A stretch of 28,229 nucleotides of DNA from a virus, in IMG/VR virus record IMGVR_UViG_3300010392_000616, positions 1-28,229 of that record; one strand, 5' to 3'. Positions within the stretch are counted from its first letter, which is position 1. Every line of letters begins with the position of its first letter. This document shows positions 1 through 28,229 of the stretch, one piece after another. The notes below the pieces were generated by a model. That model was not told the origin of the DNA. It saw only the letters and a list, made by a program, of their open reading frames with translations, and searched no databases. The translations under genes and the position numbers were made by a program.

Positions 1-57
1 ACCTGGACCTGGACCTGGGCCTGGAGCTGGCGCGGGTGCGGGTGCGGGTGGTGGCGC
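1..57. repeat. GC-rich Pro-Ala-Pro-Gly coding repeat
   Basis: Short tandem units of six bases (ACCTGG and GCGGGT types) follow one another at the window edge. On the minus strand they encode alternating Pro-Ala then Pro-Gly dipeptides. The tract is far more GC-rich than the rest of the window. It extends past position 1, so its full length is unknown. Such tracts expand and contract by slippage. Confidence 0.75.
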
Positions 58-438
58 CGTTGTTGGTGGAAGTGTTGTATCGCTTATCGTTATTTCTCCA
101 CCATAAATGGTAGTTGCTGTGAAGTCTAGAGTGAGTAATCTAGAATCCCCTGGAACATACCCGAATTTAAAAAGGACAATGCCGGTAACGCCGTCAGTAT
201 CAAGTATGTACGATTTTAACTGTGATTCAATTAATTGCAGATCCGGGATACGCTGACCAAGCACAGTATTAAAATCAAAACCATACGTGTTATCAAGCAC
301 CCATTCACCTTTAAAAACCATAAGTCTGTTTTCTAAATTTCTGGCTATTACTTCAATGTCATTAATTAACTGAAGTCTACCCCCACTAACAACAAGGTCA
401 TGCGTTGCTTTATCGAGCTTGAATGAAAATATAGACAT
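1..438 (-). CDS. Baseplate wedge protein, gp25/DUF2634-like (3' end beyond window)
   Basis: The first 146 codons are visible and the gene runs off the left edge without a stop. The N-terminal part contains LVVSGGRLQLI, an invariant-looking ENRLMVFKGEW and then YGFDFNTVLGQ. This is the layout of small baseplate wedge proteins related to T4 gp25 and to the DUF2634/Mu gp46-type proteins, which join the sheath to the baseplate. From about residue 120 the protein changes to a Pro/Ala/Gly low-complexity tail of alternating PA and PG steps, which is unusual for this family and reaches the window edge. The start ATG overlaps the spike gene's stop as TAATG, so translation is probably coupled. The structural role is fairly sure; the exact family is not. 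Confidence 0.7.
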   Translation of the reverse strand, partial: MSIFSFKLDKATHDLVVSGGRLQLINDIEVIARNLENRLMVFKGEWVLDNTYGFDFNTVLGQRIPDLQLIESQLKSYILDTDGVTGIVLFKFGYVPGDSRLLTLDFTATTIYGGEITISDTTLPPTTAPPPAPAPAPAPGPGPGPG

Positions 439-1091
439 TATGGGCAAGCTCCGGGTGGTGATGTAGGTATCGGTGTTCCTGGTCCTGGTGAATAACAATG
501 ACCATGTGTCGATAGCTCTGTAGTGCTTAATGGTACCGCTGCCATTGCGGTTACTTCGCCATCTGCGGTTAACTCACCTGTTGTTGTTGTATCCCCGTTA
601 ATTTCAAGATCACCATTTATTCGAACAACGCCATCCGTTATTTCAATTTCAGTCCCTTTATTTGACATAAGCAAAGTGCCTGTTTTGACCGGCACTCTAT
701 TTGGTGTGCTAATTGGTGTAGGGAAAAACATGCCATCAGATAGATCATGCATGCGTAGCGCGTTTGGTGGCCCACCTTCACTGTTTTCCATAAACTTACT
801 AATATCTCTTTCAGCAAATAAAGCCAATCCTTCATCACCAACATTAACTGGAAAAGAAATTGTAATGTCAGAATTACCTTGGAATAAAACCGGCATCTGT
901 GTAACCGGTGGTAGGGCTTTGTTTGAACCATCGCTATATGAAGCGTGTATTAATAACTCAACATCAACGGTACCATTCTCTCTAACTTTTCTGATTTTGC
1001 ACGGATGCACAGTACGTAAATCAACTAAAGCATTTTTAATCGATTGGCGCATTACAGATTCTAAAGAATAGACATCTTTGTTTTCTGACAT
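438..1091 (-). CDS. Baseplate central spike protein (gpV / Gp138-like)
   Basis: This 217-residue protein has the order of a contractile-tail spike. An N-terminal helix (residues about 1-25) leads into an OB-fold-like domain (about 27-125), with CKIRKVRENGTVDVE and a VNVGDEGLALFAERD strand pair. After a linker comes a beta-helical stalk (about 140-190) with repeated INGD and TTTG turns. The tip carries THGH followed by a Pro/Gly-rich end. An HxH pair near the apex coordinates iron in the membrane-piercing tips of P2 gpV and phi92 gp138; here the His-Gly-His triplet is in the expected place. It lies directly downstream of the hub gene and is coupled to the wedge gene by TAATG. Confidence 0.85.
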   Translation of the reverse strand: MSENKDVYSLESVMRQSIKNALVDLRTVHPCKIRKVRENGTVDVELLIHASYSDGSNKALPPVTQMPVLFQGNSDITISFPVNVGDEGLALFAERDISKFMENSEGGPPNALRMHDLSDGMFFPTPISTPNRVPVKTGTLLMSNKGTEIEITDGVVRINGDLEINGDTTTTGELTADGEVTAMAAVPLSTTELSTHGHCYSPGPGTPIPTSPPGACP

Positions 1092-1952
1092 TTAAGCTGC
1101 CACCGTGGTTATGTTGTTAGTTAATCCGCGTATCTCTGTGTACCATACATCAGAATGAGTATCACCGCTGTGCTTAATGTTTATTGCGCTTTGCCTGCCG
1201 CCCCTTTGTCGTCTGGCCTCAACGAAAGGTGTAGCCGCTTGTACAATGGTTAAAAAAGAACTTTGCACTGTAAATAAATCGGTTGGGTGTAAGCGAGGCT
1301 CTAATAAGGTTTTAATATCCAATCCTACTTCTGTTAGTATTGGAACATCCAACAAACCTGTTTCACTACTAATTTCAAACACTTGTCTATTTGTTTGCAA
1401 ACGCGGTTTGTTGTCGTATGCATAGAATCGATCATTAAAAACATGCCAGGTTATATCGTAATCATTTGCAATTTTATTTATTGCATCGATTAATCTCATG
1501 GAAATAGAGACAGAACCTAATATTGGTTTTGCTTGAATTGAAATCTCCGCAATTTCTAAATCGGTATCCACCAGTAAATCCCTAAATATTTCCTCAACAG
1601 ATTTGGGGTTATCTAATACTTTGTTGATATTGGTATTCCTAAAACTTTGATCGCTTGTTCCACTTACTAAAGTTGTGATTATATCGACATCATTTCGAAC
1701 GCTTGAAATATTTCTTATTTCACCGCTAAAAATTATAGGAAGATCGTTTTCATATCCAGCTCTTAGAACTATTTTTTCACCAGGCAGCAAAACGTCATTG
1801 ATCGTTGTTTTGCTTAAGTTATATAAATTAATCTCACACAAAGGAATAAAGCCACCAACAGAGTATTCAACAAAAAAACGCATACGCAAATCAGTGATTC
1901 TTTTGTCATCACCTATTCTTAATTCGTACTTTCGGTTAAATTTTATAGCCAT
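1092..1952 (-). CDS. Baseplate hub protein (gp27/gpD-like)
   Basis: The protein has 286 residues. Its first half has the beta-rich pattern of hub domain I: FFVEYSVGGFIPLCEINLYN, then LPGEKIVLRAGYEN and IFSGEIRNI. It continues with a segment on tube-like folding (SFRNTNINKVL) and a domain with ISMRLIDAINKIANDYDITW. This layout is typical of hub proteins that form a trimer under the tube and hold the spike. The neighbours agree, with tape measure upstream and spike directly downstream (stop and next ATG abut). No lysozyme domain is seen. The start overlaps the tape measure stop as TAATG. Confidence 0.75.
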   Translation of the reverse strand: MAIKFNRKYELRIGDDKRITDLRMRFFVEYSVGGFIPLCEINLYNLSKTTINDVLLPGEKIVLRAGYENDLPIIFSGEIRNISSVRNDVDIITTLVSGTSDQSFRNTNINKVLDNPKSVEEIFRDLLVDTDLEIAEISIQAKPILGSVSISMRLIDAINKIANDYDITWHVFNDRFYAYDNKPRLQTNRQVFEISSETGLLDVPILTEVGLDIKTLLEPRLHPTDLFTVQSSFLTIVQAATPFVEARRQRGGRQSAINIKHSGDTHSDVWYTEIRGLTNNITTVAA

Positions 1953-3022
1953 TATTCATTCCTGGTATGCGCCAAGGCCTCAGAAGTATTTTTAAGCATA
2001 CGCTCAAGCTCTCTAACAATAGCCTGGCTTGCCGCGTTTGGATCATCGCTGGTAACATTAAAGTTACTGTCCATATTATAATTATTGGTCACCATTGAGC
2101 TGCCGCCGCTACCAGCAGCGCTAGTTCCTTCTAACGCAAAATTTCCAGGTGTCTTCGTTCCAAATAAATCTGTTATAAAATTCTCAGCTTCAAATAATGC
2201 TTTAAACATACTTTGTCCGGCGCTGGACTCACCTAATAAATTTTGTTGTTTTGTTAAACCTTCTTTAAGCGGAGAAAAATCCCCGGTTACTATGCTAGTA
2301 ATATCTTTTATGGTTGCCGCTAAATTTTCAGGCAGAGATATAGCGTTGATAACTTTATTGAATAACGGTAATACTTTGCTTGACATGTGGTTGAAACCAT
2401 TTGTAATTGCTTGGATGGTATCAACCCATAATTTTCTAAACTCTAAAATAGGTTGTGGATCAAAAGTAAACTCATTATCTTTAAATGCCTTTCCTATATC
2501 CCTTCCTGCCAATTCTAATAATAAATCACGAAAGGGTGATAGATGAGCAATTCCGCGCTTGGATTCATCGTCAAGTTTATTGAATGAGGAAACTATTTTT
2601 TCAAGTGCTTCATCGGTTTTTAGGTTTTGAATTTCTTCAATACCAATTCCTAATTGAGATAGAAACAATAAAAACTGTTCGTCAACACCAATACCAGTTT
2701 TTAATGCATCTTTTAATTTAACTATCTCCCCAAGAGCGCCGGTAAATTTAGCTGGATCAATTGCTAAATCTTCGGCTGCGCGCTCAATAGCTCCAAGTTT
2801 TAAAAAAGCTACATCCAAAACATTTGCTTGATTCATTGTTTTAGCTGTGGCGTCAGCTGTCTTTTTGGTAAGATACGCCAATGCTGTTGCGGCACCAATT
2901 GCACCAAGAACAACTTTTTTCATTAGACGGCTTGTTTCTTCAACGCTTGCGTTGTATTCGTCAATAGTTTCTTGATCTACATCGTAGCCAAGTCTTACGA
3001 ATAAAGAATCCAATATACCCAT
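1952..3022 (-). CDS. Short tail tape measure protein
   Basis: The 356-residue protein begins with the family's usual start: a short beta stretch (LFVRLGYDVD), a helical heptad-like region, then a hydrophobic segment at about 37-52 (VVLGAIGAATALAYLT). After this come Ala/Leu-rich helices with the AIERAAEDLAIDPAKF type of motif found in many tape measures. The C-terminus has a Gly/Ser linker, an Asn-rich NNYNMDSNFNV strand and a closing helix. Tape measures set tail length; at about 0.15 nm per residue this length would suggest a tail near 50 nm. Its place after the Dit-like and plug genes, instead of straight after the tail chaperone, is unusual. No muralytic domain is visible. Confidence 0.75.
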   Translation of the reverse strand: MGILDSLFVRLGYDVDQETIDEYNASVEETSRLMKKVVLGAIGAATALAYLTKKTADATAKTMNQANVLDVAFLKLGAIERAAEDLAIDPAKFTGALGEIVKLKDALKTGIGVDEQFLLFLSQLGIGIEEIQNLKTDEALEKIVSSFNKLDDESKRGIAHLSPFRDLLLELAGRDIGKAFKDNEFTFDPQPILEFRKLWVDTIQAITNGFNHMSSKVLPLFNKVINAISLPENLAATIKDITSIVTGDFSPLKEGLTKQQNLLGESSAGQSMFKALFEAENFITDLFGTKTPGNFALEGTSAAGSGGSSMVTNNYNMDSNFNVTSDDPNAASQAIVRELERMLKNTSEALAHTRNE

Positions 3023-3402
3023 TATTGACCTACCCTATAAACAGTTCTACCGCCGATTGCATCATCTAAAATTGTGCTGTGATATGTATCCATATCCATA
3101 TAAACTAAAAGTAAATCACTACCAAGATTAACCGCGTCTGCTTCGAGTCCAGTAATACTTGTTACGTTTAATAACACAAGCGCCTGCAAATCCAAATATC
3201 CATGAGCGTTCAACATATCAGTTCCCTGGTTCATTGTGATGCTGTATGCCTGCCTATTTAATGTTTGGTTATCAATATTCAACATCCATCGATTAGCTGA
3301 TAAATTGTACGCCATAAAAAAACGAACCTGATAGTCTTCAATAACAATGTCACGATAATTGATTACACTATCAATAGGAACGTTTGTGATTATAGTTACC
3401 AT
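3022..3402 (-). CDS. Baseplate plug protein (Pam3 gp18-like)
   Basis: This is a 126-residue all-beta protein. The VRFFMAYNLSANRWMLNI stretch, a central hydrophobic strand pair and a DLLLVYMD end match the small plug family described from the minimal myophage Pam3, which closes the inner channel of the baseplate. The Arg-Trp pair followed by a Leu/Ile-Asp strand is the most recognisable element. It sits between the Dit-like gene and the tape measure, with TAATG overlaps at both ends, so stoichiometry is probably set by translational coupling. The family match is from memory of the motif pattern. Confidence 0.65.
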   Translation of the reverse strand: MVTIITNVPIDSVINYRDIVIEDYQVRFFMAYNLSANRWMLNIDNQTLNRQAYSITMNQGTDMLNAHGYLDLQALVLLNVTSITGLEADAVNLGSDLLLVYMDMDTYHSTILDDAIGGRTVYRVGQ

Positions 3403-4025
3403 TATTGTCCGCCCTGAGCTAATTTGTTTGTGATATTTAGACCGGCTTCAGATAATTCCCAATCACCATTGTTGTTATATTCACTATACGCATTAGCTTG
3501 GTCTGGTTCATTGATGTTTTCATTGTTTATTGCTGTTGGTTGAGCGCTATCAACTACAATAACTTCGTGAAAGTTTGCTGTAAAAAATACAGCTCTTGAT
3601 GTATCTTTGTCTTGCTCAACAACGATTGATTGGAAAACTAAAAATTCATAACGTTTAAGTTTTGTTTGTAGAGTAATAAATTCATGTTTTTTTAATAACT
3701 CAACTAGTTGAGTGTAATATTGCTGTGATCTTGTTTGTCCTTTAGGTTCCGATGCTCCAAAATACCCGCTTACTTGGTCTACAGCACCGCCGATATTATT
3801 TATGGTGTTTGTGAAAGCAGCAATACCTAAAGGCGTATCACTAACAACACCTTCCAATATAATAGTGCTTGGAACAGTAATTATATGGTCGGAAATATCA
3901 ACACCGCTTTCTACCGGATTTTGTGTAACGCGAACTTCAACATTAGTGCGTTCGGAAATAATTCCATCGACTAAAATGCCGTTAATATCACGTTTTGTTC
4001 TGACTAAGATTCTTTCGAAAGCCAC
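3402..4025 (-). CDS. Dit-like baseplate/tail protein
   Basis: The protein has 207 residues. The N-terminal third has VRVTQNPVESGVDISDHII, then a strand ending GVVSDTP. This is the signature of the Dit-like phage protein family that builds the ring between tube end and baseplate. The middle has YYTQLVELLKKHEFITLQTKLKRYEFLV, the usual helix followed by two strands. The C-terminal 45 residues are Asn-rich and probably flexible. The start codon lies inside the end of the frameshifted chaperone frame (38-base overlap), and the stop overlaps the plug start as TAATG. No carbohydrate-binding insertion is seen. Confidence 0.75.
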   Translation of the reverse strand: MAFERILVRTKRDINGILVDGIISERTNVEVRVTQNPVESGVDISDHIITVPSTIILEGVVSDTPLGIAAFTNTINNIGGAVDQVSGYFGASEPKGQTRSQQYYTQLVELLKKHEFITLQTKLKRYEFLVFQSIVVEQDKDTSRAVFFTANFHEVIVVDSAQPTAINNENINEPDQANAYSEYNNNGDWELSEAGLNITNKLAQGGQ

Positions 4026-4296
4026 GTGCTTTATCCCTTTGTTCTTTTCTTCGAATTAACTCATCTTTGTAATCCAAAATCTCATGAAAATCCATTAAAT
4101 CATTTATGCTGTATGTACTATTTTCTAAATCTTTAATAGAGCATATTGGTGGGTCAGATAAAACAGGTCTCCATAATGCTTGGTTTATGTTGGGGATATA
4201 CTTTTCAGTTGAGTTTTTTTGACCGGTTTCTTGATATCTCCTAATAAGCCGGTCACGCCTGCTAAAAAACTTTCGTATTCCTTTTTTATAACCCAA
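3988..4296 (-). CDS. Tail chaperone extension (gpT-like), probably made by -1 frameshift
   Basis: This open frame lies in the -1 frame relative to the tail chaperone and is the only reading that covers 4026-4184. Its second half is a highly charged helix (INDLMDFHEILDYKDELIRRKE), as in the T part of lambda-type G/GT tail chaperones. It has no good ribosome binding site of its own, and its first 110 bases lie under the chaperone end. If ribosomes slip back one base on the A7 run at 4214-4220, the product is 137 residues of chaperone plus 75 residues from 4215 to 3988, 212 in all. Independent translation from an internal ATG cannot be excluded. Confidence 0.6.
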   Translation of the reverse strand: MGYKKGIRKFFSRRDRLIRRYQETGQKNSTEKYIPNINQALWRPVLSDPPICSIKDLENSTYSINDLMDFHEILDYKDELIRRKEQRDKARGFRKNLSQNKT

Positions 4297-4625
4297 TAAA
4301 ACAATGTGTATAAACCAACTAAATCACCACTAAATTGATTGTCAACATCAATTCGATCTTGACCGACTTGAACGGTACTTACGGTATCAGTAATAAGAGT
4401 TGATATTTCATCGGCATTATTTTCAGTTAATATTTTCAAAATCGCATCAGTAAATATTAGAGTTTGAGCCTCATCATTTTTACCAATACCCTCCAATAAT
4501 AGTGGAATAGTAGAACCAAACACTTTAGTCAATCTCAATTTTAAATTAAGAGATTTGCTTGCTGGTAATTGAGTGTAATTATACTCAACACCATTTAATG
4601 TTGTTTTAAAGTTCTCGCATGACAT
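4185..4625 (-). CDS. Tail assembly chaperone (gpG-like)
   Basis: This 146-residue protein lies between the tube module and the baseplate genes, where contractile phages keep their tail chaperones. I chose the ATG at 4625 because AGGTGG lies six bases upstream; a longer reading to 4718 would run through the Acb2-like gene. The protein is a beta N-terminal part (NFKTTLNGVEYNY) followed by amphipathic helices with ILKILTENNADEIS. It ends with a Lys-rich stretch encoded over the A7 run. The position, the charged second frame and the slip site together support the chaperone call; sequence alone would be weak. Confidence 0.65.
   Translation of the reverse strand: MSCENFKTTLNGVEYNYTQLPASKSLNLKLRLTKVFGSTIPLLLEGIGKNDEAQTLIFTDAILKILTENNADEISTLITDTVSTVQVGQDRIDVDNQFSGDLVGLYTLFYWVIKKEYESFLAGVTGLLGDIKKPVKKTQLKSISPT
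4213..4242 (-). promoter_or_regulatory. Probable programmed -1 frameshift site
   Basis: In chaperone frame the minus strand reads GTC AAA AAA ACT: a run of seven A (4214-4220). An AGGAG sequence lies 17 bases upstream (4238-4242). Slipping back one base gives AAC TCA and joins the T-like frame. The heptamer begins with C rather than A, so it is not the textbook X XXY YYZ form, and the upstream AGGAG is further away than in dnaX. No clear downstream hairpin was found. Confidence 0.5.
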
Positions 4626-4636
4626 AAAGCCACCTA

Positions 4637-4861
4637 TTAAAAAGTTGTGGGCTGTGCAATTGCTCGCACAATATCCATAATCCCATGTTGTAAGTTGGTT
4701 CTTCCAATCGCTAACCACCGCTTATCAATGCCATCATAACTTGATAATTCATCAATCAATTTTCCAAGAATTTCACCTTGAGATTTAATCTTATTCATTA
4801 AATCAATTTCTTCCTGCGTTAATTCACGATATCCTTTAATTTTTTGATGCTGGTTGTCCAT
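4637..4861 (-). CDS. acb2: Acb2-like anti-CBASS cyclic-oligonucleotide sponge
   Basis: This 74-residue protein has the whole Acb2/Tad1-hairpin pattern. It starts with [14 protein letters not shown], continues with a long helix, and ends with [15 protein letters not shown] followed by RAIAQPTTF. Acb2 hexamers bind cyclic di- and trinucleotides made by CBASS and so block effector activation. From memory of the PaMx33 Acb2 work, Tyr11 and Lys26 contact the ligand; this protein has Tyr at 11 and Lys at 26. The spacer between the two helices is short compared with some homologues. It is coupled to the tube gene by TAATG, and its stop lies in the ribosome binding site of the chaperone. It would be made late, with virion proteins. 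Confidence 0.85.
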
Positions 4862-5286
4862 TACGCGGCCACCCCAAGATTAGCGATATCTAGACGTTCC
4901 ATAACAAACGTCCATTCAACAGCTTGCATTTGTTGACCAAATTGGATGGACGCGGGATTCATCAAAAAACCCTGCGTACCACTGGTTAGTTCGCCTCCCT
5001 GAGTATTGCTAACTTGCACAAATGAAGGTGTAAACAAACCGTTTTCTTGGGCCGCAATTATACCTGACAAAAGACCATTACTTTCACTATTTTGCATAAG
5101 CTGGATAACGATTGTACCCGAGTGATCTTCGCTCAAAGAAACGGTCATAATTCCATCGACACCCATAGATGAAAATGCGCTATCATTTAATCGTTCACAC
5201 ACAATTACATCATCCCCTTCAGGAAAGCCGGACAATGTAAAACCATTAACTACAGCAACAACATTTCTAAAACCGTAAGATTTCAT
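4861..5286 (-). CDS. Tail tube protein (DUF3277)
   Basis: This 141-residue protein closely follows the DUF3277 tail tube pattern. It opens with [20 protein letters not shown], then [29 protein letters not shown], and a [11 protein letters not shown] loop, and closes with [12 protein letters not shown]. This protein stacks as hexameric rings to form the inner tube through which DNA passes. It follows the sheath gene after 13 bases and has AAGGAG ahead of its ATG. The TAATG overlap with the Acb2-like gene links the two translations. Confidence 0.93.
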
Positions 5287-5299
5287 AACCTATTCTCCT

Positions 5300-6769
5300 T
5301 TATCTTTCAAGTACGCCTCTTATTTCTATAAAGTGAGTTGCGCCAGCAAGTAACGCAACAAATATAATTGGTGGGGCAACTCGATTTTGCTTGTCATCAG
5401 CAGATAAATCAGCAACGCTACCAACAGTTACTTTGTAACCATTTGCCAGAAACTCACCTTCGCTTGTATTGCCTGCCGCAATTAAGCCGTTTCTTCTCGC
5501 GGAATCAAGAACTCTTATAATTTGCTGAAGTGTTGACGCAGATCCGGCGTCGGTTAGTGGTACTTTTGTTGTTCGTGTTAATAAGTAAACAAAAGCTGTG
5601 TAACCAAGCTCACCAACTAGCCAATCAACACCGTGGCGCTCATCAAAGAATAGTTGAGAAGACATATATCCTTCGGCATACATATCTGCACCGCCTACTG
5701 TTATATAAGCATTCCCACGTTTTTGATCTAGAGCCGATTTTTGACCGCTAGATAAAGTCTCAGCGGTGATTCCTGCAAATGCTTTAAATTTTAAAGTTAT
5801 AACGCTTTCTGGTGCATTGAAATCTACAGTGAACGCTTTTCCTAATACTGCAGCATCCAAGTATTCATCTAGCTTGCTACTGTAATTGGCTATCGTCCTG
5901 GTAAAACCGCTTCCATTAAGTCTTGCGATTATATTGTCTTCATTATTCAAAACAATTGAATTTGGATTGTGTGAAACGGTTGCAAATGTTTTATTATTAG
6001 CTTCAGCCCATGCCGAAATATCTTCAATGAGCTGGGAGTCTCTTTCAGTTTTAAGTAATAAAATACCATACCAGTTTTGATCAAACTGATCGGCAGATAT
6101 TAATGCATCTAAAGCAGTTTCAGGTCCGTGACCAAGATCAATCTGACCACCTTGAGTGGATTCTGTTTGCATTAATGGGCTTATATCGGTACCAGTTAAA
6201 CCGGCTGTTGTGAAAGTTATGCTTGCACCAACATCACCGGATGTAAAAATAAATCGGTTTGCTTGAGCATCAAATGTAACTGTTGCTACGGTAAAGCCCG
6301 AGCTTGCGTCGGCAGATTGTAATGCTGTTTCTATTTGGACGGCAACATCGCTCATACTTAATGCTGTTGAAAAATCTACCGGACCAACGTCACCAGCTAC
6401 CCCGCTTATAGTTATACTAAAATAACCATCATTAATTGCTTGCCACACGTTAATTGAGTTATCAACTGATGTTCCACTGTATAGGATTGCTTTTGTTGGT
6501 GATAAAAACTGAGCAATAATTGCGGCTGTGTCTGGAGATGGACTTTGTGAGAAATATGTTTGAGCTGAAATATAAACTTCAGTTTCAATTGAATATAACG
6601 CTGCTACCTCGGTTAAAGAATTAAAGTATGTAATTCTGTCTGTCGGAGTTACATTCCCCAATAATAATTCACTTGAGACTATGGCAGCAATGCCATAACC
6701 AGTTTTGGGTGGTGCGGCTGGTGTAATTGATACACTTACATCAACAATACTACTAATAGGTAAACTCAT
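5300..6769 (-). CDS. Tail sheath protein (DUF3383)
   Basis: The 489-residue protein has the DUF3383 sheath layout. The N-terminal part carries IVDVSVSITPAAPPKTGYG and GNVTPTDRITYFNSLTEVA. The middle is a variable inserted beta domain (about 110-215). The conserved core has WYGILLLKTERD, then VITLKFKAFAGITAETL and a C-terminal part with NGYKVTVGSVADLSADD and FIEIRGVLER. The sheath contracts around the tube during infection. It lies directly upstream of the tube gene, as in other contractile phages. AAGGAG lies six bases before the ATG and overlaps a 16-bp palindrome. Confidence 0.93.
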   Translation of the reverse strand: MSLPISSIVDVSVSITPAAPPKTGYGIAAIVSSELLLGNVTPTDRITYFNSLTEVAALYSIETEVYISAQTYFSQSPSPDTAAIIAQFLSPTKAILYSGTSVDNSINVWQAINDGYFSITISGVAGDVGPVDFSTALSMSDVAVQIETALQSADASSGFTVATVTFDAQANRFIFTSGDVGASITFTTAGLTGTDISPLMQTESTQGGQIDLGHGPETALDALISADQFDQNWYGILLLKTERDSQLIEDISAWAEANNKTFATVSHNPNSIVLNNEDNIIARLNGSGFTRTIANYSSKLDEYLDAAVLGKAFTVDFNAPESVITLKFKAFAGITAETLSSGQKSALDQKRGNAYITVGGADMYAEGYMSSQLFFDERHGVDWLVGELGYTAFVYLLTRTTKVPLTDAGSASTLQQIIRVLDSARRNGLIAAGNTSEGEFLANGYKVTVGSVADLSADDKQNRVAPPIIFVALLAGATHFIEIRGVLER

Positions 6770-6779
6770 GGTATGACTC

Positions 6780-6795
6780 CTTAACTATAGTTAAG
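6780..6795. promoter_or_regulatory. 16-bp perfect palindrome over the sheath ribosome binding site
   Basis: CTTAACTATAGTTAAG is a perfect palindrome, and on the minus strand it runs straight into the AAGGAG of the sheath gene, sharing AAG. In mRNA it could fold as a six-base-pair stem with a TATA loop that partly hides the ribosome binding site. It could also bind a protein as DNA. No U tract follows, so it is not a terminator. Confidence 0.4.
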
Positions 6796-6842
6796 ATGGA
6801 TGGTAATGTTTCCGCAGATAGGTTCATAATACATTCATTCTT

Positions 6843-8261
6843 CTAAGTAGAATATTCATAAACTTCATCTGAACCGCTGTCAGAAACAAGAACCCTTAAT
6901 CCATCCGATCTAAACGTCATGCTAGGTTCGTAGGATGGCGGTGAAGTTAGCGCTGTTACACCGTTATAAACAGCACCACTAGGACTATATATTTTACCAG
7001 GAATACTTAAATCAAATTCAGCAATCAATCCCTCACCATCAAAATCTCTTAGCCCACTAACAAATAATTTAAGCTGGTCATTTTGTCTTATATAGCAGCT
7101 GATTGGGTAATCAACTATATTACCAATCGCTGTATTTAAAGAACCGACGAAAACACCTGTATCTATTTCACCAGGAACAGTTAAATTATATTGAAATATA
7201 GATTGCGCAGGATAATTTTCTGTTACATAACATTTAGAGTAATCATTAGAAAGAAATAATCCGTCCGGTCTGGTTATACCTTGTGGCGTTAGATCAAGTA
7301 CTTTTGATGTAAAAACTCCAGAGTTGATTTCGCCGCCAACCATACTGTATTGATGAATTTGTCTTTTACCTTCAGATGTTCCAGCCAACCAAAAACCGGA
7401 CCCATCTAATTTAATAAATAATCCGCGAGTTGGAAATACCGCTGGCGTAGGATCGAAAGAATTTCCAGAAAAACTTGATGAGCTTGGTAGCCAAGCTACA
7501 TTTAAATTAAACTGTCTAATTGGGTTTGAAAAATTTGAATCAGAAGTATAGAATTTAGTTCCGTCGCCAATCCAAGATAAACAATGAAATCCAGAAACAG
7601 CCCCAACATTATAATTATCCCCAGTATACGTTAAACTAGTAACATCGAATGGCGGTGATCCTAGCGGAGTATCATCTATTAAAACAGACTCAACGCCTGC
7701 GGCTGTATCTGTAGTAATTCTTTGTTCGTATATAGTTGGACCAATGTATACATCTTCAATCTTTCCGCTTAAATTATGTATCTCACCTTTAATTCGCGTA
7801 GATTTAGCCGCTAAAACTTTCTCATCAGATTCCGTTATTAGTGCTTGCATAGTAACTTCCATACGTGTTCGGTTTTCATATTCGGCGTTGATGATACATA
7901 CGATATTAACAATAGATGTTCGGGACACCAAGCTAACACCTTCTTCATTCCAAAACTCAAGAACATCATTGCGAACCAATCCTTTTGAGAATAAAGAAAT
8001 ATTCGTTAATGCGTCACCCCTAAAAAACTTTACGCCAATAGTAATGTTATAAAGTGTATCGTGTTTTCTGTCTAAATCTCCATCAATTGCGTTTATATCT
8101 GATTCTTCACCCCATCCTACCTGCTCCATATTGTTTATACCGATGGTTGCGTATTCACCAATAGGGCGAGGTGAATTAGGCCATTCAAATATGGACTCAG
8201 GCACTAAATTAAGAAAAAGAACTGTGCGTCGTAATACGTCAGAAACATTATTTGGCGTCAT
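6843..8261 (-). CDS. Terminator-like neck protein with C-terminal propeller-like domain
   Basis: The first 158 residues are a clear paralogue of the protein encoded just upstream (8300-8779). Shared blocks are FEWPN, VGWGE, DGDLDR, HDTLYN, SLFSKGL and VTMQALITE. After a 25-residue linker comes a second domain (about 200-472). It is built of repeats of the kind FxxDGSGFWLAG followed by QIHQYSMVGGEI, seen again as LSNDYSKCYVTE with IFQYNLTVPGEI and FRSDGLRVLVSD with VYEYST at the very end. This resembles the beta-propeller repeats on some virion proteins. I infer a neck or collar protein that displays a propeller outside the particle. The start ATG at 8261 has only a weak GAAGA upstream. Confidence 0.65.
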   Translation of the reverse strand: MTPNNVSDVLRRTVLFLNLVPESIFEWPNSPRPIGEYATIGINNMEQVGWGEESDINAIDGDLDRKHDTLYNITIGVKFFRGDALTNISLFSKGLVRNDVLEFWNEEGVSLVSRTSIVNIVCIINAEYENRTRMEVTMQALITESDEKVLAAKSTRIKGEIHNLSGKIEDVYIGPTIYEQRITTDTAAGVESVLIDDTPLGSPPFDVTSLTYTGDNYNVGAVSGFHCLSWIGDGTKFYTSDSNFSNPIRQFNLNVAWLPSSSSFSGNSFDPTPAVFPTRGLFIKLDGSGFWLAGTSEGKRQIHQYSMVGGEINSGVFTSKVLDLTPQGITRPDGLFLSNDYSKCYVTENYPAQSIFQYNLTVPGEIDTGVFVGSLNTAIGNIVDYPISCYIRQNDQLKLFVSGLRDFDGEGLIAEFDLSIPGKIYSPSGAVYNGVTALTSPPSYEPSMTFRSDGLRVLVSDSGSDEVYEYST

Positions 8262-8299
8262 ATATGCGCATCTTCTATATGTTCGTTTAAATTATGAAA

Positions 8300-8779
8300 C
8301 TATCCTGAAATCCTAACTTCATTTACACCCATAACTTTTTCGTAAGGTTCGGTAATTAAAGCCTGCATAGTCACATCCATTTGCGCCCGATCTTCGAACT
8401 GAGAATCAAATACTTTTGTTAAATCGCGTGTATCAGATCGATCAACCAAACTAATACCTTCGTTATTCCATAACTCAATAACATCTTGTCGGATTAATCC
8501 TTTAGAAAATAATGAAGCGTTTAACATAGAGTCTGGACGATAAAAATTAACACCTATAAATACATTGTAAAGCGTGTCGTGCCACCTATCCAAATCGCCG
8601 TCATCGGCGTTAGTATCATGATACTCACCCCACCCTACCTGAATGGTGGTGATAATTCCCACCGAAGCGTATGGGGTAACTGGTCTTGGTGTATTTGGCC
8701 ATTCAAAAATAACTTCTGATAATGGCGTTGTCATCAAAACGGTTTGCCTTAACAAATTACTTACATAAAAAGGGGTCAT
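8300..8779 (-). CDS. Tail terminator/neck protein
   Basis: This 159-residue protein lies between the other neck genes and the sheath, the usual site for the tail terminator ring that caps the tail and docks it to the head. It contains VIFEWPNTPRP, QVGWGEYHD, GDLDRWHDTLYN and MQALITEPYEKV. It corresponds to the terminator domain of the next gene but stops right after it, without the propeller part. The pair are roughly half identical by eye, so they arose by tandem duplication. The start overlaps the stop of the upstream gene as TAATG. Family naming is by position and pattern. Confidence 0.65.
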   Translation of the reverse strand: MTPFYVSNLLRQTVLMTTPLSEVIFEWPNTPRPVTPYASVGIITTIQVGWGEYHDTNADDGDLDRWHDTLYNVFIGVNFYRPDSMLNASLFSKGLIRQDVIELWNNEGISLVDRSDTRDLTKVFDSQFEDRAQMDVTMQALITEPYEKVMGVNEVRISG

Positions 8780-9126
8780 TATTTCAACTCCTTAAAAAAA
8801 GCTGCAGTAAAACCGGCGTGCGACCAATCATTAAATGTTAATAATTTGTAACGTCTATCGTTTAAAATAATCTGATCTGATCGACGTTTACCTTCTACAC
8901 CATATTCAAACGTTCCGTTCCAATAAACCTTATAAACACCTTGTGGCGTTTCTCCTTCAGGCAATAACCTATAGTCACTCTCTTTTATGGGTTGCCAAGA
9001 GACATAAATAATTGTTTTTGTCTCACCACCTTCCACCCATAACCCATCAAGATAAGATCCGTCAGCGTTAACTCTGGATAACGTCACCGGTATTGAGAAT
9101 GTTTTAGGTATTTTTACCTTAATCAT
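8779..9126 (-). CDS. Neck/head-completion protein of unknown family
   Basis: The 115-residue protein is read from the ATG at 9126, which gives IKVKIPKTFSIPVTLSRVN; a longer reading upstream would run into the preceding gene. It is mostly beta-strand, with LDGLWVEGGETKTIIYVS and a closing DRRYKLLTFNDWSHAGFTAAFF. That end is typical of small proteins placed among head-completion and tail-joining genes. It overlaps its upstream neighbour by eight bases and couples by TAATG to the terminator gene. The role at the head-tail junction is inferred from position only. Confidence 0.5.
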   Translation of the reverse strand: MIKVKIPKTFSIPVTLSRVNADGSYLDGLWVEGGETKTIIYVSWQPIKESDYRLLPEGETPQGVYKVYWNGTFEYGVEGKRRSDQIILNDRRYKLLTFNDWSHAGFTAAFFKELK

Positions 9127-9592
9127 TATCGTTAACCAACCCAATGACTGCTTGACGCATCGCGCCGGTATCAATTAATGGGTTATCATCACCTTTTAAT
9201 GCAATTGTTAATGGGGCATTAGGCGGATCGTAAAGATCTGTGATATATTCTTGAACTTGACCTTGCCCCCATAATGCAACTTGACCGGCTCCATCCTCTA
9301 TACTCAACCCAACTGATATATTTTCAGCGTTTATATTTAGTGTCCGTATAATTCTTGACCGACTAGCTTGAATCCATGCGCGCAAAAAAGAACGCTGCGG
9401 TATCGGTGGAGAATTTTCTGGAGCGCCAAATTCATGGACAGCACCCAATTGCGCCATCGTCACCCCAGCATCGGGATGTGTTATATCATCAGGTAATCCA
9501 ATATCAATCACGCGATTACCTAATCCACTGTAATCCTGTACGTTACGATCACCACCGTTTCTTATTAACCTATTGGCCGATCTTGCAGACAT
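9119..9592 (-). CDS. Neck / tail-completion protein (HK97 gp10-like)
   Basis: The reading from ATG 9592 gives 157 residues; GGTGG lies about ten bases upstream, and the longer reading to 9736 would overlap the DUF4054 gene by 143 bases. The most telling stretch is QLGAVHEFGAPENSPPIPQRSFLRAW. This His-Glu-Phe-Gly, then IPxRxFLR, arrangement is seen in many neck and tail-completion proteins of the HK97 gp10 and Mu gpG type. A C-terminal DTGAMRQAVIG is also common there, where the phrase usually reads TG.L..SI. It starts two bases after the stop of the adaptor gene. Confidence 0.65.
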   Translation of the reverse strand: MSARSANRLIRNGGDRNVQDYSGLGNRVIDIGLPDDITHPDAGVTMAQLGAVHEFGAPENSPPIPQRSFLRAWIQASRSRIIRTLNINAENISVGLSIEDGAGQVALWGQGQVQEYITDLYDPPNAPLTIALKGDDNPLIDTGAMRQAVIGLVNDND

Positions 9593-9593
9593 A

Positions 9594-9968
9594 TTAAGGC
9601 GCCACCAATCCGCCAACAAAACATTTTTTTCGAAGACGTAAAAACTGAACGCCATAAGGTGTGGATTTAAACCATATATCGGAGTATGTGCTTTTTGATG
9701 GTAAACCGGAATCACGTGATTCCGATACACCATCAACAGACTTACTGGTTAACATACCAATTCCATCATCCATCCCTTCCGGGTTGAATGATGATTTGGT
9801 AAGAGCGTGCGCCGTGTAGTTAAATTGAATAAGATGAGCTATAGATGGACATCTATCTAAATTTATTTCTGCTTCAGCATCATCCAAGTAACGCTGAATA
9901 ATTGTTTTATCAGTTATTGTGCTGAATTCAGGAAATCGATTTAAAAAATCATCTATAGAATGAGACAT
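9594..9968 (-). CDS. Head-tail adaptor protein (DUF4054)
   Basis: The 124-residue protein starts with FLNRFPEFSTITDKTIIQRYLDDAEAEI, the standard opening of DUF4054 head-tail connectors, where a helix bundle binds under the portal. It continues with the helix NFTAHAL-like segment (FNYTAHALTK) and ends in an aromatic tail (YGVQFLRLRKKCFVGG). The conserved Tyr-Gly and FLRLR end fits the family. A moderate AAGGT lies before the ATG. It is located after the capsid gene and its terminator and before the other neck genes, as expected. Confidence 0.8.
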   Translation of the reverse strand: MSHSIDDFLNRFPEFSTITDKTIIQRYLDDAEAEINLDRCPSIAHLIQFNYTAHALTKSSFNPEGMDDGIGMLTSKSVDGVSESRDSGLPSKSTYSDIWFKSTPYGVQFLRLRKKCFVGGLVAP

Positions 9969-9982
9969 CGTTTTTTACCTTA

Positions 9983-10270
9983 TTAACCTTTGTTCGCTAT
10001 TTTTTGCAATTCATCTTCTGTAAGATCATCTTTCATTTTATCAACGACAGTACCCACAGGAATGGATTCACGTTGTGCCTTTACACCCTCAGTTAATTCC
10101 CCATTATCAAGCATTTTTTTACATAAATTCGTTTTTTTAACAACCTTCCAATCATCTGTTGTTACTTTTGTTAAAATACCTGGTGATAAGATAATACGTC
10201 GAATTGATTTATCACTACCAACTATAGGAAATGTTACTAATCGGCTACTACTGTTTAAAAGATTTGGCAT
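9983..10270 (-). CDS. Small virion-associated protein of unknown function
   Basis: The protein has 95 residues, with a beta N-terminal part (RLVTFPIVGSDKSIRRIILS) and a phrase that reads SPGILTKVTTDDWKVVKK. This is followed by a helix ending in MLDNGEL. Short proteins with this 'TPG...V...W...K...L...G.L' pattern often lie between the capsid and adaptor genes in phages. The C-terminus is acidic-basic helix. AGGGAG lies upstream of the ATG. It is the first gene after the capsid terminator, so its expression depends on read-through. Confidence 0.5.
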   Translation of the reverse strand: MPNLLNSSSRLVTFPIVGSDKSIRRIILSPGILTKVTTDDWKVVKKTNLCKKMLDNGELTEGVKAQRESIPVGTVVDKMKDDLTEDELQKIANKG

Positions 10271-10298
10271 GATATCTCCCTTATTTAGTTATGGTTTT

Positions 10299-10328
10299 AA
10301 AAAAATACCGGGCCTTGGAAGCCCGGTT
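10299..10328 (-). terminator. Rho-independent terminator after the major capsid gene
   Basis: On the minus strand a seven-base-pair GC-rich stem, ACCGGGC with GCCCGGT (10307-10313 and 10321-10327), has a seven-base loop. One base later comes a run of seven U (10299-10305). It begins 18 bases after the capsid stop. It is the only canonical intrinsic terminator I found in the structural operon, and probably gives higher capsid than tail transcript levels. Confidence 0.88.
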
Positions 10329-10345
10329 AATAGCGAGAACATATT

Positions 10346-11257
10346 TTAGATACCGTCTAATTCAATAGCTGATAATGGATAGTACATATTAACACCAGCT
10401 GTCTTACCCCATGCTGGTACTAATAACTCCAAACCACGTTCTTGTGGTGGCAAAAATTCCAACTCTTTTACAATTTCGAGTTGCAATTTGTCTGGATCGT
10501 TTGTGTACAAATAAGCGCTTCGAGAACCAGTGGCACCAACAGACAATTCATTAACGGGTCTAATGCTATTCAAACCAGCAACATTTTTCATTATGAATTG
10601 CAGAATGGTGGTATCACTTACGTTTGATCGAGGCGTACCATTAATGTGGTTGAATTCCTGTACTGGAACCAATAAGTCAGCTGGGTGTTCTTTTAACCGT
10701 GTCGTTTCAAGGACGGTACCCATTAAGCTATTAATATCCAGTATGATTTCATCTGCGGTGCCACCGAGCCATCCACCGGTTGTTACTGATGAAACCGAAG
10801 GTATGTTTGCATTACTTAAGAAGCCAGGCAAACCAGATACCGCGTCACCATTCCAAGCAACATCATCAACCTTTTCTTCCCACGCGCGTTGTACAGCATT
10901 TGCACGACGTTGATCAAGCGGCAATCCTGTCATTTGTGCTTTCAATATTTCATCTCGGTTATAACCAAAAGATGAACCGATAGCGCGGACAGGAATAATC
11001 ACTTCTTTCGCTGTGATGTCAGCGCGTGGTAAGTCATGGGCATAGGCCGCAATAATTTTTGCCATACCAATCATGTCATACACGCGATAGGTGATAGTAT
11101 CAGACCCTTCTGGAGCGTCATTTGATACCGGGAATACCTCACGTGCGATCAGGTCTTGATATACAACATCGTACGATTTGGCCTTAATGAACTCAAGCTG
11201 ACGAGCAAAAAATGCTACGCCGTCAGCGTCAAGTATTGTTACGTTTTGGAATTTCAT
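10346..11257 (-). CDS. Major capsid protein (DUF2184)
   Basis: I read the start at ATG 11257 because GGAGAAG lies seven bases upstream; the frame is open further but would overlap the cement gene. The product has 303 residues. It has the capsid family pattern of an N-arm (FFARQLEFIKAKSYDVVYQDL), then PEGSDTITYRVYD, RSFGYNRDEI-like (SSFGYNRDEILKA), NAVQRAWEEKVDDVAWNG, and a GLPGFLSNANI loop. It closes with PPQERGLELLVPA. These fit the HK97-fold DUF2184 capsid proteins paired with DUF1073 portals and DUF2213 proteases. The following terminator suggests a high-dose transcript. Confidence 0.9.
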   Translation of the reverse strand: MKFQNVTILDADGVAFFARQLEFIKAKSYDVVYQDLIAREVFPVSNDAPEGSDTITYRVYDMIGMAKIIAAYAHDLPRADITAKEVIIPVRAIGSSFGYNRDEILKAQMTGLPLDQRRANAVQRAWEEKVDDVAWNGDAVSGLPGFLSNANIPSVSSVTTGGWLGGTADEIILDINSLMGTVLETTRLKEHPADLLVPVQEFNHINGTPRSNVSDTTILQFIMKNVAGLNSIRPVNELSVGATGSRSAYLYTNDPDKLQLEIVKELEFLPPQERGLELLVPAWGKTAGVNMYYPLSAIELDGI

Positions 11258-11294
11258 TTTTGCTTCTCCAATATTAAATAGTCGAATTACATTA

Positions 11295-11762
11295 TTACGA
11301 TGGGGTGTTAAGACGCAGCAAACCCAATTCACCAGCGGCGGTATCTGTTTCCAATGTACCAACATGAAATTCACCGGCACCTGGAGTGCCAACATTAAAA
11401 ACACCAGTCGCTTCAATCATGTAAATTAGATTACTTCTAACTCCACCGGCAGCTAATTCGACCCATACCGAACCCTCGCGAATTATAGCCATGGTTTGTT
11501 TTTCGGCGTACTGTTCTTCTTCAGCACCAGCGACCGAATTTTCTTTTGCGGTATGTCGAGTAGCAACACCAAGGAAACCAAGGCCAGCCGTTCCAGATCC
11601 TAATACAGCATCACCTTCAGCGGTACCGTGTTGAACGCCAAGACCAAATGGAACAATGCCGGTTTCGTTAGTGTAAGACTCTATTCGATACGGACCAAGG
11701 TCTGACACCAAACCAACTAAGGCGTTTCGTGTGTTTTTCGTGTAAGTAAGCTGTACACTCAT
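11295..11762 (-). CDS. Capsid cement/decoration protein (Gp24-like)
   Basis: The 155-residue protein is Gly- and Ala-rich, all-beta, and lies between protease-scaffold and capsid genes, the standard site for the structural cement protein of this capsid family. It shows YTNETGIVPFGLGVQHG, then GLGFLGVATRHTAKE, and AIIREGSVWVEL, the last being the most conserved strand of cement proteins. Such proteins bind at capsid inter-capsomer sites after expansion. GGAGA lies seven bases before the ATG. The C-terminal loop region has several Gly-Thr steps. Confidence 0.78.
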   Translation of the reverse strand: MSVQLTYTKNTRNALVGLVSDLGPYRIESYTNETGIVPFGLGVQHGTAEGDAVLGSGTAGLGFLGVATRHTAKENSVAGAEEEQYAEKQTMAIIREGSVWVELAAGGVRSNLIYMIEATGVFNVGTPGAGEFHVGTLETDTAAGELGLLRLNTPS

Positions 11763-11825
11763 ATTCTTTCTCCAATGTGTGTATTGAAAATTATGTTAAA
11801 TATTCCTTACATTAAGTAGATGATA

Positions 11826-12389
11826 TTACTTGTCGGTTGCTGTTACTTTGTCTCCAACGGAAACGCTTTTATTCTGTGAGCGTTCCATTTTGCGTTTTCG
11901 TGCAGCATCAGCAATGTTGCTCACGTCAGTATCTTCAATTTCAATACCGTTATCTTTAAGGCTCGCTGATAATGGGTCTTTACCTTTCTCTTTAGCCTCA
12001 TCAACCAAGACATCAAAACGTGCCGCAATATACGCGTCATCCTTGTCTTTCATTGAATCGCCAATTTTAGCTATAACGATTTCTTTACGTATTGCTTCAC
12101 TGCTCTTTCCTTTGCAATCGAATTCACGATCAACCAATTTAACGCTCGTCCATAATGCTGCCATTTCCTCGGCTAAATCGACAATTTCAGCATCAGTCAA
12201 ATTAGATTCTTCCAAATTTTTTACTTTATCTTCAGAAGCATCCAATTTTCCTTGTGTTGCAGAAACGGAATCTTTCAATTCAATATTATCCGTTTTAAGG
12301 GTTGTGTTTTCCGCAATCAACTGTTGTACAACAGGGATTGCAGAATCTTGAATTTCAACATCCACATCATTTATTTTTAAAGTACCCAT
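11826..12389 (-). CDS. Scaffold protein from an internal start (nested, same frame)
   Basis: Within the protease-scaffold gene, Met301 is preceded by AAGAGGA about nine bases upstream, a strong ribosome binding site at the domain junction. Translation from there would give a 187-residue scaffold without the protease, MGTLKINDVDVEI onwards, with a long coiled-coil of ENTTLK and DNIELK heptads and a basic C-terminal end for capsid contact. Lambda makes Nu3 in the same way from gene C. Use of this start is inferred. Confidence 0.6.
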   Translation of the reverse strand: MGTLKINDVDVEIQDSAIPVVQQLIAENTTLKTDNIELKDSVSATQGKLDASEDKVKNLEESNLTDAEIVDLAEEMAALWTSVKLVDREFDCKGKSSEAIRKEIVIAKIGDSMKDKDDAYIAARFDVLVDEAKEKGKDPLSASLKDNGIEIEDTDVSNIADAARKRKMERSQNKSVSVGDKVTATDK

Positions 12390-13289
12390 AGTGATATTCC
12401 TCTTAGTAGAATCTAAAATAGTGCATTCGCGCCCGCATCGGGCCTGGTCAACTAAAGCAACATGGTTGCCTCTTATTCCCCGTTGAATGGCCCGCCTGCC
12501 ATCATCAGAAAAATCTAACTCAGCTATATAGCCAGCTGATAATTCACGTTTGCCATTTTTGATAGCGGTGGCAAGCCCTAAATCTGTAACCAATAAGTTA
12601 GCTTTCAATCTACCTTCATCGGTTGGCTCAACATCTGTAATCATACCTTTAGCATATTGATTAAAATTATCAATATTGACAGTTCCACCGCTCGGGTGTT
12701 CATCGGTAATTGGTTTCAACATAAAACTGGCGATACTCATAGAGCTTGTCACTTCGTCGCGTGGGCGCTCTAAAGTAATAACTGAATCGTTTATTCCTGG
12801 GATAGCGAGGCCAAGCTCGCTTTTCATATAATCTTGAGAACCGCTTCGCGCAATTATTCCTTGTAATGTTAAATACCCCTCTGGCGTTGTATTTAAAGAT
12901 TTATCGCATATTTGTAGCTTGTCATAAAACACAAATTTCCCAGAATCTTTAACTTTCTTTTGGATTGGCTGAACACCCATGTCAGTATTTGTAACACCAT
13001 GCATATCGGTATTTATAGTTGTTGTTTTGTTGTTTTCTGTATTTGACATAGATTGATTTTTTGGGTCAGATGATTTTTCTTTAGATGATCCTTTTGGATC
13101 TGGATTCATCGGAATATCTGTTGGTGTCATATCATTACCGCCGCTTACGGCATTTATGTAATAATTCATTTCGTTTTCATCCATACCCTCATCGGTCATC
13201 TCAACTTCTTTGCATTTGCTTTTCCAATCTTCTGGGGCGTGACCTTGATTGGCTCCAAAAAACCTACATTGTTTTGATGTGTATGGCAT
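11826..13289 (-). CDS. DUF2213 prohead protease fused to scaffold
   Basis: The 487-residue protein has three parts. An N-terminal section (1-110) starts YTSKQCRFFGA and becomes a low-complexity Thr/Asn/Lys linker. The protease (about 115-295) contains TDEHPSGG with His198 and GKRELSAGY with Ser251, likely catalytic residues, and the GNHVALVDQARCG strand (about 274-286). The scaffold (from about 301) is acidic coiled-coil with VVQQLIAENTTLKTDNIEL. Proteases of this type cut the scaffold during head maturation. The domain order matches lambda C/Nu3 and other DUF2213 proteins. AGGA lies ahead of the ATG. Confidence 0.85.
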   Translation of the reverse strand: MPYTSKQCRFFGANQGHAPEDWKSKCKEVEMTDEGMDENEMNYYINAVSGGNDMTPTDIPMNPDPKGSSKEKSSDPKNQSMSNTENNKTTTINTDMHGVTNTDMGVQPIQKKVKDSGKFVFYDKLQICDKSLNTTPEGYLTLQGIIARSGSQDYMKSELGLAIPGINDSVITLERPRDEVTSSMSIASFMLKPITDEHPSGGTVNIDNFNQYAKGMITDVEPTDEGRLKANLLVTDLGLATAIKNGKRELSAGYIAELDFSDDGRRAIQRGIRGNHVALVDQARCGRECTILDSTKRNITMGTLKINDVDVEIQDSAIPVVQQLIAENTTLKTDNIELKDSVSATQGKLDASEDKVKNLEESNLTDAEIVDLAEEMAALWTSVKLVDREFDCKGKSSEAIRKEIVIAKIGDSMKDKDDAYIAARFDVLVDEAKEKGKDPLSASLKDNGIEIEDTDVSNIADAARKRKMERSQNKSVSVGDKVTATDK

Positions 13290-13324
13290 GATATTTTCCT
13301 GTTCAATTAAATTTAAATGCTTTA

Positions 13325-14137
13325 TTAGCTATCATTTTCATTAATTTCTATTACAGCTGATGCTGTGCATCGGCAATTGTAATCATGGCCAGGGTGACCG
13401 GTGGTGACCGGTGGGCTTGACCAATAAAAAACTTTCCTGGCGTTGGCTTTGTGTGTGTCGCGCACCCTATTATCCTTTGATGTTATCCACATATATTTTT
13501 TAATCCCTACAGATTGTTGTCTGTAGCGATTTAGGCTATTAAAAAACCGCTGTGTTTGGTCGCGAGAAATTTGGGTTGCTTTGTTGTAACCTATATCAAA
13601 TGCTTTTAATAATTCTTGACGTAAATCTTCAGTCTTTCCTGTTTGCTCAACAAAAGCGCGATTGATGGTTCTTGTGATTCGACGCTGAGTTGATTCATCT
13701 AAATCTTTAATAATTTGAACATTTTCGTTTATCGTTGTTTTCATGATGTCAGTTAAACCCTCATTTTTTATAAGGCTTTTTAAGTCAATACCAATCGTGT
13801 TTTTTGTGGCGGCACTAAAAGCCATTGAATGATTACCATTGACTACTCTAACCATGTGTTTAGCGGCTTTTTGCGCATCAAGCCATGCTTTAGCCGCTGC
13901 AGTCGCAACAAATATAGGCGCAATATTTTGCGAAACTTGTTTGATCGTTCCGTTTTTATAAAGCCTCATAACAATACGTTTTTGCTCTCTAATAGCATTT
14001 TTAATAGCGGACCCATAACGGCGCTCATGCATGCGTGCGAGTCTTGGCGTTGGCATTACACGCTCATTCTTTTTAAGTTTCGCTTTGCGAGTTTTACGCC
14101 GCTTAACTTTATCCGTAAGTTGGGTTGTCGCGTTCAT
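13325..14137 (-). CDS. MuF-like head morphogenesis protein
   Basis: The product is 270 residues from ATG 14137, which has GGAG ten bases upstream; a TTG at 14146 is too close to that site. The N-terminal 35 residues are strongly basic. The C-terminal part (from about 210) is the Phage_Mu_F domain: YMWITSKDNRVRDTHKAN, then a GHPGHDYNCRCTA motif whose His and Cys residues are conserved. MuF proteins are packaged in small copy number and assist head assembly; their C-terminal domain may also be a toxin carrier, but no added toxin domain is present. It overlaps the small gene upstream by 29 bases. Confidence 0.85.
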   Translation of the reverse strand: MNATTQLTDKVKRRKTRKAKLKKNERVMPTPRLARMHERRYGSAIKNAIREQKRIVMRLYKNGTIKQVSQNIAPIFVATAAAKAWLDAQKAAKHMVRVVNGNHSMAFSAATKNTIGIDLKSLIKNEGLTDIMKTTINENVQIIKDLDESTQRRITRTINRAFVEQTGKTEDLRQELLKAFDIGYNKATQISRDQTQRFFNSLNRYRQQSVGIKKYMWITSKDNRVRDTHKANARKVFYWSSPPVTTGHPGHDYNCRCTASAVIEINENDS

Positions 14138-14309
14138 CTCGCGCAATCTCCAAAATAGTTGTTAATGAATCGTTTATAAGATTAACGCTTGTTAATAAAC
14201 TCTGTCGCAAATAGATATCTATGCATTGTTCTATATCCAACGTGATATCGAAGTTCTGTTTTACAGATTTTTGTAACTCAATAGCCCCATCAACAGCGTC
14301 GATCATCAT
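14109..14309 (-). CDS. Small protein between portal and MuF, unknown function
   Basis: The 66-residue acidic protein is mostly helical (AIELQKSVKQNFDITLDIEQ, then LLTSVNLINDSLTTILEIA). The start is coupled to the portal stop by TAATG, and a second in-frame ATG follows at once. Its 3' end runs into the MuF gene start. I do not recognise the family. Its gene arrangement suggests a real gene rather than a chance frame, as it fills the gap between two essential genes exactly. Confidence 0.55.
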   Translation of the reverse strand: MMIDAVDGAIELQKSVKQNFDITLDIEQCIDIYLRQSLLTSVNLINDSLTTILEIARDERDNPTYG

Positions 14310-15796
14310 TATTCTTGCTCCCCTTTTATTTGGGTTCTATCACCGCCGCTATCACGTTCTTCATCTTTTTTATCGATTTTTCGATCTTTTCTATCAAGCT
14401 CGTCCTTACGAGTCTTTACTCCGCCAACAGGGTATCGTTCAGTCCCTTCTTCTGAATTACCATCTTCATCAAACCCACCGTCTTCATCAAAATCATCACC
14501 TTCCGGTGGTAACATATCGAGATTGCTAATATAATCAGCATCAATGGCTGAATACGTGTCATCAAGCGCCAATTCAGTAGCAACAACACCTTCTCCAATA
14601 ACGCCGCGATCAAGATAAGCTGAGTCGCGTTGAGATTTAATCAATTGTAAGTCGGCTTGTTCTTTTTCGTTCATTTGCCATAGTGAATTAAATCTAAACT
14701 GCAATTCTCCATCGCTAGGTGGTTTGCCAAAAGTTGACCTATATATAAGTTCATCAATAAGTTCTAATTTTGATCGGAGGATTAATTCTTGCTGCCCTGC
14801 AATAAAATCGTAGTAATTGCGTATATCGCTGGTGCCAGTAGAGTTTAATCCGCCAGGTGATTGCCCTAATAAGCGTGTGATAGGGATATCCGCCGCGCCT
14901 GCAACGATATTCATATACTCTTGCATTACGTCGCGCAAGCCTGCCAAATTTTGTTGGTGCGTTTCATATTCTTCGTCAGCATCAAGTATAAGCATACGGT
15001 TCACAGATTTTTGCAGTTTAGCAACAGCAAATCGTTTTCGAAGAATATCTTCTCCTTCACTAGAGCTTGCCATTTCCATAAATTCAGGAATTTTGACAAT
15101 GTCAACGCTTGCTTCATAAATAAGATTATTTACATTGTCTTGGGATGAACTGGCGTTTTTAAGTGCATTATATAAGCGTTCTATAATTGACTTACCCCAA
15201 TAATTATTACGTCGTCGAGCTGCTAACGGTAGAGGGATACCTTCAAACCGAATAATCCGTGAAAAATGAATATAAATAGAACTTGGCGCCATACTGTAGA
15301 ATTCAGGATAACCATAATTCGTGCTAAAAGGATCTTGGCTATAAATTCTTGGTTTTAAATATTGTGAATCGGATACATGCAACCATCGCAACCCATCCTT
15401 TTTAATATTTTCAATATTCAATAGTTCCCATGGTTCATTGCCGTCATCGGCATTTATAACAATACCGGCGCCACCATAAATCCTAGAATACACAAGAGAT
15501 TCTTTTATTTTATCGCGTATATTAAATTTATCTTCGGCAGTTTTAAATTCCGTTAATTTATTTGGGTCTATACTTCCATCGAATTTACGCCATTCTCGCG
15601 TCATATCAAAAGGCGGTACATCACACACTTTTCCTGTTAGCCAATCGCTTGAATAAGCGTTTTCTAATTCACCGTATGTCAGCTCAGTTTCAACAAAACG
15701 AGCATAAGTAGACTTATCCATACCAGGTATACCAAGACCTGTTTCTATATTTTGCAATGCATCAAGTATCAATGCTTGTACTTCAACGCCTTTCAT
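14309..15796 (-). CDS. Portal protein (DUF1073)
   Basis: The 495-residue protein matches the DUF1073 portal family. It starts with ALQNIETGLGIPGMDKSTYARF, followed by LTYGELENAYSSDWLTGKVCD and MTREWRKF. Next come LVYSRIYGGAGIVI, the long stem helices with MQEYMNIVAGAADIPITRLLGQSP and LNSTGTSDIRNYYDFI, and then LELIDELIYRSTFG. From about 420 the C-terminus is a highly charged tail of Asp/Glu then Lys/Arg/Asp. The portal is the dodecameric DNA gate at the vertex. Coupled by TAATG at both ends. Databases sometimes label this family 'Acb1'; no Acb1 nuclease motif is visible here. Confidence 0.92.
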   Translation of the reverse strand: MKGVEVQALILDALQNIETGLGIPGMDKSTYARFVETELTYGELENAYSSDWLTGKVCDVPPFDMTREWRKFDGSIDPNKLTEFKTAEDKFNIRDKIKESLVYSRIYGGAGIVINADDGNEPWELLNIENIKKDGLRWLHVSDSQYLKPRIYSQDPFSTNYGYPEFYSMAPSSIYIHFSRIIRFEGIPLPLAARRRNNYWGKSIIERLYNALKNASSSQDNVNNLIYEASVDIVKIPEFMEMASSSEGEDILRKRFAVAKLQKSVNRMLILDADEEYETHQQNLAGLRDVMQEYMNIVAGAADIPITRLLGQSPGGLNSTGTSDIRNYYDFIAGQQELILRSKLELIDELIYRSTFGKPPSDGELQFRFNSLWQMNEKEQADLQLIKSQRDSAYLDRGVIGEGVVATELALDDTYSAIDADYISNLDMLPPEGDDFDEDGGFDEDGNSEEGTERYPVGGVKTRKDELDRKDRKIDKKDEERDSGGDRTQIKGEQE

Positions 15797-16140
15797 TAAG
15801 GAATCCCTTGAGGTATAAGCACCCTAGAAATATTAAAATCATATGTTCCAGGTACTTCGTCAGAATTTTGATTAAAGTACCCAACCACACTTAACCGTCG
15901 ATACTCAATAAAATTATCAGGATTAATCATATCGGTATCAGTCATTTCTATTTTAATCTCAGCAATACCGTCTAACGGCACGGTGAAATAAGTATCAGGA
16001 CGCACCTCAACGGCAACACCAGATGAGATATCATCAATGCGGTATTTTGCCTGCATTGGTGGCTCTGGATCGTGATTTGTGTTGTAAAAAGCAACTTTTA
16101 AAAAACCTGTTGCCCGTTGAGGTAGCGTTCTATTATCCAT
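15796..16140 (-). CDS. Small beta-sandwich virion accessory protein, unknown function
   Basis: The 114-residue protein contains PMQAKYRIDDISSGVAVE, a VPLDGIAEIKIEMTDTDM strand pair and ERRLSVVGYF-like residues (EYRRLSVVGYF). This YRIDD ... E.R.V.V ... F pattern is seen in Ig-like accessory proteins next to phage fibre genes. The start has no strong ribosome binding site. It overlaps the portal start by TAATG. It may contribute to a surface attachment, but I cannot name the function. Confidence 0.55.
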   Translation of the reverse strand: MDNRTLPQRATGFLKVAFYNTNHDPEPPMQAKYRIDDISSGVAVEVRPDTYFTVPLDGIAEIKIEMTDTDMINPDNFIEYRRLSVVGYFNQNSDEVPGTYDFNISRVLIPQGIP

Positions 16141-16151
16141 AATCGTATCTT

Positions 16152-16682
16152 TTATGTCAGAGTGATACTAAGATCAAGTGTCCAAACCTGGCCGTTTGCT
16201 TTAACGCCTTGAGAAGATACTTTACGGTTCATGTTTATACCTGTTGTTCCTGGGTCTCCATTTGCAACTGCAAATTCATTCCATGCATTGTTTGCTGTTG
16301 ACCCATCAAAAACACCACGAAAGGTTAGTGTTTGCGCCGATAGTTGTGGGTAAGATGCTTCCATTGTGACGTAATCAATAAGAGGCCCGGTCAATGTTGT
16401 GTCAGAAGGGCTTTCTGCAGCGGCACTATCGCCAACACCAATTTGGGCGTTCGCATTACTGTAAGCAACACCACCGCCTAAATCAGCCACTAATGTCCAA
16501 ATCTCAGCGATACCAACATTAAGAAGAATGTTGTCAGGAATTTGAATAACATCGTAAGGGTTAAAGTTACGATTACCATCCAAGTGAAGACGCGCTGCCA
16601 TTAATGCGTCAACATTGTTTTGTGCGATAAATTTACGAATTATCCAGCTTGAATTATGTTTTGCGTATTCATTATGTTCCAT
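16152..16682 (-). CDS. Putative virion surface/fibre-associated protein
   Basis: The 176-residue protein reads like a widespread phage family found beside fibre-like genes. It shows IGVGDSAAAESPSDT, then MEASYPQLSAQTLTFRGVF, followed by ANNAWNEFAVANG and a final NRKVSSQGVKANGQVWTLDL. The pattern suggests a beta-rich virion protein; the family is known to me only as uncharacterised. It overlaps the large repeat protein by 11 bases at its start and precedes the small Ig-like gene by 11 bases. Confidence 0.55.
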   Translation of the reverse strand: MEHNEYAKHNSSWIIRKFIAQNNVDALMAARLHLDGNRNFNPYDVIQIPDNILLNVGIAEIWTLVADLGGGVAYSNANAQIGVGDSAAAESPSDTTLTGPLIDYVTMEASYPQLSAQTLTFRGVFDGSTANNAWNEFAVANGDPGTTGINMNRKVSSQGVKANGQVWTLDLSITLT

Positions 16683-19600
16683 CGGTGTGGTCCTCTGAGG
16701 TGTTTAAGTTAAAAAGAATGCGTCTTAATCTCATGTCAAATAAAACATTGACTAGTTTTTGCTTATCGTCGTAAACAAATTTTATATCTGCGTCTGATGC
16801 GTAATCGTATAAAATAGTTTCAGTGGATATTCCGACAGATTCTATACTTGTTCCAACATCAAGAACACTTCCTTTAACCTGAGTTATATTCACGTCACTT
16901 AGACCAGTAGCGTTGTCATGGCCATTTACAACCAAAGTTCCAACAACCGCCGTCTGTTCAACAGATGAATATGTATCATCTATTACAAATAAAACATTTT
17001 CTTCTGAAGTGGATTCTATAGATGTTGATATATCTAACACAATTGAGTCAGTATAAATTAGTGTATTTTCCGTGATTGTTGCTGAATCAAAGACTGAGTG
17101 TGCCTCAATAACAAAATCATCAAGCGATTCCGAGGAAAATAAGTTTTCATTTACAGCTAGGCTGGCTATAACATTAAGTTCATGTATAGTTAGTCCAGAA
17201 TCATTAGTAGGGACTATGGTTGATGTGATTGGTAAATCAAATGATCCTGTGGCGTTATCTTGTTGTGATAAAAAATTATTAATTAAATTATAATCAACAC
17301 CATTTAGTTGATCTGTTACGCTTGTCGATTGAGTTATCAATAAACTTTCTATAACAGAAGCGCTATCTGTTTCTTTAAATGGATCAATATTTACTGACAG
17401 ACTTGTTGTTTCAGCTCCACTTTCAGTATGACCTAACAAGTTATAAATTATAGTAAATTCATTACTCAATAATGAATCAGAAGCACTAGCACCTTCGGTG
17501 TCGATAAATAAAGATTCATTACTACCAACAATCGTTGAAACGAAAGCGTTGGCAGTAAAATTAGAAAGTTCTTCAGAAACATTAGTAAGTTGATCGCTAA
17601 TAACTAACAGTTGAAGTGGAAAAAGAAGTTCATCATTAGATGATAAACTCTCTGATGAGCTTACGCTTGCGTTGATGGGTGATAAAAATGATTGTCCAGA
17701 TGCTACATCAAGAATTTCTATAGGAGAAACGCTATTGATTATTTCATCAGATAATAATGCTGTTTCGCTAATAGCAACGAATTTTAAACCGTCCTTATCG
17801 ATAAAAGTAGTTGAATATCCAATAGCAGAATCATTCGCTGCTAACGTTGCTTGAATCAAAGCGACATCTAAAGCGCTTTGATTATTATCAGTAACAAAAT
17901 GGAGTCTATCTGATACATCACCAACATCATCAGATGTTATTGGATCATCACTTAATCCTAATGACACGCTGGCAAAAATTGGTTCTGAAGATGTTCGTAA
18001 GTCAATAACACCGCATGATGATGTAATTAAAACGCTTTCACTAGATGTTCCTGAGTCACTTGCAGTGCATATTTTAAATGGTACGTTTTCATCATCAACA
18101 GCCGCATCAATTGAGTCTGCAACAGACAAATCAACCTGACTAAATGGTAATTCAACGACAGTATCAGTGGATTCCTGTATAGGGGTATATGCAATACTTG
18201 AATAATCTTCAGATATAGTGCCGGTATCTAATGGGGTTATAAGCCCGTTAACAGATGGTGTTTCATCAGATCCAGAAACGGTATCGGAAGTAAATGCACT
18301 CATTTTAGGATGAATAATTTCTGTATTACCCGCAAACTGTAGAACATTTGCTTCAACAGTTAATGATGAAACAAATTGAATTCCGACACCTACTTCATTA
18401 ATGGATATAAGTACTTGTACTGATGTTTGGTCATCACTGGTAGGTGAATCATCAAGTAAAGCGGGTGAGTTGAAACCAAAGATTTCTGATGTTGCCGTAC
18501 CGGAATCAGATTGTGACGCATCAACATCAATCGTTAAGCCTGTTACATCTCCACTAATAGATTCATTTACAAGTATTTCTGTTGCTTGAGGTTTTTTCCA
18601 CTCTATTATAGTGACATCTTTTCTTGAAAAAATTGTTGCTTGTGTATCGTTTTGTTCTCGCGCTCCGCCAAATCCATAGGTTTGATTTTGCCCTTGACCA
18701 GATACGGAAGACCCTAAAAGCGTGAATGGTAATATATCGTTAGCACTCCTAAAGGTAGTTCCACAAAATTCTTGAGCATTCTTGTTTCTAGTCGTGTCGT
18801 ACAATCTGTACACAGATTGATCTGACACAGAACTAGTTTCAACAATTGCGTTAGCAATTACTAAATGAGAAGAATTTTCTTCAGATACATGGCTGGTTGG
18901 TGTAATTATAGCTTGATAAGTAGGGTAATTAGTTGATGGTACGCTTGTTCCAAGTGCGGTGTTGGTCGTGAATTTAACAAAGGAACTTGCTTTTAATGCA
19001 AGAATTTTTGTTCGTCTAAACCCTGATGTTGCTGATAATGCATAAACATAAAGATCTATATCAACGCTTGCGCCACCTATAAAATTATGAACTCTAGAGT
19101 AAGACCAAGGCCAATATTCATCAGCATTATCAAGTGTGAACATTGTTTCAATTTTTTGTCCAACCCCATTTATTCTAAGCTGAATAAAAACGTCACTTGA
19201 AGCATTATTGGTATCAAATTCTGTGGACGCAAAAATAATATAGTCATCAGTACTGTCTGGTGTGAACGTCAAAGTTGTGACGACTGTGTATATACCAGAC
19301 GGTATTGTGAATTCATCTGTATCGCTATTATGTTGCCTGAAATGGTAATCAGAATTTTCTACCCAATCATCCAGAGGTGCAGCAACAAGACTACCATTTA
19401 AATTATTAAACCATTGATCTTCATCATTATAAGCCTTAACCGCAAGATCATCGGTGCCGTTTGCATCAAGGATATAAAATCCAGCAACCGTTCCACCAAT
19501 AACACCTGGCGTAGTAACTGAACCACCGGCAATTAACCCATCGTGTTTTGCGATGCTAGTTGAACCATAATCTAACTGTGTATGGTTCGCGACTTCGCAC

Positions 19601-20283
19601 CCTTGGCACCAGCTATATAAAACAAGAAATCTTTCGTTATTCGGTAGTTCGTCACTTTTTATCACTAATGGCGATTTTAACGCGGTCCTCGCAAAGACCG
19701 ACCATATATTACTAAAAATTAATGCCTTTGGTATTACTGGATCAACAATAGTGTTCCGTTTTCGAACTCCAAAAGAGGCTTGTTGAGCGTAAAAATCAAA
19801 ATCAATAAGACCTGATTCAGAAACACTAAGCGTTATACAATCGCCGTCGTCAACATCAGAATCCACTATTTGAAAGCAGTACTCAAACTCTACGTTACCA
19901 TCTGCGCCAATATCAAGTGAAGCACTACCAGCAACGCCGTCATTATTATCCATACCGTTATTAACGGATACATAATCACCTGTAGTAATTTGCTGGGTTG
20001 TGTTGTCTCCATCGGTGTAATGAACTGAAGTCGCTAATATGACATCATTGGAAACTGCGGTAACATCAGCCCATGGCACATCATTTTTTCGTACTTGAAG
20101 TTTTGCGGTGAAAGCCTTTTTTGTTCCACCATAGTTATGTATACCAAAACGTAAACGATAATTAGTATCGGTATCTAAAGCTGTTCCTTCGTTTACAAGC
20201 TCGCGCCACGTAGCCCCTGTTTCATTGCCGTCGTCTTCTCTCCATCGAGTTTGGTCTAATTGAATATATGCTTGACCACCCAT
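16672..20283 (-). CDS. Large 1203-residue Ser/Asp-rich repeat virion protein (fibre-like)
   Basis: The N-terminal part (1-180) has a TRWREDDGNETGATWRELVN opening, seen in phage and metagenomic surface proteins. It is followed by a beta-sandwich-like segment (about 190-440, with FTIPSGIYTVVTTLTFTPDS and FIQLRINGVG). Next comes a segment to about 590 with IFSRKDVTIIEWKKP. The rest (about 600-1170) consists of diverged repeats of about 35-45 residues with Ser-Glu and Ser-Asp pairs, such as SLGLSDDPITSDD, ASVSSSESLSSNDE and VNENLFSSESLDDF. No chaperone, lyase or lectin motif is visible. It lies by the portal and terminase rather than at the tail end. I infer a long exposed fibre or head-decorating adhesin. 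Confidence 0.6.
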   Translation of the reverse strand: MGGQAYIQLDQTRWREDDGNETGATWRELVNEGTALDTDTNYRLRFGIHNYGGTKKAFTAKLQVRKNDVPWADVTAVSNDVILATSVHYTDGDNTTQQITTGDYVSVNNGMDNNDGVAGSASLDIGADGNVEFEYCFQIVDSDVDDGDCITLSVSESGLIDFDFYAQQASFGVRKRNTIVDPVIPKALIFSNIWSVFARTALKSPLVIKSDELPNNERFLVLYSWCQGCEVANHTQLDYGSTSIAKHDGLIAGGSVTTPGVIGGTVAGFYILDANGTDDLAVKAYNDEDQWFNNLNGSLVAAPLDDWVENSDYHFRQHNSDTDEFTIPSGIYTVVTTLTFTPDSTDDYIIFASTEFDTNNASSDVFIQLRINGVGQKIETMFTLDNADEYWPWSYSRVHNFIGGASVDIDLYVYALSATSGFRRTKILALKASSFVKFTTNTALGTSVPSTNYPTYQAIITPTSHVSEENSSHLVIANAIVETSSVSDQSVYRLYDTTRNKNAQEFCGTTFRSANDILPFTLLGSSVSGQGQNQTYGFGGAREQNDTQATIFSRKDVTIIEWKKPQATEILVNESISGDVTGLTIDVDASQSDSGTATSEIFGFNSPALLDDSPTSDDQTSVQVLISINEVGVGIQFVSSLTVEANVLQFAGNTEIIHPKMSAFTSDTVSGSDETPSVNGLITPLDTGTISEDYSSIAYTPIQESTDTVVELPFSQVDLSVADSIDAAVDDENVPFKICTASDSGTSSESVLITSSCGVIDLRTSSEPIFASVSLGLSDDPITSDDVGDVSDRLHFVTDNNQSALDVALIQATLAANDSAIGYSTTFIDKDGLKFVAISETALLSDEIINSVSPIEILDVASGQSFLSPINASVSSSESLSSNDELLFPLQLLVISDQLTNVSEELSNFTANAFVSTIVGSNESLFIDTEGASASDSLLSNEFTIIYNLLGHTESGAETTSLSVNIDPFKETDSASVIESLLITQSTSVTDQLNGVDYNLINNFLSQQDNATGSFDLPITSTIVPTNDSGLTIHELNVIASLAVNENLFSSESLDDFVIEAHSVFDSATITENTLIYTDSIVLDISTSIESTSEENVLFVIDDTYSSVEQTAVVGTLVVNGHDNATGLSDVNITQVKGSVLDVGTSIESVGISTETILYDYASDADIKFVYDDKQKLVNVLFDMRLRRILFNLNTSEDHTDGT
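16770..18480 (-). repeat. Diverged ~35-45-residue protein repeats in the large fibre-like gene
   Basis: Repeated phrases of the form xSxSExxxxxxxxxDxxxSx recur in the C-terminal half of the 1203-residue protein, with Ser-Glu, Ser-Asp or Thr-Asp steps and regular hydrophobic strands between. DNA identity between copies is low, so these are old or codon-drifted. I cannot fix exact unit borders by eye. Confidence 0.5.
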
Positions 20284-20693
20284 TATACGTTTACTCCGTG
20301 GTGTTTTCTGTTGCGTGGAGTTTCATCTTTTCTAATGGTGGTTTTTTTTGGAAAAGCAGGATCACTCACTGCTTTCTGCATAATTCTTTGGAATTCTATT
20401 ATTGGGATAGTTCTGGCTTTTACGATTGCATTGATATCTTTAAAATCTGACAAAAGATGATCAACCAAATTAACTTCACCTTCAACACCAACCCAACCAG
20501 TGCTTTTTTTATGTAAGCAGTAATCCCAACCATGCAACATAAAGCTGCCAGCATCTTTTCCGTTGAGATACATATAATTGAATTGCTCGTTCAGCATAAT
20601 GCATTGACAATTAGTTGTTGGGGCTTCCGATGGTTCTCCTTGACTGCTATCAAAAGTAGTACCATCACCATAAAATATTTTCCAACTAATCAT
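20283..20693 (-). CDS. Conserved phage protein of unknown function
   Basis: The 136-residue protein has an opening SWKIFYGDGTTFDSSQGEP. A phrase NCQCIMLNE, then GWDYCLHKKSTGWVGVEG follow, and it closes with KARTIPIIEFQRIMQKAVSD and PKKTTIRKDETPR. Small proteins with this WKIYYGDGSTF start are common next to fibre-like and packaging genes in many phages and have no assigned role. It overlaps the methyltransferase stop by ATGA and the large repeat gene by TAATG, so all three are translated together. Confidence 0.6.
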   Translation of the reverse strand: MISWKIFYGDGTTFDSSQGEPSEAPTTNCQCIMLNEQFNYMYLNGKDAGSFMLHGWDYCLHKKSTGWVGVEGEVNLVDHLLSDFKDINAIVKARTIPIIEFQRIMQKAVSDPAFPKKTTIRKDETPRNRKHHGVNV

Positions 20694-21379
20694 CTTGCAA
20701 ATACCCTATGCTGTTCACTAAACCGGACTCGACCTTGGCGATCAGTAAATTGCTCAACGTAATTCTTAAATTTTAAATACTGAATGCTGTCTGAATATTG
20801 TGGTGTTGTGTATCTATCAGGCGCTCTCATTCCATAATGTTTAAGATAGATAAGCGGAGAATCAGAGTTTATAGTGCCGTTGGCACTTTTTAATGTGCTA
20901 TCTTCCGCCCCATGTGTATCTGCATATAAAAAATCAATTTTGAACCCTAACGAATCAATAGAAGCTGTTTTAATAGATCCATTACCTGTATCTTTAACAA
21001 ACATTTCCTCTGTTCTTCCGATCTTCTCATCCTGTAAATCCCAAGAAATATTTGCGTTAGCAAAGGAAAAATCAACTATAAACTCAGGATGAGTTTTAAC
21101 GTTAACCCATCCTTTATCTATGACATTTTGATCTAACGCTTCTTTTAATATTGGTATAGGCTCGTACACCTCAACAGAGGAATACTTGTCAACAAGCGGC
21201 TCTATCACATACCCAACACCTGGACCACACACAACCGCGCGATTAGTTGATGGTAGTGGGACGACAGAATGTGTTAACGCTTCAGTCAGCCAATCTTGAG
21301 TATATATTGGAGAATCACCATTATAATATTGCATATAATTATCGTTATCAGGAATCCACCAACCGTTAATAAGTTTCAT
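20690..21379 (-). CDS. FkbM-like SAM-dependent methyltransferase
   Basis: The protein has 229 residues. RAVVCGPGVGYVIEPLV is a SAM-binding glycine motif, followed after a strand by VEVYEPIPILKEALDQNV, where the acidic residue usually contacts the ribose. The DSLGFKIDFLYADTHGAED stretch matches the 'D...L..D.IK.D.EG.E' part of FkbM-type enzymes. The target is unknown. Near a fibre-like gene, sugar or protein O-methylation of a virion or host surface component is plausible. It may be started by reinitiation after a nine-residue leader frame. Catalysis is inferred from fold motifs only. Confidence 0.65.
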   Translation of the reverse strand: MKLINGWWIPDNDNYMQYYNGDSPIYTQDWLTEALTHSVVPLPSTNRAVVCGPGVGYVIEPLVDKYSSVEVYEPIPILKEALDQNVIDKGWVNVKTHPEFIVDFSFANANISWDLQDEKIGRTEEMFVKDTGNGSIKTASIDSLGFKIDFLYADTHGAEDSTLKSANGTINSDSPLIYLKHYGMRAPDRYTTPQYSDSIQYLKFKNYVEQFTDRQGRVRFSEQHRVFAR

Positions 21380-21405
21380 ATAAAAAGACTCGTTAGAAAT
21401 TTCAT
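21376..21405 (-). CDS. Nine-residue leader frame upstream of the methyltransferase
   Basis: MKFLTSLFI is encoded from an ATG with AAGGA six bases upstream (21412-21416), and its TGA overlaps the methyltransferase ATG. The methyltransferase has no good ribosome binding site of its own, so termination-reinitiation would explain its translation. It is too short to judge by coding signals. Confidence 0.35.
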   Translation of the reverse strand: MKFLTSLFI

Positions 21406-21490
21406 AAAAATTCCTTGTGAGGCGACTTTAATAAATAAACAAATATCAAAGCCACCTATATAATAGCGGTAATAAATAATATTGAAATAC

Positions 21491-22069
21491 TTAAAACTGG
21501 TAAACACCTTTAATTACATAATGCTCCATATCCAAATCAATATTATTTAATGGAATAATTGTTGCTTTATGGTCCCTTCTCATGTAATTAATCTCAAGCG
21601 CCCAGTTTGGTGTGAACCAAACAGATACCCCTGTGCTGTACGTTAACCCGATATCGGTAGCGTTATTTGATAACCCTGTCGCCCCTTCCTCTGCAGTAAA
21701 TTTAGTTATAGAATATCCAAGACGTGCGTGAGCTTTAAATGTTGTCGGCCCGGCGGTGGCTACCTGCCAGGCACCATGCAAGAGAAAAGCGGCAGATTTA
21801 CTGGATAGACTAAAATCTAATGGACCGACATTTTTATTGGTTTCTCCGTTATCAGATAACGCAACCTCAAAACTTAACCAGGGGACAGGTAATTGACGGC
21901 CAACCGCTATTTCATAACCGCTCGTTGTGCTGTCAAATAAAAGATTTTCAGGAAAAGGGACATTATAATTCGTAGTTTGTAATCCTATAGACACATAATC
22001 ATTGGCATTTGCAGATACGGTTAAAAACAAACTGAACGTTATCGCTAGTAATAACTTTATGGTATTCAT
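21491..22069 (-). CDS. Outer-membrane beta-barrel protein with signal peptide
   Basis: The 192-residue precursor has a classical signal peptide: a Lys near the start, then LLLAITFSLFLTV and a likely cut after SANA (about residue 22). The mature part consists of alternating strands, such as DYVSIGLQTTNYNV, GYEIAVGRQL, SFEVALSDNG, FKAHARLGYSI, and WALEINYMRRDH. It ends with VIKGVYQF, a C-terminal Phe as used by BAM. I predict eight strands, as in OmpX/OmpW-Ail/Lom size proteins. AGGAGA lies seven bases before the ATG. By analogy with Lom-type proteins it could alter the host surface, but a role in exclusion is not shown. Confidence 0.8.
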   Translation of the reverse strand: MNTIKLLLAITFSLFLTVSANANDYVSIGLQTTNYNVPFPENLLFDSTTSGYEIAVGRQLPVPWLSFEVALSDNGETNKNVGPLDFSLSSKSAAFLLHGAWQVATAGPTTFKAHARLGYSITKFTAEEGATGLSNNATDIGLTYSTGVSVWFTPNWALEINYMRRDHKATIIPLNNIDLDMEHYVIKGVYQF

Positions 22070-22117
22070 ACTCTATCTCCTATACGTGTTAAAAGTGTTT
22101 TTGTGTTTATAAATACT

Positions 22118-22324
22118 TTAAATTACTTCCCAATCATCCCCAAAAATATCAAGTTGAGAAGCGAGCCACCCAACAAGATATTTCCCTTCCTGCGTAAACA
22201 TTGCGAGACATGGCTCACAACCTTCAAGCTCCATCATATACACATATGCATCCTTGCCGTTCCACCCTTTCCGACGGCAATACAATCCATCTTTTAAATT
22301 TTGTAAGGCCTCAGAAAAATCCAT
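22118..22324 (-). CDS. tad2: Tad2-like (DUF2829) anti-Thoeris sponge
   Basis: The 68-residue protein starts MDFSEALQNLKDGLYCRRKGWNG when read in two parts: MDFSEALQNLKDG, then CRRKGWNGKDAYVYM. It ends with GWLASQLDIFGDDWEVI. That start (F.EAL..LK.G..V.R.GWNGK) and end (W.ASQ.D..A.DWEV) define the DUF2829/Tad2 family. Tad2 tetramers bind the gcADPR signal of Thoeris, and some members bind CBASS cyclic nucleotides. Length is at the short end of the family. The start is four bases below the cutA stop and has no clear ribosome binding site, so translation is probably coupled. Whether it binds gcADPR is inferred. Confidence 0.85.
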   Translation of the reverse strand: MDFSEALQNLKDGLYCRRKGWNGKDAYVYMMELEGCEPCLAMFTQEGKYLVGWLASQLDIFGDDWEVI

Positions 22325-22327
22325 AAT

Positions 22328-22642
22328 TTATGACACGCATTCATTTACCCAATCAATAAAATCATCAGCACCACCAGCGATATTAATACTTATAATCTCA
22401 GGCATATCATATTCGTGTAATTCTTGAATTAAATTTTCAACAGGGGCTTCCATGTCTTGTGTTGTTTTGATAAATAACATGGATTCTGTTTCTTCCTGTA
22501 TCTCACCTTGCCAATTAAAAATTGAGGTGCTTCCTGGTAATACGTTAACGCATGCTGCCAATGATTTAACTATCAACGCACGCGCTATATTTAAAGCGTT
22601 TTCTTTATCAGGGCAACCTGAAATAATTAAAATTGGGTCCAT
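22328..22642 (-). CDS. cutA: CutA1-like protein encoded by the phage
   Basis: The 104-residue protein has the CutA1 order: SGCPDKENALNIARALI, then LAACVNVLPGSTSIFNWQGE, a ETESMLFIKTTQ strand, and HEYDMPEIISINIAGG. It ends with FIDWVNECV. CutA1 proteins form stable trimers with a PII-like ferredoxin fold; a role in divalent-metal tolerance is suggested for E. coli, but the mechanism is unclear. The usual HPYEVPEI is here HEYDMPEI. The start overlaps the terL stop as TAATG, and the stop is next to tad2. I know of no established role for CutA in phage. A small-ligand binding role is inference. Confidence 0.9.
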   Translation of the reverse strand: MDPILIISGCPDKENALNIARALIVKSLAACVNVLPGSTSIFNWQGEIQEETESMLFIKTTQDMEAPVENLIQELHEYDMPEIISINIAGGADDFIDWVNECVS

Positions 22643-23874
22643 TACGCAACAGCCTTTTTGTAGTCTATAACAGTTTTTGAGATTAACCAGTCATGGCAAA
22701 CTCTATAACCTAATGCGTCTAACGGATGATCTAAGTCTAATGTTTTATCAGGCACGCCATTTCTGTCGTATGCTTGCTGTTCTATACATTCAAGAGTTTC
22801 TGGCGCCGTGTCTTTATTGATTGTTAAAAACCCTTTTTCGAATAAAACGTTAACCGATTGGACACGCTCTTTTACAAGTGGATTACTTTTGAGCGCTTTA
22901 ACTTTAAAGCCTGCTAGTTTCAACAATTTTAAATCAGTTTTGGTCACGCCGGTTGTGTTTCTGTGGCTTGAGCTGGCATCTGGGTAGATCGTTAATCTAT
23001 GCCCATCAAGGCGGTCATTAATTGCGTTTATTAATGATGGTGTGTCGGCATATCCGATCATCTCACCAATTATTTCAAGTTTTTTTCCGTCAAAAGGCGC
23101 GAATATAACCGCGCTCATTTTTCCAACGTTTAAATCAAGACCAATATCAAGAGGTTCGCCTGGTTTAATCGTCCTATTATTAAAATTTACATCACGATCA
23201 AAAAATGGGTAAACAGCACCAGACACCATGTTGACGAAATCACCTAAAATGTAAGCTGAAACCAATTGTTTTGGATATTGAGCTAGTCTTGATTCAACAA
23301 ATCCAGGCGGTAAGTGTGGGTTAGAATAAGTGCTCATTTGAATTATTCGTGAATCTTCAAGTGGCGCTTTTTTAAACAGTTCGTAAGTTCCTTTAAATCC
23401 TTCAGGCGTGGTGGTTACCATTTTTGAATTCTTGCTTCCATCAGGAAAAATAGTACGGCAACGTGCCGAAACCTTTTCCATGACAGTGATTGCTTTTGCT
23501 TTTGGCAATGTATCAAACTCATCCATTACTGCAGAACCGACTTCATACCCAATGATTGAATCTGGGTTATCCATACTGCGACATATAAATTTTCCATACC
23601 CTTGGATATAAATATTGTGTTCTGACTTATTGATTTTGAAGCGTATTCTTAGGTCAGCAAGAATCTCTGAAATTCTTGGGTAAAAAATATCTCTAATGAG
23701 CGGGTATGATGATGCGTAGTACGCTAAATCGACTGTGGGATACTTGAGCTTAAGCGACATTAATTTGGCGCAAGCGGCATTTGTTTTGCCACTGCCAACG
23801 CCAGCCACTAACGCCAGGTATTCGTTATTAGCAACAAAAAAATCAGATTGTGGTTCGGTGAGGTCTATCTGCAT
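22642..23874 (-). CDS. terL: Large terminase subunit
   Basis: The 410-residue protein is a DNA-packaging motor. The ATPase half has Walker A AGVGSGKT (24-31), Walker B SAVMDEFD with Asp118-Glu119, and the coupling TTTPEGF (154-160). The RNase H-like nuclease half has Asp247 in DIGLDLNVG, Asp299 in IYPDASSS and Asp386 in DHPLDALGY. An in-frame stop lies three bases above the ATG, so the start is fixed. AGGA lies ten bases upstream but inside a hairpin. No small terminase gene is adjacent on the upstream side; it must be elsewhere or highly diverged. Confidence 0.95.
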   Translation of the reverse strand: MQIDLTEPQSDFFVANNEYLALVAGVGSGKTNAACAKLMSLKLKYPTVDLAYYASSYPLIRDIFYPRISEILADLRIRFKINKSEHNIYIQGYGKFICRSMDNPDSIIGYEVGSAVMDEFDTLPKAKAITVMEKVSARCRTIFPDGSKNSKMVTTTPEGFKGTYELFKKAPLEDSRIIQMSTYSNPHLPPGFVESRLAQYPKQLVSAYILGDFVNMVSGAVYPFFDRDVNFNNRTIKPGEPLDIGLDLNVGKMSAVIFAPFDGKKLEIIGEMIGYADTPSLINAINDRLDGHRLTIYPDASSSHRNTTGVTKTDLKLLKLAGFKVKALKSNPLVKERVQSVNVLFEKGFLTINKDTAPETLECIEQQAYDRNGVPDKTLDLDHPLDALGYRVCHDWLISKTVIDYKKAVA

Positions 23875-23877
23875 TTA

Positions 23878-23906
23878 GCCGCTTGTCCTGAATAGGTTTA
23901 AGCGGC
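23878..23906 (-). promoter_or_regulatory. Hairpin over the terL ribosome binding site
   Basis: GCCGCTT (23878-23884) pairs with AAGCGGC (23900-23906), with an inner CCT-GAAT-AGG pairing. On the mRNA the stem ends three bases before the terL ATG and contains the AGGA, so it could control terminase translation. Upstream to about 23,960 the leader is more GC-rich than its surroundings and has another short TCGC/GCGA stem. A role as a packaging or translation signal is inferred. Confidence 0.45.
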
Positions 23907-24232
23907 GTGGGAAACGGCCTGAAATCGCGTGTTAGCGACTTGCTTTTCAATAAGGTAGCACAGGAATGTATATAAATCAAACGCCTATAGCATTAATTCG
24001 TATAAGCTATTGATTTTAATATTTATCTTAAGGGAAGGTTCCCAAATGAGACAACAATGAGATAATAAATGTGGAGTTTGATATCTCATTCGGGATTCGT
24101 ACAGATAACCATCTTCTCGCGTATTACGGTATAAATAAAGATACATGAATGTTGATGTGTATGCAATTATTTTTATGCTTAGTTAAATAAAATGAATTAC
24201 TTATCACTGTTTCGTATAAGTAAATCATATAA
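23907..24232. other. Noncoding leader between early minus genes and terL
   Basis: About 330 bases with no convincing gene on either strand; the small terminase one would expect here is not present. It contains the inverted repeat listed separately and a ten-base direct repeat TTCGTATAAG at 23997-24006 and 24211-24220, near both ends. It probably holds the late promoter(s) for the structural operon, but I could not point to a convincing -35/-10 pair. Confidence 0.5.
24044..24090. promoter_or_regulatory. Operator-like AATGAGATA inverted repeat
   Basis: AATGAGATA (24056-24064) and TATCTCATT (24082-24090) are perfect nine-base inverted copies with a 17-base spacer. A third AATGAGA (24045-24051) stands in direct orientation just to the left. 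There is no U tract on either side, so a protein-binding site is more likely than a terminator. Confidence 0.4.
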
Positions 24233-24712
24233 TTAGTTTTTCCAATCCCCTTTGTAAATCTCAGGCAAATACCCTCTTAAAGTTAACCGGCGAAGTGCTG
24301 AAACAAGCATTTGATTTTCGCAATGTTTATCTCCGGCAAATGGTTTTTTGCTATACCAAGATGTGTTGCCGTCAATACCGGCAATTTTTTGAATGGTCTT
24401 TGGTGTTGCCCACAATAACCCCCATCCTTCCGGCAAGTCTTCAGGAAGTATTATTTTCGGTGGGCAAAGGTAAAACCTCCAATCCCCCATACCAAGATTA
24501 GGATCGGCCCTGAATGTCTTGGTTTTATCTTTTAAAAAATCGGCACGAGAGGACTTGCATTCAATAAGAATTGAAACATTATCGCGCCAGCCTATAACGT
24601 CTGGTTGTTCATTGTTGGACGTGTAGATCCGGCATTCATCCCGAATCGTGATTTTACAATGTTGCTTTTTTAACCAAGTTTCACCGCGTTTTATTAGTTC
24701 ATTGTGATTCAT
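24233..24712 (-). CDS. PD-(D/E)XK nuclease-like protein
   Basis: The 159-residue protein contains QPDVIGW followed by ILIECKSSRADFLKDK: Pro37-Asp38 and Glu51-Cys-Lys53 form a PD-(D/E)XK active site. The phrase WRFYLCPPKIILPEDLPEGWGLLW follows, as in a phage family of small nuclease-like proteins with 'yylcP.glI...elP.gwGL'. The C-terminal part contains a helix ending LRGYLPEIYKG. It is the last gene of the early minus run and may act on DNA in replication, recombination or host takeover. Activity is predicted by motif. Confidence 0.65.
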   Translation of the reverse strand: MNHNELIKRGETWLKKQHCKITIRDECRIYTSNNEQPDVIGWRDNVSILIECKSSRADFLKDKTKTFRADPNLGMGDWRFYLCPPKIILPEDLPEGWGLLWATPKTIQKIAGIDGNTSWYSKKPFAGDKHCENQMLVSALRRLTLRGYLPEIYKGDWKN

Positions 24713-24722
24713 AGTATCTCAA

Positions 24723-24995
24723 TTATTCTTTAAAAAAATCAATATTCATTGGCCCAGGTTCTTGGTCGGTAATTTGGTTAACAATAGTTACAGCGCTTTT
24801 AATTTCATGGAAAGATTCTTTTACCGTAATTTCTGTGCCTGGAATATTTTCTAAGTTGATTATGGCTCTTTCTGTTTTTTTTCCACCCTCTGAGCCGGAA
24901 AGTTGAAAAACCTGCACAGCGCTTACATTAACCATTATAAGACTATCATCGTATAATCGCGTCAGTATAATTTTGTTTCCTAAGATTTCAATCAT
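24723..24995 (-). CDS. Small protein of unknown function
   Basis: I start at ATG 24995, giving 90 residues (MIEILGNKIILTRLYDD); AAGGAG lies eight bases upstream, while a GTG at 25004 would overlap that site. It is a beta-rich N-terminal part followed by SGSEGGKKTERAIINLENI and a helix. The end is acidic. I do not recognise a family. It lies between the 304-residue protein and the nuclease-like gene, with short gaps, so all three form one transcript. Confidence 0.6.
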   Translation of the reverse strand: MIEILGNKIILTRLYDDSLIMVNVSAVQVFQLSGSEGGKKTERAIINLENIPGTEITVKESFHEIKSAVTIVNQITDQEPGPMNIDFFKE

Positions 24996-25010
24996 ATCGA
25001 ACACTCCTTA

Positions 25011-25925
25011 TTATTCAGCCTGATTAGTTACTTTCGCAGTTTCCATATTAACCGGTACCCACCGAGATCCGCGCTTCCACTTTGCCCATTCACCATGGTA
25101 GTACCTCTCATCACGTAAATTTCGATAGTGAGGGCGTAATAACCCGGTTGGTTTAAAATGCCGTATGGTGTGTAACATTGCTTTTGGTTCGCTTTTAGTG
25201 ATCCCTTGCATTTTAATATCGTGTATTGATTTCACTGCGTTTTCGTGAGCGCTGATATACACCAAAAAAGCCACCACAAAACGCAAAATTTCGAATTGTG
25301 TTTTTTTCTCAGTTTCGGTTAACTCGGAACAAAACAGTGATTTAGATGTACCCAATAATTCCGTATATTCTTCAATAGTTTTTGAAGCCAAAATATGCGT
25401 TAAGCCGTCAACATCGCAATTTAAAATAATATGCCCGCCGCCAGTTGGGTCTTTATAACAAATAGAGATTTGTTGATCTGTATCAGAGATACGCTTAAAC
25501 GTTAACCTCGTCCCATGATCATCATTAAAATTCTTTGCTAAGGTTTGGCAAAATTTGTGGGTTAGATAGCCAACAAAGAGGCCTTGTATGCATTGTCCGT
25601 TAAATCGGGTGGCTTTAGGTATGGTGATAGAAAATAAGTCTCTGTATGGGTTTAAGGCGCTTACCTGCCCTTCAAAATTCGAATCCAGTAATTGGGTGAT
25701 TAGATTTACTGATTCAGGAATAAGGCAAACGGGATTTTTAAGCCAGGTGTTTTCCATAATAACAATAGGCGTTGATAAATCATCGAGCGCAATATTCTTA
25801 ACCAAAAATTGAAACCATAACGATTGCCATGGCGTGTTGGTTAGAGTGACGCCCATTCGCTTCGCGGTCTTTTTAATTCGTGCTCGTATATTGTAACTAA
25901 TAGGTTGATATAAATAGAATTTCAT
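25011..25925 (-). CDS. 304-residue early protein, possibly AcrVA2-like
   Basis: I start at ATG 25925 because GGAG lies nine bases upstream; the ATG at 25940 has no site. The product starts MKFYLYQPISYNIRARIKK. Its body is mixed alpha/beta with a GQCIQGLFVGYLT strand. The helix ILRFVVAFLVYISAHENA and the C-terminal RPHYRNLRDERYYHGEW followed by WKRGSRWVPV resemble the end of AcrVA2-like proteins and of a wider mobile-element family ('LlY.ss...' then 'rpH.R..H....G'). That resemblance is remote and from memory. It is the first gene left of the divergent control region, fitting an early product. Confidence 0.45.
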   Translation of the reverse strand: MKFYLYQPISYNIRARIKKTAKRMGVTLTNTPWQSLWFQFLVKNIALDDLSTPIVIMENTWLKNPVCLIPESVNLITQLLDSNFEGQVSALNPYRDLFSITIPKATRFNGQCIQGLFVGYLTHKFCQTLAKNFNDDHGTRLTFKRISDTDQQISICYKDPTGGGHIILNCDVDGLTHILASKTIEEYTELLGTSKSLFCSELTETEKKTQFEILRFVVAFLVYISAHENAVKSIHDIKMQGITKSEPKAMLHTIRHFKPTGLLRPHYRNLRDERYYHGEWAKWKRGSRWVPVNMETAKVTNQAE

Positions 25926-25942
25926 TCTTGTATGCTCCATAG

Positions 25943-25971
25943 TTTACATTTTTTATTGTAAAGCCTATACA
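25943..25971 (+). promoter_or_regulatory. Rightward early promoter
   Basis: TTTACA (25943-25948) and TATACA (25966-25971) are separated by 17 bases, a good sigma70-like spacing, and would start transcription near 25978, upstream of AAAGGAG and the ATG at 26020. The boxes lie inside the first two operator-like dyads, so repressor binding would block them. Confidence 0.5.
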
Positions 25972-25976
25972 TTATA
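25971..25976 (-). promoter_or_regulatory. Leftward early promoter -10 box
   Basis: The minus strand has a perfect TATAAT, about 45 bases above the ATG at 25925. The -35 position (around 25994-25999) is poor, so activation or a weak promoter is likely. The box lies between the two half-sites of the middle dyad. Confidence 0.35.
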
Positions 25977-26019
25977 TGCTATTGTATAGGTATATACATT
26001 AAATGTAAAGGAGAACCAA

Positions 26020-26322
26020 ATGATTGTGCTACTGCCAATTATCGGTGATGAAATCATTATCACTCAAAAAGAAAAACCAACTAACGAACAATTAATAAAA
26101 TGGATATCATGCGGTGATACAGAGATAGTAAATGTTTTGTATAAAGGGAAAAGGCAACAATTAATTGTTGATGAAGTTGGCGCCATTAATAAAAAACCAA
26201 TTAATATTTTAGCAACGCCTATTTATCATAACGCTGCCACTTTAAGTGGGCAAGATATGTCTAACGCTCCATGTATTCACGGTGTTGCAGTGTTGTTAAC
26301 CGATGAACATAACTTAGATTAA
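26020..26322 (+). CDS. DUF3846-like early protein
   Basis: The 100-residue protein has AAAGGAG six bases before the ATG. It reads LLPIIGDEIIITQ, then QLIKWISCGDTEIVNVLYKG, LIVDEVGAINKKPINILAT and CIHGVAVLL. This agrees with DUF3846: a 'lq..vgG.iE.v' block, a 'DEeG...pxN..At' block and a final 'G.avv' strand. DUF3846 proteins are common early proteins in phages and plasmids and have no known role. It is the first gene of the rightward operon. Confidence 0.6.
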   Translation: MIVLLPIIGDEIIITQKEKPTNEQLIKWISCGDTEIVNVLYKGKRQQLIVDEVGAINKKPINILATPIYHNAATLSGQDMSNAPCIHGVAVLLTDEHNLD

Positions 26323-26334
26323 TAAAGGAAAGGT

Positions 26335-27150
26335 ATGAAGACAAAATATTTAAGCGATGGCCGAAAAGTTGCGGTTATTGGCGAGTTAAACCAAAAAGAA
26401 AAAATTGTTCAGGAAATTTTTGTCACTGAAGATGGTGATGAACTTCCGGGTGGTGAAAGATTTGTATCAAAATCACTGCATGACGATCCAGTTAAATCGT
26501 ACAAAGCAAAAGAAGAAGAAAAGCGCGAAAAAAGAATTAGTTTGTTAGCAAGTAAAGAAAAAGAATATAACAATACTATTGATGACATAAAAGCAAAATT
26601 GAATGCTTATAAAGAGATTTTAAAGAACGTTGAAAAGTTTATTGATGTCGTTCCAGAAAGTGAGCTTGATACGTTTACTGGATTTTTGACAGGCTCTATT
26701 AAATACATTGTTGTTCATGGTTATAGAATAACAGCGCCTCAAGAATTTATTGATAACATCATAAGTTGGGATACTTGGAGAAAGCGACGTTATGATGGTA
26801 TTAAATTAATATCTGTGTTTGGAAAGTCTAAAGGTGATATGGAATATCGTATACATCAATATAGCGATAATTCCGGCGGTCATGAAGCAGTAAGTCTTTT
26901 TAACACTTACGATGAAGCAGTTGATTTCGTTCGGTCATTGGCTGTTGTAAAAAATATAGATGGAAAGTTATCCGAAACAGAATATAACATGTGTTTAAAT
27001 ATCGGGATTAACTTTAGTGAGTCTGACGAAAAACGATATAAAAAAGTACGCAAAAAAGAACTTAATTTACAAATTGAAAAATTAAAAAACGAAGTTGATG
27101 AAAAAAATTCCAGATTAAGCACGCTAATAGATTCAATGAAAGAGGTATAG
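26335..27150 (+). CDS. Coiled-coil early protein of unknown function
   Basis: The 271-residue protein starts with a small beta domain (KTKYLSDGRKVAVIGEL, then FVTEDGDELPGGERF). It then has a long charged helix (about 54-105, with KAKEEEKREKRISLLASKE). Next is a globular middle with a GDMEYRIHQYSDNSGGHEAVS segment and a FNTYDEAVDFVRSLA phrase, and it ends with a second coiled-coil (KKELNLQIEKLKNEVDE). AAAGGAAAGGT stands before the ATG. I do not recognise the family. The ends may allow dimerisation. Confidence 0.6.
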   Translation: MKTKYLSDGRKVAVIGELNQKEKIVQEIFVTEDGDELPGGERFVSKSLHDDPVKSYKAKEEEKREKRISLLASKEKEYNNTIDDIKAKLNAYKEILKNVEKFIDVVPESELDTFTGFLTGSIKYIVVHGYRITAPQEFIDNIISWDTWRKRRYDGIKLISVFGKSKGDMEYRIHQYSDNSGGHEAVSLFNTYDEAVDFVRSLAVVKNIDGKLSETEYNMCLNIGINFSESDEKRYKKVRKKELNLQIEKLKNEVDEKNSRLSTLIDSMKEV

Positions 27151-27152
27151 AA

Positions 27153-27365
27153 ATGACTTATAAAGCACAATTAATAGATTGGAAAAAACGTCGCAGGGAT
27201 ATTGTTAGGTTGTATAAGAAAGGAAAGAGTTATACCGAGATTGGTAATATATACAACATTACTCGCGCACGCGCACGCGCTCTTATAATAAAAGAGTTGG
27301 GCGAAGACAATATGCAAAAACGTGCGCCTGGCGTAAAACCGAAAAATAATGGGGTTGTAAAATGA
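27153..27365 (+). CDS. Small helix-turn-helix DNA-binding protein
   Basis: The 70-residue protein is basic and has a clear helix-turn-helix: RRRDIVRLYKKGKSYTEIGN, then YNITRARARALI, with the recognition helix at about 37-46. The layout is like sigma-region-4 or resolvase HTH modules. It may be a repressor or activator of the early region, with the three-dyad control region as a candidate target, but that link is inferred. GAGG precedes the ATG, and its stop overlaps the next ATG as ATGA. Confidence 0.65.
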   Translation: MTYKAQLIDWKKRRRDIVRLYKKGKSYTEIGNIYNITRARARALIIKELGEDNMQKRAPGVKPKNNGVVK

Positions 27366-27742
27366 CGGCAACGATTAAAGTAACGGAAAAACAAATAACC
27401 GACTTATATCGAGCCGTTAATGAAATGCTAGCAGTGTTAGGCGCAAACGGTGATATAACCACAAGACATAATGAAACACAAAACGTTATGGAAGCGCTAG
27501 CCATTATAGATGGTGGTGAGTATAACGAAAAAGCAAACTTACAGGTGGGTTATATGGAAAACTATAATGAGTTTTGTAAAAACAAAAAATGCCCGGAATA
27601 TATTGAATGGTCTATAGGGTATGGCTCTTTTTTCTCTTGTAAAAAAATCGGTGAATCGGAAAACATAGAATGCTATCCAAGTGATTGTCTTTTTATTACT
27701 GAGATAAGATCAATAACATTAACTGGTGAATATAAAGATTAA
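27362..27742 (+). CDS. Small Cys-rich early protein, unknown function
   Basis: The 126-residue protein has a helical N-terminal part (KQITDLYRAVNEMLAVLGA), then a Cys-rich end: C-5x-C-P-EYIEW, a single SCKKIG and ECYPSDC. The spacing suggests a metal-binding module of four to six Cys. The ATGA overlap with the HTH gene means coupled translation. I cannot name the family. Confidence 0.55.
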   Translation: MTATIKVTEKQITDLYRAVNEMLAVLGANGDITTRHNETQNVMEALAIIDGGEYNEKANLQVGYMENYNEFCKNKKCPEYIEWSIGYGSFFSCKKIGESENIECYPSDCLFITEIRSITLTGEYKD

Positions 27743-27755
27743 CGGTTCATTAAAT

Positions 27756-28001
27756 ATGAATATTTTATGTTGGTGGTTTGGTTGTACGCCAGGAAAATTA
27801 AAGTATATAAGTAATAACGATTATATTAGGTATTGCAAAAAATGTGGTAATGAAAGTGATTATCATGACTTAATTGGCGAATCAAAACATCGGATATTTA
27901 TGAAGTTTGTTATTTTTTGGGGTTATAGAAAGTGGTTTCCTGAAAAATGCGAATATTGTGGTAAGCGATACGGTGATCATAAAAAATGCTTACCTTTTTA
28001 A
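27756..28001 (+). CDS. Small zinc-ribbon-like protein
   Basis: I use ATG 27756, giving 81 residues (MNILCWWFGCTPGKL); a GTG at 27726 would overlap the preceding gene and lacks a ribosome binding site. It has CKKCGNE and, later, CEYCGKRYGDHKKC, so two Cys pairs of the CxxC kind. The start 'MN.LC..FGC' resembles DUF1660-type prophage proteins. A FMKFVIFWGY stretch is hydrophobic but too short for a sure membrane segment. Function unknown. Confidence 0.5.
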   Translation: MNILCWWFGCTPGKLKYISNNDYIRYCKKCGNESDYHDLIGESKHRIFMKFVIFWGYRKWFPEKCEYCGKRYGDHKKCLPF

Positions 28002-28016
28002 AAAGGATAGTCAGCA

Positions 28017-28130
28017 GTGAGTGAAAATAAGTTTATAGAGTGTCCTGGTTGTAAAAAACAAATAGCAGGTCTATTGATAAAAAATTTAGATACATGCATG
28101 GTACGCTACGCAGTTGGATTCATTTTCTAG
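28017..28130 (+). CDS. 37-residue ECPGC frame near the right edge, possibly frame-broken
   Basis: A GTG with AAAAGGA upstream opens VSENKFIECPGCKKQI, with a CPxC pair as in zinc-finger phage proteins. The frame ends at TAG 28128. A second, longer frame starts just downstream and is open to the window edge, so the two may be parts of one gene broken by a shift in the A-rich stretch at about 28,050-28,085. Confidence 0.35.
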   Translation: MSENKFIECPGCKKQIAGLLIKNLDTCMVRYAVGFIF

Positions 28131-28229
28131 AACAGCGTTGCGACGATCACGCACAAAAAGAAATAAGAGTTATTGCAAACGAAATAAAAGCGCAGTTATC
28201 TAACGTTTGTCCTTGGACTATGGCAGCGT
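28094..28229 (+). CDS. Unidentified gene, 3' end beyond window
   Basis: From ATG 28094 the frame is open to the edge (MHGTLRSWIHFLEQRCDDHA, then QKEIRVIANEIKAQLS and VCPWTMAA). It is offset from the CPxC frame at 28017 and has no ribosome binding site at this ATG. It reads as an amphipathic helix with a Cys. It is either a separate small gene or the second half of the one above. Confidence 0.4.
   Translation, partial: MHGTLRSWIHFLEQRCDDHAQKEIRVIANEIKAQLSNVCPWTMAA

Follow-up and report, generated by a model that had tools for sequence, protein, structure and literature searches.

An uncultured contractile-tailed phage carries a gene for a CutA1-family protein, a member of a cellular family that is near-universal and, to our knowledge, without a known ligand or role. 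The gene, cutA, is the first of eight in a 6.85-kb insert at the junction of the large terminase subunit gene, terL, and the portal gene, and the phage record that holds it is the single one in which we found CutA. We think it reasonably probable (about 0.6) that cutA is an accessory (moron) gene whose product is made late, is trimeric, and carries or buffers a small molecule for the phage or its host.

The window, that is, the whole stretch of DNA analyzed, comprises all 28,229 bases of an IMG/VR virus record that is classed as linear and is probably a fragment. By Pfam and PHROG matches, it contains terL and genes for portal, head morphogenesis, protease, major capsid, tail sheath, and baseplate proteins, which form a late region on the minus strand. 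The major capsid open reading frame (ORF) as listed (10346-11416) begins within the gene that precedes it (11295-11762), and its codon usage is odd (z −4.0); the true start probably lies downstream of the listed one. A PADLOC run on the window returned only a Cas5a match, at chance level.

The insert between terL and the portal gene

The nearest relatives found were two viral records, L006 and L007, in which TerL is 58 to 60% identical to that of the window; the portal protein is 54% identical in L005, L006, and L007. In both L006 and L007, the portal gene adjoins terL directly and overlaps it (TAATG/TAGTG), the junction reading ...GCATAATG in L007 and ...GCATAGTG in L006. In the window, the end of terL and the start of cutA form a TAATG overlap at 22642, reading GCGTAATGGAC, and a TAATG stop/start overlap also lies at the other end of the interval, where the portal-side junction reads CCTTAATGAAAG. 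With contig permutation allowed for, the 46.8-kb L007 record had matches to 18 ORFs of the window, which span TerL, portal, head, and tail, but to not one of the eight genes between 15796 and 22642. Because terL overlaps the portal gene in L006 and L007, and because L007 is without all eight genes, these genes are an insert in the window lineage (Table 1).

Table 1. Genes of the insert and its two borders, listed from terL to the portal gene
Feature	Position	Strand	Product (aa)	Basis and remarks
terL	22642..23874	−		Large terminase subunit; PF03237, E 1.7e-17; phrog_2; upstream of cutA
cutA	22328..22642	−	104	CutA1-family protein; first gene of insert
Tad2-like gene	22118..22324	−	68	PF11195, E 8.6e-20, 71.5 bits versus cutoff of 25
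Outer-membrane beta-barrel protein	21491..22069	−	192	PF13505, E 2.5e-10
Possible methyltransferase (weak)	20690..21379	−	229	
136-aa protein	20283..20693	−	136	No Pfam or PHROG match
1203-aa protein	16672..20283	−	1203	No Pfam or PHROG match
Virion-associated protein	16152..16682	−	176	phrog_23653, E 1.3e-41
Last insert gene	15796..16140	−	114	TAATG overlap with portal gene
Portal gene	14309..15796	−		phrog_146, E 4e-126

The start of cutA occupies the terL-overlap position that the start of the portal gene holds in the nearest relatives. Since terL and the portal gene overlap in the same way in L006 and L007, whichever gene is inserted here inherits the overlap. The overlap places cutA in the late operon and gives no indication that CutA acts with TerL; more generally, a 4-base overlap with terL can come from the insertion site and on its own is no evidence of shared function. 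The initial annotation described cutA as TAATG-coupled to terL with a Tad2-like gene on its other side, and this is borne out by the junction sequence and by the spacing of the Tad2-like gene, which starts 3 nt past the cutA stop. It also took the coupling as a sign of use by the phage and not of chance carry-over. That view keeps the support of an intact CutA, a tight operon, and the absence of a recent copy of any sampled host gene, but it loses the terL overlap as a functional sign.

The TAATG at both ends of the insert suggests block exchange at gene junctions, and we speculate that the motif common to the two ends helped the exchange. The other genes of the insert are a mixed set. The phage-borne outer-membrane protein possibly serves in surface change or in keeping out other phages. 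The methyltransferase assignment comes from 30.8% identity over 38% of the protein's length to a "putative methyltransferase" of a Pelagibacter phage (E 1e-3). The largest protein is possibly fiber-like, judging from its size and its neighbors; for a fiber or surface protein, if it is one, the terL-portal interval is an unusual location. The virion-associated protein is similar to phage proteins of which part are annotated "minor tail protein." The last insert gene had no match in phage genomes, and a 114-aa ORF found between terL and the portal gene in MW202455 is no relative of it.

Identity and origin of the phage CutA

The cutA ORF runs for 104 codons from ATG to TAA, and the plus strand of the same stretch is full of stops. 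Its product matches the Pfam CutA1 family (PF03091) and no other, with 109.4 bits (cutoff, 22.4), an E value of 8e-32, and coverage of profile positions 2 to 98 of 99. It had no match in PHROG. It matches 32 distinct PDB sequences, the top one being Thermus CutA1 (1nza; 8e-24). An AlphaFold2 model of the monomer (pLDDT 96.4, pTM 0.88), when compared with solved structures, gave best PDB matches that were all CutA (TM 0.96 to 0.98, root mean square deviation about 0.7 to 1.1); the predicted fold is thus the ferredoxin-like (PII-like) fold of the family. Near-invariant residues, defined as columns conserved in 13 or more of the 14 other CutAs with the query left out, are all kept (11/11: L-A-A-C, S40, W44, E53, H76, Y78, P81, and W98). 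The CutA motif pattern occurs once in the window and in none of 100 shuffles. The initial annotation had called the gene CutA1, and the family score, the PDB matches, the predicted fold, and the conserved residues all confirm the call, on the minus strand.

In Shewanella CutA1, the aromatic residues at the trimer interface are Tyr45, Trp47, Tyr81, Tyr98, and Trp101 (PMC3004244). The five positions, mapped by motif, are also aromatic in the window protein (F42, W44, Y78, F95, and W98), with Phe in place of Tyr at two of them. The phage CutA probably forms the standard trimer.

The closest CutA found anywhere, at 47% identity, is encoded in a Campylobacterota genome, and 22 further Campylobacterota genomes gave matches with E values below 1e-18; the other CutAs compared were 22 to 42% identical to the window protein. 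A Campylobacterota origin was considered on account of these matches, but TerL matches there reach at most 38%. The codon usage of cutA fits that of the phage core genes (z +2.1; GC content, 35%). Because the nearest relative is only 47% identical and the codon usage fits the phage, cutA bears no sign of being a recent copy from any sampled host. This applies to the part of cellular diversity that was covered, namely, a scan of one genome collection and 397 genomes from a single phylum, and a closer host copy may exist.

These properties bear on the possibility that CutA is a passive hitch-hiker that came along with insert genes of the virion or outer-membrane type and has little effect on the phage. 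That cutA occurs in one record and in no relative agrees with passive carriage, and the TAATG at both insert ends is consistent with a block exchange of that kind. The frame is open, however, the near-invariant residues have all been kept even though nothing found is more than 47% identical, and the codon usage matches the phage. Since a long-resident useless gene should decay, the intact state of cutA counts against passive carriage, which we regard as unlikely. The gene looks like a rare accessory gene that has been kept intact; maintenance by selection is suggested by the intact sequence in this one phage record.

CutA in other viral records

CutA is very rare in phages, and the window is the single phage record found to carry cutA among the records searched, from which very close relatives of the window may be absent. 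No genuine CutA was found in 50,697 phage genomes. Two of the three matches in that collection, AFYI01000007 and AGRM01000005, are Salmonella chromosome contigs of about 501 kb that were filed as phage; in the one of them that was read, the gene order is transporter, cutA, dsbD. The third, OR845333, is a 3.3-kb unannotated record that, by similarity, appears to hold a host cutA. A second query, with an actinobacterial CutA, again returned only these three. CutA was absent from 30 related viral records, and single-protein searches of viral contigs with CutA and with the Tad2-like protein returned no relatives. In the BFVD library of viral structures there was no CutA-like protein, the best match having a TM of 0.63 and 18% identity. 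Nothing relevant was found in the literature on CutA with phage auxiliary genes or with Tad2.

The three misfiled or host-derived records show that such errors occur, and cutA in the window could in principle be an assembly chimera or host contamination. We consider this extremely improbable: the gene overlaps terL exactly, is separated by 3 nt from the Tad2-like gene, lies on the same strand as both, has matching codon usage, and has viral genes on either side.

We also scanned 2.9 million viral contigs with a spaced motif (AAC, W, HxY, P) that needs fixed spacing and that recognized every CutA locus then in hand. The scan gave 10 stretches, of which 7 encode real CutA and 3 (L046, L052, and L053) do not. 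The seven genes mostly lie in host flanking DNA or are ambiguous. In L044, cutA lies 7 nt past a gene that, from its translation, we take to be TrmH-like, in what appears to be a host operon that adjoins a prophage, and the record was rejected as a case of phage CutA. L043 was rejected as a second phage case; it has Mu-like genes upstream, but its cutA is without a start codon and at the contig end, and a Mu capsid gene was not found in the record. The surroundings of cutA in L050 are Streptomyces-like, from which the host is presumably of that kind, and in L045 cutA is at the contig end.

Three further contexts are of a different sort. On a 15.7-kb isolate contig (L048:1005-3318), cutA is divergent from a terL-portal pair and about 0.6 kb away from it; a gene transfer agent cluster beside a host cutA would be compatible with a contig of this size. 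On two actinobacterial prophage-like contigs (L049:1978-2996 and L051:2668-3599), cutA overlaps an upstream XRE-type regulator. The two regulators have their C-terminal part in common, a tyrosine or serine integrase is close by, and similar regulators were found on mycobacterial plasmids. XRE-CutA may be a small mobile pair.

Possible roles and comparison with known systems

If cutA is an accessory gene, as we favor, it would be expressed late, together with terL and the genes for the head, and its product would fold as the standard CutA trimer. A small molecule might then be bound at the subunit clefts, to judge from the PII-like fold and from published work on cyanobacterial CutA, and CutA would carry or buffer it for the phage or host during late infection or lysogeny. 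The title of a structural study of CutA by Selim et al. (doi 10.1111/febs.15464), which is cited in PMC7694984, points to small-molecule carrying or signaling. The phage protein is probably still a trimeric small-molecule-binding protein. If what it binds is useful in infection, the same ligand may explain cellular CutA.

The historical name of the family and E. coli genetics point to metal (copper) tolerance, and CutA could confer such tolerance on the host during lysogeny or infection; the outer-membrane protein gene within the same insert would be in keeping with this. However, no metal transporter or sensor was recognized in the window, where many proteins are without any match, and no integrase or repressor was recognized within the 28,229-base fragment. 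Deletion of cutA in Synechococcus left heavy-metal tolerance unchanged, with no metal phenotype (PMC7694984). A role in metal tolerance is therefore very improbable here.

The Tad2-like neighbor raises another possibility, counter-defense, in which the CutA trimer would sequester a nucleotide signal from CBASS, Thoeris, or a related system as a partner of a Tad2-like sponge. The best solved relatives of the neighbor are Tad2 and AcrIIA7 chains. It has 68 residues versus 88 to 104 in most solved Tad2 chains, and it matches solved Tad2 at both ends, with a shortened middle segment. No obvious Shine-Dalgarno sequence precedes its ATG, which makes reinitiation from cutA plausible, so the adjoining pair may be co-translated. 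Some sensors of adenine nucleotides belong to the PII-like superfamily; a PII-like protein from a fungus acts together with a TIR-like HET cell-death protein (PMC10890737), and the co-option of host proteins as sponges has precedent (PMC11722364).

Several results argue against counter-defense. The initial annotation proposed a survey for CutA beside terL or Tad2 in other phages as a check and named a CutA confined to this phage, lacking synteny in relatives, as a refuting outcome. No such neighbor pair was found in related phages, which largely matches that outcome, and CutA recurs neither beside Tad2 nor in phages generally. Because outer-membrane and virion-type genes are also present, the insert is no pure anti-defense island. 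CutA matched none of the known sponge families (Tad1, Tad2, Acb2, and Acb4), and its best folds were all CutA. Its sequence is that of an ordinary CutA in which no novel pocket is evident, and the short Tad2-like protein is itself a putative sponge. We know of no immune-nucleotide ligand of CutA. Counter-defense is thus quite unlikely, and its fullest form, in which a cellular CutA trimer has been recruited as a sink for an immune or alarm nucleotide of the host and is produced in one translational unit with the Tad2-like sponge, is decidedly unlikely. If true, it would add a new fold to the viral sponges, and the ligand would point to that of cellular CutA.

Like the phage sponges Tad1, Tad2, Acb2, and Acb4, the window CutA is a small phage protein, predicted to be oligomeric, that has a Tad2-like neighbor and could act as a small-molecule sink, but it differs from them in fold and family and in not recurring in phages. 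The CutA genes in the seven other records classed as viral (L043 to L045 and L048 to L051) resemble it in that classification, whereas their contexts differ from that of the window. With phage moron genes, the insert has in common that it is a block between terL and the portal gene, is absent from relatives, and includes an outer-membrane protein gene. Classical moron genes have their own promoter and terminator, whereas cutA overlaps terL, and promoter-like sites in the window were in no excess over chance. The CutA1 family itself (Thermus 1nza and E. coli CutA1 1naq) is matched by the window protein in family score, fold, and near-invariant residues. The window protein differs from that family in its phage gene, located between terL and the portal gene, in its identity of at most 47% to any CutA found, and in its two interface replacements of Tyr by Phe.
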